Positions 1 to 64,000 of a stretch of 64,000 nt of DNA are shown here, piece after piece; positions within the stretch are counted from its first letter, which is position 1; each line of letters starts with the position of its first letter. Under the pieces are notes generated by a model. It searched no databases. It saw only the letters and a program-made list of their open reading frames with translations, and was not told the DNA's origin. A program made the position numbers and the translations under genes. This stretch comes from Microbacterium cremeum (lineage in GTDB: Bacteria; Actinomycetota; Actinomycetes; Actinomycetales; Microbacteriaceae), in NCBI RefSeq assembly GCF_015277855.1, contig NZ_CP063812.1, positions 3,596,001 through 3,660,000 on the forward strand, read 5' to 3'.

Positions 1-15
1 GCTCGCGGCCGGGGC

Positions 16-38
16 CCCACGCCCGGGAGGGGCGTGGG
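16..38 (-). terminator. Hairpin terminator after the solute-binding protein gene
   Basis: A perfect 9-bp inverted repeat, CCCACGCCC (16-24) and GGGCGTGGG (30-38), with a 5-nt loop lies 23 bp past the stop of the minus-strand gene at 62-1042. It suggests that gene is the last or only gene of its transcript. Confidence 0.6.
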
Positions 39-61
39 CTCCGTCCACCCGGGTTCCGCTC

Positions 62-1042
62 CTACTGCTGCTGGATCAGCCGGTCGTAGTCGGGCGCGGT
101 CTCGATGTACTCGAACTCGACCGCGAGGGCGCCGAGGTCCTCGATGCCGGCGTCGCCGAGGTCCCACGTGAACGTCGGCAGCGTGATACCGGCCGCGGCC
201 TCCTCGGGGATCTCGAGGTTGGTCGCGATCGCGGCCCGCACGGCGTCCTCGTTGTCGGAGGCCCACTCCAGCGCCTCGGCCATCGCCGCGGAGTACGCGG
301 CGACGAGGTCGGGGTCCTCGTCCAGCAGGGCCTGGGTCGTGATGCTCGTGAGCACGGTGAGACCCGGGATCGTGGCCTGGTACGGCGCGACCACCGACAC
401 GCCGCCGGCGCCGAGGATCATGCCCCGGAACGGGTCGGGCGCCCACGCGGCGTCCATCGTGCCGGCCTCGAGCTGCGCCGGGACGTCGGGGAAGGCGACC
501 TCGACGAACTCGATGGTCGAGGGGTCGCCGCCGTCGTCCTGCACGGCCTTGCGGATGGTGAGGTCGCCGGCCGCGCCGAGCGTGTTGACCGACACCTTCT
601 TGCCGGCGAGGTCGGCGGGGCGGGCGATGCCGGAGTCGCCGAGCGCGACGACCGCGTTGACGTCGGTGCCGTCGGCGAGGCTGTTGGCGTAGTTGCCGAC
701 GATCACGACACCGAGGTCCTGGAGGTCGGCGCGGATGGGCCCGAACGGCTGTCCGATGGCGAACTGGATGTCGCCGCTGAGCAGCGCCGGGATGGCGTTG
801 GCGCCGCCCTGGGCGGGGACGACCTCGATCTCGAGGCCGTGCTCCTCGAAGATCCCTTCCTCCATCGCTGCCCACAGCGCGCCGGTCTCGGCGATGGGGA
901 GGGCGGCGACGCGGACGGTGGTGAGCTCTTCCGGGCCGGCGTCGCCGGTGGGTGAGTTCGACGGGGCGGCGGAATCGGTGCAGCCGCTCAAGGCGATGGC
1001 GGCGGCGGCGAGAACGCCGATGGTGGCAAGACTCTTCTTCAT
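62..1042 (-). CDS. ABC transporter solute-binding lipoprotein, SsuA/NitT/TauT type
   Basis: This is an extracytoplasmic substrate-binding lipoprotein of 326 residues. A short lipoprotein signal ends in the lipobox LSGC with the lipidated cysteine at residue 21. The mature part reads like the NMT1/SsuA family (AALPIAETGALWAAMEEGIFEEHGLEIEVV start, GDIQFAIGQP, then an APDPF segment), which binds sulfonates, taurine, nitrate, thiamine precursors or aromatic anions. No permease or ATPase gene follows before the terminator, so its transporter partners must lie elsewhere. It is divergent from the methyl-THF reductase/O-demethylase operon and shares a 329-bp promoter region with it, which makes uptake of an aromatic acid plausible but unproven. 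Confidence 0.8.
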   Translation of the reverse strand: MKKSLATIGVLAAAAIALSGCTDSAAPSNSPTGDAGPEELTTVRVAALPIAETGALWAAMEEGIFEEHGLEIEVVPAQGGANAIPALLSGDIQFAIGQPFGPIRADLQDLGVVIVGNYANSLADGTDVNAVVALGDSGIARPADLAGKKVSVNTLGAAGDLTIRKAVQDDGGDPSTIEFVEVAFPDVPAQLEAGTMDAAWAPDPFRGMILGAGGVSVVAPYQATIPGLTVLTSITTQALLDEDPDLVAAYSAAMAEALEWASDNEDAVRAAIATNLEIPEEAAAGITLPTFTWDLGDAGIEDLGALAVEFEYIETAPDYDRLIQQQ

Positions 1043-1295
1043 TGACGGGCCTCTCGTGGACGGTGCAGGTGAACGCCGGCTTGTTCTGTCGGAGGCGAGT
1101 CGGGCGTCCTCACCTCGGCGTGCCGGACAAAGTCATCGTGCGCCACGCGACGACCAGTGTCAAGAGTTTCGTGACGCCCGTCACCAATTCGTTGAACATA
1201 GTGCCGCACGATCCCTGTGTCAGCTCAATGGAATCGGGCAGCGGCCGAGCCCCGACCGGCGTCGAGGATGGTCCGACGCGCACATCGCGTACCTA

Positions 1296-1324
1296 TTGCC
1301 ATTACCTATGGTCATAGTTATTCT
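1296..1324 (+). promoter_or_regulatory. Promoter with embedded palindrome for the MTHFR-purU-ligM operon
   Basis: TTGCCA (1296-1301) and TATTCT (1319-1324) are separated by 17 bp, a good vegetative promoter. The spacer holds the palindrome CTATGGTCATAG (1306-1317), placed where a repressor would block polymerase. TACCTAT occurs twice here (1290-1296, 1303-1309) and again in front of the third ligM gene. The rest of 1043-1371 shows no gene. A purine-rich AGAGGAAAGGA (1353-1363) serves as ribosome site for the GTG start at 1372. Confidence 0.55.
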
Positions 1325-1371
1325 GGACGGACCGATGCGGCGAAGCATCGGCAGAGGAAAGGACCTCGAAA

Positions 1372-4690
<3,319 letters not shown>

Positions 4691-4696
4691 CCTCGC

Positions 4697-4723
4697 GCGG
4701 TCGTTGCGCGAAGCGACGACCGC
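4697..4723 (+). terminator. Hairpin terminator after ligM copy 1
   Basis: GCGGTCGT (4697-4704) pairs with ACGACCGC (4716-4723) across an 11-nt loop, beginning 6 bp after the ligM stop codon. No U-tract is visible, as is usual in this group. Confidence 0.5.
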
Positions 4724-4727
4724 GCCC

Positions 4728-4823
4728 CGGTCGCTGAGCGAGCGAGGAACGAGCGAGACGAAACGCGCCCGGCCCTTCCAGGGGCCTGGAGCGTTTCGTC
4801 TCGCTTCGCTCGCTCAACGACCG
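4728..4823. repeat. Long imperfect palindromic repeat, copy 2
   Basis: A 96-bp palindrome begins CGGTCGCTGAGCGAGCGAG and ends CGCTTCGCTCGCTCAACGACCG in inverse order, with inner arms GAGACGAAACGC and GCGTTTCGTCTC. It fills most of the gap before the PadR-type gene and could act as a bidirectional terminator. Confidence 0.75.
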
Positions 4824-4863
4824 ACGTGGCGTGTCGGTACGCTCGGCTAGCGAAGGGAGATCC

Positions 4864-5445
4864 ATGAGTCTGCGATACGCGCTGCTGGCGATCCTGCGCG
4901 TCGGCCCGCTCTCGGGCTACGACCTGCAGAAGCAGTTCCACCAGTCCGTCGGGCACGTGTGGCATGCGCCGGACTCGCAGATCTACCCCGAGCTGCGCAA
5001 GATGGAGCAGCTCGGCCTCATCGAGGGCGAGGAGCAGCCGCGCGGCGAGCGCGGCACCCGCCGGCTCTATCACGTGACGGATGCCGGTGACCGCGCGTTC
5101 CTGGAATGGATGACGTCTGCGCTGGAGTATCAGCGCGTGCGCGACCCCGCACACCTGCGCGCGGCCTACCTCGAGACGACCACGCCGGAGGCCGCCCGCG
5201 CGTTCCTGGAGCGTCACATCGCGCAGTGGGAGGGCGAGCTCGCGCAGTGGGAGGGCGAGCTCGAGCGCATCGACGCGGTCGCGAACCCCATGCTGGTGCG
5301 GCGTCTGGCGGTGACCGCGGATGCCGACCGCGAGCGGACGATCGCCTACAAGCGCTTCGCGTACGAAGGCCTGGTCGAGCGGGCCCAGGGCGAGATCGCG
5401 TGGGCCCGCCGCGGGCTGGAGCTCGTCGAGCGCCTCCGCGCCTAG
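4864..5445 (+). CDS. PadR family transcriptional regulator
   Basis: A 193-residue PadR-like regulator. The N-terminal winged helix (residues 1-80) shows YALLAILRVGPLSGYDLQKQF, the DSQIYPELRKMEQLGLI recognition block and GTRRLYHVTDAGDRAF wing. The C-terminal part is a long helical dimerisation domain of the Vir/PadR-C type. The ATG at 4864 has AAGGGAG 6 nt upstream. PadR proteins often control phenolic-acid genes, consistent with the neighbours, but the target is unknown. Within the helical domain, 21 bp are perfectly duplicated in tandem (5221-5241 and 5242-5262), repeating AQWEGEL. Confidence 0.88.
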   Translation: MSLRYALLAILRVGPLSGYDLQKQFHQSVGHVWHAPDSQIYPELRKMEQLGLIEGEEQPRGERGTRRLYHVTDAGDRAFLEWMTSALEYQRVRDPAHLRAAYLETTTPEAARAFLERHIAQWEGELAQWEGELERIDAVANPMLVRRLAVTADADRERTIAYKRFAYEGLVERAQGEIAWARRGLELVERLRA

Positions 5446-5454
5446 GGTGGAGAC

Positions 5455-5991
5455 GTGCCGGACATCAACAGAGACCCCCGGGGGACTCCCGCGACCGATC
5501 GGCTCAACTACACGGCCTATCGACTCGCGCGTGCGCTGAACCGCGCCGCCGAGAACACCGCGCTCGCGCACGGAATCACGCTCCCGCAGCTGCTGATCCT
5601 GCAGGTGCTCGGCGAGGGGGTTCCACTGTCGAACGCGCAGGTCGCCCGGCGCACGTTCGTCAGCTCGCAGGCGGCGCACGTGGTCTCGGGCGAGCTCCTC
5701 GCGTCGGGGCTGATCGAACGGGTCGAGCACCCTACGAATCGGCGCGTGCGGCTGGTGCGGCTCAGCGAGGCGGGCTGGGCGACGCTCGCCGAGTGCGAGA
5801 GCGAGATCCGGGCGCGCGAGGATCGCCTCGCCGACGAGATCGGACCGGACCTGGGCGAGACGCTCGCCGAGATCCTCGAGCACGCCGCCGACGTGCTCGC
5901 CGGCGGGTACTTCGGCGACAAGGATGCCGAGGCGCAGGCGGTCGCACGGCGCCGGCGCCCCAGCAAGGGCGTCGGCATGGCGCCGGTCTGA
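5455..5991 (+). CDS. MarR family transcriptional regulator
   Basis: A 178-residue MarR-type winged-helix protein. The core runs from LNYTAYRLARALNRAAENTALAHGITLPQLLILQVL to the wing region ERVEHPTNRRVRLVRLSEAG (about 84-103), the hallmark DRR/NRR loop of the family. The GTG start is 9 bp after the PadR stop and is preceded by GTGGAGA, so the two regulators are probably co-transcribed. It converges on the MFS gene, which it may control. A basic tail (ARRRRPSKG) closes the protein. Confidence 0.85.
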   Translation: MPDINRDPRGTPATDRLNYTAYRLARALNRAAENTALAHGITLPQLLILQVLGEGVPLSNAQVARRTFVSSQAAHVVSGELLASGLIERVEHPTNRRVRLVRLSEAGWATLAECESEIRAREDRLADEIGPDLGETLAEILEHAADVLAGGYFGDKDAEAQAVARRRRPSKGVGMAPV

Positions 5992-5998
5992 CGCGACG

Positions 5999-7195
5999 TC
6001 ACGCGGTGGGGCGCCGGCCCGACCGGAGGCGCACGAACACCGCGCACGCGAGCGCCGCGGTTCCCCCGATCGCGAGGGCGGCCTGTCCGCCCGCCTCGTC
6101 GACGACCCACCCCATCACGAAGGCTCCGAACGGCACCATGCCGTAGTTGCCGAGCGTCACGAGCGACATCATGCGCCCGATGTGCTCTGGGGGGACGCTG
6201 ACCTGCGCGGCCGCGTTGAGCACGCCCTGGTAGTAGCCGACTCCGAGCCCGAGAGCCGGCCCGAGCGCGAGGAAGACCGGCAGGCCCGGCGCGACCGCGT
6301 TCGCGAGGAGCGCCAGGCCGAGTCCGGTGCAGGCGACGACGAGCGAGCGCACCGAGACGCTCGCGCGCCCAGCGGCGATGATGCCGCCGGCGATCGCACC
6401 GACTGCGTTGAGCGTGTGGACGACGCCCACCGCGGTCGCGTCGCCGTCGAAGGTGAGCGTCACGGTGGAGGTGAGCACGAGCATGAGGTTCAGCGCGAGC
6501 AGGGCGACGACGGCGTTCACGATGAGGAGGGTGACCAGTGCCGGGTCCCGCCCGACCCGGTACCTGTCTGCGCCCTCGTCCCGCCGGCGCACCTCGCGCG
6601 CGTGCAGTCGCGACGGACGGATGAGCACGATCGAGAGGAACACCAGCAGGAACGACGCCGCGTTGACGAGCATGCACGCCGTCGGGCCGAGGCTCTGGAA
6701 CGCGACGCCCGCGAGCCCCGGACCGACCGATCGCGCCGAGGCCAGCGCGATGGTGCTGAGCGAGACGGCCCGCCCCAGCTCGCCCGGGCCGACGAGCTCG
6801 AACACGATCGCCTGCGCGGCGACGCGCTCGAACGTGTGGACGGTGCCGAGCGCTGCGACCAGCGCGTAGAACACCGTCACCGGCGCGTCGGGGGTGAGCG
6901 TCGCCACCGCGAGTCCGCCGACGACGGCAGCCGACAGCAGCGACGTGATCAGCAGGATCGTGCGCGGGCGCACCCGGTCGGCGACGCGTCCTGCCGGCAC
7001 GCTGAGCAGCAGCAGCGGCAGGAACTGGGCGATCGTGACGCCGCTCAGCGCGCGGGCGCTGCCGGTCGCCTCGAGGACCACGAGCGACAGGGCGAGGTTC
7101 TGGAACCACGTGCCCGTGTTGGAGACGACCTGACCGCTGAAGTAGAGCGAGAACCGGCCGTTCGCGAACGGCTGGAACACGCCCCACGAGGTCAC
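5999..7195 (-). CDS. Major facilitator superfamily transporter (EntS/MFS_3-like)
   Basis: A 398-residue membrane protein with about twelve hydrophobic segments and the MFS loop GRVADRVRPRTILL (about 70-83). The opening FANGRFSLYFSGQVVSNTGTWFQNLALSLVV matches the MFS_3 group of exporters and drug/metabolite carriers. It starts with GTG only 4 bp after the stop of the cysteine-free dehydratase-like gene and is the last gene of the 14494-to-5999 cluster. Its direction of transport and substrate are unknown; context suggests a metabolite linked to the CoA chemistry of that cluster. Confidence 0.82.
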   Translation of the reverse strand: MTSWGVFQPFANGRFSLYFSGQVVSNTGTWFQNLALSLVVLEATGSARALSGVTIAQFLPLLLLSVPAGRVADRVRPRTILLITSLLSAAVVGGLAVATLTPDAPVTVFYALVAALGTVHTFERVAAQAIVFELVGPGELGRAVSLSTIALASARSVGPGLAGVAFQSLGPTACMLVNAASFLLVFLSIVLIRPSRLHAREVRRRDEGADRYRVGRDPALVTLLIVNAVVALLALNLMLVLTSTVTLTFDGDATAVGVVHTLNAVGAIAGGIIAAGRASVSVRSLVVACTGLGLALLANAVAPGLPVFLALGPALGLGVGYYQGVLNAAAQVSVPPEHIGRMMSLVTLGNYGMVPFGAFVMGWVVDEAGGQAALAIGGTAALACAVFVRLRSGRRPTA

Positions 7196-7199
7196 CGGA

Positions 7200-8459
7200 T
7201 CACGCGCGGGCGGGGACCCGGTCGCGCAGGAACGCCCCGATCCGCTCGCGCACGCCGGCGATGGATCGTGCGTCGGCGTTGCTGCCGCGGATCTCGAGAA
7301 CCGGGATGCCGCGTTCCTCGAGCGCCGCCGAGATCAGGGCGCCGCCCGGCGTGTCGTCGGCGACGAGATGCACGACGCCGTCCACACCGTGCCCCAGCGC
7401 CTCCTTGACGTACCAGGAGGACGACATCGGCGGCACGTACAGGAGGTCCGTCAGGCCCACGAACCGCGCCGCCAGGGCGCGCACCGGATCGTCCCCGTAC
7501 CGCGCGTACCCGTCCGCGGCGATCGCCAGGTACATCGACCACACGAACACCGCTCCGAACTCCTCCTGGAAGGCGCGGTACATCTCGAGGTCCGACCACA
7601 GTCCGCGGCCGATCCACATGAGCCGGCGTCGCTCGCCCGGCCACACGGCCACCCCCCGGCCGATGCGGTCGGCGACGTCGTCGTGGAGGCGCCGGGCGGC
7701 GTCCACGGCCCATCGGGTTCCGCGATGCCATTGCGGCACCATGACGCTCGGGATGATGTCGGTCACCGGCACGGGCAGCGGCCGCGCGGCGGCCAGCAGG
7801 TCGCGGGTACGCCGGTTCCACTCCGCCTGCTCGTTGGCCAGCGCCATCACCTCGGCCAGGCGTGCGCGGTCCAGGGCACGATCCAGGCGCTCCTCGAGCC
7901 AGGCGATGAGCTCTTCGATCTCTCCCTGCAGCAGGTCGATGCGCTCCGCCCCGAACACGTCCTCCCAGCGGTGGTCCACGAGGTCCCACCAGCCCTCCGG
8001 GGCGGGAACCGCGGCGGTGCGCGAGAGCAGGAAGGTCTCGGTGCCGGCGCGGCGGCCCCACTGCTCGAATATCTTGTGGGTGACGTCGCCGCCTCTCTCG
8101 GTGATCGCGAAGCGCGGCTCGGGCAGGCCGCCCCACGGCGCCCGGTCCGCAGGGAGGTCCTGGGCGCCGAGCGGGAGCACGTCGTACTGCCTGCTGTAGT
8201 CGGGCAGCCCGCGCGCGGCGACGGACCCGAGGCTGCCGGGTCCGGCGCGCTTGGCCGAGATGATCGACGACCACCACTGGTTGACGACGTACGGCACGCC
8301 GAGCGAGCGCAGCACCTCGTGCGGGGCATCCGCATTCGCCAGCGCGAGCGACTCCCCTCCGTCCACCCGCGCCGCCAGGGAATGGAACCACTCCCGCTGG
8401 TAGGCGGTGGCCTCGGCCGCGCTCGGCAGGCGATCGGATGCCGCGGTGCGCCCGGTCAT
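7200..8459 (-). CDS. 2-hydroxyacyl-CoA dehydratase/benzoyl-CoA reductase-like subunit without cysteines
   Basis: A 419-residue protein of the HgdB/FldC/BcrC fold family, recognised from GVPYVVNQWWSSIISAKRAG (about 54-73), the GDDPVRALAARF segment, and the C-terminal GIPVLEIRGSNADARSIAGVRERIGAF block that in true dehydratases ends GIPxLxLExD...RIxAF. Classical members hold a [4Fe-4S] cluster through cysteines; this protein contains no cysteine, so it cannot bind one in the usual way. Start ATG (8457-8459) overlaps the upstream stop by 4 bp. It presumably pairs with the next subunit. Whether it is a catalyst, a CoA-binding scaffold or a redox-independent lyase is open. Confidence 0.65.
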   Translation of the reverse strand: MTGRTAASDRLPSAAEATAYQREWFHSLAARVDGGESLALANADAPHEVLRSLGVPYVVNQWWSSIISAKRAGPGSLGSVAARGLPDYSRQYDVLPLGAQDLPADRAPWGGLPEPRFAITERGGDVTHKIFEQWGRRAGTETFLLSRTAAVPAPEGWWDLVDHRWEDVFGAERIDLLQGEIEELIAWLEERLDRALDRARLAEVMALANEQAEWNRRTRDLLAAARPLPVPVTDIIPSVMVPQWHRGTRWAVDAARRLHDDVADRIGRGVAVWPGERRRLMWIGRGLWSDLEMYRAFQEEFGAVFVWSMYLAIAADGYARYGDDPVRALAARFVGLTDLLYVPPMSSSWYVKEALGHGVDGVVHLVADDTPGGALISAALEERGIPVLEIRGSNADARSIAGVRERIGAFLRDRVPARA

Positions 8460-9499
8460 GCGGCTGCCGCTCCCGTCAGGTCGCGAGCCAGCTCCCGCAC
8501 GGCGCGCAGCTCGTCGCCCGGGTGCACGCGGGTCTGCACGTGCAGCGCCACCCCGATCTCGCCGAGGAGCTCGGCCTGATCGGGGACGTCCCACGCCGGC
8601 GCCTCGTCGAGTTCACGGATGACACCGCCGACGCCGCGCGCGGCGCCGAGCAGGGCGGTGTCGCGCGTGAGGAGCGCCCGCGCAGCGCTGGATGCCGTGG
8701 CCGACCCCCCGACGCGGTCAAAGTGCCGGTCGACGAGGCCGTCGATGGCCTCCTCGACCGTCGCCGCGTCGACCGCCACCCCGAGCCACGCGCCGTCGCC
8801 GGTGTCGTGATCCTCGCTGACGATGACGCAGCCCTGCTCTTCGAGGGCACGGTAGAGGCCGGCATCCGGGTGACTGGATCCGGTCAGATGAACCCGCACC
8901 GCCGTCTGCGGCACGTCGGAGCGCGCACCGTCGACGCGCACGACGGCGTCCGCAGGATCGAGGCGGGCGGCGTCGAGCAGGGCTTCGAGGGCGAGGGCTC
9001 CCGAGCACTGCGGCGGTTCGGCACGCCGACGCGCCCGCAGGCGCTCGAGCGCAGACCCGAGCGCACGCTCGGCGTCGGCGGACCTCGCGAGCGCCGCGGC
9101 GTCGAGCGCCTGCCCAGTGAGTCCCGTGAGGAAGGCGACGAGCCCCGCGAACTGGAAGCGCGCGAACCGCCGAGCTGCCGTCGAAGGCGCGCGCGGCAGG
9201 TCCACCAGGTGCAGCGGCAGCTCGGGGGCGATCGATCGCAGGACGTAGAACAGCCGCACGTTCGCCTGGCTGTCGGCGCACACGACGAGCGCGTCGCAGT
9301 CCAGGCGGCCCGCGCGCACCTGGCTCAGGATGCGTCCGGCGACGGCGTCCGCCGCTCCGAGGAGGTCGCGGGCCACCGGGTCGACGTCACCGGTCCACGA
9401 CCCGGTGACTCGATGCGGGGTCGCTCCGCTCGCGAGCACGAGCTGACGCGGGACGTCGTTCCCGACGATCCCGACCACCGGTCGCCGGGGCCGTGTCAC
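8456..9499 (-). CDS. 2-hydroxyacyl-CoA dehydratase-like second subunit
   Basis: A 347-residue partner of the previous protein, also of the HgdB/BcrBC family. VVGIVGNDVPRQLVLASGATPHRV at the N-terminus matches the family opening in which an active-site loop follows the first strand. DALVVCADSQANVRLFYVLR (about 75-94) keeps a cysteine at the place of a cluster ligand. Four cysteines occur in all, but they do not clearly match the three-ligand pattern. It starts with GTG overlapping the CoA-transferase stop (GTGA) and ends overlapping the next start. The short length suggests a reduced third domain. No HgdC/BcrAD-type activator ATPase is in the window. Confidence 0.6.
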   Translation of the reverse strand: MTRPRRPVVGIVGNDVPRQLVLASGATPHRVTGSWTGDVDPVARDLLGAADAVAGRILSQVRAGRLDCDALVVCADSQANVRLFYVLRSIAPELPLHLVDLPRAPSTAARRFARFQFAGLVAFLTGLTGQALDAAALARSADAERALGSALERLRARRRAEPPQCSGALALEALLDAARLDPADAVVRVDGARSDVPQTAVRVHLTGSSHPDAGLYRALEEQGCVIVSEDHDTGDGAWLGVAVDAATVEEAIDGLVDRHFDRVGGSATASSAARALLTRDTALLGAARGVGGVIRELDEAPAWDVPDQAELLGEIGVALHVQTRVHPGDELRAVRELARDLTGAAAA

Positions 9500-10740
9500 A
9501 GCACTCCGTCGCGCCGGAGCCCTTGCACGCGCTCGTCGTCGTAGCCGAGCAGCGCGCCCAGGACGTCGTCGGTGTGCTCGCCGAGGCCGGGAGCGGGTCG
9601 CGACAGGTCGACCGGACTGCGGGAGAAGACCACCGGCAGCCCGCTTCCGTACAGCCCCTCGAAGTGCCCGTACCGCGGATGCACGAGCGGCACGACCTCG
9701 CGCCGGCTGGTGACGATGTCGTCGCGCACCGCCGTGGCGGTGTCGCGCACCGGCGCCGCCGGGACGCCGTTGCGCTCGAGCGCCGAGAGGACTTCGGCGG
9801 TGGAGCGGGCGGCCGCCCAGTCCGCGATCATGCCGTGCAGCTGGTCGGCGTGGGTCACGCGCGCATCGCGCGAGGAGAACCGCGGGTCGTCGACCAGTTC
9901 CGGGGTGCCCATGGCGGCCAGCGTCCCCTCGGCGAACTGATCCGTCGGCGCGCAGATCGCGAACCAGCCGTCCGCCGCCTGGAAGGTGCCGAACGGCGCC
10001 AGCCGCGGGACGACGGCGCCGGTCCGCAGCGGGAACCCGACCGACTCCAGCGCGTCGAAGGGCTCGCACGCCACGAGCGACGTGAGGCTGCCGAGCATCG
10101 AGACATCCACGTGCTGCCCCTCGCCGGTGGCTTCGGCATCCATCACCGCCGCCAGCGTGCCGATCACCGCGAACAGCGGCGCGACCAGGTCGCCGATCGG
10201 AAGGCCGAAGCGGATCGGCGCGTCGCCGGGCTCGCCGGCGGTCATCATGACGCCACTGAGCGCCTGGATGATCGTGTCCATCGCCTTGCCGTCGCCCGGG
10301 ACGCCTTGCGCACCGAACCCGCTGATCGACGTGTAGACGACGCGGGGGTTCACCTGCTGCACCGCGGCATAGTCGATGCCGAGTCGTCGTGTCACGCCCG
10401 CGCTGTAGTTCTCGACCACGATGTCGGCGTTGCGCACGAGGTCGAAGAACACGGCGCGGCTCTCGGGATGCTTGAGATTGAGCGTGATGCTCTCTTTGCC
10501 GCGGCCGCGCGCCATCATCGACACCGACATGTCGTCGGGTGCGGAGCGGCGCATCTGCAGGCCGTCCGCGGTCACGTACGGCGAGTTGTTGCGCGACGAG
10601 TCGCCGCCGCGCGCGGGGTTCTCGACCTTGATCACCCGCGCGCCGAGGCTGGCCAGCAGCATCGTCGCGTACGGGCCCGCCAGGGCGGTGGTCAGGTCGA
10701 TCACGGTCTTGCCCGCGAGGGGCCCGTCGGTCGTGCTCAT
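9496..10740 (-). CDS. Family III CoA-transferase (CaiB/Frc/BaiF)
   Basis: A 414-residue CoA-transferase that would move CoA between a carboxylate and an acyl-CoA donor. The opening PLAGKTVIDLTTALAGPYATMLLASLGARVIKVE is diagnostic, as are NLKHPESRAVFFDLVRNADIVVENYSAGVTRRLGID and RFGLPIGDLVAPLFAVIG, where Asp184 should be the catalytic aspartate. The gene lies 1 bp after the CapA-like gene and overlaps the dehydratase-like gene. In anaerobes the pair CoA-transferase plus 2-hydroxyacyl-CoA dehydratase converts 2-hydroxy acids to enoyl-CoA; the same order here suggests activation of an imported acid to its CoA ester. Confidence 0.88.
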   Translation of the reverse strand: MSTTDGPLAGKTVIDLTTALAGPYATMLLASLGARVIKVENPARGGDSSRNNSPYVTADGLQMRRSAPDDMSVSMMARGRGKESITLNLKHPESRAVFFDLVRNADIVVENYSAGVTRRLGIDYAAVQQVNPRVVYTSISGFGAQGVPGDGKAMDTIIQALSGVMMTAGEPGDAPIRFGLPIGDLVAPLFAVIGTLAAVMDAEATGEGQHVDVSMLGSLTSLVACEPFDALESVGFPLRTGAVVPRLAPFGTFQAADGWFAICAPTDQFAEGTLAAMGTPELVDDPRFSSRDARVTHADQLHGMIADWAAARSTAEVLSALERNGVPAAPVRDTATAVRDDIVTSRREVVPLVHPRYGHFEGLYGSGLPVVFSRSPVDLSRPAPGLGEHTDDVLGALLGYDDERVQGLRRDGVL

Positions 10741-10741
10741 G

Positions 10742-11866
10742 TCAGTCTTCCTTCGTGCGGACGACGAGTCGATCGCCGTTCCATCGGAGCTCGGTGTCGA
10801 ACCCGGCCTCGCTCGTGATCCTCTGCAGGTACGCCGCGACCTCGCCGCCGCGTTCCGATCGGGCGACCGGGACGGGCCGGGCTTCGTCGTCGATCCAGCA
10901 GGGGATGAGGGATGCCTCGACCCGGCCGGCGTCGACGCTCAGCACGGCGATCGCGGTGTGGCGGCTCTCGGGGTGGAACGGGTACTCGGGCATCGCGGGG
11001 TCGGGCTCGAACCCGAAGACCCGGCGTCGCTCGCGCGCCCACGCGGTTCGCTCCGGCGCGTCGCCGGACGCGGCCGACAGCGCGCTCGTGATCGTCGCGA
11101 AGTTGCCGAGCCCGTGCAGGATCGGGCGGCCGCGGTACACCTCGACGCCCTTGAAGATGTGCGCGTGGTGGCCGATCACCGCCGTCGCCCCGGCATCGAC
11201 GGCCGCGTGGGCGATCTCCCGCTCGTACGCCGCGATGTCGACGGGCACGTGCACGAGCCCTTTGTGGAGGGCCACGATCACGGCATCGGCGCGGGCCGCG
11301 GCATCCGTCACCGCCGCCACGAACCGGCGCAGGCTCGAGGCCTCGGCGAACGCGTGGATTCGCGGCGGCCCGCCGGGGTTCGCCCCCCGCGGCTCGTAGT
11401 GGGTCACGACCTCGACGTACGCCGCACCGGGTTTGAGGGTCGTCGCCCAGCTCTCGCGAGGACCGACGCAGTTGACGCTCAGCACGGCGATGCGGGTGCC
11501 CGCGACCTCGACGATCTCCGGCTCGAACGCGTCGTCGATCGTCTCGCCGGTGCCGACGGTCCGCAGGCCCCGGTCGTGGCAGTGCCGCACCGTCTCGCGC
11601 ATGCCCTCGGCACCGAAGTCGTAGACATGGTTGCCGGCGAGGGTCAGGATGCCGAACCCGGCGTCGGCGAGCGCGTCGAGCGCCGACGGCGGGCCCGGCA
11701 CGGCCGGAACGTCGGTCGTCTGCACGACTCCGTCGTGCACATGCGGGATCTCCAGCTGCCCGATCACGAGGTCGGCGCCCCGCAGGGTGTCGGCCGCGGG
11801 AGCCAGCAGCGACCGCGCATCCTCGCGCTCGAGCACGAGGTCGCCGACGGCGTGGATCGTGATCAC
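10742..11866 (-). CDS. CapA-family metallophosphatase-like protein
   Basis: A 374-residue cytoplasmic member of the CapA/PgsA superfamily (calcineurin-like fold). It opens ITIHAVGDLVLE and carries GNH (TLAGNHVYDFG, about 75-85), the ALHKG segment and GHHAHIFKGVEVYRGRPILHGLGNF (about 218-242), all CapA signatures. Some relatives help make poly-gamma-glutamate, but this copy has no signal peptide or membrane anchor and no CapB/C neighbours. It starts with GTG, overlapping the ABC ATPase stop, and is followed after 1 bp by the CoA-transferase. It may hydrolyse a phosphate or peptide-like bond in the imported substrate; that is speculation. Confidence 0.8.
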   Translation of the reverse strand: MITIHAVGDLVLEREDARSLLAPAADTLRGADLVIGQLEIPHVHDGVVQTTDVPAVPGPPSALDALADAGFGILTLAGNHVYDFGAEGMRETVRHCHDRGLRTVGTGETIDDAFEPEIVEVAGTRIAVLSVNCVGPRESWATTLKPGAAYVEVVTHYEPRGANPGGPPRIHAFAEASSLRRFVAAVTDAAARADAVIVALHKGLVHVPVDIAAYEREIAHAAVDAGATAVIGHHAHIFKGVEVYRGRPILHGLGNFATITSALSAASGDAPERTAWARERRRVFGFEPDPAMPEYPFHPESRHTAIAVLSVDAGRVEASLIPCWIDDEARPVPVARSERGGEVAAYLQRITSEAGFDTELRWNGDRLVVRTKED

Positions 11867-12669
11867 GCGGCGTCACCGGCGACGCCCGCCGACGTCCGCG
11901 TGAGGAACGCGCGCAACCGCGTGGACTCGGGGCGGTCGAAGAACTGCGCGGACGGCCGGTCCTCGATGATCTGACCGTCGGCCATGAACACGCACCGGTC
12001 GGCGGCGTTGCGGGCGAACTCCAGCTCGTGGGTCACCACGATCATGGTCATGCCCGACTCGGCGAGGTCCTTCATCACCTGCAGCACCTCGTCGACGAGC
12101 TCGGGGTCGAGCGAGCTCGTCGGCTCGTCGAACAGGAGGATCCGCGGGTTCGTGGCCACCGCGCGGGCGATCGCGACGCGCTGCTGCTGACCGCCGGAGA
12201 GCTGGCGCGGGTGCGCCTGCGCCTTGTCGGCGAGGCCGACGCGGTCGAGCAGCTCGATCGCGCGGGCCCTCGCCTCGGCGGGCGGCACCCCGTGCACCTT
12301 GATCGGCGCCTCGGTGATGTTGCGCAGCACGGTCCAGTGCGGAAACAGGTTGAACTGCTGGAACACCATGCCCATGCGGCGCTGCTGGCGCTTCACGTCG
12401 GCGTCGGCGAGGGGACGGATGCCGTCACGATGGCGTTCGTAGCCGAGCAGTTCGCCGTCGAGGTACATCGCGCCGCCCTCGATCGTCTCGAGCTGGTCGA
12501 TGCAGCGCACGAGCGTGGACTTGCCCGAGCCCGAGGGGCCGAGCACCGCCACGACCTCCTGCGCGTGCACCTCGAAGTCGACTCCGTCCAGAGCGACGTT
12601 GTCGCCGTACGTCTTGCGCAGTCCGACGACCTGGAGCACGGGCGTCACCGACGCGTCTTCGCGGGTCAT
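11863..12669 (-). CDS. Polar amino-acid-type ABC transporter ATP-binding protein (GlnQ-like)
   Basis: A 268-residue ATPase with Walker A GPSGSGKST (about 41-49), Q-loop VFQQFNLFPHWTVLRN, signature LSGGQQQR (about 152-159), Walker B ILLFDEPTSSLD (about 171-182) and the switch histidine in VVTHE. The sequence follows the GlnQ/HisP group. The ATG overlaps the permease stop by 4 bp. It energises the permease and binding protein upstream and is translationally coupled to both neighbours. Confidence 0.93.
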   Translation of the reverse strand: MTREDASVTPVLQVVGLRKTYGDNVALDGVDFEVHAQEVVAVLGPSGSGKSTLVRCIDQLETIEGGAMYLDGELLGYERHRDGIRPLADADVKRQQRRMGMVFQQFNLFPHWTVLRNITEAPIKVHGVPPAEARARAIELLDRVGLADKAQAHPRQLSGGQQQRVAIARAVATNPRILLFDEPTSSLDPELVDEVLQVMKDLAESGMTMIVVTHELEFARNAADRCVFMADGQIIEDRPSAQFFDRPESTRLRAFLTRTSAGVAGDAA

Positions 12670-13589
12670 GCCGCCGCCTCCGTCCGCTCGACGACGCGCC
12701 GGGCGACCGCCGCGCGCGACATGCCCTTGCTGAAGTGCCGCTCGACCCGCCGCTGCACGAGCGTCAGGGCGGTGACGACCACCAGGTACCAGATCACCGC
12801 GACCAGGAGCATGGGCACCACCTCGTACGTGCGGTTGTAGATGACCTGCACCGAGTGCAGCAGGTCGCCCATCGCGATGACGCTCACGAGCGAGGTTCCC
12901 TTCATGAGAGCGATGACCTGCGACCCCGTCGGCGGGATGATGACGCGCATCGCCTGCGGCAGCACGACGCGGGTGAACGAGTGCCAGCGGCTGAAGCCCA
13001 TTGCGGCGGCCGCGTCGCGCTGGCCCGAGTCGACCGACAGGATGCCGGCGCGGATGATCTCGGCCATGTACGCCGCCTCGTGGAGCGACAGGCCGATGAT
13101 CGCCGCGGTGAGCGGGGTGATGAGGTCGTTCGTCGGCCAGCTGAACAGCTCGGGGCCGAACGGCACCCCCACCGCGAGACGCGGCAGCAGGTAGGCGAGG
13201 TTGTACCAGAAGATCAGCTGCACCAGCGGCGGGACGCCGCGGAAGACCCCGACGAACACGATGCACGCCCATCGCAGCGGCCGGAACTCGGTGAGCTGTC
13301 CGGCCGCGAGGGCCGTGCCCAGGAGCGACCCCAGCACCATGCCGACGATCGTGAGCATGATCGACATGCCGAGCCCGGTGAGCACGCTCGGGTTGAAAAG
13401 GTACTCGGCGACCACGGGCCAGTCGAATCGCTCGTTGGTGGCGAGGAAGACGACGATCTGCACCGTGACGACGACGAGCAGGATGCCGACCACCACCCGC
13501 CACGGGTGGATCCGGCGCCGGGCCAGAGCCGCGTCGATCGAGCGATCGGCCGACGGGTTGCGCACCGGCTGGGTCGTCAGGTCTGTCAT
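12666..13589 (-). CDS. Polar amino-acid-type ABC transporter permease
   Basis: A 307-residue inner-membrane permease of the HisM/GlnP family with about six membrane segments. The EAA loop is visible as QRDAAAAMGFSRWHSFTRVVLPQAMRVIIPP (about 195-225). The first 25 residues are cytoplasmic. The ATG at 13589 is used because the binding-protein stop lies 3 bp upstream; an in-frame GTG two codons earlier is possible. Only one permease gene is present, so it probably acts as a homodimer. Confidence 0.92.
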   Translation of the reverse strand: MTDLTTQPVRNPSADRSIDAALARRRIHPWRVVVGILLVVVTVQIVVFLATNERFDWPVVAEYLFNPSVLTGLGMSIMLTIVGMVLGSLLGTALAAGQLTEFRPLRWACIVFVGVFRGVPPLVQLIFWYNLAYLLPRLAVGVPFGPELFSWPTNDLITPLTAAIIGLSLHEAAYMAEIIRAGILSVDSGQRDAAAAMGFSRWHSFTRVVLPQAMRVIIPPTGSQVIALMKGTSLVSVIAMGDLLHSVQVIYNRTYEVVPMLLVAVIWYLVVVTALTLVQRRVERHFSKGMSRAAVARRVVERTEAAA

Positions 13590-13591
13590 CG

Positions 13592-14494
13592 TCACTCGCT
13601 GCTCATCGGGTTGAGCGTGGGCGTGTCGACGGCCGCGTCCTCGATGCCCCACTCGGTCATGATCCGGTCGTACTCGCCGTTGGCGAAGATCGCCTCGAAG
13701 GCGGCGAGCATCGGCACGGCGAGTCCGTTGCCCTTGGGCATGAACAGGGCCAGCTGGTCGACGCCGGCGCCCTGCTCGTCGGACTGGAGGAGGAACTCGT
13801 ACCGGCCGGGGTCGGACGCCTGCAGGTCGATCGCGGCGGACTGCGTCGTGCCGGCGTAGTCGGCGCGGTCGGAGTTGACTGCGAGGAAGGTGGCGTTGCT
13901 GTCCTCAAGGCCGATGAACTCTGCGGGATCGAGTCCCTCGGCGGCGCACCACTCGTTGTAGCGGGCGAGCTGGCTCTCGGTCACAGACCCGGTCACGCCG
14001 GCCACGCGCGCGCCGCACAGCGCCTCCGGGTCGCTGAGCTCGTCGGCTCGTTCGGCGAGGTAGACGTACGAGGTGCGCGTGGTCATCCACACCACCGCGT
14101 CGAAGTCCTCCTCCCGCTCGGGCGTGGTGCGGACCGGGCCGTTGAACGCGTCGAAGCGGCCCGACAGCATGCCGGTGAGCATGGCGTCCAGTCCCGACGC
14201 CGTGATGATCTCGAACGGCACGCCGAGCTGCTCCGACAGCGCTGCCTGCAGATCGGGGTCGATGCCGGTGATCTCGCCGCCCTCCTCGATCGTGCGGTAC
14301 GGCGGGTGGGTGTCGCCGGCGATCTTGATGACGCCGGCTTCCTTGATCGCGTCGGGCAGCTGGTCGTAGAGCGGGGCTTCACTCGCGGCATCCGTCTCGG
14401 CCGGCTCGGCCTGCGAGGCCGGCGACGAGCAGCCGGCGACGAGACCGAGGACCAGAAGCGGGGTGAGGGCGGCAAGGCCTTTGGAGGTGCGCAT
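13592..14494 (-). CDS. Amino-acid-type ABC transporter solute-binding lipoprotein
   Basis: A 300-residue SBP_bac_3-type binding protein with lipobox VAGC (Cys22). The mature domain shows IKEAGVIKIAGDTHPPYRTIEEGGEITGIDPDLQAALSEQLGV and LTGMLSGRFDAFNGPVRTTPERE, the usual ligand-pocket segments of polar amino acid binders, although the residues that usually clamp an alpha-amino/carboxyl group are changed (GPVRTTPERE instead of agmTiTpeR). First gene of the CoA-transferase/dehydratase-like cluster, so its ligand is probably the substrate of that pathway. Confidence 0.88.
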   Translation of the reverse strand: MRTSKGLAALTPLLVLGLVAGCSSPASQAEPAETDAASEAPLYDQLPDAIKEAGVIKIAGDTHPPYRTIEEGGEITGIDPDLQAALSEQLGVPFEIITASGLDAMLTGMLSGRFDAFNGPVRTTPEREEDFDAVVWMTTRTSYVYLAERADELSDPEALCGARVAGVTGSVTESQLARYNEWCAAEGLDPAEFIGLEDSNATFLAVNSDRADYAGTTQSAAIDLQASDPGRYEFLLQSDEQGAGVDQLALFMPKGNGLAVPMLAAFEAIFANGEYDRIMTEWGIEDAAVDTPTLNPMSSE

Positions 14495-14550
14495 GGGGAC
14501 TCCACATCGTTGTGCAGATCGGGCCGGTGTCAGTCGATCACCGCAAGAAC

Positions 14551-14582
14551 ATCATAAAAGTTGATGATTGAGAATTTCAACT
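14551..14582 (-). promoter_or_regulatory. Promoter and operator for the ABC/CoA-transferase/dehydratase-like cluster
   Basis: On the minus strand, TTGAAA (14575-14580) and TATGAT (14551-14556) are 18 bp apart. An inverted repeat AGTTGA (14559-14564) / TCAACT (14577-14582) overlaps the -35 box and spacer. The same core, ATCAACTA, recurs in front of the secreted hydrolases at 20090 and 39504. The rest of 14495-14761 holds no gene. Confidence 0.6.
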
Positions 14583-14761
14583 ATCAGTTTGTCATGGGTC
14601 GGCTGCAGTGCGGCGGACTCCCGCCCTGGTCGTGGTCGCCGACGTCGTCTCGGCTCCTCCACAGGTGCTGTCCGCGGAGGTGGCGGATAGGTTCTACACA
14701 GTCTGGTTTCGAACGCTGATCTGGGGGTTTGAATGTCGGAGGCCCCCGTCAGAATGGGTGT

Positions 14762-16192
14762 ATGACCGACCTCGCCGACGCTCTGAAAGAGCTCGGCGAT
14801 GCGCTCGCGAAAGTGGCGGCGGCGGCGGTCGCCGAAGGTGGCCTGCGGCTGACGGACGACGTCGACGTGATGGGCGCGCTGGCGTCGGCGGGCCGGATCC
14901 GGCGGACTGCGGAGGCGGTCATGGTCGAAGCGGTCGCGGTGATCGTCGACCGCGACGGCCGCACCGGGCATGCCGACCGCATCACGACGCGATACGGATG
15001 CCGCAACACCGGCGAGCTCGTGCAGCGGGCGACGCGGGTGTCAGGGCGGACGGCGTCCGAGATCCTCGCTGCGGTAGGCGCGGTGCAGCAGCCGGTCGCG
15101 CTGTCGACCGGTGAAGTGCTCCCCGCGCAGTACCCCGGGATGCGCGAGGCGCTCAGTGCCGGGGAAGTCGGGATCGACGGCGTGAGCGCCGTCGCCGGCG
15201 CGTTCCGCGGCTGCCAGGCCGGGCGGGCCGAGGTTCTCGCCGCCGACACCGAGCTGGCCGCTGCCGCGCGTGGCGAGGGGGCGGATGCCGCACCCCCGGC
15301 GTCGGCGGATGAGCTGCGCGCTCTCGCGCAGGTGTGGGCGGCGTACCTGGATCAGGACGGCGCCGAACCCGACGACACCAGGGCGCTCCGCCGGCGCGGT
15401 CTCACCATCGGGCGCCGCGGCGATGACGGCCTCGTCCCCCTGCGCGGTCGACTGCTGCCCGAGGTGGCGGCGCAGTTGCAGCTCGGCGTCGACAGCGTCC
15501 TCAATCCGCGCGTCGACGGGGCGCCGGCTCCGGGGCCCCGTTTCGTCGACGACGCGGAGCAAGACCAGGCCGAGCCGGTGGCAGGCGCCGCCGACCAGCG
15601 CAGCCACAGCCAGAAGCAGCACGACGCGTTGGCGGTGCTGCTCACCGCGGCCGCGGCATCCGGCCGGCTGCCGACGCTGGGTGGGGCCGCACCCACGCTC
15701 GTCGTGTCGGTGCGGGCAGAAGACCTCGCCTCCGACCGGGGTCGCGCCCACCTGCCCGGCGACGACCAGCCGATCCCGCTCGCGGCCGCCCGCCACACCG
15801 CCTGCACCGGCGCGGTGCAGCGCGTCGTCGTGGGCGAAGGCGGGCGGGTCGTGTCGATCACCACGCTGGACCGCATCTTCAACCACCACCAGCGCAAGGC
15901 GATCACCCTCAGAGACGGCGGATGCCTCATCCCCGGCTGCCAGGTGCCGCCCCAGTGGTGCGAAGTGCATCATGTGGAAGAGCATTCGCGCGGCGGCCGG
16001 ACCCACACCGACAACGGCGTGCTGCTGTGCTGGTTCCACCACCGCACCATCGACACCGGCGGGTGGCACATCCGCATGATCGACGGCATCCCCCACGTGC
16101 GAGGGCCGTACTGGTGGGACCACACCAGGCGATGGCGCCCCGCAACGAAGTCCCCCACCCGCCGGCGCGATCTCATCGCGATGCGGACGTGA
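14762..16192 (+). CDS. DUF222 and HNH endonuclease domain protein (13E12 repeat type)
   Basis: A 476-residue protein of a type abundant in actinobacteria. An alanine-rich DUF222 region (about 1-330) is followed by an HNH nuclease motif: DGGCLIPGCQVPPQWCEVHHVEEHSRGGRTHTDNGVLLCWFHH (about 383-425), with two CxxC-like pairs and the catalytic HH. Mid-protein acidic linker EQDQAEPVAGAADQRSHSQKQHDAL is typical. The ATG at 14762 is preferred over an upstream TTG since the DUF222 similarity begins there. The biological role of the family is unclear; it stands alone, divergent from the ABC cluster. Confidence 0.88.
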   Translation: MTDLADALKELGDALAKVAAAAVAEGGLRLTDDVDVMGALASAGRIRRTAEAVMVEAVAVIVDRDGRTGHADRITTRYGCRNTGELVQRATRVSGRTASEILAAVGAVQQPVALSTGEVLPAQYPGMREALSAGEVGIDGVSAVAGAFRGCQAGRAEVLAADTELAAAARGEGADAAPPASADELRALAQVWAAYLDQDGAEPDDTRALRRRGLTIGRRGDDGLVPLRGRLLPEVAAQLQLGVDSVLNPRVDGAPAPGPRFVDDAEQDQAEPVAGAADQRSHSQKQHDALAVLLTAAAASGRLPTLGGAAPTLVVSVRAEDLASDRGRAHLPGDDQPIPLAAARHTACTGAVQRVVVGEGGRVVSITTLDRIFNHHQRKAITLRDGGCLIPGCQVPPQWCEVHHVEEHSRGGRTHTDNGVLLCWFHHRTIDTGGWHIRMIDGIPHVRGPYWWDHTRRWRPATKSPTRRRDLIAMRT

Positions 16193-16226
16193 GCCAGCTG
16201 CCGATTCGGCCTACTACGGTGAGAGC

Positions 16227-16814
16227 ATGCGGTCTCGTGCAGCTCTCGCGGTCGGTGTGTTGATCGCCGCTTTCTCCCTGGCGGCCTGCGCCACGGCCGC
16301 AGGCGATGGCGAGGTCGCAGCACGCGACACGATGAGTGAGCCCACCGAGACGAGTGCGTCCGCCGAGTCTTCGGAGACGACGGATGCCGCCGCACGCGCG
16401 CAAGCCCAGGCGTGGCTCGACGCGGCCACCCTGCCGCCGGGCGCCATCCGCTCCGACGCGAGCGTCGGCAGCTTCAGCTCCTATACGGGATGGCCATGCG
16501 GCCCCGTCGAGGAGCTCGAAGCGTTCTGGACGATCCCGGGTGCGACAGTCAGCGGCACGGCCAATTGGCTGAGGGAGCATCCGACCGCGGACCTCATGAC
16601 CACGTCGGTGGCGCCCGTGCCCGACGATCCGGCGATCGACTCCGCGATCGTCGGCTACATCCCTGCGGCGGACTCTCAAGAAGGCATCGTCTACACGGTC
16701 GCGAAGACCCACGATGGCGTGGCGGTCAGGGCGGAGATCGCGGCTCAAACCGAATCCGCGGTCTGCCCGCCCCTGCCCGATGGTGGGATGTACGGAGCCC
16801 CGGGACAGGGCTGA
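16227..16814 (+). CDS. Hypothetical lipoprotein
   Basis: A 195-residue protein with a clear lipoprotein signal, SLAAC, Cys21. A Ser/Thr/Glu-rich linker (about 25-50) leads to a small domain with conserved-looking tryptophans and one disulfide-capable pair (PCGPVEELEAFW and SAVCPPLPDGG). No recognisable family. It is likely surface-attached. It lies 34 bp after the HNH gene and converges with a small membrane-protein gene. Confidence 0.7.
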   Translation: MRSRAALAVGVLIAAFSLAACATAAGDGEVAARDTMSEPTETSASAESSETTDAAARAQAQAWLDAATLPPGAIRSDASVGSFSSYTGWPCGPVEELEAFWTIPGATVSGTANWLREHPTADLMTTSVAPVPDDPAIDSAIVGYIPAADSQEGIVYTVAKTHDGVAVRAEIAAQTESAVCPPLPDGGMYGAPGQG

Positions 16815-16844
16815 CGCGCCGCGATCGACGTCACGGCGCTCGGC

Positions 16845-17114
16845 CTACCAGACGGTGCCGCCGCCGATCGAGATGCCGCCCCACGTGAGCAGGACGAAGA
16901 TCGCGGCGAACACGACAGGCGCGATGCCCTTGCCGCTGCGCGCGAGTCCCTTGAGAAGCGCGATCACGGTGAGGATCGCGGCGACGATGGAAAGCCCGCC
17001 GCCCAGGATCAGCCCGATGAACAGAGGGATGGGCATGAGCACGAGCCCGGCCAGGGCGAACCAGAAGGCGGCCCAGGCAGTCGGGTTGGATCGGCGTTCG
17101 ACAGAGGACGACAT
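16845..17114 (-). CDS. Small membrane protein (DUF4190-like)
   Basis: An 89-residue protein with two to three hydrophobic stretches (AAFWFALAGLVLMPIPLFIGLILGGGLSIVAAILTVIALL and GIAPVVFAAIFVLLTW) separated by a short basic turn, like the DUF4190 group of small actinobacterial membrane proteins. Start chosen at the ATG 17112-17114 because the hydrophobic core begins shortly after. Function unknown. Confidence 0.65.
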   Translation of the reverse strand: MSSSVERRSNPTAWAAFWFALAGLVLMPIPLFIGLILGGGLSIVAAILTVIALLKGLARSGKGIAPVVFAAIFVLLTWGGISIGGGTVW

Positions 17115-17229
17115 GCGTCCAGTATCCCGTGTCCGCGTGGGCAGCCCGTGCTCATCGACCATGAGCGCGGCGTCTCAACCAGTTCCTATCCAAGGGTGCG
17201 CTCCTCACAGCGACTTACACTTACGGATC

Positions 17230-17853
17230 ATGGCTCTCGCCACCATCCAGCAGCGCTACCTGTACCCCGATGGACGGCTTCAGGCAGCCATTCCCATGCA
17301 TGTCGTCAGCGACGAGTCCGACGTCGTGGTGGGCTGGACGAGTACGGGCACCGAGATCTCGTATTGGGCGACGCTGGACGGAGCGGACCCTCGGACAATC
17401 CCGCTCGACGCGAGGTTCACCCGAAAGCTGACCACTGCTCGGCGCACGTGGACCGGGGGCGGGACGCTCCGCGTCGTCCCGTTGCACGAGCGCTGGCAGG
17501 TTCTTCACTTCTGGAACACCGAGACCGACGACTTTCTCGGCTGGTACGTGAACCTGGAGTCCGAGAAGACTCGCCGCGCATGTTGCATTGATGCCGTCGA
17601 CTGGCACCTCGATCTACTGATCTCGCCGGAATTCGTCGTCACTTGGAAGGATGAGGACGAAGCCGCCGCCGCCGTCGGGACGCCGTACTTGCGTGCGGAG
17701 GACCTGCGTTCTGCGCGCGCCACTGGCGAGGCAATTGCTTCCGATCCGCGCGGACTGATCGCTCGAATCGGTGACTGGCGAGACTTCAAGCCCGCGCCGG
17801 AATGCGGCCCCCTTGCTTTCGTTGACTGCCGCAAGAACGAATCCCATTCGTAG
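17230..17853 (+). CDS. DUF402 domain protein
   Basis: A 207-residue soluble protein of the DUF402 (FomD/Ntdp-like) family. The core segment WQVLHFWNTETDDFLGWYVNLESEKTRRACCIDAVDWHLDLLISPEF (about 97-143) has the spaced W/Y-N-E and D-x-x-L-D-L acids that bind divalent metal in the family. Some members hydrolyse nucleoside di- and triphosphates. It is convergent with the secreted DUF6351 gene and has no obvious operon partner. It uses more A/T-rich codons than its neighbours, hinting at a different history. Confidence 0.75.
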   Translation: MALATIQQRYLYPDGRLQAAIPMHVVSDESDVVVGWTSTGTEISYWATLDGADPRTIPLDARFTRKLTTARRTWTGGGTLRVVPLHERWQVLHFWNTETDDFLGWYVNLESEKTRRACCIDAVDWHLDLLISPEFVVTWKDEDEAAAAVGTPYLRAEDLRSARATGEAIASDPRGLIARIGDWRDFKPAPECGPLAFVDCRKNESHS

Positions 17854-17946
17854 CCTTCGCCGACGTCGAGCTCTTGCGACACTTCGTCCGCCGGTGCGTG
17901 AAGACTCACTCCGCGTGTGATCGGGACCGGCTCCGACCCGCAGACG

Positions 17947-17985
17947 GGAGGGGCAGGTCCTCGCCGCGCGAGAACCTGCCCCTCC
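17947..17985. terminator. Bidirectional hairpin terminator
   Basis: A perfect 12-bp inverted repeat, GGAGGGGCAGGT (17947-17958) and ACCTGCCCCTCC (17974-17985), with a 15-nt loop sits between the convergent DUF402 and DUF6351 genes. Confidence 0.75.
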
Positions 17986-18002
17986 GGTGCGAGCTTCCCG
18001 GA

Positions 18003-20090
18003 CTAGCCGAAGCTGAGCCAGGTGCCCTCGAGCTCGGCGTAGCCCTGCGGACGCTGCGACCAGTCGCACACGCCCGTCGGGAACACCGCAGTCAGCCGCT
18101 GCCACTGCGCATCGCTCATCGCCGGGTAGTCCGAACGCACCGGCGTGGTCAGCGCGCACTTCAGGCCGTCGGCCAGAAGCGGCATGCCCGCCTCCGCACG
18201 CGGCTGCGAGTGGAACGGATACAGCTGGTTGCACGCCGTCGACGGGTCGTCGTAGTCGAGCACCTCCTCGATGAACGACATCTGGGCGTCGTAGCAGCCG
18301 TCGGCCAGGCCCGCCGGACGCGCCGCGATCGTGCGCTCCCGGTCGCCCGGACCGCCCGCCGCCTCGATCGCATCCAGCCACGCCTCGAGCTGGTCGAGCG
18401 CCACCGCACGCATCTGATTCGTGTTGGCGCCGATGTTGGCCCCGGTCCAGCTCACGTGGGTGCCGGCATCGCCGTGGGCGGCCAGCATCCGTTCCCGGAT
18501 GATCGCCGAACGGTATCGCTCGTGGAAGTCGCCCGTCGGGTCGGTGTAGTTGCGGATCTCGATGACCGGCGTCCAGGCCAGCCCGCCCGTCATCATGTTG
18601 ATCCGGCCCGTCGCGTACGCGCGCTCGATCGCCTCGACGCTCGCCTCGGAGCGCGCCGCGGTGCGGGTGCCGTCGACGTCCATGCCGCCGACGCTCTCGT
18701 TGAGCGCCACGAACTGCTCGACCGTGATCGCGCCCTCCTGCAGCGCGTTCCAGCCGTACTGCACGCCGACGTTGTCGGGCTCGACGCGAAGACCGCGGCC
18801 GGAGGCATCCGTCCCGTACACGTTCTTGACCATGTCGGCGATCGTGCAGCGCAGGCCGTCGGGGTTGGCCGGTGACCAGCGGTCGGCGACCGGGACGGCC
18901 GCGTTGCAGCCGCGGTTCGGGTCGTCGACGCCGTCGAAGAACGTGAAGCCGAAGCACGTGTTGGGCGTCGCGTGACCGGTGACGGCCATCTTCTGGTCGT
19001 TCGTCCAGCCGGCCCCGGCCGGCGAGTTCCAGTAGTTGAGCAGGCCGCGGCAGTCGTGGCCGCCGACGGTCGTCGACCGTTCGTCGGGGTAGCCGATCTC
19101 GCCCAGGACGCCGTCGATGATGCCCGGATAGTTGTTCGCGAGCAGCAGCTGCTGCATCGTCCCCGCCGATCCGCCCGAGCCGACCGTGTACTCGACGGGT
19201 CCGAGCTGCTCGATCACGTGCTCCTTCACCATCATCGCCGTCTCGGCGCTGGTGACGTCGTTGCAGTTCTGCGCGTAGACGTTGAAGGTCGCCGACGCCA
19301 CCGCGTATCCGCGGCTCAGGAACAGGTCGTTCTCGACGCCGCCGGTGCTCGAACCCTGCCAGTACCCGACGCCGCATGCGCCGCCGAACGTGTAGGCCAA
19401 CTTGCCGTTCCAGCCGGGCGTGGGCTGCGTCGGAACGGGGTCGGGCGTCCCCGGCTGGTGCAGCACCGCGGTCTCGTAGACACCGCGGTTGATCGTGCCG
19501 CGCTCGATGCGGATGACGTACGGCACCGGCTCGCCGTCGACGGTGGCGGTCGCCACGTTCGCCGGCACGGTCCCGTCGGTCGGATAGTTCGCGAACTGGC
19601 CCGTCGTGGTGCGGTACCGGTAGGTGACGGCCGGCGCGGCGACGTGGCAATCCTCGTCGACGGCGCCCAGGTTCCACGGAGCCCGGTCGGCCGTGCAGTA
19701 CATCGGATGCTGCGGGCCCGAGAACACTGGACCCGTGATCGGGTGGTTCTCGACCTCCAGCACGGCCTGCACCTGGCCGTTCTTCTTCGTGACCGCGATC
19801 TCGCTCGCCCCCACGGGCAGCCCGTCGACGAGCCCGACGAGGGCGTCGCCGAGCGGCGAGAACGAGTCGGTCACGTCGACGCCCGCCGCGAGGATGCGGA
19901 AGTCGCGGCGCGCGTCGGTCACCGAGACGAGCGCATCGCCGCCGGTGACGGAGTCGGCGCGCCCCGAGAGGACGTCGATCTGCACCGGCCGCGCCGCAGT
20001 CGCGGCCACCGGCATGAGGAGCCCCGCCACGAGTGCGCCGACCGCGGCCGACACTCCGATCGCGAGGGGGCCGATTCGGGATCTGTTCAT
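18003..20090 (-). CDS. Secreted alpha/beta-hydrolase-like protein, DUF6351 family
   Basis: A 695-residue exported protein. A signal peptide (MNRSRIGPLAIGVSAAVGALVAGLLMPVAATAA, cleavage near 33) precedes a beta-rich N-terminal part and an alpha/beta-hydrolase-like domain. A likely nucleophile elbow is GGSAG within TVGSGGSAGTMQQLLLANNYPG. Repeated cysteines (GACGVG, AQNCND, GHDCRG, NTCFG, RGCN, LRCT, DGCYD, TACNQ, LKCAL, GVCDW) suggest several disulfides. I place it in DUF6351 from memory, so the name is tentative. Its upstream motif matches that of another secreted esterase and an importer, so it may release an aromatic or ester-bound substrate outside the cell. Confidence 0.65.
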   Translation of the reverse strand: MNRSRIGPLAIGVSAAVGALVAGLLMPVAATAARPVQIDVLSGRADSVTGGDALVSVTDARRDFRILAAGVDVTDSFSPLGDALVGLVDGLPVGASEIAVTKKNGQVQAVLEVENHPITGPVFSGPQHPMYCTADRAPWNLGAVDEDCHVAAPAVTYRYRTTTGQFANYPTDGTVPANVATATVDGEPVPYVIRIERGTINRGVYETAVLHQPGTPDPVPTQPTPGWNGKLAYTFGGACGVGYWQGSSTGGVENDLFLSRGYAVASATFNVYAQNCNDVTSAETAMMVKEHVIEQLGPVEYTVGSGGSAGTMQQLLLANNYPGIIDGVLGEIGYPDERSTTVGGHDCRGLLNYWNSPAGAGWTNDQKMAVTGHATPNTCFGFTFFDGVDDPNRGCNAAVPVADRWSPANPDGLRCTIADMVKNVYGTDASGRGLRVEPDNVGVQYGWNALQEGAITVEQFVALNESVGGMDVDGTRTAARSEASVEAIERAYATGRINMMTGGLAWTPVIEIRNYTDPTGDFHERYRSAIIRERMLAAHGDAGTHVSWTGANIGANTNQMRAVALDQLEAWLDAIEAAGGPGDRERTIAARPAGLADGCYDAQMSFIEEVLDYDDPSTACNQLYPFHSQPRAEAGMPLLADGLKCALTTPVRSDYPAMSDAQWQRLTAVFPTGVCDWSQRPQGYAELEGTWLSFG

Positions 20091-20180
20091 CGTGCGACCT
20101 TCCGTAGACGCCGTCGTCCGTGGCCGGCGGCATCCGCGCCGCGGCCCGGCCACGGCATCGTCGCCGCGACCTCACAGCAC

Positions 20181-20223
20181 AGATTAGAACTACAGGTGAC
20201 GCCCGTCAACGAAAGATCAACTA
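20181..20223 (-). promoter_or_regulatory. Promoter and ATCAACTA site upstream of the DUF6351 gene
   Basis: On the minus strand TTGACG (20204-20209) and TAATCT (20181-20186) are 17 bp apart. The octamer ATCAACTA at 20216-20223 lies just upstream of the -35 box, as expected for an activator. Nothing else is seen in 20091-20276. Confidence 0.6.
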
Positions 20224-20276
20224 TTGCTCACACGGCGGAACAACCCACCACGAAGGCGACTGCCGACGCGCCCGGG

Positions 20277-21152
20277 CTACCTCGAGAGCCGGCGGCGCGT
20301 GACGAGCTCGGCGAGTTCCGCCGAGATCTCGGCGACGAACCCTCGCATCCGCTGCTCGGCTCCCGGCCCGAGCTCGTTGTAGCGACCCGCCCACGCGCGC
20401 CGTGTCGCCACGCGCGGCCAGTCGCCGGGTACGAGTTCGACGGGTATCCCGGTGTCGAGCACACGGAACGCCTGCCACGCCAGCATCAACCGCGTGCGCT
20501 CGACGAACGCGTCCGCAGGAACGGCGCCGTCGACGGATGCCGCGACCTCCGCTGCGAACGCACGGTAGCGGTTCGCGACCCCGGCGAGATCCCACGCCGA
20601 CTGCGGACCGCCCGGGATCGAGGTCTCGAGCTGCGCGCGCATCACGGTCGCATCGGCGACCTCCAGCTCACGCAGCTGCGCCATCGCCTCGGCCGCGTGG
20701 TCCCGCGGCGAGATCCACACGCCGTCGTACAGCGGTGCGAACCCCAGCCACTTCAGCCGGGACCGCACGAGGTGCCGGGTGGCGCGCTGCGACTCGGGGA
20801 TCGAGAAGGCGAGCACGGTCCACAGCCCGTCCCACGGCTGCTCATCGACGCCGAAGTCGTCGAGCCAGCGCGCCTCCTCGTCGACGATCGCCACCGCGCG
20901 CTCGGTGAGCCGGTGCGTGGTGCGCCGGCCGGCGCGCTCGGCGTCGAGCAGCCCGTTGCGCGTCATCCTCGTGAGGGTGGCACGCGCGGCCGCCTCCTTG
21001 AGCCCGAGGTCGGTCAGCGCCGCCACGAGGGCGCCGGTGGGCAGCGGCTCCCGCACGTGCCACCAGTAGTCGCCGAAGATCGTGAGCACGAGCCGCACCG
21101 GCGACGCGCGACGGATGCCGAAGCCGTTGGGGGCTTCGTCGGCGAGGGTCAT
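20277..21152 (-). CDS. PaaX family transcriptional regulator
   Basis: A 291-residue PaaX-like repressor. The N-terminal winged helix contains PVRLVLTIFGDYWWHVREPLPTGALVAALTDLGLKEAAARATLTRMTRNGLLDAERAGRRTTHRLT (about 18-83), then the PaaX central domain WTVLAFSIPESQRATRHLVRSRLKWLGFAPLYDGVWISPRD (about 111-151). PaaX proteins respond to aryl-CoA esters such as phenylacetyl-CoA. It lies 37 bp after the aldehyde dehydrogenase gene and is probably transcribed with it. Confidence 0.9.
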   Translation of the reverse strand: MTLADEAPNGFGIRRASPVRLVLTIFGDYWWHVREPLPTGALVAALTDLGLKEAAARATLTRMTRNGLLDAERAGRRTTHRLTERAVAIVDEEARWLDDFGVDEQPWDGLWTVLAFSIPESQRATRHLVRSRLKWLGFAPLYDGVWISPRDHAAEAMAQLRELEVADATVMRAQLETSIPGGPQSAWDLAGVANRYRAFAAEVAASVDGAVPADAFVERTRLMLAWQAFRVLDTGIPVELVPGDWPRVATRRAWAGRYNELGPGAEQRMRGFVAEISAELAELVTRRRLSR

Positions 21153-21189
21153 GCGCTACATCATGACATCCCGCTTTTCCGTTCCCGGG

Positions 21190-22686
21190 TCAGTGGGCCA
21201 TCGACGCGAGAGCCTCCGGATCGATCGTGGCGATGGAGCGCGTGTCCTGGAAGGCGCGGACGCCCTCGATCCCCTGCTCGCGGCCGAACCCCGACTGCTT
21301 CATGCCGCCGAAGGGAGCGCGCAGGTCGAGGCGCGTGGCGCCGTGGTCGTTGACCCACACGTAGCCGCACACCAACTGCGAGCCGATGCGCGTCGCGCTC
21401 CCGGGCGACGCGGTCCACACCGACCCGCACAATCCGCCCCAGGTGTCGTTGGCCAGGCGCACGGCCTCCTCCTCGGTGTCGAACGGGATGACCGGGATGA
21501 CGGGGCCGAACTGCTCCTGCGTCACCACGCGCAGCTGCGGGTCGGGGTCGACCACGATCGCCGGCCGCACGAAGTTGCCGCCCGCCAGGTCTCCCTCGGG
21601 CAACGAGCCGAACTCGCGGACGTCGGCTCCGGCATCCTTCGCCTCCTGGATGATCTCGTCGACGAACGCCTTCTGCGCCGGGGAGTGCAGCGGCCCCATC
21701 GTGGTGCCCTCGTCCAGCCCGTATCCGAGGCGCGCCTTCTCGAGCCGCGCGGCGAGTCCCGCGACGAGCTCGTCGAGCCGCGAACGGTGCACGAACACAC
21801 GCTTGGCGTTCATGCAGATCTGACCGGTGGTGTCGTAGATCGCCGCGTACAGCCGGTCGAGGTGCGCGTCGTCGAGGATGGCGTCTTCGAGGAACACCGC
21901 CGCGTCGTTGCCGCCCAGCTCGAGCGTCACCCGGGTGAGCGTCTTGGACGCCATCTCCATGATCCGCTTGCCGCCGTTCACGCTCCCGGTGAAGCACACC
22001 TTCGCGACATCGGGGTTCTGGATGAGTCCCGCCATGTCCTGGTCGCGGCCCGTGACGACGTTGAGCACGCCCGGCGGCAGCTTCTCGGCGACCCGCTGCA
22101 CCACCCGGGCCGTCGCCAGCGGCGCGGAGGGCGGCGGCTTGACGATCGCGGTGTTCCCGGCCAGCAGCGCATGCGGCAGCGACGCCCCGAGGATCGCGAT
22201 CGGCCAGTTGAACGGCACGATCACCGTCACCACTCCCAGCGGCTGGTACGACACCTCGGTCGACACCGGGATCGCCCCCGGCACCACCGGCAGCGTCTTG
22301 CCGGTGTCGACCTCGTCGGCCAGCATCAGCGCCAGGTTCCAGCGCAGCTCGAACACCAGCGCGTCGATCCATCCCTCCAGGCGCACCTTGCCGTTCTCCT
22401 GAGACAGGATCGCGGCGTCGGTGTCGCGGTCGTCGGCGATGCCGGCGATCGCCTCGGTCATCCGCCGCGCGCGCTCCTGCGGCGACAGGGCGGACCATGC
22501 CGGGAACGCGGCCTTCGCCGCAGCCACGGCATCCGTCACATCCGCGGCGGACGCTGCGGCCGCCTCGCCCACGATCACACCCGGCTTGCCGGGATCGGGG
22601 ATCGACAGCACGTCGTCGGTGAAGCGCTCCTCACCCCCGATGAACAGTCCCGTCCGGACCGAAGTCCCTGTCGCCGTCTCGCCCAT
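21190..22686 (-). CDS. NAD(P)-dependent aldehyde dehydrogenase
   Basis: A 498-residue aldehyde dehydrogenase of usual length. Visible motifs are PFNWPIAILGASLPHALLAGNTAIVKPPP (cofactor site), FTGSVNGGKRIM, LELGGND with the general-base Glu (about 264), GQICMNAKRVFVH with the catalytic Cys (about 298), and APFGGMKQSGFGREQG near the end. The start ATG is 22684-22686. It diverges from a GntR-type gene and shares an operator-bearing region with it. An aromatic aldehyde (vanillin, syringaldehyde or similar) would fit the context, but substrate cannot be deduced. Confidence 0.9.
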   Translation of the reverse strand: MGETATGTSVRTGLFIGGEERFTDDVLSIPDPGKPGVIVGEAAAASAADVTDAVAAAKAAFPAWSALSPQERARRMTEAIAGIADDRDTDAAILSQENGKVRLEGWIDALVFELRWNLALMLADEVDTGKTLPVVPGAIPVSTEVSYQPLGVVTVIVPFNWPIAILGASLPHALLAGNTAIVKPPPSAPLATARVVQRVAEKLPPGVLNVVTGRDQDMAGLIQNPDVAKVCFTGSVNGGKRIMEMASKTLTRVTLELGGNDAAVFLEDAILDDAHLDRLYAAIYDTTGQICMNAKRVFVHRSRLDELVAGLAARLEKARLGYGLDEGTTMGPLHSPAQKAFVDEIIQEAKDAGADVREFGSLPEGDLAGGNFVRPAIVVDPDPQLRVVTQEQFGPVIPVIPFDTEEEAVRLANDTWGGLCGSVWTASPGSATRIGSQLVCGYVWVNDHGATRLDLRAPFGGMKQSGFGREQGIEGVRAFQDTRSIATIDPEALASMAH

Positions 22687-22774
22687 CGAACGCCCACCTC
22701 TCCGTGCCAGGTCCGTGCTCGCGTGCACAGACCGCGTCGACTCCAGCGTGCTCCTTGCATGCGACTGAATCAAG

Positions 22775-22788
22775 ATTGTCGACGAAAT
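22775..22788. promoter_or_regulatory. Putative GntR-type operator
   Basis: ATTGTCGACGAAAT between the divergent aldehyde dehydrogenase and GntR genes holds TTGTnnACnA, the pattern of FadR-subfamily GntR operators. It recurs at 28483-28494 and, as an almost perfect palindrome, at 34441-34452. Confidence 0.5.
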
Positions 22789-22869
22789 TCGCGAAGATCT
22801 CGTATCGAATGCTGCGCAACACCCCGCGGATCGCGAGATAGTGTCAGTGCGGGCGAGGATGCCGAGGGG

Positions 22870-23538
22870 ATGGCCGACATGACGGATGCCGCGCTGCTGG
22901 ACACGGACGACACGATGGAACGCCCTGATCTGACGCAGCAGATCCGGGACGCGATCCTCGACGCGCAGTTCGCACCGCACCAGCGCCTCATCGAGGCGGA
23001 CCTCAGCGAACGCTACGGCGCGTCCCGCGCCGCCGTGCGGACGGCGCTGCTGAACCTCGCCGGGGAAGGCCTGGTCGAGCGTCTCCCGAACCGCGGCGCA
23101 CGCGTGCGTGCGATCAGCGTCGATGAGGCCATCGAGATCGTCGAAGTGCGCATCGGCCTCGAGACGCTGTGCGCCCGCAAGGCCGCCGAGAACCTCACGC
23201 CGTCCGACGCCGCGCAGCTGAAGGAGCTGCGCGGCGCCATCGAGGCCGCGGTGCGCTCAGGCGACCTCGTGGGCTATTCGCGCCTGAACCAGGAGCTCGA
23301 CCGCCGCATCCGCGACCTCAGCCGCCACGGCACCGCCACCCAGCTGCTCGAGCGCCTGCGCGCGCAGTCGGCGCGCCATCAGTTCCGTCTCGCGTTCCAC
23401 CCCGGCCGCGCGGCCCAGTCGGCGCCGGAGCACATCGCGATCATCGACGCGATCCTCGCGCGCGACCCCGACGCCGCCGAGGCGGCGACCCGCGCCCACC
23501 TCTCGGGCATCGTCGAGGTGCTGCACGGCATGGAGTGA
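22870..23538 (+). CDS. GntR family transcriptional regulator (FCD/FadR subfamily)
   Basis: A 222-residue regulator with a GntR winged helix (LTQQIRDAILDAQFAPHQRLIEADLSERYGASRAAVRTALLNLAGEGLVERLPNRGARVRAI, about 19-80) and an all-helical FCD effector domain with EVRIGLETLCARKAA and a later HIAIIDAILARDPDAAEAATRAHLSGI. The metal-binding histidines of FCD are partly visible (RLNQELDRRI, PEHIAII, RAHL). The second ATG at 22879 may be the true start, as GAGGGG then lies at better spacing. It probably controls the divergent aldehyde dehydrogenase and, by motif, the ligM/gal genes. Ligands of this family are often organic or aromatic acids. Confidence 0.87.
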   Translation: MADMTDAALLDTDDTMERPDLTQQIRDAILDAQFAPHQRLIEADLSERYGASRAAVRTALLNLAGEGLVERLPNRGARVRAISVDEAIEIVEVRIGLETLCARKAAENLTPSDAAQLKELRGAIEAAVRSGDLVGYSRLNQELDRRIRDLSRHGTATQLLERLRAQSARHQFRLAFHPGRAAQSAPEHIAIIDAILARDPDAAEAATRAHLSGIVEVLHGME

Positions 23539-23550
23539 GCCCGAGGCTCG

Positions 23551-23639
23551 GCGCGTTCCGTCCCGCTCGTTCCTCGCTCGCTCGACGACCGGGGGTGCAT
23601 CCCCGGTCGTCGAGCGAGTGAAGCGAGACGAAACGCGCC
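23551..23639. repeat. Palindromic repeat, copy 3
   Basis: An 89-bp imperfect palindrome begins GCGCGTTCCGTCCCGC and ends GCGAGACGAAACGCGCC, with a central perfect stem CGACGACCGGGG / CCCCGGTCGTCG. It lies between the convergent GntR and binding-protein genes and may end both transcripts. Confidence 0.75.
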
Positions 23640-23654
23640 CCTCGCGGGATCAGA

Positions 23655-24923
23655 TCACTCGTCCCAGCTTTCGGCCGGGGCGTAGCCCTTGCCGTTGTAC
23701 TTCTGCACCTGCACCGTCGAGACGGCGGGCTGGCCGTCCTGCGTCGTGTCGACCGCCGACCCCTCCAGCATGAGCGGCGCCGTGTAGCCCGAGACATCGC
23801 GCAGCGCCGCCATGAAGTTCTCGCGCGTCGGCTCGGTCATCTCGCCGAACACCTGCTCGAGGGTCGCGCCGATCTGGTACGACCAGACGCAGTGCGGGAA
23901 CGCCGGGACGTCGGGGTAGTTCGCGTACTCCGCCATCTGCTCGAGGAACGCGGCACCATCCTCGCTCTCGGCGAACGTCGGCGCGGCCGCGGACTGCGCG
24001 AACGCGACGGTGTAGACGCCCGGGAAGGCCGCCGCGCCGCCGGGCTCGAGGATCGCGCTCGGGCTCGAGGTGTTCGACGGGAGGAACCAGGACGGCAGCC
24101 ACCCGAGCTCCTGCGTCTTCTGCAGCGACGAGATCACCAGCGGCGTGATCGACATCGCGTTGAAGAAGACGTCCGCGCCCGATCCGGCGAGCTCGGTGAG
24201 CTGGGCGTCCACCGAGGTGTCGGTGGCCTCGTAGGTGAGCTCCTTCACGACCTCGATGTTGTCGGCGCCCTCGATCGCGGCCTTGAAGCCCTCGACGTAT
24301 CCCTCGCCGTAGTCGTCGTTCTGCGACAGGATGGCGACCTTGTGGTCTTCGGCCGACCCCGCCAGCAGCTCGCCGAACGCCCCGCCCTCGTTCTGGTAGA
24401 TCGGGACGAACCCGAGCTGCCACGGACTCTCGGCCGTGTCGCTGAAGATCGGGTCTCCGGTCATGATCAGCACCTGCGGCACCTCGTCGGCGATCGCGGC
24501 CTCGCGCCACGCCCGGTTGGTGGGCGTGCCCAGGCCCGCGGTCATCGCGAACACGCTGCTCTTGAGCTGGTCGTAGTTGGCCTTGGCCTTCTGCGGGTCG
24601 TACTCGTCGTCCAGCGCGTCGATCTCGACGGTGCGGGTCTGGCCGTCGCCGAACTCGACGCCGCCCTCGGCGTTCCTCGCGCCGAAGTAGGCGGTGATGC
24701 CGGCGACCGTGCAGGTGCCGGGACCGGCGGTGGGCCCCGACAGCGGAGTCGTGATGCCCAGCGTGATCGATTCGTCGGTGATGCCGGGACTCGCCGGCGC
24801 ACCACCGCCGTCGGTGGCGTCGGGCGAGCCGCCGCCGCGCGCGCAGCCGGCAGCGAGGACGGCGACGATGCCGATTCCCGCGACGACCGAGGCGACGCGC
24901 ATCCTTCTGCGATTCGTGCTCAT
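23655..24923 (-). CDS. LIV-type ABC transporter substrate-binding lipoprotein
   Basis: A 422-residue periplasmic-binding-type lipoprotein (lipobox AAGC, Cys27) of the Peripla_BP_6 family. The mature part starts with ITLGITTPLSGPTAGPGTCTVAGITAYFGARNAEGG, and continues with KVAILSQNDDYGEGYVEGFKAAIEG, both standard for branched-chain-amino-acid-like binders. Such proteins in catabolic clusters often bind aromatic acids. It is the last gene of the divergent livGFHM-like operon facing ligM copy 2. Confidence 0.9.
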   Translation of the reverse strand: MSTNRRRMRVASVVAGIGIVAVLAAGCARGGGSPDATDGGGAPASPGITDESITLGITTPLSGPTAGPGTCTVAGITAYFGARNAEGGVEFGDGQTRTVEIDALDDEYDPQKAKANYDQLKSSVFAMTAGLGTPTNRAWREAAIADEVPQVLIMTGDPIFSDTAESPWQLGFVPIYQNEGGAFGELLAGSAEDHKVAILSQNDDYGEGYVEGFKAAIEGADNIEVVKELTYEATDTSVDAQLTELAGSGADVFFNAMSITPLVISSLQKTQELGWLPSWFLPSNTSSPSAILEPGGAAAFPGVYTVAFAQSAAAPTFAESEDGAAFLEQMAEYANYPDVPAFPHCVWSYQIGATLEQVFGEMTEPTRENFMAALRDVSGYTAPLMLEGSAVDTTQDGQPAVSTVQVQKYNGKGYAPAESWDE

Positions 24924-24945
24924 GGGTCCTGCCTCTCTGTGTGGT

Positions 24946-26001
24946 TTACGACTGCGTCGTAGGGGGTGGTGATTGCGCCGGACCGCCCGCCCTCGGAGCG
25001 CGGCCCGAGCCGCGGCGGCGCCGGAACAGGCGCGGCAGCGAGACGAGCCCGCCGGGGAGGATGAACAGCACGATGAGCAGGATCGCGCCCTGCAGCATCG
25101 CCGTGATGTTGGGGTCGATGATGTTCGTGATCTGCGGCACCACGACGTACCAGATGCCGCCCAGCAGCGACCCGATGATGCTTCCGGCCCCGCCGATCAC
25201 CATCGAGGCCAGCAGCTCGATCGAGTGGCCGAAGTGCAGCGTCTCGGGCGAGGTGTACTGCACCACGACCATGTAGAGGAAGCCGCTGACGCCGCCGATC
25301 AGCGAGGCGATGGTGAACGCGAGCACCTTGTAGCGGTACGGCGAGACGCCCATCGCCCCGGCGACCGCCTCGTTGCCCTTGACGATCGCGAAGGCGCGGC
25401 CGTACTTGCCGCGCACGAGGTTTCGCGTCAGGAGGAACGTGATGCCGCCGATCAGGATCACGATGTACAGCTGCCACTGGTCGTCGTACAGGCCGGTCCA
25501 CTCCGGCGCGTCGGAGAAGCGCGCCGAGATGCCCTGCGAGCCGCCGGTGAACTCCGACAGGCGCTTGGCCAGCGGCACGCCGACGATGGGCAGTGCGATC
25601 GTCACCATCGCGATGGCGAGACCGCCCAGACGTGCGGCGGCGAGCGCGATGAGCAGCCCCGCCACGGCGGGCACGACGACGGCGAGCACGAAGACCAGCA
25701 CGATGTTGAGGTCGGACTTCACGCCCCAGGCCGTCACGTACGCGCCGAGTCCGACGAAGAAGATCTGCCCCAGCGACACCTGGCCGGTGTATCCCATCAC
25801 GACGTTGAGACCGAGCACCGCGACGGCGAAGACGCCGATGCGTGCGATCGTCTGGTTGGCGAACTCGGGCAGCATGAGGGGCACGACCACCGCGAGCACG
25901 ACGATCAGGGCGATGCCGGCCCACCGCACCCAGGGACGGTGGAAGAACGGCGTCGCCTCGGGCGCCGGCGTGCGGCGGGGGGTCGCTTCGGTCGTCGACA
26001 T
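24946..26001 (-). CDS. LIV-type ABC transporter permease, LivM-like
   Basis: A 351-residue permease with eight or more membrane segments and the LivM signature region GYTGQVSLGQIFFVGLGAYVTA near residue 70 and RGKYGRAFAIVKGNEAVAGAMGVSPYRYKVLAFTIASLIGGVSGFL (about 215-260). The C-terminal tail is basic then proline-rich ([14 protein letters not shown]). The ATG shares one base with the LivH-like stop (TGATG), so translation is coupled. Confidence 0.92.
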   Translation of the reverse strand: MSTTEATPRRTPAPEATPFFHRPWVRWAGIALIVVLAVVVPLMLPEFANQTIARIGVFAVAVLGLNVVMGYTGQVSLGQIFFVGLGAYVTAWGVKSDLNIVLVFVLAVVVPAVAGLLIALAAARLGGLAIAMVTIALPIVGVPLAKRLSEFTGGSQGISARFSDAPEWTGLYDDQWQLYIVILIGGITFLLTRNLVRGKYGRAFAIVKGNEAVAGAMGVSPYRYKVLAFTIASLIGGVSGFLYMVVVQYTSPETLHFGHSIELLASMVIGGAGSIIGSLLGGIWYVVVPQITNIIDPNITAMLQGAILLIVLFILPGGLVSLPRLFRRRRGSGRAPRAGGPAQSPPPTTQS

Positions 26002-26882
26002 CAGACGCGCACCACCGCTTTCCGGCCGAAGAGGCCCTGGGGCCTCAGGATGAGTACCACGAAGATGAGGATGAACGGCACCGCGATCTTGAGGTCGTGC
26101 CCGATGAAGGGCACGTAGACGGCGGCGAGGTTCTCGAGGACGCCGATGAGCCACGCGGCGACGACGACGCCGATGGGGCTCGACAGTCCGCCGAGGATGA
26201 CGGCGGCGAGGGCGTAGACGAGCGCGGAGTCCATCATCCCCGGGGTGAGCGTCAGCTGCGGGGCGACGAGCACGCCCGCCACCGCTCCGAGGCACGCGGC
26301 CAGGCCCCACCCGATCATGAGGTGGCGGCCGACCGGCACACCCGAGAACGCCGCCGAAGCGGGGTTGATCGCGACGGCCCGCAGTGCGAGGCCGAGCTTG
26401 GTGCCGAGGAACAGCGCCTGCAGCAGCAGCATGATCGCGACGATCACGAGGAAGGTGCCGAGCGAGCGGACGCTGACGACTGCCCCCGCGATCTGGATGG
26501 TCTCGAGTGGGAACAGCGACGGGAACAGCCGGTTGTTGTACGTCCAGATCCACGCGCACAGGCCGGTGATGAGCGTGAGCAGCCCGATCGTCACGACGAC
26601 GGCGGTGTCGGGGTCGCCGCGCTCGAACCGGCGGATCAGGTACCGCTCGATGACCGCGCCGAGCACGAACGAGATCGCGATGGATGCCACGATCGCGAGG
26701 ATCAGCGGGACGCCGAGGCCGTGTATGGCCCATGCGATGTAAGCGGAGAGCACGGCCATGCCGCCCTGGGCGAAGTTGATGAGCCCGGTGGCCTGGTTCA
26801 CCAGGACGATGGCGAGGGCCAGGGCGGCGTAGATCGACCCCGTCGACAGTCCGTCGATCACGAGCTGGATGAACGTCCCCAT
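26001..26882 (-). CDS. LIV-type ABC transporter permease, LivH-like
   Basis: A 293-residue permease opening FIQLVIDGLSTGSIYAALALAIVLVNQATGLINFAQGGMAVLSAYIAW, diagnostic for LivH. The coupling region GTKLGLALRAVAINPASAAFSGVPVGRHLMIGWGLAACLGAVAGVLVAP (about 160-208) is present. It begins 2 bp after the LivF-like stop. It forms the membrane channel with the LivM-like protein. Confidence 0.92.
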   Translation of the reverse strand: MGTFIQLVIDGLSTGSIYAALALAIVLVNQATGLINFAQGGMAVLSAYIAWAIHGLGVPLILAIVASIAISFVLGAVIERYLIRRFERGDPDTAVVVTIGLLTLITGLCAWIWTYNNRLFPSLFPLETIQIAGAVVSVRSLGTFLVIVAIMLLLQALFLGTKLGLALRAVAINPASAAFSGVPVGRHLMIGWGLAACLGAVAGVLVAPQLTLTPGMMDSALVYALAAVILGGLSSPIGVVVAAWLIGVLENLAAVYVPFIGHDLKIAVPFILIFVVLILRPQGLFGRKAVVRV

Positions 26883-26884
26883 CG

Positions 26885-27595
26885 TCAGCCTCCCAGGTAC
26901 GCGCGGCGGATCTCGTCCATGCCCTTGAGCTCCGCCGCGGAGCCGGTGAGGACGCTGCGGCCGGTCTCGAGCACGGTCGCGGTGTCGACGAGGGTGAACG
27001 CGAGGTTCGCGTTCTGCTCGACGACGAGCATCGCGATGCCGGATTCGGTGCGCAGCCGTCGGATCGCCGCGTACACGGCCCTGGCCGTGCTGGGCGCGAG
27101 ACCGAGGGATGCCTCGTCGAGCAGCAGCAGGCGGGGCCGCGCCATGATGGCCCGCGCGATGGCGAGCATCTGCTGCTCGCCGCCCGACAGCGCGGAGCCG
27201 TTCGAGCGGATCCGGTCCTGCAGCTGCGGGAACAGGTCGAGGCAGTAGTCGACGTCGGTCTGGATGGCCTTGCGGTCCTTGCGCTTGTACGCGCCGATGC
27301 GGAGGTTCTCGCGCACCGTCAGGTCGGACAGGGTGCCGCGTCCCTCGGGGACGTGTGCGATCCCGAGGGAGGCCACCTGGTCGGGCCGGAGGCCGCGCAG
27401 GTCCTTGCCGTCGAAGCGGAGAGTGCCGGTCGATCGCACCGTGCCCGAGATCGCGCGCAGCGTCGTCGTCTTGCCCGCGCCGTTCGCGCCGAGGATGCCG
27501 ACGGCACCGCCCTCCGGCACCGCGAGCGAGACCGACTCGAGCACCTGGATTCGCCCGTACGAGGCGGTGATGTCGACGAGCTCAAGCAGCGTCAT
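26885..27595 (-). CDS. LIV-type ABC transporter ATP-binding protein, LivF-like
   Basis: A 236-residue ATPase with Walker A GANGAGKTT (about 36-44), HVPEGRGTLSDLTVRENL Q-loop region, signature LSGGEQQML (about 135-143) and Walker B LLLLDEASLGLAP. The opening ITASYGRIQVLESVSLAVPEGG is of the LivF type. It overlaps the LivG-like gene by 14 bp. Confidence 0.93.
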   Translation of the reverse strand: MTLLELVDITASYGRIQVLESVSLAVPEGGAVGILGANGAGKTTTLRAISGTVRSTGTLRFDGKDLRGLRPDQVASLGIAHVPEGRGTLSDLTVRENLRIGAYKRKDRKAIQTDVDYCLDLFPQLQDRIRSNGSALSGGEQQMLAIARAIMARPRLLLLDEASLGLAPSTARAVYAAIRRLRTESGIAMLVVEQNANLAFTLVDTATVLETGRSVLTGSAAELKGMDEIRRAYLGG

Positions 27596-28361
27596 CGGCC
27601 GCCTCCTTGCCGATGTACGCCTCGATCACGCGAGGGTCGGCCTGCGCCTCGGCGGCCGAGCCCTCCATGAGCTTGCGGCCGTGGTCGAGCACGACGACGC
27701 GGTCGGTGAGCGCCGAGATGAGCCCCATGTTGTGCTCGACGATCACGACGGTGATGTCGTCGTCGCGCACGCGCCGCACGGTCGCGATGAGCTGTTCGAC
27801 CTCGGAGTGCGGGAGCCCCGCTGCGGGCTCGTCCAGCAGGAGCAGCCGCGGCTTCATCAGGAGCGCCCGGCACAGCTCGATCCCCTTGTGGAGGCCGTGC
27901 GAGAGCTCTTCGGCACGCATCTTCGCCGCCCAGCCGAGCCCGTTGCGCTCGAGGAGGTCGAGCGCCTCCCGGCGGAGCGCCTTCTCGGACCGGCCCGTGC
28001 GCGGCAGGCGGAGGGACCATTCGACGGCGCCGCCCGGAAGACGGCTGTGTGCGCCGAGGAGGACGTTCTCGAGGACGGTCTCTCGCAGCTGCAGAGCCGG
28101 ATGCTGGAACGTGCGTGCGAGCCCGTGCCTCGCGAGCGTCGCCGGGCGGGATCCCAGCACCTCGGCGTCGTCGATCATGACCGAGCCCGCGCTCGGGCGG
28201 TAGTGGCCGCTCACGCAGTTGAACAGGGAGGTCTTGCCCGCCCCGTTCGGACCGACGAGGCCGAAGATCTGGCCCGGCTCGACCGTGAACGAGACGGCTT
28301 CGAGGACCTTGACGCCGCCGAAGTGAAGGCTGACGTCGCGGAGAGCGAGTCGAGCGCCCAT
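27582..28361 (-). CDS. LIV-type ABC transporter ATP-binding protein, LivG-like
   Basis: A 259-residue ATPase and first gene of the importer operon. Walker A GPNGAGKTS (about 37-45), the LARTFQHPALQLRETVLENVLLGAH Q-loop region, a slightly altered signature LSHGLHKGIELCRAL in place of LSyGqqrrlEiARAL, and Walker B LLLDEPAAGLP are visible. The altered signature (GLHKG) is unusual: the canonical Q is missing, though LivG proteins tolerate variation there. The start is divergent from ligM copy 2 across 333 bp. Confidence 0.9.
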   Translation of the reverse strand: MGARLALRDVSLHFGGVKVLEAVSFTVEPGQIFGLVGPNGAGKTSLFNCVSGHYRPSAGSVMIDDAEVLGSRPATLARHGLARTFQHPALQLRETVLENVLLGAHSRLPGGAVEWSLRLPRTGRSEKALRREALDLLERNGLGWAAKMRAEELSHGLHKGIELCRALLMKPRLLLLDEPAAGLPHSEVEQLIATVRRVRDDDITVVIVEHNMGLISALTDRVVVLDHGRKLMEGSAAEAQADPRVIEAYIGKEAADDAA

Positions 28362-28482
28362 GGTCCACCTTTCGCGTCTTCGCGTTGTCTGCGGCTGCCG
28401 TCGTCACTGCTGACCTGTCGCCACCGGCGGCGGGGGGACTCGAGTCCTCCCCCTTGCTGGGAAACTACGGAGCCGCGGTGAG

Positions 28483-28494
28483 ATTGTCAACGAT
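28483..28494. promoter_or_regulatory. Putative GntR-type operator between livG-like and ligM copy 2
   Basis: ATTGTCAACGAT shares ATTGTnnACgAT with the site beside the GntR gene at 22870. It lies in the 333-bp divergent region (28362-28694), closer to the importer operon. No gene was seen in that region. Confidence 0.5.
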
Positions 28495-28598
28495 TTTGGT
28501 GTGAGATTCGTCACCGTTCGAGAATCGTGATCAAGCGGATCGTCGCTGATCCCGTCGTGACTCGATGCTGGACCGCAGGACGCCGTGCCGCGGCATCC

Positions 28599-28617
28599 GA
28601 TTCCACTCAACGGAATC
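28599..28617 (+). promoter_or_regulatory. Inverted repeat upstream of ligM copy 2
   Basis: GATTCC (28599-28604) and GGAATC (28612-28617) form a perfect 6-bp inverted repeat with a 7-nt spacer, about 80 bp before the ligM start. The size suits an IclR-family operator, and an IclR gene follows ligM. AGAAGGGG (28681-28688) is the ribosome site. Confidence 0.45.
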
Positions 28618-28694
28618 TCGAAGCGATCGCTCTCGACCCCGCTCCTACGCTGACCGGAGCCCGGATCGCCCACAGTCCACAGAAGGGGTCGACG

Positions 28695-30062
28695 ATGACC
28701 GAGACACTTGCCCAGGCCATCGACCGCGTCGGAAGCGCGGTCGAGCTGCTCCGCAACCAGAACTGGCCGGCGTTCACCTTCCCGGTGGCGCCGGAGTTCA
28801 CCAACTGGCGCGATGAGCAGCGCGCATGGAACACCACGGTCGCGCTCATGGACCAGTCCCACCACATGACGCAACTGTTCCTCGACGGGGCCGACCTCCT
28901 CCCGCTGCTGAGCTCGATCTCGCCCAACACGTTCGCGACCTTCCGTCCGGGCGTGGCCAAGCAGCTGATCTCGGTCAACCAGGACGGCTACCTGATCGGC
29001 GACGGCATCCTCTTCTACAACGCCGAGGGTCCCGAAGGCGTGGTGCTCATCGGGCACCACATCCTCATCGACTGGGTGCGGTACAACGTCGAGAAGGCCC
29101 AGGCCGCCGGCCGCGATGTGCGCTACCGACTCGAGGCCAACTCGCACATGCGCCAAGGGCCGCCGACGTTCTACCGCTACGAGCTGCAGGGCCCGAAGGC
29201 CGACGTCGTCATGGAGAAGGTCTTCGGCGGCCCGGCGCCCGAGATCAAGTTCTTCCACATCGGCGACGTCAGCATCGCCGGGCGACCCGTGAAGGCGCTC
29301 CGGCACGGCATGGCCGGGCAGCCCGGCTTCGAGTTCTACGGTCCGTGGGACGACCACCAGGTGGTGCTCGACGCACTGCTGGAGGCGGGCGTCGAGCACG
29401 GCATCCGTCGCGTCGGGGCCAAGGCGTACTCGTCCTCGCCGCTGGAGTCCGGATGGGTGCCGACGCCGTTCCCCGCGGTCTTCGACGACGACTTCGCCGA
29501 GTACCGGGAATGGCTCCCGGCGGCGCGCATCGGGTCGGTCGGGGGCTCGCTGTACTCCCCCGACATCCACGACTACTACATGACCCCGTTCGACATCGGC
29601 CTCGGCCGCTCGGTGCGCTTCGACCACGACTTCCACGGTCGCGAAGCGCTCGAGAAGCATGCCGAGAACCAGCGCCGGCGCAAGGTCACGCTGATCTGGA
29701 ACGCCGAGGACGTCGCCGCGGTCGTGCGGTCGCAGCTCGAGCCCGGCACGCCGGCGAAGTACCTCGACTTCCCCAAGGCCCGCTACGGGCTCTACCAGAT
29801 GGACGAGATCCTCAAGGACGGCGAGCGCGTCGGGATCTCGACGGATGCCGGATACGTCGCGTACGACCAGCTCTACATGTCGCTGGCGACTCTCGACTCC
29901 GGCATCGGCGAGGGCGAAGAGGTCGAGGTCGTGTGGGGCGAGGACCCGATCTCGCGCAAGGACTCGGTCGACGCCGACCACCGCCAGGTGCGCATCCGCG
30001 CGACGGTGGCGCCGGCGCCGTACCACGACTACGCGCGGACGGTCTATCGCCAGGACTCGTGA
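28695..30062 (+). CDS. ligM2: THF-dependent aryl-ether O-demethylase, LigM type (copy 2)
   Basis: A 455-residue LigM-like protein, more divergent than copies 1 and 3. Shared landmarks are FPVAPEFTNWRDEQRAW (about 31-47), DQSHHM (about 54-59), GDGILFYN, YRYELQGP, LRHGMAGQPGFEFYGPWDDH (about 202-221), KAYSSSPLESGW with Tyr245 at the presumed catalytic position, and LGRSVRFDHDFHGREALEKH. Loops differ in the substrate-facing region (GVVLIGHHILIDWVRYNVEKAQ instead of [10 protein letters not shown]), suggesting a different methoxy-aromatic. The ATG follows AGAAGGGG. It diverges from the LIV-type importer and is followed by its own IclR regulator. Confidence 0.83.
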   Translation: MTETLAQAIDRVGSAVELLRNQNWPAFTFPVAPEFTNWRDEQRAWNTTVALMDQSHHMTQLFLDGADLLPLLSSISPNTFATFRPGVAKQLISVNQDGYLIGDGILFYNAEGPEGVVLIGHHILIDWVRYNVEKAQAAGRDVRYRLEANSHMRQGPPTFYRYELQGPKADVVMEKVFGGPAPEIKFFHIGDVSIAGRPVKALRHGMAGQPGFEFYGPWDDHQVVLDALLEAGVEHGIRRVGAKAYSSSPLESGWVPTPFPAVFDDDFAEYREWLPAARIGSVGGSLYSPDIHDYYMTPFDIGLGRSVRFDHDFHGREALEKHAENQRRRKVTLIWNAEDVAAVVRSQLEPGTPAKYLDFPKARYGLYQMDEILKDGERVGISTDAGYVAYDQLYMSLATLDSGIGEGEEVEVVWGEDPISRKDSVDADHRQVRIRATVAPAPYHDYARTVYRQDS

Positions 30063-30115
30063 GGCGCAGCGCGTCTCGTCGCCGGGGTTACGATGCCGTC
30101 ATCGAGGAGGATGCC

Positions 30116-31024
30116 GTGGCACGGGGATCAGCGGGCGAGTCGGTGCTGCACCGCCACCTGCGCGTGCTCGAGAGCTTCGACGCGTGGCATCCGTTCCTCA
30201 CGCTCAGCGAGATCGCCGACGCGGCCGGCCTGGCCCGATCGAGCGCGCACCGGCTGATCGGCGAGCTCGAGGCGGAAGGCCTGCTCGAGCGGCTGCCCGA
30301 CCGCACGTACCGGCTCGGCGTGCGGCTGTGGGAGTTCGCCAGCCGCACGCCGGGCGCGGTCGGCCTGCGTGAGATCGCCCGCCCGTGGCTCGGATCGGTG
30401 CACGAGCGCGTGCGACAGCACACCCAGCTGGCCGTGCTGAGCGGACGCGACGTGCTGTTCATCGACCGCCTGTCGACCCGCGACGCCGTCGTCAACGCGA
30501 CGCTCATCGGCGGACGCATCCCGCTCCACGCCTCCTCCAGCGGATTGGTGCTGCTCGCACACGCCGAGCCCGACCTCGTCGACGCGGTGGTCGAGCGCGG
30601 ACTCCGCGTCTACACCGACCGCACGATCCGCACCGAGGGCGAGCTGCGTGCGCGACTGAGCCAGGTGCGCGAGGACGGCTACGCCCTGGCCGACGGCCAC
30701 ATCCACCCCGAGTCGCGCGGCATCGCCGTGCCGGTCACGGGTCCCGGCGGCACCGTGTACGCCGCCATCGGCGTCGTCCTGCCGAACGACGGCGGCTCGC
30801 CCTACCCGTACGTGGAGCTGCTGCGACGCGCCGCGGCGGGCATCGCCCGCGACCTCGCGGCCGCGTACCGTCCCGACGTCGACGAGCGCACCCACGGCAT
30901 CCGCCCGCTGGTCAGCGGCTCGCGACGATCGCTCGAATACCTCGAGAGCCTCGAGACAGACCCGCACGACGGCATCACGGCGCACTCCGGCGCGGCGGCC
31001 GGGATTCGGGGCGGCCGCGCATGA
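30116..31024 (+). CDS. IclR family transcriptional regulator (copy 1)
   Basis: A 302-residue IclR-type regulator. The winged helix (about 12-72) contains FLTLSEIADAAGLARSSAHRLIGELEAEGLLERLPDRTYRLG, and the effector domain includes ARPWLGSVHERVRQHTQLAVLSGRDVLFIDRL and HPESRGIAVPV. The GTG at 30116 is chosen because GAGGAGG ends 5 nt upstream; a nearby ATG at 30111 is out of frame. It lies 53 bp after ligM copy 2 and overlaps the next gene by 4 bp. It is very similar to the IclR protein beside ligM copy 3, pointing to duplication. Confidence 0.9.
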   Translation: MARGSAGESVLHRHLRVLESFDAWHPFLTLSEIADAAGLARSSAHRLIGELEAEGLLERLPDRTYRLGVRLWEFASRTPGAVGLREIARPWLGSVHERVRQHTQLAVLSGRDVLFIDRLSTRDAVVNATLIGGRIPLHASSSGLVLLAHAEPDLVDAVVERGLRVYTDRTIRTEGELRARLSQVREDGYALADGHIHPESRGIAVPVTGPGGTVYAAIGVVLPNDGGSPYPYVELLRRAAAGIARDLAAAYRPDVDERTHGIRPLVSGSRRSLEYLESLETDPHDGITAHSGAAAGIRGGRA

Positions 31025-31800
31025 CGACCATCGCGATCCTCGGTCTGGGCGAAGCGGGGCGTCTCTACGCCCGCGGACTCGCGCGCGCCGGTGCGACGGT
31101 GCGCGGCCACGACCCGCACCACCGTCTCGGCGACCCCGACGTGCCGCAGTTCGCGACCCTCGCCGAGACCCTGGCCGGTGCCGACGTCGCGCTGAGCCTG
31201 GTGACGGGGCAGGCCGCGGCATCCGTCGCCGGCGACGCCCTGCCGCACATGCCCGCCGGATCCGTGTACGCCGATCTGAACACCGCCGCGCCCGACGTCA
31301 AGCAGCGCATCGCCCGGTTGGCGGCCGACCGGGGCCGCGACATGGCCGACGTCGCGGTGCTCGCCCCGGTGGTGCGAGAGGGGCACCGCACGCCCCTTCT
31401 CGCGAGCGGCGCCGGGGCGCGGGAACTCGCCGTGCGCCTCGCGCCCTACCAGGTGCCCGTGGATGTGATCGACGGCGATGCCGGCGACGCGGCCCGGCTG
31501 CGCCTGCTGCGGAGCGTGTTCATGAAGGGACTGGCCGCGCTCGTCCTCGAGGGAACTCGCGCAGCGCGCAGCGTCGGCGCCGAGGAGTGGCTGCGCGCGC
31601 AGATCGCCGCCGAGCTGGGGCCCGACGGCGCACTCCTCGTCGACCGCCTCATCGAGGGAACACGTCGTCACGCGGCGCGACGCGAGCACGAAGTGCGCGC
31701 CGCCCTCGACGCGATCGACGAGTCCGGTCAGCCCGCCGACATGACGCGCGCGACGCTCGCCTGGTTCGAGCGCATCGTCGGCGAGCAGCGCGACCCCTGA
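31021..31800 (+). CDS. NAD(P)-binding oxidoreductase with DUF1932-like C-terminus
   Basis: A 259-residue protein of the 6-phosphogluconate/3-hydroxyisobutyrate dehydrogenase fold. The Rossmann motif is IAILGLGEAGRLYARGLARAGATVRGHDP (residues 4-32), followed by a helical C-terminal domain of the DUF1932 type (LRSVFMKGLAALVLEGTRAARSVGAEEWL). The usual catalytic lysine region may be SVFMKGLAAL. It is coupled to the IclR gene (ATGA). It could oxidise a ring-cleavage or side-chain product, perhaps replacing LigC, but it is not of LigC's family, so this is a guess. Confidence 0.75.
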   Translation: MTTIAILGLGEAGRLYARGLARAGATVRGHDPHHRLGDPDVPQFATLAETLAGADVALSLVTGQAAASVAGDALPHMPAGSVYADLNTAAPDVKQRIARLAADRGRDMADVAVLAPVVREGHRTPLLASGAGARELAVRLAPYQVPVDVIDGDAGDAARLRLLRSVFMKGLAALVLEGTRAARSVGAEEWLRAQIAAELGPDGALLVDRLIEGTRRHAARREHEVRAALDAIDESGQPADMTRATLAWFERIVGEQRDP

Positions 31801-31919
31801 CGGTTCCGACGTCTTCTCGGCTCGCCGCGCCACGCGACGATACCCGCATCCGCCGTGGCGTGACCGGCTGACCGAGCCCGTCCCCCGCTGCCCCCGGCAT
31901 CCGTCACCCGTCCTCCTGC

Positions 31920-31980
31920 GTCGAGAACACGCGATAGCACCGTGCAAGCGCGCAGAACGGTGCCATCGCGTGTTCTCGAC
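31920..31980. terminator. Large palindrome between convergent ligM/iclR modules
   Basis: Two 24-nt arms (31920-31943 and 31957-31980) match at 23 of 24 positions, with outer ends GTCGAGAACACGCGAT and ATCGCGTGTTCTCGAC and a 13-nt loop. It is likely a bidirectional terminator or a palindromic repeat element. The remaining part of 31801-32034 holds no gene. Confidence 0.75.
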
Positions 31981-32034
31981 GTGGAAGTTCGCTCCACCGC
32001 CGGGGTGCTGCCGCGGACGTCCAGGCGCGGCCGC

Positions 32035-32919
32035 TCAGCGCGCCGGCGCGGCCGACGCCGCCCGGGCGTCGAGCGACGCGAAGTAGTCCAGAGACTGACG
32101 GGAGCCGTTGACCAGCGCCCGGAGCCCGTGCCCGGCGCCGCCGGCCTCGCCGGCGCCCTGGGGCAGGTACGCCTCTTCGAGCGCGCGCGAGATGCCGGAG
32201 GCCGCCACCGCCAGCAGCTCGATCTCGGGCTGAGCGGACGTGCCGTCGTTCGGCACGACGACGCCGATCGCGGCGTGGGTCCGCCCGCGCGCGCTGATGA
32301 CCGGCACCGCGATCCCCCGCGACTCGGGGTGGATGTGCCCTTCGGTCACGGCGAAGCCGTCGGCGCGGATCCGGCGGAGCCGGGCGCGCAGCTCGTCGCC
32401 GTCGCGGATGGTCGCCGGCGTGTAGTGGGGCCACCCGCCCGCGATCACCTCGTCGACGATCCCGGGGGACGCGTGGGCCAGCAGCACGAGTCCGCTCGAG
32501 CTCACCGCCAGCGGCACGCGGCCGCCGATCAGCGTCGCGTTGACGACGGCCTCGCGGGTCGAGAGACGCTCGATGAAGAGCACGTCCCGGCCGCTCAGCA
32601 CGCCGAGCTGCGTGTGCTGGCGCACCCGCGCGTGCACGGCCTCGAGCCACGGGCGCGCGAGCTCACGCAGCCCGACCGCGCCCGGGGTGCGCGACGCGAA
32701 CTCCCACAGCCGCACGCCGAGCCGGTACGAGCGGTCGGGCATCCGCTCGAGCAGCCCTTCGCGTTCCAGCTCGGCGACGAGCCGGTGGGTGGTGGATGCC
32801 GGCAACCCGGTCACCTCGGCGATCTCGGTCAGCGTGAGGAACGGGCGCAGGATGTCGAACGCCTGCAGCACGCGGAGGTGCTTGTGCAGGACGGATTCGC
32901 CGTCCGAGCCGCGCGCCAT
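32035..32919 (-). CDS. IclR family transcriptional regulator (copy 2)
   Basis: A 294-residue IclR regulator, a close paralogue of the one at 30116. Helix-turn-helix FLTLTEIAEVTGLPASTTHRLVAELEREGLLERMPDRSYRLG and effector block RPWLEAVHARVRQHTQLGVLSGRDVLFIERLSTREAVVNATLIGGRVPL are nearly superimposable on the paralogue; differences cluster in the recognition helix (LPASTTH against LARSSAH) and the C-terminal tail. It follows ligM copy 3 after 11 bp. Different recognition helices imply different operators, so the two modules may respond to different inducers. Confidence 0.9.
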   Translation of the reverse strand: MARGSDGESVLHKHLRVLQAFDILRPFLTLTEIAEVTGLPASTTHRLVAELEREGLLERMPDRSYRLGVRLWEFASRTPGAVGLRELARPWLEAVHARVRQHTQLGVLSGRDVLFIERLSTREAVVNATLIGGRVPLAVSSSGLVLLAHASPGIVDEVIAGGWPHYTPATIRDGDELRARLRRIRADGFAVTEGHIHPESRGIAVPVISARGRTHAAIGVVVPNDGTSAQPEIELLAVAASGISRALEEAYLPQGAGEAGGAGHGLRALVNGSRQSLDYFASLDARAASAAPAR

Positions 32920-32930
32920 GGGCGGACCCG

Positions 32931-34428
<1,498 letters not shown>

Positions 34429-34440
34429 TTGGTCGCCACG

Positions 34441-34452
34441 ATTGTAGACAAT
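34441..34452. promoter_or_regulatory. Near-perfect GntR-type operator in front of galB
   Basis: ATTGTAGACAAT is a palindrome apart from its two central bases. It fits the ATTGTnnACnAT pattern seen at 22775 and 28483 and sits about 40 bp before the galB start. Confidence 0.55.
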
Positions 34453-34492
34453 ATGTTGACCATTCCGCCAGGGGTGTGGTTCGCTGGGCCCC

Positions 34493-35248
34493 ATGACGGA
34501 CACCGCCGACACTCTCCTCGTGGTCAGCGCCCACGCCGGCGACTTCGTGTGGCGGGCGGGCGGCGCGATCGCCGCCGCCGCGATGCGCGGCGAACGGGCG
34601 GTCGTGGCCTGCCTGTCGTACGGCGAGCGCGGAGAGTCCGCGAGCCAGTGGCTGCAGGGCAAGGGCCTCGACGAGATCAAGGCCCTCCGCCGCGACGAGG
34701 CCGAGGCCGCGGCATCCGCCCTGGGTGCCGAGATCGAGTTCCTCGACCTCGGCGACTATCCGCTCATCGAGTCCCGCGAGGCGATCGCCCGGCTCGTCGA
34801 CCTCTACCGCCGCGTGCAGCCGACCATCGTGCTGACCCACACGCTGCGCGATCCGTACAACGGCGACCACCCGGCGGCGGCGCGCATGGCGCTCGAAGCG
34901 CGCGTGCTCGCCCAGGCGATCGGCGTCGCGAACTCGGACGGGTCGTTCCCTGCGCAGGACGAGATCATCGGCGCGCCCCCGGTCTTCTTCTTCGAGCCGC
35001 ACCAGCCCGAGCAGTGCGACTTCACGCCCGACGTGCTGCTCGACATCACCGACGCGTTCCCCCGCAAGCAGGCGGCGATGGAGTGCCTCCCCGCGCAGAA
35101 GCACATGTGGTCGTACTACACCGACCTCGCGGTCCGCCGCGGCGTGCAGCTCAAGCGCAACGCGGGCCCGAACCTGGGCCTCCCCCACGACACGATGGGC
35201 GAGGCGTACATGCGGTACTTCCCGCAGGTCACCGGGAGGCTGTCGTGA
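34493..35248 (+). CDS. galB: 4-oxalomesaconate hydratase, PIG-L/LmbE fold (GalB-like)
   Basis: A 251-residue zinc-dependent PIG-L family protein. The metal motif is VVSAHAGDFVWRAGGAIAAA, with His14 and Asp17 as ligands, and a later HPAAARMALEARVLA segment. LSYGERGESASQWLQG and the acidic LDLGDYPL follow family pattern. GalB of pseudomonads belongs to this family and hydrates 4-oxalomesaconate to 4-carboxy-4-hydroxy-2-oxoadipate. Genes for a GalC/LigK aldolase and GalD tautomerase follow directly, which identifies this as GalB rather than a sugar deacetylase. It is the first gene of the operon. Confidence 0.88.
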   Translation: MTDTADTLLVVSAHAGDFVWRAGGAIAAAAMRGERAVVACLSYGERGESASQWLQGKGLDEIKALRRDEAEAAASALGAEIEFLDLGDYPLIESREAIARLVDLYRRVQPTIVLTHTLRDPYNGDHPAAARMALEARVLAQAIGVANSDGSFPAQDEIIGAPPVFFFEPHQPEQCDFTPDVLLDITDAFPRKQAAMECLPAQKHMWSYYTDLAVRRGVQLKRNAGPNLGLPHDTMGEAYMRYFPQVTGRLS

Positions 35249-35264
35249 GCGGACGGATGCCGCG

Positions 35265-35993
35265 ATGAGGCCCGTCGTCGTCACCGGCATCGCACGGGCC
35301 GACGCCGCCACCGCCGACGCGCTCGGCGCGCACGGAGTCGCGACGGTGCACGAGGCCCAGGGCCGCACGGGACTCGTGGGTCCCGGCATCCGTCCCATCC
35401 AGGACGGCGCGCGCGTCGCGGGCACCGCCGTGACGGTGCTGAGCTGGCCCGGCGACAACCTGATGATCCACGCGGCGATCGAGCAGTGCCGCGCGGGCGA
35501 CCTGCTGGTCGTCGCGACGACCTCGCCCTCGACCGACGGCGCCTTCGGCGACCTGTTCGCCACCGCGCTCCAGGCCCGCGGCGTGCGGGGCCTGGTCACG
35601 ACGACGGGCGTGCGCGACGTGGCGGATCTTCGCGCGATGGGCTTTCCGGTGTGGTCGGGCGCCGTGCACGCGCAGGGCACCGTGAAGGCGACGCCGGGCT
35701 CGGTGAACGTGCCCATCGTCGTCGCCGGTGCGACCGTGCGCCCGGGCGACGTCGTCGTCGCGGACGACGACGGCGTCGTGGTCGTGCCCCGCGAGAGCGC
35801 GTCCGCCGTGCGCGCGGCGGCCGATGCCCGGGTCGCGAAAGAGGCGGCCGACCGCGCGGCCTACGGGTCGGGCGCGGAGCTGAGCCTCGACCGCAAAGGG
35901 CTGCGCCCACTCCTCGCCGAGCTCGGCGTCGAGTACGTGACACAGGCCGACTACGAGGCCGACTACGAGGCACGGCACGATGGCGGCCGCTGA
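35265..35993 (+). CDS. ligK: 4-carboxy-4-hydroxy-2-oxoadipate aldolase/oxaloacetate decarboxylase (LigK/GalC)
   Basis: A 242-residue RraA-fold aldolase, splitting 4-carboxy-4-hydroxy-2-oxoadipate to pyruvate and oxaloacetate. Family segments include TVHEAQGRTGLVGPGIRPIQ (about 27-46), GTAVTVLSWPGDNLMIHAAIEQCRAGDLLVV, GAFGDLFATALQARGVRGLVTTTGVRDVADLRAMGFPVWS with Gly-Asp-Leu and the Arg/Asp catalytic pair (TGVRD), and PGDVVVADDDGVVVVP. The C-terminus has a duplicated DYEADYEA. It begins 16 bp after galB and overlaps galD by 14 bp. Confidence 0.93.
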   Translation: MRPVVVTGIARADAATADALGAHGVATVHEAQGRTGLVGPGIRPIQDGARVAGTAVTVLSWPGDNLMIHAAIEQCRAGDLLVVATTSPSTDGAFGDLFATALQARGVRGLVTTTGVRDVADLRAMGFPVWSGAVHAQGTVKATPGSVNVPIVVAGATVRPGDVVVADDDGVVVVPRESASAVRAAADARVAKEAADRAAYGSGAELSLDRKGLRPLLAELGVEYVTQADYEADYEARHDGGR

Positions 35994-37074
35994 CACGGGC
36001 GGGACGGATGCCGTGCGCGACGGCATCCGCTGCATGCTGATGCGCGGGGGGACGTCGAAGGGCGCCTACTTCCTCGCGGACGACCTGCCCGCGGACCGGG
36101 CGGCGCGCGACGACCTGCTGCTGCGCATCATGGGCAGCCCCGACCCGCGCCAGATCGACGGCATCGGCGGCGCGCATCCGCTCACGAGCAAGGTCGCGAT
36201 CGTGTCGCGCTCGACCGCCGAGGGCATCGACGTCGACTACGTGTTCCTGCAGGTCGGCGTCGCCGAGGCGACGGTGGGCGACGCGCAGACGTGCGGGAAC
36301 CTGCTCGCGGGCATCGGCCCGTTCGCCGTCGAGAGGGGCCTCGTCCCGGCGACGGGCGAACGCACGGCGGTCCGCATCCGGCTCGTGAACACGGGGGATG
36401 CCGCGACCGCAGTCTTCCCCACGCCCGGCGGCCGCCCCGACTACGACGGCGACGTCGCGATCGACGGCGTTCCCGGCACGGCGGCGGCCGTCTCGCTGGA
36501 GGTCGGCGGCGGACCGGACAAGCCGCTGCTGCCGACCGGCGAGGCGACGGACGAGATCGACGGCCACGCCGTGACGCTGATCGACAACGGCATGCCGGTG
36601 GTGCTGCTGCGCGCCGACGAGTTCGGCGTGGACGGCACCGAGACGCCCGGCGCGCTGGAGGCCGACACCGAGCTCGCGGCCCGCATCGAGCGCGTCCGCC
36701 GCGCCGCCGGTCCGCTCATGGGCCTCGGCGAGGTCGCAGAGCAGACGGTGCCGAAGGTGATCCTGCTCTCGCCGCCCCGGCACGGCGGGGCGATCTCGAC
36801 GAGAGCCTTCATCCCGGCGCGCGTGCACACGGCGATCGGCGTGCTGATGGCGGCATCCGTCGCCGCGGCGCTGCGCATCCCCGGCGCCGTGGGGTCCGAC
36901 ATCGCCGGGCCCGTCGACGGCGACGCGACCGAGGTCGAGCACCCGGGCGGCTCTTCGCCGTCGCACGTGCGCGTCGCCCGCGACGCCGACGGCGTCTGGA
37001 GGGCGACGTCGTCCTCGGTGCGCACGGCGCGCAAGCTCTTCGACGGCAGGGTCTTCCCGAGGCCGCGCCGATGA
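35980..37074 (+). CDS. galD: 4-oxalomesaconate tautomerase, PrpF family (GalD)
   Basis: A 364-residue PrpF-type isomerase with diaminopimelate-epimerase-like fold. Diagnostic runs are RCMLMRGGTSKGAYFLADDLP (about 11-31), GSPDPRQIDGIGGAHPLTSKVAIV (about 49-72), TVGDAQTCGNLLAGIGPFAVERGL with the catalytic-region Cys, and IDNGMPVVLLRADEFGVDG. PrpF proteins isomerise aconitates; in gal clusters GalD interconverts keto and enol 4-oxalomesaconate before hydration by GalB. Position between LigK/GalC and the dioxygenase supports GalD. Confidence 0.9.
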   Translation: MAAADTGGTDAVRDGIRCMLMRGGTSKGAYFLADDLPADRAARDDLLLRIMGSPDPRQIDGIGGAHPLTSKVAIVSRSTAEGIDVDYVFLQVGVAEATVGDAQTCGNLLAGIGPFAVERGLVPATGERTAVRIRLVNTGDAATAVFPTPGGRPDYDGDVAIDGVPGTAAAVSLEVGGGPDKPLLPTGEATDEIDGHAVTLIDNGMPVVLLRADEFGVDGTETPGALEADTELAARIERVRRAAGPLMGLGEVAEQTVPKVILLSPPRHGGAISTRAFIPARVHTAIGVLMAASVAAALRIPGAVGSDIAGPVDGDATEVEHPGGSSPSHVRVARDADGVWRATSSSVRTARKLFDGRVFPRPRR

Positions 37075-37099
37075 TCCCCCTGTCAGAGAGGACACCACG

Positions 37100-38047
37100 A
37101 TGACCGCCCACACGTCGTTCGACGTCGCCCACCTCGCCCACGTCGAGCTGCTCACCCCCACACCGGACGAGAGCCGCTGGTTCTTCGAGGAGCTGCTGGC
37201 GATGCGCGTCGTCGCCGAGGACGGCGACTCGGTCTACCTGCGCACGTGGGACGAGTACCAGCTCTACACGATCAAGCTCACCGGGTCGGATGCCGCGGGC
37301 GTCGGCCGCACCTCGTTCCGCGCGTCTTCGCAGGAGGCCCTCGAGCGCCGCGTCGCCGCGATCGAGGCGACCGGTCTCGGCCGCGGGTGGGTGGACGGCG
37401 ACCTCGGCTGCGGGCCGACCTACGAGTTCACCGACCCGGACGGGCACGCGATGGCGATCTTCTACGAGGCCGAGCGGTACGTCGCCACCGACGACAAGCC
37501 GGCGCTGAAGAACCAGGCGTCACGGTTCCCGGGCCGCGGGGTCAACGCCCGGCGCCTCGACCACATCAACTACCTCGCGAAGGACGTCGAGGCAGGCGGC
37601 GAGTTCCTCGCGAGTGCGCTCGGCATGCGCGAGTCCGAGCGCATCCGCCTCGACAACGGCCGGTTCGCCGCGTGGTGGTTCCACTTCTCGCTGAAGTCGT
37701 ACGACGTCGTCTACTCCGACGACTGGACCAAGCACGGCAACCGACTGCATCACATCGCGTTCGCCCCCGACACCCGCGAAGACATCCTCAAGGCCGCCGA
37801 CATCTTCCTCGAGAACGGCATCCACATCGAGTCGGGGCCGCACAAGCACGCCATCAACCAGACGTTCTTCCTCTACGTGTGGGAGCCCGGCGGCAACCGC
37901 ATCGAGTTCGCGCAGGCCGGCGCCCGGCTGCTGCTGGACCCCGATCAGCCCGTGGTCGAGTGGTCCGAGGCCGAGCGCCGCAAGGGCCAGGCCTGGGGCA
38001 TGAAGACGATCGAGACCTTCCACACCCACGGCACCCCGCTCGTCTGA
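37100..38047 (+). CDS. Extradiol ring-cleavage dioxygenase, type I (VOC), catechol 2,3-dioxygenase-like
   Basis: A 315-residue two-module vicinal-oxygen-chelate dioxygenase. Likely iron ligands are His155 (RRLDHINYLAKDV), His217 or His218 (RLHHIAF) and Glu269 (GGNRIEF); second-sphere His195, the HKHAINQTFFLYV histidines and Tyr259 match catechol 2,3-dioxygenase. It is the last gene of the gal operon, 25 bp after galD with AGAGAGG in front. By context it should cleave gallate or a close trihydroxybenzoate to 4-oxalomesaconate. Known gallate and protocatechuate 4,5-dioxygenases are the unrelated type II fold, so this would be a different solution. A catechol or methoxyhydroquinone substrate cannot be excluded. 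Confidence 0.85.
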   Translation: MTAHTSFDVAHLAHVELLTPTPDESRWFFEELLAMRVVAEDGDSVYLRTWDEYQLYTIKLTGSDAAGVGRTSFRASSQEALERRVAAIEATGLGRGWVDGDLGCGPTYEFTDPDGHAMAIFYEAERYVATDDKPALKNQASRFPGRGVNARRLDHINYLAKDVEAGGEFLASALGMRESERIRLDNGRFAAWWFHFSLKSYDVVYSDDWTKHGNRLHHIAFAPDTREDILKAADIFLENGIHIESGPHKHAINQTFFLYVWEPGGNRIEFAQAGARLLLDPDQPVVEWSEAERRKGQAWGMKTIETFHTHGTPLV

Positions 38048-38062
38048 GCCCGTCCCTGATCC

Positions 38063-38131
38063 GCGAGAGTGCACCTGGTCGCCGAGGGAGAGGGAACCTC
38101 CCTACCTCTCGTCCACCAGCTGCACTCTCGC
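38063..38131. repeat. 69-bp palindromic element, copy 1
   Basis: GCGAGAGTGCACCTGGT at the left end pairs with ACCAGCTGCACTCTCGC at the right end. Copies of exactly 69 bp also occur at 59984-60052 and 63560-63628. Here it lies between convergent genes and can act as a terminator. Confidence 0.85.
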
Positions 38132-38144
38132 CGACACGGCGGCC

Positions 38145-38190
38145 CCGGTGGTTGAGCGAGGGAGCGCGGCGAGCGAGACGAAACGCCCCG
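38145..38190. repeat. Palindromic repeat of the GAGCGAGACGAAACGC family, copy 4
   Basis: A partial copy with the words GGTTGAGCGAG and GAGCGAGACGAAACGCCCC lies just downstream of the MetE-like gene (minus strand). Confidence 0.6.
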
Positions 38191-38192
38191 GG

Positions 38193-39305
38193 TCAGCGCC
38201 AGACGTCGGCCGCGATGTCGGTGACCTCGCGCACCTTGGCCCACTGCTGGTCCTCGGTGAGCAGGTTGCCCTCCTCGGTCGAGGCGAAGCCGCACTGAGG
38301 ACTGAGGGCGAGCTGCTCGAGCGGCGCGAACGCGGATGCCTCGTCGATGCGCTTCTTCACGGCATCCACGTCCTCCAGCTCACCGCTCTTGGACGTGATG
38401 AGCCCGAGCACGACTGTCTTGTCTCCCTCGGGGAGGAAGCGCAGCGGCTCGAAGCCGCCGGCCCGCTCGCTGTCGTACTCGAGGAAGTAGCCGTCATAGG
38501 CGGTGTTGCCCAGCAGCTGCTCGGCCACCGGCTCGTAGCCGCCCGACGAGATCCACGTGGAGCGGAAGTTGCCGCGGCACACGTGGGTGGTGACGACGAG
38601 GTCGTCGGGCTTGCCGTCGAGGATGCGGTTGAGGATGCCCGCGTACCGCTCCGCGATCCCGTCGGTGCGGATGCCGCGCTCGCGGGCCTTGTCGAGCTCG
38701 ACGTCCGAGCAGAGGTACGCCCACGCGGTGTCGTCGAACTGGAGGTAGCGGGCGCCGGCATCGTAGAACGCCGCCACCGCGTCACGGTAGGCCTGCACCA
38801 GGTCGTCGACGATGTCCTCGCGGCCGTCGTACTCCGGCGTGAGGATGTGTCCCGGCTCGAGGCGGAAGTCGAGGACCGTAGGCGCCGGGATGCTGAACTT
38901 GGGCACGGCGCCGGTGGTGCGCTCGAGCAGGCTCTTGAGCGAGCGGAAGTGATCGAGGAACGGGTGGCTGTCGCTGAAGCCGATCGGCCCGGTGATCTCG
39001 ATGCCGCGCGGCCGGGTCTGCACGCCCTGGAACTGGATGCCGTGGTCGAGCTCGACGATGTCGACGCCGTCGAGCAGCCCGAAGAAGTCGAAGTGCCACC
39101 ACGACCTGCGGAACTCGCCGTCGGTGGCGAGCTTCAGGCCGGCGTCGGCCTCACGGACCACGAGCTCGGCGATCGCGGTGTCTTCGGCGACGCGCAGCGC
39201 GTCGGCGTCGATCTGCCCGTCCGCGAAGCGGCGGCGCGCCTCGGCGAGGGCTGCGGGGCGGAGGAAGCTGCCGACGATGTCGGCGCGGAACGGCGGTGTT
39301 GACAC
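38193..39305 (-). CDS. Cobalamin-independent methionine synthase C-terminal-like protein (YxjG type)
   Basis: A 370-residue single-domain MetE-like (UROD/MetE superfamily) protein, about half of full MetE. The zinc site is present: His and Cys in VVTTHVCRGNF, Glu in YDGYFLEYDSE, and Cys in ALSPQCGFAST. N-terminal RADIVGSFLRPAALAEARRRF and IPAPTVLDF are typical of the YxjG/core-MetE group. The family moves a methyl group to a thiol, often homocysteine. Beside three methyl-THF-producing demethylases it may be a methyl sink, though its donor is unknown. It starts with GTG and converges on the dioxygenase gene. Confidence 0.85.
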   Translation of the reverse strand: MSTPPFRADIVGSFLRPAALAEARRRFADGQIDADALRVAEDTAIAELVVREADAGLKLATDGEFRRSWWHFDFFGLLDGVDIVELDHGIQFQGVQTRPRGIEITGPIGFSDSHPFLDHFRSLKSLLERTTGAVPKFSIPAPTVLDFRLEPGHILTPEYDGREDIVDDLVQAYRDAVAAFYDAGARYLQFDDTAWAYLCSDVELDKARERGIRTDGIAERYAGILNRILDGKPDDLVVTTHVCRGNFRSTWISSGGYEPVAEQLLGNTAYDGYFLEYDSERAGGFEPLRFLPEGDKTVVLGLITSKSGELEDVDAVKKRIDEASAFAPLEQLALSPQCGFASTEEGNLLTEDQQWAKVREVTDIAADVWR

Positions 39306-39456
39306 GCTTGCGAGGCTAGCCGATGCCTCCTGCCATAGGGAAACGGGCCGTCACAATGCGCGATGATGCCCGTCGCCTGCCGCCCCCTCACCGACCGCTG
39401 CCGTCGAGATGAACGTTGACGCCCTTCCGTCGGAGCCAGTAGCTTCGGGTGGGAAT

Positions 39457-39471
39457 ATCAATCTAGTTGAT
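39457..39471 (+). promoter_or_regulatory. Palindromic operator upstream of the secreted esterase gene
   Basis: ATCAA (39457-39461) and TTGAT (39467-39471) form a perfect inverted repeat with a 5-nt spacer. Its right half, TAGTTGAT, is the exact reverse complement of the ATCAACTA site at 20216. GAAGGAAGG just before the ATG is the ribosome site. Confidence 0.55.
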
Positions 39472-39503
39472 GTTTTCTTTCAACGACGAAGGAAGGACCC
39501 ACG

Positions 39504-41972
39504 ATGAACGCTCCTCTCGGCCGGACCGGCTCACGCCACGAGCCCGCGCATCCTCCCGGGCACCGGCGCTGGGCCGTCGGGGCGGCTGCCGTCGCTGCGC
39601 TGGCTGCCGGCGCGATCGCCACCACGTCTCTCGCGCACGGCGCGACGGGCGCGACGGGCGCGAGCGCCAGCACGACGGCGTCTCAGAGCACGGGCGCAGC
39701 GGGCGTCGCGGGACTGCCCGACGGCATGCCCGCTGCGGCGCTGGCTCCCGAACCCGAGCTGCCCGCGCCCGCCGCCTGGGACTTCTCCGAGGCGTTCCCC
39801 CGCACCTCCGGGACGAGCCGCCTGGACGCCGGGGCGCTGCTGTGGAGCGACTGGCTGTACGACGACACCGGCGCAGGCGCCTTCACGTACGCCGATGCGG
39901 CCGCGGCGTCGAACGGCGCCGACATCTTCCGCGCCGGGATCGCCACGGATGCCGCGAATTCGTACTGGCGCATCGACTGGAACACCCTCATCGACCCTGC
40001 CGTGCCGATCGCGGCGTGGACCTTCGACACCGATGCGGATGCCGCGACCGGCGTCGCGGAGTGGCCCGCGCAGGCCGGAGCGACCTCACCCGGCATCGAC
40101 TCGGCGCTGATCGTGTCGTCCCGCGGCGCGTGGCTGGTGGACGCCGTGACGGGCGACACCGTCGCGGTCGCGTCCGTCGGGGGCGCGCTCAGCGTCGACG
40201 TCGTCGCGCGCTCATTCGTCGTGACCGTCCCGCACGATGCCCTCGCGGTGGACGGGACGTGGACCGTGCGGCTCGCCGGCGGCATCGCCGACGCCGAGGG
40301 CACCGGCTTCGCGGCGGCGCCCGAAGCGCCGGACGGGACTCGGATCTACAACGCCGCGTTCCGCGACCTGGCGGACGAGCCGCACCTCGTCGGCGGCTTC
40401 CGCGACGCCTCGACGCAGTGGAGCAACGGCCGCCAGTCCGAGCAGCTGCGCGACGGCGTCATGAACGACTTCTCGGTGGACGTCGACTGGGCGGCATTGG
40501 CCTCGGGCACGAGCACTCCCGAGACGATCCCGGCCGGCTACTCGACGCGGTGGTACGTCTCCAGCGTCGAGATCGCACAGGGCCGAGACCCGGGCGCGCG
40601 AAGGAGCCCCGGCCCTCAGGTCCTCCCCGCCACCTTCTGGGGGCGCGTGCAGCCCTACACGATCTACGTGCCGGAGTCGTACCAGCCGGGATCGCCCACG
40701 CCGCTGACGATCCTGCTGCACGGCGGCGACGCCAACCACAACGGGTTCGCGGGGGACCACAAGGATGCCGTGTACGTCCCCGTGTGCGAGCAGCGCGAGT
40801 CGATCTGCCTCAGCCCGATGGGTCGAGGGCTGTCGACGTGGTACATCAATCACGGCGAACTCGACGTGTGGGAGGCCTGGGCACGTACCGCCGACGCATT
40901 CTCGCTCGACCCGGACCGCACCGTCATCGGCGGGTTCTCGATGGGCGGAGTCGGAGCGACGCGGTTCCTGACCACCCATCCGGAGCTCTTCGCCGGCGGT
41001 GCCATCGTCTCGGGCGCCGGCTACTACAACTCCGCCGGCCAGCGCGACCGCGAGGGCGCCGAGCTGCGCCTGGAGAATCTGGGTCACCTGCGCACCTTCC
41101 TGGACTCGGGCAGCCGCGACATCGCCCTGACCAACACCCAGCGATGGGACCGAGCGGCCGAGGCCGCCGGCATCCCGTACCGCGCCAACTACTACGACGG
41201 CGCCGACCACGGGATGCTGGGCACGAGGATCGGCTGGAGCGAGGTGGCCGAATACCTCGACCCGTCCCGGACCCGCGAGCCGAACCCCGGACGCATCGTG
41301 TTCCGCTGGGAGCCCGGCGACGAGCGAGCCGACCTGGGGATGCCGGTGGATCGCGCGTACTGGCTCGAAGGGCTGGAGGCTCGTGACGCGGCCGCCCGCT
41401 GGAGCCGCGTCGAGGCGCGCTCCCTCGTGCTCGACACCGGGATCGTGCAGGCGCAGCTCACCGACACGACCACGGTCATCGACGGACGCACGGTGCAGGT
41501 GCGCAACCAGCGGCTCGTCACGGTCGGCGCGGTGGAACCGGGCAACCGGATCGAGGTGGACGCCGCCAACGTCGCCGCGCTGACCATCGACCTGGACCGT
41601 GCCGGACTGGATCGATCCGCACCCGCCGCCGTCGCGGTGACGACCGACGGACCGACCGACGTCACGCTGCGGCGCGGCGCGCTCAGCAGCACCGTGACCC
41701 TCGCGGCGGGCGAGCATCTGCTCTCCGGCCCCGACGCGCCCACGGCCGTGCGCGCGGTCGTCTCGAACGCCGGGACGCGCGTGCACTGGAAGCCGGCGTC
41801 GTCCGCGCTCCCGATCACCGGCTACACGGTGCGCGACGGGCAGGGCGCGGTCGTCTGCGAGACGCGCGCGGTGACGTGCCGCGTGGCAGGGCACGAAGAG
41901 GGCGAGACGTTCGACGTGACGGCGACCAACATCGTCGGCACGTCCGAGAGCACGCCTTCCGGCAGTCGCTGA
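39504..41972 (+). CDS. Secreted multidomain esterase (feruloyl esterase/PHB depolymerase-like)
   Basis: An 822-residue exported protein. A long basic N-region leads to the signal helix RWAVGAAAVAALAAGAIATTSLAHG. An N-terminal beta domain (about 80-330, with IAAWTFDTDADAATG and IDSALIVSSRGAWLVD) resembles carbohydrate- or surface-binding domains. A central alpha/beta-hydrolase (about 385-590) has LTILLHGGDANHNGF for the oxyanion hole, nucleophile GGFSMGG (Ser near 479), and candidate His in YYDGADHGML. The tail contains a fibronectin-III-like module (TAVRAVVSNAGTRVHWKPASSALPITGYTVRD). Shared operator motif with the DUF6351 hydrolase and an importer suggests extracellular release of esterified aromatics, but the substrate is unknown. 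Confidence 0.8.
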   Translation: MNAPLGRTGSRHEPAHPPGHRRWAVGAAAVAALAAGAIATTSLAHGATGATGASASTTASQSTGAAGVAGLPDGMPAAALAPEPELPAPAAWDFSEAFPRTSGTSRLDAGALLWSDWLYDDTGAGAFTYADAAAASNGADIFRAGIATDAANSYWRIDWNTLIDPAVPIAAWTFDTDADAATGVAEWPAQAGATSPGIDSALIVSSRGAWLVDAVTGDTVAVASVGGALSVDVVARSFVVTVPHDALAVDGTWTVRLAGGIADAEGTGFAAAPEAPDGTRIYNAAFRDLADEPHLVGGFRDASTQWSNGRQSEQLRDGVMNDFSVDVDWAALASGTSTPETIPAGYSTRWYVSSVEIAQGRDPGARRSPGPQVLPATFWGRVQPYTIYVPESYQPGSPTPLTILLHGGDANHNGFAGDHKDAVYVPVCEQRESICLSPMGRGLSTWYINHGELDVWEAWARTADAFSLDPDRTVIGGFSMGGVGATRFLTTHPELFAGGAIVSGAGYYNSAGQRDREGAELRLENLGHLRTFLDSGSRDIALTNTQRWDRAAEAAGIPYRANYYDGADHGMLGTRIGWSEVAEYLDPSRTREPNPGRIVFRWEPGDERADLGMPVDRAYWLEGLEARDAAARWSRVEARSLVLDTGIVQAQLTDTTTVIDGRTVQVRNQRLVTVGAVEPGNRIEVDAANVAALTIDLDRAGLDRSAPAAVAVTTDGPTDVTLRRGALSSTVTLAAGEHLLSGPDAPTAVRAVVSNAGTRVHWKPASSALPITGYTVRDGQGAVVCETRAVTCRVAGHEEGETFDVTATNIVGTSESTPSGSR

Positions 41973-41978
41973 CGGCCC

Positions 41979-42013
41979 GGTGGCTGCGGTCCGCGGGGGC
42001 GGCCGCAGCCACC
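41979..42013. terminator. Bidirectional hairpin terminator
   Basis: A perfect 11-bp inverted repeat, GGTGGCTGCGG (41979-41989) and CCGCAGCCACC (42003-42013), with a 13-nt loop separates two convergent genes. Confidence 0.75.
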
Positions 42014-42041
42014 GTTCCCGCCTCGCCGGCCGTCGACGGGC

Positions 42042-42959
42042 TCAGAACACGTACTCCATGAGGTCGGTGCCGAGGATGCGGAACGCCTCGTGCGCGCGCA
42101 TGCGGTGGTAGATGGAGAGGTCGTCGAAGCACACGATGAGGGCGTACGAGACGCCGGCGCGCGGACCGGCCAGCACGCCCGCCTCGACACGGATGCCGGC
42201 ATCCCGGCCGGTCTTGTTGACGAAGAGCAGACCGTGCTCGTCGTTCTCGTGCGAGAACGGGTCGAGGCCGGTCGCCGAGGCGACGAGCGAGAGGTCGTGA
42301 TTGAGGCTCAGCCACTCGGCGACCTGAGCGCTGACGCCCGGAGAGACGACCTGCGAGTTGACCAGAGCCGCGAACACCTGCGCGAGCTCGCGCGAGGAGC
42401 CCAGGGCGAAGTGCGGGGCGTCGTCGGGGCCGCGCTCGTCGCGGAACCTGTCGAGCAGGGCCGACCGCGCCAGGCCGAGCTGCTCGATGCGCGCCCGCAC
42501 CGCCGGCAGGCCCACCCTCGACAGCAGCGCGTTCGCCGCGAGGGCGTCGCCGGTCGACGCGGTCAGCACGGCGAGGTCCGACAGCGGGAGCGCCGGCGCC
42601 TTCAGGTGCTGCCACACGCCGGCCACCGCGACCGCGTCGACATGGGAGCGGTCGATGATCTCGAGCGGATCGAGCCGCCCCGACTCGAACCCGGCGGCCA
42701 CCTCGATCAGCAGCGGCACGACGCCGAGCCCCGCGACCGGGAGCGTGACGAAGTCGTCGCCCGAGAGCACCGATGTGCCCCGATCGAGATCGGTGATGCG
42801 CACCGAGATCTTCGCGCCGGATGCGGCGAGCTCGTCGAGCGCCTTCAGCGTCGACGTGAACGATCGGCGGCCGACCGCCGCCCTCCTCGGCAGTCGTCTG
42901 CTGGTGCTCCGTCGCGCCCCCCGCTGCGACTCGGCATCCCTTCTGGGCTCGGTGCCCAC
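42042..42959 (-). CDS. Class A beta-lactamase-like protein lacking the SxxK motif
   Basis: A 305-residue protein of the class A beta-lactamase/serine hydrolase fold. A KTG triad (LLFVNKTGRDAGIRVEAGVL) and the surrounding helical layout (IDRSHVDAVAVAGVWQHLKAPALPLSDLAVLTASTGDALAANALL) fit the family, but where the nucleophile SxxK should stand (about residues 71-78) the sequence is VTLPVAGL, and the SDN loop reads TGD. It therefore should not be a penicillin-hydrolysing enzyme. The GTG start at 42959 is chosen because GGAAGGA lies 5 nt upstream. The N-terminus is Arg-rich with no signal peptide. A binding or structural role is more likely. Confidence 0.75.
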   Translation of the reverse strand: MGTEPRRDAESQRGARRSTSRRLPRRAAVGRRSFTSTLKALDELAASGAKISVRITDLDRGTSVLSGDDFVTLPVAGLGVVPLLIEVAAGFESGRLDPLEIIDRSHVDAVAVAGVWQHLKAPALPLSDLAVLTASTGDALAANALLSRVGLPAVRARIEQLGLARSALLDRFRDERGPDDAPHFALGSSRELAQVFAALVNSQVVSPGVSAQVAEWLSLNHDLSLVASATGLDPFSHENDEHGLLFVNKTGRDAGIRVEAGVLAGPRAGVSYALIVCFDDLSIYHRMRAHEAFRILGTDLMEYVF

Positions 42960-43047
42960 GGGTGTCCTTCCGGTTCTTTGATTCCCAGTGTTCTTCGGAT
43001 TCGGGGTGGTGTCGGTCGCACGCGTGCGGGCCGGGAGGCCCGCACGA

Positions 43048-45036
43048 TCACCAGATCGTGACGCGCTTCTCCTCGTCGAGCCAGAGGGCGTCGGACTCGG
43101 TGACACCGAAGGCATCATAGAACGCGTCGATGTTGCGCACGATCTGGTTGCACCGGAACTCGTTGGGCGCGTGCGGATCGATCGTCAGCAGGCGGATGGT
43201 CTCGGCATCCCGCCCCTTCTGCTGCCAGATCTGCGCCCAGCTGAGGAACAGTCGCTGGATGCCGGTGAACCCGTCCAGGTCGGTGTCGCCGCCCTGCTCC
43301 CCGGCGCTGTCGGCGGAGTCGGCGATGTGGAGCCGGTACGCCTTGATCGCGATGCCGAGACCGCCGAGGTCGCCGATGTTCTCGCCGATCGTGAGGGCGC
43401 CGTTCACGTGGTGCTCGTCGGCGAGACCCTGCGGCACGAGCTGCTCGAACTGGTCGATCAGAACCTTGGTGCGCTCCTCGAACGCCGCGCGGTCGGCGTC
43501 GGTCCACCAGTCGCGCAGCGAGCCGTCGCCGTCGAACCGGCTGCCCTGGTCGTCGAAGCCGTGGCCGATCTCGTGCCCGATCACCGCGCCGATCCCGCCG
43601 TAGTTCGCGGCGGCGTCGCGGTCGACCTCGAAGAACGGGTACTGCAGGATCGCCGCGGGGAACACGATCTCGTTCATGAGCGGGTTGTAGTACGCGTTGA
43701 CGGTCTGCGGCGTCATGTACCACTCGTCCCGGTCGATCGGCTGCCCGACCTTCGCGAGCTGGCGGTCGTGCTCCCACACGTGGGCACGGCGGACGTTGCC
43801 GATGAGGTCGGTCGCATCGATCTCGAGGGTCGAGTAGTCCTTCCACTTCACCGGGTACCCGATCTTGGGCGTGAACGCGTCGAGCTTCGCGAGAGCGCGC
43901 TCGCGCGTCTCGGGGCTCATCCACTCGAGGTCGGAGATCGACTGGCGGTACGCCTCGATGAGGTTCGCGACCAGCTCGTCCATCGCCTCCTTGGCCGCCG
44001 GCGGGAAGTGGCGCTCGACGTAGACGCGTCCGATCGCCTCGCCCATCGCGGCCTCGGCGAGGCTCACGCCGCGCTTCCAGCGCTCGCGGTTGACCGGGAC
44101 GCCGGTGAGCTGCGTGCCATAGAACCCGAAGTTCTCGGCGACGAACTCCTCCGAGAGGAACGGCGCGGCCGAGTGCACGATCGCGAAGCGCAGCCACGCC
44201 TTCCAGTCGTCGAGGCGGTCCTCGACCAGGAGCAGCCCGAGGCCCTCGAGGAAGCTCGGCTGGTAGACGTTGATCTCGGCGAAGGCGGCGGTGTGCTCGG
44301 GCGCGATTCCCTCGAGCCACGGCGTCAGGTCGACGCCGGCGAGGGCCTGCACCTCGTCCCACGTCTTCAGGTTGTACGTCTTCACCGCGTCGCGGCTGGC
44401 GACGTTGTCCCAGTGATGGGTGGCCAGTTCGGTCTCGAGCGCGACGATGCGGTCGGCGGCGGACTCGGCATCCGTCACGCCCGCCAGCTCCAGCACGCGG
44501 TGCACGTGGGTGCGGAACGCGATGCGGGTCTCCTGGAAGTTGTCGAGGCGGTAGTAGCTCTCGTCGGGGAGTGACAGGCCGCCCTGGATGAAGAACGGCA
44601 CGTAGCGCTGGGGGTTGCCCGGGTCGGGCTCGATGTAGAGGTGGATGAGCGCCGCGACCCCGTCACGCTCGAACTCGCCCACGGTGCGCAGGAACGCGGG
44701 GATGCCGTCGATCGCGTCGACCTGCGCCAGCACATCGCGCAGCGGCGCGGCGCCCAGGGCCTCGATGCGCTCGGTGTCCATGAAGCTCGTGTAGAGGTCG
44801 CCGATCTTGCGCGTCTCGGTGCCGGGCTCGGCGCCCTGCGACTCCTCGACGATCGCGTGGACGTCCTTCTCGGCCTGCTCGGCGATGAGGTGGAACGATC
44901 CCCACCGCGCCTTGTCTTCCGGGATCTCGGTGCGATCGAGCCAGGCGCCGTTGACGTGACGGAACAGGTCGTCCTGCGGGCGGATCTCGGCGCTGAGCTC
45001 CTCGAGCGCGAGACCGGAGCGGAGGGCATCGGTCAT
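43048..45036 (-). CDS. pepO: M13 family zinc metallopeptidase (PepO-like)
   Basis: A 662-residue neprilysin-family endopeptidase. The zinc site VIGHEIGHGFDD (HExxH, about 497-508) and the third-ligand motif ENIGDLGG (about 555-562) are intact, as are NAYYNPLMNEIVFPAAILQYPFF and the C-terminal substrate-binding region HAPNEFRCNQIVRN. There is no signal peptide or anchor, so it acts in the cytoplasm on small peptides, unlike animal relatives. Start ATG at 45034-45036. Actinobacteria commonly carry one such gene. Confidence 0.95.
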   Translation of the reverse strand: MTDALRSGLALEELSAEIRPQDDLFRHVNGAWLDRTEIPEDKARWGSFHLIAEQAEKDVHAIVEESQGAEPGTETRKIGDLYTSFMDTERIEALGAAPLRDVLAQVDAIDGIPAFLRTVGEFERDGVAALIHLYIEPDPGNPQRYVPFFIQGGLSLPDESYYRLDNFQETRIAFRTHVHRVLELAGVTDAESAADRIVALETELATHHWDNVASRDAVKTYNLKTWDEVQALAGVDLTPWLEGIAPEHTAAFAEINVYQPSFLEGLGLLLVEDRLDDWKAWLRFAIVHSAAPFLSEEFVAENFGFYGTQLTGVPVNRERWKRGVSLAEAAMGEAIGRVYVERHFPPAAKEAMDELVANLIEAYRQSISDLEWMSPETRERALAKLDAFTPKIGYPVKWKDYSTLEIDATDLIGNVRRAHVWEHDRQLAKVGQPIDRDEWYMTPQTVNAYYNPLMNEIVFPAAILQYPFFEVDRDAAANYGGIGAVIGHEIGHGFDDQGSRFDGDGSLRDWWTDADRAAFEERTKVLIDQFEQLVPQGLADEHHVNGALTIGENIGDLGGLGIAIKAYRLHIADSADSAGEQGGDTDLDGFTGIQRLFLSWAQIWQQKGRDAETIRLLTIDPHAPNEFRCNQIVRNIDAFYDAFGVTESDALWLDEEKRVTIW

Positions 45037-45128
45037 GCGTTCCAGGTTAGCCGCCCGGCGGGATGGGTTCGGCCGCGAGCCGGGGCGGTGGGGCCGCCGC
45101 TGTCGTCCTGCCCTCGTAGGCTCTCAGG

Positions 45129-46454
45129 GTGACGACCGCCCCCGACACGCTGAATCGCGACATCCTGCGGCTCGCGGTGCCGGCGCTCGGCTCGCTCGTC
45201 GCCGAGCCGCTGTTCCTCATCGTCGACTCGGCGCTGGTGGGGCACCTGGGCGTCGTGCCGCTCGCGGGCCTCGGCATCGCGTCGGCGGTGCTGCAGACGA
45301 TCGTCGGGCTCATGGTGTTCCTGGCGTACTCGACCACGCCGGCCGTCGCACGCCGGTTCGGCGCCGGCGACCCGTCGCGCGCGGTGTCGGTGGGCATCGA
45401 CGGCATGTGGCTCGCCCTCGGCATGGGCGCGGCGCTCGCGCTCGGCGGATACCTGGCGACCCCGCTCCTGGTCGGACTCTTCGGCGCGGCGCCCGACGTC
45501 GCGGAGCAGGCCGGGATCTACCTCGGCATCTCGATGTGGGGCCTGCCGGCGATGCTGGTGGTCTTCGCCGCGACCGGACTGCTGCGCGGCATGCAGGACA
45601 CGGTGACCCCGCTGTGGATCGCGGGCTTCGGCTTCGCCGCCAACGCGCTGCTGAACTGGGCCTTCATCTACGGCCTCGGGTGGGGGATCGCCGGATCGGC
45701 GTGGGGCACCGTCGTGGCGCAGTGGGGCATGGTCGCCGCGTACGTCGCCGTGGTGGCGCGCCTGGCACGCCGGCACGAGGCATCCGTCCGGCCGCAGCGC
45801 GACGGCGTGCGCGGATCGGCGCGAGCAGGCGGCTGGCTGTTCGTGCGGACCGTCTCGCTGCGCATCGCGCTGCTGGCGACCGTCGCGGTGGCGACGGGCC
45901 TCGGCACCGACGAGCTCGCCGGCTGGCAGGTCGCCTTCACCATCTTCTCCACCGCGGCGTTCGCGCTCGACGCCCTCGCGATCGCGGCGCAGGCGCTCGT
46001 CGGCAAGGGCCTCGGCGCCGAGGACACGCCGCTGGTGCGGCGCGTGCTCGGCCGCACCGTCGCGTGGGGCGCGTGGTTCGGCCTGGCCGTCGGCGCCGTC
46101 ATCGGCGCGCTGTCGGGTGTCATCGGGCTGCTCTTCACGGGGGATGCCGCGATCGCGGCCCTCGTGCAGCCCGCCCTCATCGTGCTCGCCGTGGCGCAGC
46201 CGGTGTGCGGCATCGTGTTCGTGCTCGACGGCGTGCTGATCGGCGCGGGCGACGCGAAGTACCTCGCGATCGTCGGCGTGCTGAACCTCGTGCCGTTCGC
46301 CCCGGTGCTCGTGATCATCGCCGTGCTGCACCCGTCCGGCGCCGCCGGGCTCGCCTGGCTCGCGGTCGCGTTCTTCGGCGTCTACATGCTGGCGCGCCTG
46401 GTCACCCTGGGCTCGCGCGTGCGCGGCTCGGCCTGGATGACCGCCGGCGCCTGA
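45129..46454 (+). CDS. MATE family efflux transporter (DinF-like)
   Basis: A 441-residue protein with about twelve membrane segments. The opening NRDILRLAVPALGSLVAEPLFLIVDSALVGHLGVVPLAGLGIASAVL matches the DinF group, and the second half repeats the pattern (AAQALVGKGLGAED). It exports drugs or metabolites by cation exchange. It starts with GTG and diverges from the M13 peptidase with a 92-bp gap. Confidence 0.93.
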   Translation: MTTAPDTLNRDILRLAVPALGSLVAEPLFLIVDSALVGHLGVVPLAGLGIASAVLQTIVGLMVFLAYSTTPAVARRFGAGDPSRAVSVGIDGMWLALGMGAALALGGYLATPLLVGLFGAAPDVAEQAGIYLGISMWGLPAMLVVFAATGLLRGMQDTVTPLWIAGFGFAANALLNWAFIYGLGWGIAGSAWGTVVAQWGMVAAYVAVVARLARRHEASVRPQRDGVRGSARAGGWLFVRTVSLRIALLATVAVATGLGTDELAGWQVAFTIFSTAAFALDALAIAAQALVGKGLGAEDTPLVRRVLGRTVAWGAWFGLAVGAVIGALSGVIGLLFTGDAAIAALVQPALIVLAVAQPVCGIVFVLDGVLIGAGDAKYLAIVGVLNLVPFAPVLVIIAVLHPSGAAGLAWLAVAFFGVYMLARLVTLGSRVRGSAWMTAGA

Positions 46455-46468
46455 GCGTCACCGTCGAC

Positions 46469-47107
46469 TCACGCCCAGCGGCGGCACCACTCGTACATGA
46501 CGACCGAGGCCGCAGCGCTCGCGTTGATGGAGCGCGTCGAGCCGTACTGCGTGATCTCGACGACACCGGATGCCGCAGCCAGCGCCTCCGGCGACAGCCC
46601 GGGCCCCTCCTGACCGAACAGCAGCACGCACGCCTCCGGCAGCTTGGCGTCGGGCAGGGCGACGGACCCTGCGACGTTGTCGATCGCGATGACGGGCAGG
46701 GATGCGGCATCCGCCCATCGCGTGAAGTCGGCGATCGACTCGTGGTGGCGCACGTGCTGGTAGCGGTCGGTCACCATCGCGCCTCGGCGGTTCCAGCGGC
46801 GCTTGCCGATGATGTGCACCTCGGCGGCGAGGAATGCGTTGGCACTGCGCACGATCGAGCCGATGTTCATGTCGTGCTGCCAGTTCTCGATGGCGACGTG
46901 GAACCCGTGGCGCCGCGTGTCGAGGTCGGCGACGATCGCGTCCATGGTCCAGTACCGGTACTCGTCGACGACGTTGCGTGCGTCGCCGTGCGCGAGCAGC
47001 TCGCGGTCGTAGCGCGGGTCGTCGGGCCACGCGTCGGGGCCGCCCGGCCACGGACCCACGCCCACCGGCAATGTCGGCTCGTCGCGACCGGGCTCCGGCG
47101 TCGTCAT
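46469..47107 (-). CDS. TrmH/SpoU family RNA 2'-O-methyltransferase
   Basis: A 212-residue SPOUT methyltransferase. Motif 1 is NIGSIVRSANAF (about 78-89), motif 2 VLLFGQEGPGLSPEAL (about 163-178) and motif 3 ITQYGSTRSINASAAASVVMYEW (about 187-209), together forming the knotted SAM site. It likely methylates a tRNA or rRNA ribose. It is convergent with the MATE gene. Confidence 0.92.
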   Translation of the reverse strand: MTTPEPGRDEPTLPVGVGPWPGGPDAWPDDPRYDRELLAHGDARNVVDEYRYWTMDAIVADLDTRRHGFHVAIENWQHDMNIGSIVRSANAFLAAEVHIIGKRRWNRRGAMVTDRYQHVRHHESIADFTRWADAASLPVIAIDNVAGSVALPDAKLPEACVLLFGQEGPGLSPEALAAASGVVEITQYGSTRSINASAAASVVMYEWCRRWA

Positions 47108-47213
47108 CGGCCCAGGCTATCCGGCTCCCGCGCGAACTCGGGCAGCGTGCCGCCGCCGCGCAGGCGCGCGGACGTGCCGGGGCATCCTGCCTGAGTCGTG
47201 AGCAGGCGAGGGG

Positions 47214-47257
47214 TTTTCGGCACGCCGAAATATCACTATGATTTCGGTATGCCGAAA
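47214..47257 (+). promoter_or_regulatory. Paired MntR/DtxR-type operators and leaderless promoter
   Basis: Two 16-bp palindromes with consensus TTTCGGCATGCCGAAA lie at 47215-47230 and 47242-47257, 27 bp centre to centre. A -10 box TATGAT (47237-47242) sits between them and the first palindrome covers the -35 position. Transcription would begin about 6-7 bp after the -10, at or next to the ATG (47249), which itself lies in the second palindrome. The DtxR-type gene at 49910 is the obvious regulator. Confidence 0.75.
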
Positions 47258-48178
47258 AGCTCTCGCGCGCTCGTCGCGGGCGCGTGTGCCGCACTCGCCG
47301 TGCTGGCGGGTTGCGCCGCGCTGGTGGGTTGCGCCGCACCCGACACGCACGCCGACGACAGGCCGCTCGTGCTGACGACGTTCACCGTGATCGAGGACAT
47401 CGCCCAGAACATCGCGGGCGAGCACCTCACGGTCGAGTCGATCACGAAGATCGGCGCCGAGATCCACGGCTACGAGCCGACGCCGGGCGACATCCGTCGT
47501 GCCCACGGCGCAGACCTGATCCTCGACAACGGCATGGGCCTCGAGGCCTGGTTCGCGCAGTTCGTGGCCGACGTCGAAGCCCCGCACGTCGTCGTGGGCG
47601 AGGGGGTCGACACGATCCCGATCGCCGAGGACGCCTACGCCGGACGCGACAACCCGCACGCGTGGATGTCTCCCCTCAATGCGCAGGTCTACGTCGACAA
47701 CATCGTCGCCGCGTTCAGCGAGCTCGACCCCGACAACGCGACCGCGTTCGAAGAGAACGGCGAGGAGTACAAGCTCCGTCTGCAGCAGATCGCCGATCGC
47801 CTCGTCGCCGAGCTCGGCGCGCTTCCCGCCGAACAGCGCGCGCTGGTCACGTGCGAGGGCGCGTTCTCGTATCTCGCCCGCGACGCGGGTCTGACCGAGG
47901 CGTACCTCTGGGCGGTGAACGCCGAGCAGCAGGCGACGCCCCGGCAGATCGCCGACACGATCGAGTTCGTCGAGAGCAACGGCGTCCGGGCGGTGTTCTG
48001 CGAGTCCACCGTGTCGGACGCGCCGATGCAGCGGGTCGTCGAGGCGACGGAGGCCGAGTTCGGCGGCGTGCTGTACGTCGACTCGCTCTCGGCGGCCGAC
48101 GGGCCCGTCCCGACCTACCTCGACCTCATCGAGCACGACGTCGACACGATCATCGCCGGTCTTACCGGAACGGGATGA
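47249..48178 (+). CDS. Mn/Zn-type ABC transporter solute-binding lipoprotein (MntA/TroA-like)
   Basis: A 309-residue cluster A-I metal-binding lipoprotein. Two lipobox-like cysteines (LAGC, Cys22; LVGC, Cys28) arise from a short duplication GCAA. Metal ligands fit the family: His near GAEIHGYEPTPGD, His in NPHAWMSP, Glu in AVFCESTVSDAPM and Asp in LYVDSLS. The Glu/Asp set points to manganese or iron rather than zinc. There is no Shine-Dalgarno, in line with a leaderless message. First gene of an operon with ATPase, permease and DtxR-type regulator. Confidence 0.92.
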   Translation: MPKSSRALVAGACAALAVLAGCAALVGCAAPDTHADDRPLVLTTFTVIEDIAQNIAGEHLTVESITKIGAEIHGYEPTPGDIRRAHGADLILDNGMGLEAWFAQFVADVEAPHVVVGEGVDTIPIAEDAYAGRDNPHAWMSPLNAQVYVDNIVAAFSELDPDNATAFEENGEEYKLRLQQIADRLVAELGALPAEQRALVTCEGAFSYLARDAGLTEAYLWAVNAEQQATPRQIADTIEFVESNGVRAVFCESTVSDAPMQRVVEATEAEFGGVLYVDSLSAADGPVPTYLDLIEHDVDTIIAGLTGTG

Positions 48179-48182
48179 CCGC

Positions 48183-48989
48183 GTGGCTCAGCGACTGACC
48201 AGCGACGCCGCCGGACGGCCGGCCGAGGCATCCGTCCCCGCACTCGACGTGCGAGACCTCACGGTCCGCTACGGCGACATCGTGGCCGTCGACCGGACGC
48301 ACCTGGAGCTCGCCGCGGGCACGGTGTGCGGGCTCATCGGCATGAACGGGTCGGGCAAGTCGACGCTGCTGAAGGCGGTGATGGGCGTCGTGCGGCCCGA
48401 CAGGGGCAGCGTCAGGATCGACGGGATGCCGCCGCGCGACGCGCGCCGGAAGGGCGCTGTGGGCTTCGTCCCGCAGTCCGAATCGGTCGACTGGGGCTTC
48501 CCGCTGCGGGTGCGAGACGTCGTGATGATGGGCAGGTACGGGTTCCAGGGACCGACACGGCGGCCGCGCCGCGCCGATCGGGCTGCCGTCGCGGAGGCGC
48601 TCGAACGGGTGGAGCTGACGCAGCTCGCCGACCGGCAGATCGGCGAGCTCTCGGGCGGTCAGCGCAAGCGTGCGTTCGTCGCCCGCTGCCTCGCCCAGGA
48701 TGCCCGCCTGCTGCTGTTGGACGAGCCGTTCGCAGGCGTCGACAAGCGCACCGAGTCGACACTCACGCGCGTGCTGCGCGAGCTGGCCCTCGACGGACGC
48801 ACCGTCCTGATCGCGACCCATGACCTGGCGGCGCTTCCGCGACTGTGCGACGAGGCCGTCCTCTTCCTGCACACCGTGCTGCTGCATGACACACCCGACG
48901 TCGTGCTCCGGCCAGAGAACCTCGTGCGGGCGTTCGGCGTCGACGTCTTCGATGCCGCCGCGGGCGCCGAGGGCGAGGCATCCCGATGA
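48183..48989 (+). CDS. Mn/Zn-type ABC transporter ATP-binding protein
   Basis: A 268-residue ATPase with Walker A GMNGSGKST (about 54-62), FVPQSESVDWGFPLRVRDVVMMGRYG Q-loop region, signature LSGGQRKRAFVARCL (about 157-171) and Walker B LLLLDEPFAGVD. GTG start 4 bp after the lipoprotein stop. The sequence follows the MntB/SitB/ZnuC group. Confidence 0.93.
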   Translation: MAQRLTSDAAGRPAEASVPALDVRDLTVRYGDIVAVDRTHLELAAGTVCGLIGMNGSGKSTLLKAVMGVVRPDRGSVRIDGMPPRDARRKGAVGFVPQSESVDWGFPLRVRDVVMMGRYGFQGPTRRPRRADRAAVAEALERVELTQLADRQIGELSGGQRKRAFVARCLAQDARLLLLDEPFAGVDKRTESTLTRVLRELALDGRTVLIATHDLAALPRLCDEAVLFLHTVLLHDTPDVVLRPENLVRAFGVDVFDAAAGAEGEASR

Positions 48990-49867
48990 CCCTTCTGGAC
49001 TGGATGCTCGAGCCGCTGCAGTACGACTTCATGGTCCGCGCGCTCAGCGTCAGCCTCGTCGCCGCGGTCGTCTGCGGCCTCATGAGCTGCTGGCTCGTGC
49101 TCATCGGCTGGTCGCTGATGGGGGACGCCGTCTCGCACTCCGTCCTGCCGGGGGTGGTGCTCGCCTACCTGCTCGGCGCGCCGTTCGCCGTGGGGGCGCT
49201 GGTGTTCGGCCTCGCCGCGGTGGCGGCGATCGGCGTCATCCGGAGCACGAGCCGTGTGAAGGAGGATGCCGCGATCGGGGTGGTCTTCACCACATTGTTC
49301 GCCGTCGGCATCGTGCTGATCTCGGTGATCCCGAGTCAGACCGATCTCACTCACATCCTGTTCGGCAACCTGCTCGGCGTCGGGGTCGACGACCTCGTGC
49401 AGGTGCTGGTGCTGGGGGCGGCGACGGTGGCGGTGCTGGTGCTGAAGCGACGGGATCTCACCCTGTTCGCCTTCGACCCGGCCCACGCTGCGGCGATCGG
49501 GCTTCGACCGCGGCTGCTGAGCGCGCTGCTGCTCGGCTGTCTCGCCGTGACCGTCGTCGTCGCGCTTCAGGCCGTCGGCGTCATCCTCGTGGTCGCGCTG
49601 GTCATCATCCCCGGAGCGACCGCGTATCTGCTGACGGATCGGTTCGGACGCATGCTGGTGATCGCCCCCCTGATCGCGGCCGTCAGCGCGATCGTGGGGC
49701 TGTACCTCAGCTACTACCTCGACACGTCGTCGGGCGGCATGGTGGTGGTGGCGATGGGCACGCTCTTCCTGCTGGCCTACCTCTTCGCACCGAAGCACGG
49801 ACTCGTCGGGCGCCGTCTTCCCCGTGGACGCCGTCTTCCCCGCGGCCGTCGCCCCATCGCGTCATGA
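48986..49867 (+). CDS. Mn/Zn-type ABC transporter permease
   Basis: A 293-residue ABC-3 family permease with eight or nine membrane segments. LEPLQYDFMVRALSVSLVAAVVCGLMSCWLVLIGWSLMGDAVSHSVLPGVVLAYLLG is the characteristic N-terminal block, and VGVILVVALVIIPGATAYLLTDRFGRML the C-terminal coupling region. A short tandem repeat (GRRLPRG twice) ends the protein. Coupled to the ATPase by ATGA overlap. Confidence 0.93.
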   Translation: MTLLDWMLEPLQYDFMVRALSVSLVAAVVCGLMSCWLVLIGWSLMGDAVSHSVLPGVVLAYLLGAPFAVGALVFGLAAVAAIGVIRSTSRVKEDAAIGVVFTTLFAVGIVLISVIPSQTDLTHILFGNLLGVGVDDLVQVLVLGAATVAVLVLKRRDLTLFAFDPAHAAAIGLRPRLLSALLLGCLAVTVVVALQAVGVILVVALVIIPGATAYLLTDRFGRMLVIAPLIAAVSAIVGLYLSYYLDTSSGGMVVVAMGTLFLLAYLFAPKHGLVGRRLPRGRRLPRGRRPIAS

Positions 49868-49909
49868 GCTGGAGCATGCGGCCTTCTCGCCCGCGGGTAC
49901 CCTGATGCC

Positions 49910-50545
49910 GTGCCCTCCCCCGCGATCGACGACTACCTCAAGACGATCTACCACCACACCGAGTGGCAGACCGAGCGCATCACGCCGTCGCAGCTCGCGG
50001 GCGAGCTGGGTCTCGCACCGTCGAGCGTGACCGAGATGGTGCAGAAGCTCGCGGCACAGGGCCTCGTGACCCACCGCCCCTACGGACCCATCGCCCTGAC
50101 CGAGGCGGGAGAGCAGCGCGCGGCCGGCATCATCCGCCGACACCGGCTCATCGAGACGTGGCTCGTGCGCGAGTTCGGGTACGCGTGGGACGAGGTGCAC
50201 GACGAGGCCGAGGTGCTCGAGCACGCCATCAGCGACCGCCTCCTCGAGGGCATCGACGAGCGCCTCGGGCGGCCCCGCTTCGACCCGCATGGCGATGCGA
50301 TTCCGGATGCCGCGGGCGACGTGCACCGCGAGCCCTTCGTGCTGCTCGGCTCAGCCCCCGCCGGTCACGTCGGGCGCGTGCTGCGGGTGAGCGACCGCGA
50401 CCCCGATCTGCTCCGCGCCGTCGAGACCGCCGGCGTGGCGGTCGGGGCTGAGGCGGCGGTCGTGGGTGCCTCGATCCTCGTCATCGGCGGCTCGCGGGTG
50501 GAGCTGCCCCCGGCCGCGGCAGACGCGGTCTGGCTGAGCGCCTGA
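49910..50545 (+). CDS. mntR: DtxR/MntR family metal-dependent repressor
   Basis: A 211-residue regulator. The N-terminal helix-turn-helix (IDDYLKTIYHHTEWQTERITPSQLAGELGLAPSSVTEMVQKLAAQGLVTHRPYGPIALTEAGEQRA, about 4-68) and the dimerisation/metal domain (RRHRLIETWLVREFGYAWDEVHDEAEVLEHAISDRLLEGIDERLGRP) are typical. A C-terminal FeoA/SH3-like domain follows, as in DtxR and IdeR. GTG start. It lies 42 bp after the permease and should bind the palindromes at 47215-47257, shutting the operon when metal is plentiful. Confidence 0.92.
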   Translation: MPSPAIDDYLKTIYHHTEWQTERITPSQLAGELGLAPSSVTEMVQKLAAQGLVTHRPYGPIALTEAGEQRAAGIIRRHRLIETWLVREFGYAWDEVHDEAEVLEHAISDRLLEGIDERLGRPRFDPHGDAIPDAAGDVHREPFVLLGSAPAGHVGRVLRVSDRDPDLLRAVETAGVAVGAEAAVVGASILVIGGSRVELPPAAADAVWLSA

Positions 50546-50585
50546 CCGTCCGACCTGCCGCACCTCGCGCCCAGCCTCCCCGCGC

Positions 50586-50722
50586 TTCGGGTGGCGCAAC
50601 ACGCGGCATCCGTCCTTCGATCCCGCGTGTCGTGACACTCGAAGCCCGCCGGCCCGAGTTTCGGGTGGCGCAACACGCGGCATCCGTCCTTCGATCCCGC
50701 GTGTCGTGACACTCGAAGCCCG
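50586..50722. repeat. Tandem pair of 63-bp hairpin repeats
   Basis: Two identical 63-bp units (50586-50648 and 50660-50722) start TTCGGGTGGCGCAACACGCGG and end CGTGACACTCGAAGCCCG, 74 bp apart. Each contains its own stem, ACACGCGG / CCGCGTGT. They lie between the convergent mntR and SDR genes. Confidence 0.9.
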
Positions 50723-50752
50723 ACTGCCCCGGGCGTCGGCGCGGAACCGGGC

Positions 50753-51706
50753 TCAAGTGCGGGCGGATGCCGCGGCCTCGGCGAACGGCCACTTCACGCC
50801 GGCCGCCGCCTCGGCGAAGGCCCACATCCGGGCGCCCACCTCGGGGTCGTGCGTGATCTTCGACGGATTCTGACGGGTGGGGATGCCGCGGCTCCCGGTC
50901 TTCGGCCCCCAGAACTCGCCGCCGGCCACCTCCGGGTCGGCGAGCGCGCGCACGAGGGGCCACGCGCCGTGCTCCTTGGACTGCGCGAACGCCGCCTGCA
51001 GGTTGTCGCGGAAGCGCTTGGCGCGTGACGGCTCGTTGACGCCGACGATGCCGGGCGTGCGTCCGCCCGTGGAGTACCCCGGATGGGCGACGACGCTCTC
51101 GACCGGAACGCCCGCGGCCCGCAGGCGGCGGTCGGCCTCGAACCCGAGGGCGGCGGTGGCGACCTTGGACTGCACGTACGACCGCCAGGCCGAGTACCGG
51201 GTCGTGAGCTGCGGGTCGACCGGGTCGTACGGCGTGAGCGCCGTCGACATGCTGCCGACCCACACCATGCGGCCGGCGCTCACGGCGAGCGCGGTCAGCA
51301 GTTCGCCGCCGAGGGCGAAATGCCCGAGCGCGTTCGTGGCGAAGACGACCTCGTGGCCGTCGATCGTCGTCTCGCGCGAACGCGGCGGGTGGACGATCCC
51401 GGCGTTGAACAGCACGCCGTCCAGGCCTCCCCGGCCGCGCACGCTCGCCGCGGCCGAGCGGACCGACCCGAGGTTGGATGTGTCGAGGATGAGCGGCTCG
51501 GTCGCGTCGGGCGAGGCATCCGGAACCCGGCGACGGATCGCCGCGCGCGCCGCCGACAGCCGATTCGGGTGGCGGCCCGACATCAGCACCCTGGCCCCCG
51601 CGCGCACGAGCTGCTCCGAGGCGAAGTAGCCGAGACCGGCATTCGATCCCGTCACGAGGTACACGCGTCCGGAAAGGTCGGGAAGACTCCGGGGGTCCCA
51701 CGTCAC
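50753..51706 (-). CDS. Short-chain dehydrogenase/reductase
   Basis: A 317-residue SDR of the retinol-dehydrogenase-like group. Cofactor motif TGSNAGLGYFASEQLVRAGARVLMSGRHPNRL (about 18-49; the basic GRH favours NADPH), NAG (LFNAGI), and the catalytic Tyr-Lys in SYVQSK with Ser in GSMS. GTG start. The substrate is unknown; it is unlinked to its neighbours. Confidence 0.9.
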   Translation of the reverse strand: MTWDPRSLPDLSGRVYLVTGSNAGLGYFASEQLVRAGARVLMSGRHPNRLSAARAAIRRRVPDASPDATEPLILDTSNLGSVRSAAASVRGRGGLDGVLFNAGIVHPPRSRETTIDGHEVVFATNALGHFALGGELLTALAVSAGRMVWVGSMSTALTPYDPVDPQLTTRYSAWRSYVQSKVATAALGFEADRRLRAAGVPVESVVAHPGYSTGGRTPGIVGVNEPSRAKRFRDNLQAAFAQSKEHGAWPLVRALADPEVAGGEFWGPKTGSRGIPTRQNPSKITHDPEVGARMWAFAEAAAGVKWPFAEAAASART

Positions 51707-51764
51707 GGTTCGACCCTACGCCCGCGCGACGCGCTCCGACACCGCCACCCCCTAGCCTGGACGC

Positions 51765-52574
51765 ATGCGCACGCGCTCCGACATCGAATGCTGGCTCACC
51801 GACATGGACGGCGTTCTCGTGCACGAGAACACGCCCATCCCCGGGGCATCCGCTCTCCTGCAGCAGTGGCGCGATCAGGGCGTGCCGTTCCTGGTGCTCA
51901 CGAACAACTCGATCTTCACGCCGCGCGACCTGTCGGCACGACTGCGGGCCTCCGGACTCATCGTGCCGGAGGAGTCGATCTGGACGTCGGCGCTGGCGAC
52001 CGCGGACTTCCTGAAGTCGCAGATGCCCGGCGGCACGGCGTTCGTCATCGGCGAGGCGGGCCTGACGACGGCGCTCCACGAGGCCGGGTTCATCATGACC
52101 GAGACGGACCCCGACTACGTCGTCGTCGGCGAGACGCGCAACTACTCGTTCGAGGCGATCACCAAGGCCATCCGCTTCATCGGGCGCGGCGCGCGATTCA
52201 TCGCCACGAACCCCGACGCGACCGGGCCGTCGACCGAGGGCGTGCTGCCGGCGACCGGCGCCATCTCGGCGCTCATCACGAAGGCGACCGGCATGGAGCC
52301 GTACGTCGTGGGCAAGCCGAACCCGATGATGTTCCGCTCGGCGCTGAACCGCATCGGCGCGCACTCCGAGACCACCGGCATGATCGGCGACCGCATGGAC
52401 ACCGACGTGGTGGCCGGCATCGAGGCGGGACTTCACACCGTGCTCGTGCTCACCGGCATCAGCGACGCCGCCGAGATCGCGCGCTACCCGTTCCGCCCCG
52501 ACGAGGTGCTCGACTCGGTGGCCGACCTGCTCGACGCCGACCCGGTCGAGTCGGAGGATCCCGAGCTGCTCTGA
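51765..52574 (+). CDS. HAD-IIA family phosphatase (NagD-like)
   Basis: A 269-residue HAD hydrolase with nucleophile motif DMDGVLVHENTPIPGA (about 10-25), motif II TNNSIFTPRDL, lysine motif VGKPNPMMFRSAL and motif III GDRMDTDVVAGIEAGLHTVLVLTG. The C2-type cap assigns it to the NagD/4-nitrophenylphosphatase group. It probably dephosphorylates nucleotides or damaged sugars. Confidence 0.92.
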   Translation: MRTRSDIECWLTDMDGVLVHENTPIPGASALLQQWRDQGVPFLVLTNNSIFTPRDLSARLRASGLIVPEESIWTSALATADFLKSQMPGGTAFVIGEAGLTTALHEAGFIMTETDPDYVVVGETRNYSFEAITKAIRFIGRGARFIATNPDATGPSTEGVLPATGAISALITKATGMEPYVVGKPNPMMFRSALNRIGAHSETTGMIGDRMDTDVVAGIEAGLHTVLVLTGISDAAEIARYPFRPDEVLDSVADLLDADPVESEDPELL

Positions 52575-52619
52575 CCCGCCCCGAGGTCCGACGTCGCAGG
52601 CGCCCGGTAGGTTCGTCGC

Positions 52620-53192
52620 ATGGGCGCGCTCGATGACGGTGAGATGGTGGAGGCGACGGATGCCGAGGCCTGGGCTGCGTGGCTCGAGTCGAACCATCGC
52701 ACCTCCACGGGGGCGTGGCTGGTGCGTGCGCGTGCCGGTTCGGGGCTGACGTTCGTCGAGTACGAGGACGCGATCGTGCAGGCGCTGCGCTTCGGCTGGA
52801 TCGACGGTCCGGTGCGGACGTTCGACGAGCAGCGCGGCGGGCTGTGGTTCGCGCCCCGGCGGCCCACGAGCGGGTGGGCCGCGACGAACAAGGCCCGGGT
52901 CGCGCGGCTCGAAGCCGACGGACTGCTCACGCAAGCCGGCAACCGCGCGATCGAGGTCGCGAAGGCGAACGGCGCGTGGAGCGTGCTCGACAACGCCGAG
53001 GCGCTGCGCGAGCCCGACGACCTCGCGGCCGCACTCGACGAGGTGCCGGCGGCGCGAGCGGCGTGGGACGCGTTTCCGCCGTCGACGCGCAAGCTCGGCA
53101 TCTCGCAGGTCGACCTGGCGCGTCGCCCCGAGACGCGTGCGGCGCGCATCGCCAAGATCGTGACGGATGCCGCGGAGGGGAAGCGACCGTGA
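52620..53192 (+). CDS. YdeI/OmpD-associated family protein
   Basis: A 190-residue protein with AWAAWLESNHRTSTGAWLVRARAGSGLTFVEYEDAIVQALRFGWIDGPVRTFDEQRGGLWFAPRRPTSGWAATNKARVARLEADGLL, the standard YdeI core, and a helical C-terminus with FPPSTRKLGISQVDLARRPETRAARI. Family members in E. coli are linked to resistance to cationic peptides; the role here is unknown. It overlaps a small membrane-protein gene (GTGA). Confidence 0.88.
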   Translation: MGALDDGEMVEATDAEAWAAWLESNHRTSTGAWLVRARAGSGLTFVEYEDAIVQALRFGWIDGPVRTFDEQRGGLWFAPRRPTSGWAATNKARVARLEADGLLTQAGNRAIEVAKANGAWSVLDNAEALREPDDLAAALDEVPAARAAWDAFPPSTRKLGISQVDLARRPETRAARIAKIVTDAAEGKRP

Positions 53193-53305
53193 TCTCGCAG
53201 ACCGATCAGACCCTGCTGCTGTCGGTGTCGGCCGTCATCGTGCTGGGCACCCTCGTGGCCCTCGTGTGGCAGTGGTGGCGCGGCCGGGGTCGGCGCGACG
53301 ACTGA
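53189..53305 (+). CDS. Small single-span membrane protein
   Basis: A 38-residue reading frame starting with GTG that overlaps the YdeI stop by 4 bp and is preceded by GGAGGGG. It encodes a single membrane helix (TLLLSVSAVIVLGTLVALVWQWW) followed by a basic RGRGRRDD end. Coupling and the ribosome site argue that it is real; function unknown. Confidence 0.55.
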   Translation: MISQTDQTLLLSVSAVIVLGTLVALVWQWWRGRGRRDD

Positions 53306-53306
53306 C

Positions 53307-53388
53307 GCGCGTTTCGTCTCGCGAAGCGGTCCCTGAGCAGGCCCGCCAGGGCCGTATCGAAGGGCGCTCGGCGACCGAGACGCCCCGG
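53307..53388. repeat. Palindrome-rich intergenic repeat, copy 5
   Basis: GCGCGTTTCGTCTCGCGAAGCGG followed by CCTGAGCAGGCCCGCCAGGGCC and ending CGACCGAGACGCCCC resembles the other GAGACGAAACGC repeats, interrupted by a different insert. It lies between convergent genes and may end both transcripts. Confidence 0.55.
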
Positions 53389-53396
53389 GCAGGCTA

Positions 53397-53975
53397 CTAC
53401 TGCGGCTCGAGGCCCAGGTCGTCGAGGTCGATCGCGGCGAGCCACTGCAGGCCCTCGGCCTCGACCGCGGCCTGCGCGCCGGTCTTGCGATCGACGATCA
53501 CCGCGACGGCGACGGGCTCGGCGCCCTCGCGGCGGAGCGCCTCGACCGCCTTCAGCGCCGACTGGCCGGTGGTCGAGGTGTCTTCGACGACGACCACGCG
53601 CTTGCCCGCGACATCCGCCCCCTCGATCTGGCGACCGCGGCCGTGGTCTTTCGGCTCCTTGCGGACGACGAAGGCGTCGAGCGGGCGATGCGTGCGCGCG
53701 GACTCGTGCATGACGGCGTTCGCGATGGGGTCGGCGCCGAGCGTCAGACCGCCGACGGCCACGATCCCGTCGACCTCGCGGATGAGGTCGAGCATGATGC
53801 GCCCGATCGCGGGAGCCGCCCGGTGGTCGAGCGTCAGCTTGCGCATGTCGACGTAGTACGTCGCCTGCTTGCCGCTCGAGAGCGTGAAGTCGCCGTGGAA
53901 CACGGCCTCGTCCTCGATGAGCGCGATGAGGTACTGGCGGTCGGCTTCGAGCTCTGGCGTGGAGGCGACGGTCAT
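53397..53975 (-). CDS. pyrE: Orotate phosphoribosyltransferase
   Basis: A 192-residue PyrE, converting orotate and PRPP to orotidine 5'-phosphate in pyrimidine synthesis. HGDFTLSSGKQATYYVDMRKLTL (about 22-44) binds orotate; FVVRKEPKDHGRG is the flexible catalytic loop with Lys residues; VVVVEDTSTTGQS (about 121-133) is the PRPP motif. It stands alone, away from other pyr genes. Confidence 0.95.
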   Translation of the reverse strand: MTVASTPELEADRQYLIALIEDEAVFHGDFTLSSGKQATYYVDMRKLTLDHRAAPAIGRIMLDLIREVDGIVAVGGLTLGADPIANAVMHESARTHRPLDAFVVRKEPKDHGRGRQIEGADVAGKRVVVVEDTSTTGQSALKAVEALRREGAEPVAVAVIVDRKTGAQAAVEAEGLQWLAAIDLDDLGLEPQ

Positions 53976-54037
53976 GCCGATGAGTCTACGGAGCGACCGC
54001 GGCGGCTGCGTCCGCGGCCGCGAATAGGCTTGAGCCC

Positions 54038-54895
54038 ATGCGCCTGGCCACCTGGAACGTCAACTCGATCCGCGCCCGGGTCGACCGCATCGTCGACTTC
54101 GCGGTGCGCGAGCACATCGATGTGCTCGCGATGCAGGAGATCAAGTGCAAAACCGAGCAGTTCCCGTTCGAGCGGTTCGAGGACGCCGGCTACCACGTCG
54201 AGGCGTTCGGGTTCTCGCAGTGGAACGGCGTCGCGATCGCCAGCCGAGAGCCGATCGAGGACGTGCGCACCGCGTTCCCCGGCATGCCCGGCTTCGCGAA
54301 GGGCCAGCCTGCGACAGGCTCGGGGCAGGCGCCCGACGCCCCGCTCGAGGCCCGGGCGATGGGCGCGACGATCGGCGGCGTCGAGGTCTGGAGCCTGTAC
54401 GTGCCGAACGGCCGCTCGCTCGGCGACCCGCACTACTACTACAAGCTCGACTGGCTGTCGGCTCTCACCGAGTACACCGCGACGGCGCTCGCCGCGAACC
54501 CCGACCTGCCGCTCGCGCTGGTCGGCGACTTCAACATCGCGCCGACGGATGCCGACAACGGCGACCCGTCGGTGGTCCAGGGCTTCGCGACCCACGTCTC
54601 GCCCCCTGAGCGCGAGGCGTTCTCGGCGCTCGAGGCGGCCGGCCTCCAGGACGTCGTGCGTCCGCTGGTGCCCACCGGCTTCACGTACTGGGACTACAAG
54701 CAGCTGCGCTTCCCCCGCAATGAGGGCATGCGCATCGACTTCATCCTCGGTTCGCACGCCCTGGCCGACGCCGTGACGGGCGCGGCGATCCACCGCAACG
54801 AGCGCAAGGGCGAGGCCCCGAGCGATCACGTGCCGGTGGTCGTCGACCTCGACCTCGAGGGTCCCGACGACGACGATCGCCCCATGATCTTCTGA
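54038..54895 (+). CDS. xthA: Exodeoxyribonuclease III
   Basis: A 285-residue AP endonuclease/exonuclease III. Motifs in order: TWNVNSIRAR (5-14), MQEIKCK (about 36-42), YVPNGRSLGDPHYYYKLDWL (about 124-143), GDFNIAPTD (about 165-173) and the catalytic SDHVPVVVDLD (about 263-273). An extra loop KGQPATGSGQAPDAP near residue 90 is encoded around a small palindrome (AGCCTGcgaCAGGCT, 54306-54320). It repairs abasic sites. Confidence 0.95.
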   Translation: MRLATWNVNSIRARVDRIVDFAVREHIDVLAMQEIKCKTEQFPFERFEDAGYHVEAFGFSQWNGVAIASREPIEDVRTAFPGMPGFAKGQPATGSGQAPDAPLEARAMGATIGGVEVWSLYVPNGRSLGDPHYYYKLDWLSALTEYTATALAANPDLPLALVGDFNIAPTDADNGDPSVVQGFATHVSPPEREAFSALEAAGLQDVVRPLVPTGFTYWDYKQLRFPRNEGMRIDFILGSHALADAVTGAAIHRNERKGEAPSDHVPVVVDLDLEGPDDDDRPMIF

Positions 54896-55076
54896 AGTTC
54901 TTCCGCACGCCGCGTCATGATCGCGCCCCCGGCGCGTCATGTACAGATGGAGCGCGCCGTGCACCCGGCCGCGGAGTCCCCTCACCAGGGGTTTCCCAGC
55001 GCGCACCACTAGCCTGGCGCGGATCCGCCCCGCCGGTCGCCCCCAACCCAGTGACGCCTTCCGGCGAGGAGACGAC

Positions 55077-56936
55077 GTGAACACCCCCCGCACCGCCGTC
55101 GTGGACGACGCGCTGCCCGTGCGTTCCGACGAGGAGCTCGTCGATGCCGCACGCGCCGGGGACGACGCCGCCTACGCCGAGCTGTGGGAGCGCCACGTCG
55201 CGAGCGGACGCAATGCCGCACGAGCGATCAGCCCGAACGTCGACCCCGACGACCTGGTCTCGGAGGCGTTCACGTCGATCCTGAGCGCCATCCGCAAGGG
55301 CGGCGGCCCTCACGAGGGCTTCCGGCCCTACCTGTTCAGCGCCATCCGCAACATCGCGGCGTCGTGGGGGCGCCGCGCCAAGGAGGTCCCGCTCGACGAC
55401 CTGGACGAGCGGGCGGCCGAGTCGTCGGCCGAGTTCGCCGAGCTCGTGGCCGACCGCTCGGTGCTCGCGCAGGCCTTCCGCGAGCTGCCCGAGCGGTGGC
55501 GCGAGCTGCTGTGGTACACCGAGGTCGAGGGCATGAAGCCGCGGGAGGTGGCTCCCCTGCTGGGGATGAGTCCGAACGCCGTGTCGGCCCTGGCGTACCG
55601 CGCGCGCGAGGGTTTCAAGCAGTCGTGGCTGCAGGCGCACATCAGCGACCCGGCCCGCCCCGCGGAGTGCCGCTGGGTGTGCGAGCTGCTCGTCGCGAGC
55701 GAGAAGAAGCCGGTGCGCCGCGGCGATCGGCGCCGTCTCGACGCGCACCTGCGGGATTGCCAGGCGTGCCGCATCGTCGCGGCCGACCTCGAGAACGTGT
55801 CGCAGCGGCTGCGCGCCGTGCTGCTGCCTCTTGTACTCGGCGGGGCTGGGGCCCTCGCCTACACCGCCGACGCCACTCCGGCCGTGGCGGCGGTGGCCAC
55901 CGGAGCGCCCATCTGGGGAGGGGGGACGTCCGGACTTGGGGGGACAGGCGCATCGGGGGGCGCCTCGGGAGGTGGTGCCGGCGCGGGGGGTGCCGGCACC
56001 ACCGCCCTGCCTGCCGTCGGCATCTCGGCAGGAGCGGTCGCCGCGGCGGCGGCCGTCGCGATCGTGATCGCCGTCGCGCCGTGGAACGCTCCGGCAGGTG
56101 GGACGGATGCCGCACCCGTCGTCGCGGACGCGTCGAGCGGTCTGGAGCGACCTCCGGCGAACACCGACGCCCTGCCCGCAACCCCCGAAGAGCCGCCGGT
56201 GCCCGAGCCGGTCGCTCCGGCGATCGTCGACCCGGCGCCCGCGCCTGTGCCCGAGCCCGCGCCCGCGCCTGCGCCCGCGCCCGCGCCGGCGCCCGCACCG
56301 TCTCCGGCGCCCACTCCGGCGCCCACGCCGACACCCACCCCCCAGCCCGCCCGCACGGGCGCGCCGACGCTCGCGCCGGTGGCCGATCTCGACGCGCCGG
56401 TGCCCGACGCGATCACCGGCACCGGCGTCGCCGGCGCGCGGGTGGTGCTCATCGACGAGTCGGGCTCGACGCTGGCCGAGGTCACCGTGCAGCCCGACGG
56501 GACGTTCAGCACCGACATCCCCGCCGATCTGCTGCGTGTGGGGATGACGGTGCGCGCGGTGCAGACCGCGCCCGGCCTTCGCGCGTCCGAGCCGAGCGCC
56601 GCCGTCGGCCCCTTCGCGCTTCCGGCTCCGACGATCACGACGGCTGACGGCACACTGCGGACAGGCCTCCACGACGCCGACGGCGACGGGGTCGCCGACG
56701 ACCTCGCGCTCCTGCTCGACGGCGCCCCGGGCCATCGAGCCGTCGTCTCGTTCGACGGCACGCCGACGGGGAACGTGCACGTGCTGACCGGCAATCCGGT
56801 CGTGCGGGTCGTGTACGACACGGTTCCCGGCGACCACGTGATCGGCATCCGCTATGTCGATCCGCACACGGGCCGGTTCGGGCGTCTCGCCACGTTCGTC
56901 GTGACGGTGCTCGCCGCCGAAGCTCCGGTCGCCTGA
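55077..56936 (+). CDS. ECF-type sigma factor fused to zinc-finger, membrane segment and surface domain
   Basis: A 619-residue chimera. Residues about 18-185 form sigma-70 region 2 (DAAYAELWERHVASGRNAARAISPNVDPDDLVSEAFTSILSAI) and region 4 (LVADRSVLAQAFRELPERWRELLWYTEVEGMKPREVAPLLGMSPNAVSALAYRAREGFKQ). An anti-sigma-like zinc motif follows (RRLDAHLRDCQACR, HxxxCxxC). Then hydrophobic stretches flank a Gly-rich loop, a Pro-Ala repeat of about 45 residues (PEPAPAPAPAPAPAPAP), and one or two Ig-like extracellular domains. The GTG start has GGCGAGGAGA in front. It may be a membrane-tethered sigma factor released by proteolysis. Such fusions exist in actinobacteria but their signals are little known. 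Confidence 0.8.
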   Translation: MNTPRTAVVDDALPVRSDEELVDAARAGDDAAYAELWERHVASGRNAARAISPNVDPDDLVSEAFTSILSAIRKGGGPHEGFRPYLFSAIRNIAASWGRRAKEVPLDDLDERAAESSAEFAELVADRSVLAQAFRELPERWRELLWYTEVEGMKPREVAPLLGMSPNAVSALAYRAREGFKQSWLQAHISDPARPAECRWVCELLVASEKKPVRRGDRRRLDAHLRDCQACRIVAADLENVSQRLRAVLLPLVLGGAGALAYTADATPAVAAVATGAPIWGGGTSGLGGTGASGGASGGGAGAGGAGTTALPAVGISAGAVAAAAAVAIVIAVAPWNAPAGGTDAAPVVADASSGLERPPANTDALPATPEEPPVPEPVAPAIVDPAPAPVPEPAPAPAPAPAPAPAPSPAPTPAPTPTPTPQPARTGAPTLAPVADLDAPVPDAITGTGVAGARVVLIDESGSTLAEVTVQPDGTFSTDIPADLLRVGMTVRAVQTAPGLRASEPSAAVGPFALPAPTITTADGTLRTGLHDADGDGVADDLALLLDGAPGHRAVVSFDGTPTGNVHVLTGNPVVRVVYDTVPGDHVIGIRYVDPHTGRFGRLATFVVTVLAAEAPVA

Positions 56937-56948
56937 GGCCGCCCCGCC

Positions 56949-57662
56949 TCACGCGGCGAGGACGGCCCCCGGGTCGATGTGGAAGGTCTGCGCGAAGCGC
57001 TCGAGCAGGCCCGCGTCCCCCGACACGACGGCGACGATCTCGCGGTCGATCGCTTCGGCCGGGGCCACCTCCCCCGAGATGAGGCGACGGATGCCGGGCC
57101 CCGCGGCGAACACGAGGTCGGGGTCTGCGGCGGTCGGGGCCTGCGTCCCCAGCTTCGGGTCGACCGGCCGCCCGGCCGGCTGCAGCTGCGCGATGCGCAG
57201 GCCGGAGGAGTCGACGTGCACGCGGAGGACGACGTCGGCGACGTGGAGCTCGTAGTCCGCCGCGGGGAGTGCGGCTGCGGCATCCGCCCGGAATGCCGTG
57301 CGCAACGCCATCGTGAGCGAGTCGGCCGTCACGACGTCGTCCGCGGCCGGGTCGCCCATCTGCCGGAACCCCCACCGTCCGAGCGCGAGGACGATCGGCT
57401 CGAGCTCGCGCCCGTACGGCGTGAGCTCGTACACCAGCCCGCAGTTGGGCAGCGGCACGCGGCGCACGACGCCGCCCTCCTGGAGCTCCTTGAGCCGCGT
57501 GGAGAGGATGTTGGTGGGGATCTTGGGCAGTCCCTGCTTGAGGTCGGTGTAGCGCCGAGGCCCGACGAGCAGATCGCGGACGATGAGCAGCGCCCACCGC
57601 TCGCCGATCAGCTCGACGGCCGTCGTGACCCCGCAGTACTGGCCGTAGCTGCGGGCGGCCAC
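56949..57662 (-). CDS. HxlR family winged-helix regulator with C-terminal extension
   Basis: A 237-residue protein. Residues 1-100 are an HxlR helix-turn-helix: YCGVTTAVELIGERWALLIVRDLLVGPRRYTDLKQGLPKIPTNILSTRLKELQEGGVVRR, with the redox-capable Cys10 near the start. About 130 extra residues (LTMALRTAFRADAAAALPAADYELHVADVVLRVHVDSSGLRI onward) look like an SCP2-like lipid-binding domain. GTG start, 1 bp after the VOC gene stop, so the pair forms an operon. Confidence 0.87.
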   Translation of the reverse strand: MAARSYGQYCGVTTAVELIGERWALLIVRDLLVGPRRYTDLKQGLPKIPTNILSTRLKELQEGGVVRRVPLPNCGLVYELTPYGRELEPIVLALGRWGFRQMGDPAADDVVTADSLTMALRTAFRADAAAALPAADYELHVADVVLRVHVDSSGLRIAQLQPAGRPVDPKLGTQAPTAADPDLVFAAGPGIRRLISGEVAPAEAIDREIVAVVSGDAGLLERFAQTFHIDPGAVLAA

Positions 57663-57663
57663 G

Positions 57664-58101
57664 TTACGCCTGCGCGTGCTCGGCCGCGTACGCGTCGGGG
57701 CCCTGCTCAGCTGCGTCCGGCTGCATGTAGACGAACTCGACGATGTTCCCGTCGGGGTCTTCGAGGTGGCGGGTGTACATGAAGCCGTAGTCCTGCGGCT
57801 CCTTGGGCTCGGTGCCGCCGTGGGCGAGCGCGGCCTCGACCGTCTGGTCGACGTGCTCGCGCGACTCGCGGCTGAGCGCGATCAGCGTCTGGGCGACCGA
57901 GGCGGGGTCGGCGATCGGCTTGTCGGTGAACGTCGCGAGGTACTCCCTGGTGAGGACCATGAAGAACACGTTCTCGTCCCACACGATGCACGCGGCGTTC
58001 TCGTCGGTGAAGAGCGGATTGATGTCGGCGCCGAGCGCGGTGTAGAAGGCCTTGGCCCGGTCGAGGTCGTTCGTCGGGAGGTTGACGAAGATGTGCGTCA
58101 T
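57664..58101 (-). CDS. VOC family (glyoxalase-like) protein
   Basis: A 145-residue single-module vicinal-oxygen-chelate protein: IFVNLPTNDLDRAKAFYTALGADINPLFTDENAACIVWDENVFFMVLTREYLATF and a later MYTRHLEDPDGNIVEFVYM with the typical metal-site Glu. Usually such small proteins are lactoylglutathione-lyase-like or antibiotic-binding proteins. The HxlR gene directly downstream probably regulates it. Confidence 0.87.
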   Translation of the reverse strand: MTHIFVNLPTNDLDRAKAFYTALGADINPLFTDENAACIVWDENVFFMVLTREYLATFTDKPIADPASVAQTLIALSRESREHVDQTVEAALAHGGTEPKEPQDYGFMYTRHLEDPDGNIVEFVYMQPDAAEQGPDAYAAEHAQA

Positions 58102-58249
58102 TGCGGTGCTCCTTGCGTTGTGGGTGGGGGCGGGTGGGTGGGTGGACATCATGCTTGCAAAAAACAACCGTGCTTGTCAATAACAAGTTATGCGACTTCT
58201 CCCCCGTGGGGCGGATGCCGCGCCGCCGCCCGCCGCCTACCGTGGAGGA

Positions 58250-59530
58250 ATGCTCGAAACCCCCGTCGCCCGCCGGGCGCACCGGCCGAGGCCGACCGCG
58301 CAGGAACTCCGCAACGACGTCTGGCTGGCGGCGGCCCTGCTCCTGGGAGCGATCCTGAGCGCGGCCCTCGGCTCTGTCGCCGGCTTCTACGGCGCCGAGA
58401 ATGCGCCCGGGATGCAATGGGCGCTGCTGTACGCCCTGGGGCTCACCGCGCCGCTGGCCGTGCGCCGCCGCTTCCCCGAGATCGTGGTGGTCGTGATCTC
58501 GGTCGTGTTCGTCATCGGCGTGACGGCTCGGATCCCCGAGCTGTACGTCAGCAACATCTCGATGTTCATCGCGATGTACACCGTGGGTGCGTGGGTGGAC
58601 GATCGCCGGCGCGCGATGTACGTGCGCGTCGCCGTGATCGTCGGCATGTTCGTGTGGCTGCTCATCACGACGTTCCAGGCGGCCATCGATCCCTCCGACG
58701 ACCAGCTGTCGCGCGCGGGGCTGTTCTCGCCGTTCGCCGCGATGATGCTCATCCAGTTCCTCGTGAACGCGGCGTTCTTCGGCGGTGCGTACTACCTGGG
58801 CGACCGCTCGTACGCGTCGGCGATGGAGCGCGCGGCGCTCGAGGAGCGCACGCGCGAGCTCGAGCGCGAGCGCGAGGTGACTGCCGCGCAGGCGGTCGCG
58901 CTCGACCGCGTGCGCATCGCGCGCGAGCTGCACGACGTCGTGGCGCACCACGTGTCGGCGATGGGCGTTCAGGCCGGCGCGGCGCGCGCCGTGCTGGAGC
59001 GGGATCCGGATGCCGCGCGCTCGGCGCTGCTCGGGGTCGAGGCATCCGCCCGCTCCGCCCTCGACGACCTCCGGCAGCTTCTCGAGACCCTCCGCACGCC
59101 CGACGGCGACGGCGAGGGCGGGTCGACCGTGCACCTGTCGGGCCTCGCCGACCTCGTGGTGCATGCGAACGACAACGGGCTGCCCACGACTCTGACGATC
59201 GTGGGCGAGCCGGTCGACCTGCCCGATCTGATGCAGGTCAACGTCTACCGCGTCGCGCAGGAGGCGCTCACCAACGCGCGCCGCCACGGCGGACCGGATG
59301 CCACGGCCGACGTCCGGCTGCGGTACGCGGGCGACGCCGTCGAGCTCGAGGTGACCAACACCGGTCGCGCCGTCGTCGCGATGCGGCCCGGCCTCGGCCT
59401 CGTCGGCATGCGCGAGCGGGCCCTCGCGTCGGGCGGCGCACTCGAGGCGGGGCCGCGACCGCGGGGCGGCTTCCTCGTGCGCCTGCGAATGCCGCTGCGG
59501 GCGGCCGCCGCGGCGGAGGCGCGCGCGTGA
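58250..59530 (+). CDS. Sensor histidine kinase, DesK/NarX type (HisKA_3)
   Basis: A 426-residue membrane kinase. Five or six membrane segments (about 20-185) lead to a coiled coil (ERAALEERTRELEREREVTAAQAVALDR) and the phosphoacceptor ARELHDVVAHHVSAM with His228. The ATPase domain shows an N-box-like QEALTNARRHGG, and GLGLVGMRERALASGG as G-box. The ATG follows GTGGAGGA. It overlaps the response regulator gene (GTGA), forming a two-component pair. Signal unknown. Confidence 0.93.
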   Translation: MLETPVARRAHRPRPTAQELRNDVWLAAALLLGAILSAALGSVAGFYGAENAPGMQWALLYALGLTAPLAVRRRFPEIVVVVISVVFVIGVTARIPELYVSNISMFIAMYTVGAWVDDRRRAMYVRVAVIVGMFVWLLITTFQAAIDPSDDQLSRAGLFSPFAAMMLIQFLVNAAFFGGAYYLGDRSYASAMERAALEERTRELEREREVTAAQAVALDRVRIARELHDVVAHHVSAMGVQAGAARAVLERDPDAARSALLGVEASARSALDDLRQLLETLRTPDGDGEGGSTVHLSGLADLVVHANDNGLPTTLTIVGEPVDLPDLMQVNVYRVAQEALTNARRHGGPDATADVRLRYAGDAVELEVTNTGRAVVAMRPGLGLVGMRERALASGGALEAGPRPRGGFLVRLRMPLRAAAAAEARA

Positions 59531-60327
59531 CCGGCCCGATCCGCGTGCTGCTCGTCGACGATCACGCCGTGATGCGGGCGGGATTCCGCATGATCCTCGA
59601 GGCGGCGGGCGACATCGTCGTCGCCGGCGAGGCGTCGGACGGCCGCCAGGCGGTGGCGGCGGCATCCGCTCTTCGACCCGACGTGATCTGCATGGACGTG
59701 CAGATGCCCGACATGGACGGGCTCGAGGCGACCTGGCGCATCGTCGCCGACACCGCGGTCGATGCCGCGGTCGTCGTCGTGACGACGTTCGACCGCGACG
59801 ACTACCTGTTCGACGCGCTCGCGGCGGGCGCGAGCGGGTTCCTGCTGAAGAACGCCGGCCCGGAAGAGCTCGTGAGCGCCGTGCGCGTGGCGGCCGCCGG
59901 CGACGCGCTGCTGGCCCCCGAGGTCACCCGCCGCGTGATCGCCCGCTTCGCCTCGTCGGCCGCGTCCTCACCCCACCCTGACCGCGAGAGTGCAGCTGGC
60001 GGACGAGAGGCAGGGAAGCACCCTCACCCTCGTCCACCAGCTGCACTCTCGCCCAGCGTGGGATCTCCGCGGCCGGGGGCCGGGGGCGGGGTCGGGGTTG
60101 GGGGCGGGGGCGGGGCCGGGGGCGGGGTGGCGGCGGTCGAGCTCACCGAGCGCGAGACCGAGGTGCTGCGGCTCGTCGCACAGGCGCTCAGCAACGCCGA
60201 GATCGCACAGCGCCTCTACATCGGCGAGGCGACGGTGAAGACCCACGTGTCGAACGTGCTGCAGAAACTCGGCGCCCGCGACCGCGTCGCCGCGGTCGTC
60301 TACGCCCATCGCCACGGCCTCGCCTGA
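59527..60327 (+). CDS. LuxR/NarL-type response regulator with palindromic-element insertion
   Basis: A 266-residue regulator. The receiver (1-125) has VLLVDDH, phospho-acceptor Asp57 in ICMDVQMPDMDG, VVTTFD and the Lys in GFLLKNAGP. The DNA-binding domain (about 205-262) reads LTERETEVLRLVAQALSNAEIAQRLYIGEATVKTHVSNVLQKLGARDRVAAVVYA. Between them lies an abnormally long linker: residues about 153-176 are encoded by a 69-bp palindromic element (59984-60052), and the next 35 by a G-rich run giving GGGVGVGGGGGAGGG. The ordinary NarL linker is about 15-25 residues. It should still work if the linker is merely flexible. Confidence 0.9.
   Translation: MTGPIRVLLVDDHAVMRAGFRMILEAAGDIVVAGEASDGRQAVAAASALRPDVICMDVQMPDMDGLEATWRIVADTAVDAAVVVVTTFDRDDYLFDALAAGASGFLLKNAGPEELVSAVRVAAAGDALLAPEVTRRVIARFASSAASSPHPDRESAAGGREAGKHPHPRPPAALSPSVGSPRPGAGGGVGVGGGGGAGGGVAAVELTERETEVLRLVAQALSNAEIAQRLYIGEATVKTHVSNVLQKLGARDRVAAVVYAHRHGLA
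59984..60052. repeat. 69-bp palindromic element, copy 2, inside a coding region
   Basis: GCGAGAGTGCAGCTGG at the left and CCAGCTGCACTCTCGC at the right end. It is the same length as copies at 38063 and 63560, and being a multiple of three keeps the response-regulator frame open. Confidence 0.85.
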
Positions 60328-60399
60328 CCCCCTCACCCCTCCGCGCCTCCGCCCCTCGGCCTCCGCACCGCCCTCGCCCCCGCGCCTCCGCGCCCGGAG

Positions 60400-60613
60400 G
60401 CTCCGCAGTCACAAATCGCGCGACCGCACCGCCGCAACCCGCATTTCCTGACTGCGGAGCCCACGGCACGTCGCTCCGCAGTCGCAAAGTGCGCGGGAGA
60501 GGGCCGCGGAACCGCGAGAACCGACTGCGGAGCCCCCGGCCCCCGGCACGTCGCTCCGCAGTCACAAGGTGCGCGGGCGAGGGCACGGGAACTGCGAGAA
60601 GTGACTGCGGAGC
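60400..60613. repeat. Array of three 61-bp palindromic units
   Basis: Units at 60400-60460, 60473-60533 and 60553-60613 each begin GCTCCGCAGTC and end GACTGCGGAGC (last unit TGACTGCGGAGC), with variable centres sharing CAAAnTGCGCG-like words. They fill the gap between the response regulator and the FMN reductase. No gene is seen in 60328-60715. Confidence 0.88.
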
Positions 60614-60637
60614 GACCCCGGGCGGGGGCGAGAACGA

Positions 60638-60686
60638 CGGATGCCTCGGCCCGGGGCCGCGAAAGGGCTCAGGGCCGAGGCATCCG
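60638..60686 (-). terminator. Hairpin terminator after the FMN reductase gene
   Basis: A perfect 15-bp inverted repeat, CGGATGCCTCGGCCC (60638-60652) and GGGCCGAGGCATCCG (60672-60686), with a 19-nt loop lies 29 bp beyond the stop of the minus-strand gene. Confidence 0.7.
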
Positions 60687-60715
60687 CACTCGGGAGGAAA
60701 CTCGGGAGGAGTAGG

Positions 60716-61291
60716 TCAGGCGGCGACGGCCTCGCGCGCGGGCGCGTAGCGGTCGACGAGCGCGCCGAAGGCCTCGAGGAAGCCGACCAGGAACTCGGCG
60801 GTCTGGTCGTTGGTGACCTCGCCGTCCTCGGTGAACAGGCCGGGGAGGGTCTGGACGAAGCCCTCGGGCTGGCCGAGGGTCGGAGCGTTGTAGTGGCTGA
60901 GGATGGCCTTCAGGTGCTGCTGCGCGGCGGCGGTCGCGATGCCGCCCTGCGAGGTGCCGATGACGGCGGTGGGCTTGCCGTTGAACGACGCGTGGCCCCA
61001 CGGACGTGCGGACCAGTCGAGGGCGTTCTTCAGGACGCCCGGGATCGAGCGGCTGTACTCGGGGGTGACGATGATCACGCCGTCGGCGTCTTCGATCGCC
61101 TGCTTGAAGTCGCGCGCGACCTGGGGGAAGTCGGCGTCGTAGTCGGGCGAGTAGAACGGGAGGCCCTCGATCGGGATCTCGACGAGCGTCGTGCCTTCGG
61201 GGGCGAGTCGCTCGAGCGCCTTCGCGAGGCGGCGGTTGATCGAGGTCGACGAGATGCTGCCGACGATGTAGCCGATGGTCCGGTCGGACAT
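60716..61291 (-). CDS. NAD(P)H-dependent FMN reductase
   Basis: A 191-residue flavodoxin-fold reductase. GYIVGSISSTSINRRLAKAL (about 7-26) is the FMN-phosphate loop, TPEYSRSIPGVLKNALDW (about 75-92) the signature of the NADPH-dependent FMN reductase/SsuE-ChrR group, and GTSQGGIATAAAQQHLKAIL the dimer region. It could reduce flavin, chromate or quinones. Start ATG 61289-61291. It diverges from the ABC exporter operon. Confidence 0.92.
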   Translation of the reverse strand: MSDRTIGYIVGSISSTSINRRLAKALERLAPEGTTLVEIPIEGLPFYSPDYDADFPQVARDFKQAIEDADGVIIVTPEYSRSIPGVLKNALDWSARPWGHASFNGKPTAVIGTSQGGIATAAAQQHLKAILSHYNAPTLGQPEGFVQTLPGLFTEDGEVTNDQTAEFLVGFLEAFGALVDRYAPAREAVAA

Positions 61292-61513
61292 GAATTGTGC
61301 TCCTTCAGACAGAGAGGTCCCCGGCGGGGACCACCGTGGACGTTCCACTTCCATGCAAGCACATGTATCTGCGATCTATTCCAAGGTATGCAAATCCGCG
61401 ATCCCCGATCCTCCCCCGTGCAGCGGAGGAGCCGGATCTCCCCCGCCAGGGGGAGGCCTGCCGACGCCGCCGGCCCTAGCGTGGAGGTCACGACTTCGAC
61501 CAGAGGAGACAGG

Positions 61514-62398
61514 ATGCTGAAGCTGCAGGGCATCACGAAGAGCTACGCGGGTCGTCGCGTGCTCGACGAGGTGTCGTTCGACGTCCGCCCGGGCCGGCTC
61601 ACCGGCTTCGTCGGTGGGAACGGCGCCGGCAAGACCACGACCATGCGGATCGTGCTGGGCGTGCTCGCCAAGGACGCCGGCACCGTGACGCTCGACGGTG
61701 CCGAGGTGACGGCATCCGACCGCCGCCGCTTCGGGTACATGCCCGAGGAGCGCGGCCTGTACCCGAAGATGAAGGTGCTCGAGCACATCGTGTACCTGGC
61801 GCGACTGCACGGGTTCTCGAAGACGGATGCCTCGACCCGCGCGACCGCGCTGCTCGAGCAGCTCGGACTCGGCGAGCGCCTCGGCGACAACGTCGAGACG
61901 CTGTCGCTGGGCAACCAGCAGCGTGCGCAGATCGCGGCGGCGCTCGTGCACGATCCGCAGGTGCTCATCCTCGACGAGCCCTTCTCGGGTCTCGACCCCC
62001 TCGCCGTGGACGTCGTCGCAGCAGTGCTCCAGGAGCGCGCCGCCGCCGGCGCCGCCGTGCTGTTCTCGTCGCACCAGCTCGACGTCGTCGAGCGCCTGTG
62101 CGACGACCTCGTCATCATCGCCGGCGGCACGATCCGCGCCGCCGGACCCCGCGACGCCCTGCGCGCCGAGCACTCCACCCGCCGCTACGAGCTCGTCTCG
62201 GCGGGCGATGCCGGGTGGCTGCGCACCGAGCCGGGCGTCGAGGTCCTGAGTTTCGACGGCGGCTACGCCGTCTTCGACGCCGACAGCGACGAGACCGCGC
62301 AGCGCATCCTGCGCCGCGCGGTCGAGCAGGGCGATGTCGCGAGCTTCGCCCCGCAGCATCCCACCCTCGCCCAGATCTTCAAGGAGGTCATCCAGTGA
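61514..62398 (+). CDS. ABC-2 type exporter ATP-binding protein (NatA-like)
   Basis: A 294-residue ATPase with Walker A GGNGAGKTT (about 35-43), signature LSLGNQQRAQIAAALVHDP in place of LSGGQ (typical of the NatA/YhaQ group), and Walker B VLILDEPFSGLDPLAV. A C-terminal DUF4162-like domain (RRYELVSAGDAGWLRTEPGVEVLSF to HPTLAQIFKEVIQ) is present. GAGGAGACAGG precedes the ATG. It overlaps the permease gene by 4 bp. Confidence 0.93.
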   Translation: MLKLQGITKSYAGRRVLDEVSFDVRPGRLTGFVGGNGAGKTTTMRIVLGVLAKDAGTVTLDGAEVTASDRRRFGYMPEERGLYPKMKVLEHIVYLARLHGFSKTDASTRATALLEQLGLGERLGDNVETLSLGNQQRAQIAAALVHDPQVLILDEPFSGLDPLAVDVVAAVLQERAAAGAAVLFSSHQLDVVERLCDDLVIIAGGTIRAAGPRDALRAEHSTRRYELVSAGDAGWLRTEPGVEVLSFDGGYAVFDADSDETAQRILRRAVEQGDVASFAPQHPTLAQIFKEVIQ

Positions 62399-63498
62399 GC
62401 ACCGTCCGACCCGCCGAACGGTCGCTCAGCGCCGCGCAGGGCGTGTGGCTCGTCGCCGAGCGAGAGATCGGCTCGAAGCTGCGCAGCAAGGCGTTCGTCA
62501 TCTCGACCGTGATCCTGCTCGTGGGTGCGCTGGCGCTCGTGATCTGGGCCGGCTTCCAGGCGTCGAACTCGAGCGGCACCCCGGTCGCGGTCACCGCCGA
62601 CGCCACGCGGTACGTCTCGGCCGTCGACGGCCTCGAGGTCACCGACGTCGCCGACCGCGCCGAGGCCGAAGCGCTCGTCTCGGCCGGCGACGTGGATGCG
62701 GCGATCGTCGCCGACGCGTCCTCGCCCACGGGTTTCGCCGTGCTGGCCGACACGAGCGCGCCGACCCAGCTGCTGCTGCAGCTCGCGCAGGTGCCGCCGG
62801 TCGAGCTGCTCTCGCCCGACGACGTGAACGCGGCGCTCGGCTACATCGCCGCCATCGGATTCGGCATCGTGTTCCTCTTCGCCGCGTCGATGTTCGGCGG
62901 CACCATCGCACAGAGCGTCGTCGAAGAGAAGCAGACGCGTGTGGTCGAGCTGCTCATCTCGGCGATCCCGGTGCGCGTGCTGCTGGCGGGCAAGGTCATC
63001 GGCAACACGATCCTCGCCATGGCGCAGATCCTCCTCCTCGCAGCGATCGCGATCGTCGGGCTCACCGTGACCGATCAGACGGCGCTGCTGCAGGGCCTGG
63101 GCGCGCCGATCGCGTGGTTCGCGGTGTTCTTCCTGTTCGGGTTCATCCTGCTCGCGTCCCTCTTCGCGGCGGCGGCGTCGATGGTGTCGCGCATGGAGGA
63201 CATCGGCTCGACGACGACCCCGCTCACGATGCTCATCATGGCGCCCTACTTCCTGGTGATCTTCTTCAACGACAACCCGCTCGTGCTGGCGGTCATGTCG
63301 TACGTGCCGTTCTCGGCGCCGGTCGGCATGCCGATGCGCATCTTCCTCGGCGAGGCGCAGTGGTGGGAGCCGCTCGTGTCGCTCGCGATCCTCGTCGCCA
63401 CGTGCGTCGCCGCGATCCTCGTCGGCGCGCGCATCTACGAGAACTCGCTGCTGCGCATGGGCGGCCGCGTGAAGCTCTCGGAGGCCCTCGCCCGCTGA
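62395..63498 (+). CDS. ABC-2 type exporter permease (NatB/YhaP-like)
   Basis: A 367-residue membrane protein. One N-terminal helix (KAFVISTVILLVGALALVIWAGFQ) and a large extracytoplasmic domain (about 55-150) are followed by five or six membrane segments starting ALGYIAAIGFGIVFLFAASMFGGTIAQSVVEEKQTRVVELLISAIPVRVLLAGKVIGNTIL, the ABC2 signature. GTG start coupled to the ATPase stop (GTGA). Likely exports sodium, a lipid or a toxic compound. Confidence 0.92.
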   Translation: MSTVRPAERSLSAAQGVWLVAEREIGSKLRSKAFVISTVILLVGALALVIWAGFQASNSSGTPVAVTADATRYVSAVDGLEVTDVADRAEAEALVSAGDVDAAIVADASSPTGFAVLADTSAPTQLLLQLAQVPPVELLSPDDVNAALGYIAAIGFGIVFLFAASMFGGTIAQSVVEEKQTRVVELLISAIPVRVLLAGKVIGNTILAMAQILLLAAIAIVGLTVTDQTALLQGLGAPIAWFAVFFLFGFILLASLFAAAASMVSRMEDIGSTTTPLTMLIMAPYFLVIFFNDNPLVLAVMSYVPFSAPVGMPMRIFLGEAQWWEPLVSLAILVATCVAAILVGARIYENSLLRMGGRVKLSEALAR

Positions 63499-63504
63499 CG
63501 CAGG

Positions 63505-63552
63505 TGACGGATGCCGCGGCCGACGCCCTGCGCGGGACCGCGGCATCCGTCA
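63505..63552 (+). terminator. Hairpin terminator after the ABC exporter operon
   Basis: A perfect 15-bp inverted repeat, TGACGGATGCCGCGG (63505-63519) and CCGCGGCATCCGTCA (63538-63552), followed by TCTTT, begins 6 bp after the permease stop. Confidence 0.75.
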
Positions 63553-63559
63553 TCTTTCC

Positions 63560-63628
63560 GCGAGAGTGCACCTGGTGGACGAGAGGTAGGTGGCTTCCCT
63601 CCCTCTCGTCCGCCAGGTGCACTCTCGC
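63560..63628. repeat. 69-bp palindromic element, copy 3
   Basis: GCGAGAGTGCACCTGG at the left and CCAGGTGCACTCTCGC at the right end. It lies between convergent genes right after a hairpin terminator. A G-rich stretch follows to 63678. Confidence 0.85.
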
Positions 63629-63678
63629 GGCAGGGGCGGGGCGGGCGCGGCGGGGGCGGGGGCGGGGGGGCGGGGGCG

Positions 63679-64000
63679 TCAGCGGCGGAGGGCGGCACGC
63701 CCGGCATGCCCGACGAGGGCGTCGGCCGCGCGCACCAGAGCGAGGTGCGTGAGGGCCTGCGGCGTGTTGCCGGCGTGGCGGCCGCCCTCGACGTCGTACT
63801 CCTCCGAGAGCAGGCCGAGGTCGCTCGCGAGCGCGCACAGCCGATCCATCAGGGCGTTCGCATCGTCGACGCGACCGCTGCTCGCATACTGCTCGACCAG
63901 CCAGAACGAGCACGCCAGGAACGGATGCTCGTCGCCCGAGAGACCGTCGACCCCGGCCTCGGTGCGGTAACGCCGCACGAGCCCGTCGCGCAGGAGGGTG
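63679..64000 (-). CDS. Glycoside hydrolase family 15 protein, C-terminal end (partial)
   Basis: The C-terminal 107 or so codons of a gene continuing beyond the window. GDEHPFLACSFWLVEQYASSGRVDDANALMDRLCALASDLGLLSEEYDVEGGRHAGNTPQALTHLALVRAA is the characteristic end of bacterial GH15 glucoamylase/trehalase-like proteins; the Glu of LLSEEYD is the usual catalytic base region. The start is outside the window. Confidence 0.88.
   Translation of the reverse strand, partial: TLLRDGLVRRYRTEAGVDGLSGDEHPFLACSFWLVEQYASSGRVDDANALMDRLCALASDLGLLSEEYDVEGGRHAGNTPQALTHLALVRAADALVGHAGRAALRR

Follow-up and report, generated by a model that had tools for sequence, protein, structure and literature searches.

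An operon of Microbacterium cremeum encoding benzoyl-CoA reductase-like subunits without cluster cysteines, and its probable role in breaking down plant-derived aromatic acids

In the clostridial FldABC system, FldBC is a 2-hydroxyacyl-CoA dehydratase that works with the family III CoA-transferase FldA. The operon described here differs from HadBC and FldBC in that the cluster cysteines are replaced, no activase match was obtained, an importer and a CapA-like gene are adjacent, and its hosts are, as we assume, aerobic. With regard to the class I benzoyl-CoA reductases BzdNO and MbdNO, the closest PDB sequence match is the N subunit (BzdN) for one of the operon's two profiles and the O subunit (MbdO) for the other, but the cluster ligands and the PQ-type ATPase genes are absent. 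The Cou pathway of Rhodococcus jostii RHA1 (CouLMNO, CouR) resembles the operon in principle (CoA activation, a MarR regulator), although the operon enzymes fall in other Pfam families and the operon MarR protein is nearer to HcaR than to CouR. Tetrahydrofolate-dependent O-demethylation by LigM/DesA is represented by LigM, which adjoins the operon as a separate gene on the opposite strand. The initial annotation of this DNA knew of no described pathway with this gene set, and none of the titles and abstracts listed in searches of open-access literature describes the operon; PMC12753220, on piperine catabolism, has no bearing on it.

The window analysed is the whole stretch of 64,000 nucleotides of contig NZ_CP063812.1. 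The operon, on the minus strand, starts with a solute-binding protein of the SBP_bac_3 family (13592–14494; 64.0 bits in Pfam, lipobox recognized by eye), followed by an ABC permease of the polar amino-acid type (12666–13589; BPD_transp_1, 86.0 bits), an ABC ATPase (11863–12669; ABC_tran, 117.6 bits), a CapA-like, metallohydrolase-like protein (10742–11866; PGA_cap, 179.2 bits), a family III CoA-transferase (9496–10740; CoA_transf_3, 365.9 bits), two HGD-D (PF06050) proteins and, last, an MFS transporter that is variable among relatives (5999–7195; MFS_3, 106.3 bits); some of these Pfam scans used the longer mechanical ORF instead of the chosen start. The first HGD-D protein is a BzdN/HadC-like subunit without cluster cysteines (subunit 1; 8456–9499), and the second a BzdO/MbdO/HadB-like subunit, cysteine-free in this copy (subunit 2; 7200–8459). 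With the chosen starts, four junctions are 4-nt overlaps and three are gaps of 1–4 nt, and each of the eight genes has a Pfam match, which bears out both the run of overlapping or nearly touching minus-strand genes at 5999–14494 and the families named in the initial annotation.

The branch to which the HGD-D pair belongs is spread over Actinomycetes and Alphaproteobacteria and was found in 304 genome stretches. Among the best 80 of these 304 relatives (genome contigs), the full set minus the MFS gene (seven genes) co-occurs in 63 loci, so the grouping is no product of chance, and the gene order that the initial annotation had suggested looking for elsewhere does recur. The MFS gene is present in 26 of the same 80 loci, and the CoA-transferase stands together with both HGD-D subunits in 76; the remaining four were cut, broken or missed by the gene caller. 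Specifically, no CoA-transferase was called in L029 and L040, and no subunit 1 in L017, L029, L030 and L040 (L040 is a short contig, L030 and L017 have broken frames, and L029 reflects the gene caller); ORF-level matches to subunit 1 do exist in L029, L030 and L017. Neighbour counts throughout are memberships of BLASTP clusters (>35% identity, >60% query coverage) within flanks of up to 10 kb, shorter at contig ends, and residue counts include only proteins inside set length and score limits. The distribution is patchy: the operon was found in 6 of 394 genomes of the class and in 1 of the 12 same-genus genomes of that sample (own genome included), and 6 of 199 genomes matched in the family sample, one of which (E 6e-4, 24% identity) was not counted as an operon relative. 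Patchy as it is, the 304 relatives and the 63 shared gene sets rule out an isolated curiosity of one strain, and the many residues that are invariant across genera rule out a decaying pseudogene.

The two HGD-D proteins are the only matches to this profile in the whole genome (68.0 and 107.7 bits, cut-off 28.4), and single-chain structure predictions give them the HadBC/BzdNO fold, which is that of oxygen-sensitive enzymes from anaerobic metabolism, rather than the unrelated fold that the initial annotation had named as grounds for its rejection. The aligned cysteines of known relatives, which we take to be [4Fe-4S] cluster ligands, are lost. By alignment, the replacements in subunit 1 are the conserved Asp51 and Asp298; in subunit 2 they are Gly124 and, with the greatest consistency, Asp369. 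Positions 51 and 298 of subunit 1 are Asp in 79 of 79 proteins, D298 being kept in 4 of 4 Proteobacteria as well, and position 77 is Cys in 50 of 79 and Ser in this window. None of the 83 subunit 2 proteins examined has Cys at the aligned ligand positions 90, 124 and 369. The third ligand of subunit 1 is placed at 298 by the HadC and BzdN alignments; for subunit 2, HMMER places the third cysteine at 369 against MbdO and at the next residue against BzdO and HadB, and we preferred 369 because the preceding His then aligns in MbdO, BzdO and HadB. The conserved cysteine ligands expected of a 2-hydroxyacyl-CoA dehydratase, with one cluster per subunit, were hence not found in the alignments of 83 subunit 2 and 79 subunit 1 proteins. 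In three sphingomonads, however, two of the three aligned ligand positions of subunit 2 are still Cys, and cysteines are common at other positions (subunit 2 residues 273, in 58 of 83, and 228, in 35 of 83; subunit 1 residue 285, in 36 of 79), which leaves room for another metal or cluster. Cluster ligands other than Cys do exist, according to an excerpt of PMC11574389.

According to the same excerpt, the hard reaction of the family's dehydratases depends on radical chemistry with Fe-S centres and on an activator driven by ATP (PMC11574389). TIGR00241, the profile for HgdC-type activators, had 0 matches in the M. cremeum genome (3.98 Mb, single contig, 99.98% complete), whereas the same search was positive for 6 of 14 controls, with 5 above the cut-off. 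The absence of such an activator, noted initially, thus holds for the genome at the level of TIGR00241, and a nearby activator with a cysteine set, the other finding named in advance as contradicting the annotation, was not obtained (TIGR00241; ligand alignments). Class I benzoyl-CoA reductase has four subunits, two of them P/Q-type ATPases; genes for these were likewise absent from the operon by Pfam, with no TIGR00241 match in the genome. With TIGR00241 unmatched and the cysteines gone, we rejected a radical dehydratase with a distant activator as the main reading.

Polar amino-acid binding proteins hold the alpha-carboxylate of their ligand with an Arg and the alpha-amine with an Asp. In the solute-binding protein Arg127 is kept in 69 of 69 sequences, but the position of the amine-binding Asp (Asp in AncCDT-1, AncQR and 2yln) is Thr217 in all 69, suggesting that the ligand is a carboxylic acid lacking the alpha-amino group. 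The initial label of 'amino-acid importer' therefore stands by family and fails by binding site. Asp184 of the CoA-transferase, presumably the catalytic Asp of family III, is present in 76 of 76 sequences, which together with the CoA_transf_3 domain places the protein in that family. The CapA-like protein joins a PGA_cap domain match to conserved metal-type residues, D9, E39, N79, H80, D83, H201, H233, H234 and H236 (each in 70 of 70), which we take to be metal ligands.

The operon adjoins an aromatic-catabolism island with pca, pobA-type, cou-type, ligM, P450 and PaaX genes. LigM, a vanillate/3-O-methylgallate O-demethylase (3281–4690, plus strand; NF047885, 867.9 bits, cut-off 580), is found in the flanks of 8 of the best 80 of 304 relatives; cou-type genes lie 22.6 kb from the operon in its own genome and flank 18 of those 80 loci, and one sphingomonad has hydratase/lyase-type hydroxycinnamate genes beside the operon. 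Two or more cou-type genes were not seen, within flanks of up to 10 kb, in 62 of the 80, which weakens a substrate assignment drawn from neighbours alone. In a small test on the five other class genomes with both subunit 2 and CouO, the two were on different contigs in four and side by side only in G336; the CouO match of G286 is partial (residues 8–206), and these raw counts ignore kinship and genome size.

A MarR-family regulator (5455–5991, plus strand) is convergent with the operon, and a PadR-family regulator (4864–5445, plus strand; matches below NCBIfam cut-offs) lies outside it. HcaR and CouR are MarR regulators under the control of hydroxycinnamates or their CoA esters, and the best solved relative of the operon MarR is HcaR (52 bits), ahead of the CouR structure 6c28 (22.6 bits). 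Alignment of upstream regions revealed an operator-like palindrome, TAGTTGA-N5-TCAAYCA, before the solute-binding gene (14562–14586), of which this MarR is a candidate reader. The palindrome overlaps a promoter-like TTGA...TATGAT and is the sole exact match in the genome, the next best place having 2 mismatches. The MarR cluster (c6) is present in 32 of the best 80 of 304 loci. From the same 80, 9 of 79 loci carry the core TTGA-N5-TCAA ahead of their first gene, including 8 of the 32 with this MarR type and 0 of the 40 with PaaX only.

We consider it about an even chance (probability roughly 0.5) that the operon is a unit of aerobic actinomycetes dedicated to the uptake and CoA-dependent degradation of an aromatic carboxylic acid (phenylpropanoid-type) derived from plants or lignin, with a non-radical, activator-free step; on sequence evidence, it probably has a role in breaking down plant-derived aromatic acids. 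The ABC importer, as its binding site suggests, would bring in a carboxylic acid with no alpha-amine, and the CapA-like metalloprotein may trim or epimerise it. The CoA-transferase, whose family and catalytic Asp are in place, would shift CoA from another thioester to this putative substrate. The BzdN/BzdO-like pair, with its predicted fold, would bind the thioester and, its cluster ligands being replaced, might catalyse an elimination or lyase reaction that involves neither radicals nor an activator. The product, judging by neighbouring genes most simply hydroxycinnamoyl-CoA or an aromatic acid, would pass to the cou-type, ligM, pobA-type and pca genes, and MarR (PaaX in other genera) would turn the operon on, presumably via an aryl-CoA ligand. 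The route proposed initially, from import of an acid through a CoA ester and a further reaction to export, is supported by this analysis. Counting against the main reading, the core palindrome is missing in 24 of the 32 loci (from the best 80 of 304) with this MarR type.

Alternatively, though we think it unlikely, the pair could dehydrate aryl-lactyl-CoA in an aerobic equivalent of FldABC: the transferase would activate an aryl-lactate, which would then be dehydrated to hydroxycinnamoyl-CoA for the cou genes. The three-part logic of a family III CoA-transferase and two HGD-D subunits is that of FldABC, hydroxycinnamate genes are nearby in some loci, and one homologue (P0027) is labelled '(R)-phenyllactyl-CoA dehydratase alpha subunit' by its source. 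However, the cluster cysteines are gone and no activase matched TIGR00241, and the excerpt of PMC11574389 describes removal of the alpha-hydroxyl as a radical reaction needing Fe-S clusters and activase.

In other versions of the operon the neighbours are genes for MmgE/PrpD, for mandelate-racemase-like proteins and for other transporters, pointing to different or several substrates among versions. The substrate could, with a rather low likelihood, be a branched or aryl-substituted dicarboxylic acid: MmgE/PrpD would isomerise it, the transferase would activate it at a single carboxylate, and the resulting mono-thioester would be cleaved or rearranged by the pair. MmgE/PrpD genes lie near L038, L054 and L101 (and L099 and L100 by annotation), the transferase's best NCBIfam profiles are succinate-glutarate and mesaconate CoA-transferases, none of which reaches its cut-off, and an excerpt of PMC12290011 has an MmgE/PrpD protein and itaconate CoA-transferase acting on methylsuccinate. 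Yet in the relatives' gene calls the Novosphingobium PrpD protein has homologues in just two clusters, of 2 and 3 loci; the genes examined in L096, in L097 and in the initial 20 kb of the window gave no match to these clusters, and aromatic genes are the commoner neighbours.

The near-constant company of the transferase and both subunits, and the loss of the catalytic metal centre, would also fit a pair that has no enzymatic activity of its own and instead serves the CoA-transferase as an allosteric subunit or as a partner that binds CoA esters. We regard this as improbable, as polar residues are fixed where the cluster used to be, for example D298, which suggests an active site, and sphingomonad versions have two transferase genes, as, judging from its ORFs, does the Rhizobium version. 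That the operon truly serves to ferment or degrade amino acids, through a radical dehydratase with unusual cluster ligands and an activator elsewhere or of unknown type, fits the families of importer and subunits but is very improbable given the lost amine-binding Asp, the lack of a TIGR00241 match in a virtually complete genome and the aromatic island alongside.

Returning to the aromatic-acid reading, we tentatively suggest, at less than even odds, that the pair represents a branch of the benzoyl-CoA reductase/2-hydroxyacyl-CoA dehydratase family that has no cluster and tolerates oxygen, in which acid-base or single-metal chemistry replaces radicals and which, in aerobic plant-phenolic breakdown, splits aryl-CoA thioesters at C-O or C-C bonds without ATP or activator. 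If true, a widespread branch that has lost the ligands and kept the fold and its CoA-transferase partner would show this fold working radical-free, and the database names now on the branch, '2-hydroxyacyl-CoA dehydratase' and '(R)-phenyllactyl-CoA dehydratase', would be wrong for it. The operon is compact and found in named, cultured species, M. yannicii (L013) and R. jostii (L034) being examples of carriers, which makes the question directly testable; such a branch could also fill a gap in the degradation of lignin- and phenylpropanoid-derived acids by aerobic soil bacteria.

The eight minus-strand genes at window positions 5999-14494 overlap or nearly touch, as the initial annotation had it: the gene calls place every junction at a 4-nt overlap or a 1-4-nt gap, and the products fall into the Pfam families SBP_bac_3, BPD_transp_1, ABC_tran, PGA_cap, CoA_transf_3, HGD-D, HGD-D and MFS. 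Our picture of this operon (its genes, fold, loss of ligands, lack of an activase match, surroundings and the catalytic residues in the partner proteins) was obtained by computation. The two HGD-D genes, for subunit 1 (8456-9499) and subunit 2 (7200-8459), are the only matches to their family in the host genome, a single contig of 3,982,951 bases (99.98% complete); among named proteins, the closest relatives of subunit 2 come from Microbacterium. The suspected absence of an HgdC-type activator holds at the level of the family model: TIGR00241 had no match in the host genome, and of 14 control genomes searched alike, 6 gave matches, 5 of them over the cut-off. A gene adjoining the operon (14762-16192) encodes a repeat protein, presumably of HNH type, whose cluster (c29) occurs in 5 loci.

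We took the ligand positions from alignments of subunit 1 with the solved chains BzdN, HadC and MbdN, and of subunit 2 with MbdO, BzdO and HadB, whose aligned cysteines we take to be the cluster ligands. Residues 51 and 77 of subunit 1 align with Cys in all three chains, and residue 298 with Cys in BzdN and HadC (the MbdN alignment does not cover it). Residues 90 and 124 of subunit 2 align with Cys in MbdO and BzdO (HadB does not cover them), and residue 369 with Cys in MbdO, that of BzdO and HadB being placed one residue later by HMMER. Among 79 subunit-1 and 83 subunit-2 sequences of the actinomycete family, the window's included, residues 51 and 298 of subunit 1 are Asp in 79/79, and residue 77 is Cys in 50, Ser in 28 (as in the window) and Thr in 1. 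Residue 369 of subunit 2 is Asp in 83/83, residue 124 is Gly in 82 and Ala in 1, and residue 90 varies (Glu 44, Arg 21, Leu 10, Gln 4, Val 2, Tyr 1, Asp 1) without ever being Cys. Of the 83 subunit-2 proteins, 12, that of the window among them, lack cysteine altogether. The invariant residues that replace ligands at most positions speak for an altered active site and against decay of the pair. Elsewhere in both subunits cysteines are frequent (residue 273 of subunit 2 in 58/83 and 228 in 35/83; residue 285 of subunit 1 in 36/79), making some other metal site possible.

The known reaction of the fold, according to PMC11574389, is alpha-hydroxyl removal via a ketyl radical that depends on clusters and an activase. 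Since this removal is said to need both, it is unlikely for our pair, unless the active site has found another way to it. We put the probability that the chemistry of the pair is activator-independent and distinct from the classical radical route at roughly 0.85; a non-radical reaction might then proceed at the former cluster site.

The partner proteins look functional, judging by their sequences: Asp184 of the CoA-transferase is present in 76/76, nine metal-type residues of CapA (the PGA_cap product) in 70/70, and Arg127 of the TPER motif of the importer binding protein in 69/69, all in roles that we assume. At the position where AncCDT-1, AncQR and 2yln align an Asp, presumably the amine-binding one, the binding protein has Thr in 69/69. 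The amino-acid importer originally proposed thus stands by its three families but not by this residue; retention of Arg127 and loss of the Asp suggest that the cargo is probably a carboxylic acid that lacks an alpha-amino group. Both the substrate class and the order of steps are inferred.

The unit recurs in other genomes. A scan of genome contigs confirmed 304 relatives of subunit 2; in the best 80 of the 304 loci, all actinomycete by record title, we found the CoA-transferase in 78, subunit 1 in 76, subunit 2 in 79, CapA in 69, the binding protein and permease in 67 each, the ATPase in 65 and MFS in 26, with the seven genes other than MFS together in 63. Gene order is near-constant, with exceptions: CapA is divergent in L027, the importer is divergent in L019, and MFS lies between transferase and subunit 1 in L048, L064 and L073. 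The importer is swapped for an oligopeptide/nickel-type ABC system in L037, L038, L042, L043 and L045, and for another ABC set, with a P450 adjoining the transferase, in L032 and L044. At L030 and L017, several operon genes of Nesterenkonia pannonica are split over two frames and part of subunit 1 of Microbacterium elymi is fused to subunit 2 (650-aa P0059), through assembly error or real decay.

The surroundings of the operon point to aromatic acids as a theme. The adjoining plus-strand genes encode LigM (867.9 bits against a cut-off of 580), PurU (above its cut-off), PadR, MarR and a protein with a weak MetF match (43.5 bits). Upstream of the window, a 30-kb stretch (loci L096 and L097) encodes two protocatechuate dioxygenase subunits (165.9 and 340.7 bits, each above its cut-off), a 4-hydroxybenzoate monooxygenase-type protein (486.7 bits against a subfamily cut-off of 351) and a member of the carboxymuconolactone-decarboxylase family. 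A pcaB-like gene there scores 331.6 bits, short of its cut-off (355.75), and reaches 373.3 with a model for nitrosuccinate lyase, likewise under that model's cut-off. The stretch also holds an acyl-CoA dehydrogenase, P450, reductase, ABC systems, a PaaX-type regulator (97.6 bits, too low for the NCBIfam model, with three Pfam PaaX domains that pass their cut-offs), and couR-, couN-, couO- and couM-like genes with a CoA ligase. The cou naming rests on Rhodococcus jostii homologues of the same clusters and on the MarR gene adjoining them, the CouR of structure 5cyv (287.4 bits). CouO is described in PMC4737184 as an amidohydrolase-superfamily enzyme that acts at the end of side-chain removal from p-hydroxycinnamates; the CouO-like gene of the host genome lies 22.6 kb from the operon. 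Beside LigM and P450 there are also Tau/Ssu-like ABC genes and binding proteins (so labelled by the look of their sequence; window 62-1042 and L097), which may be further aromatic-acid importers, and a dihydroxyacetone-kinase-family gene (567.7 bits) and a PaaX-type gene.

Similar neighbours accompany part of the relatives. In the same best 80 of 304 loci, flanks contain CouO in 16, at least two cou-type genes in 18, PaaX in 51, window-type MarR in 32 (either regulator in 73), LigM in 8, P450 in 15 and a CocE/S15 hydrolase in 14. Two class-wide searches of 394 genomes each (the same draw, by common handles) showed the unit to be patchy, with subunit 2 in 6/394 (E up to 1e-30) and CouO in 66/394 (E up to 1e-70); all 6 subunit-2 genomes, our own included, also have CouO. 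Without our own, the 5/5 co-occurrence would have a chance of ~1e-4 were the genomes independent; they are not, and the figure is uncorrected for kinship or genome size. The two genes lie ~1 kb apart in genome G336 and on different contigs in the other four, and the CouO match of G286 is partial.

A palindrome, TAGTTGA-N5-TCAAYCA (window 14562-14586), is common to the upstream regions of close relatives and overlaps a promoter-like TTGA...TATGAT. Only here does the genome match it exactly; the nearest other site differs at 2 positions, and a tolerance of up to 3 mismatches gives 10 matches, versus 2 for a reversed control pattern. Of 79 loci whose start is usable, 9 (eight Microbacterium, one Nesterenkonia) carry its core, TTGA-N5-TCAA, 82-108 nt 5' of the first gene: 8 of the 32 with window-type MarR, and L012, where the contig stops right behind the operon. 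The core occurs in 0 of the 40 with PaaX alone. Its absence from the other 24 MarR loci marks it as a trait of nearer relatives. The window-type MarR, which among solved structures is closest to HcaR (52 bits; CouR structure 6c28, 22.6 bits), is a candidate reader of the palindrome.

Seven plasmid records (4 Novosphingobium, 2 Croceicoccus, 1 Rhizobium) carry subunit 2 at 35-38% identity, and four of these regions, three sphingomonad and one Rhizobium, were examined. By annotation, the sphingomonad regions encode TonB/TRAP uptake, CapA and a hypothetical protein at the subunit-1 place, along with subunit 2 and two CoA-transferases, the first of them ~695 aa long. Profiles for ES2-1 identify the hypothetical protein as subunit 1 (60.9 bits) and the 695-aa protein as two transferase domains in one chain; three of its hydrolases have counterparts in actinomycete neighbour clusters (at 42% identity for CocE, 34% for the PETase-like one and 45% for the alpha/beta hydrolase). 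The three sphingomonad subunit-2 proteins retain Cys at 90 and 124, with none at 369, possibly an evolutionary intermediate or a different metal site; that of Rhizobium has no Cys at any of the three. Asp298 and Trp303 of subunit 1 are present in 4/4 proteobacterial versions; Asp51 is not retained throughout these four.

CapA-like genes also stand beside the unit in L038, L054, L070 and the sphingomonad region L100 (as a second copy in the last three). Their companions are MmgE/PrpD genes (identified in L038, L054 and L100) and oligopeptide-type ABC genes, the latter in the actinomycetes; together these are a putative separate module. Ahead of its CoA-transferases, the Rhizobium region (L101, 7942-10517) encodes a mandelate-racemase/muconate-lactonising-type enzyme and an MmgE/PrpD protein. 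An MmgE/PrpD enzyme, according to PMC12290011, isomerises methylsuccinate for a CoA-transferase. Since several versions are accompanied by MmgE/PrpD genes, a mandelate-racemase-like gene or other importers, the substrate may vary by lineage or be a dicarboxylate.

The fold, CoA-transferase and importer families are already known; the titles and abstracts listed by searches of open-access literature gave no description of a cluster-ligand-free aerobe branch of this fold tied to phenylpropanoid catabolism. The next genes in the Croceicoccus region, one of the three sphingomonad ones, are annotated as an acetate-CoA ligase family protein, a p-hydroxycinnamoyl-CoA hydratase/lyase and an aldehyde dehydrogenase; with the cou-type genes of actinomycetes, two hydroxycinnamate routes thus adjoin the unit, in two phyla. 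Hydroxycinnamoyl-CoA as its specific product seems doubtful; that the operon serves aromatic-acid catabolism is probable.
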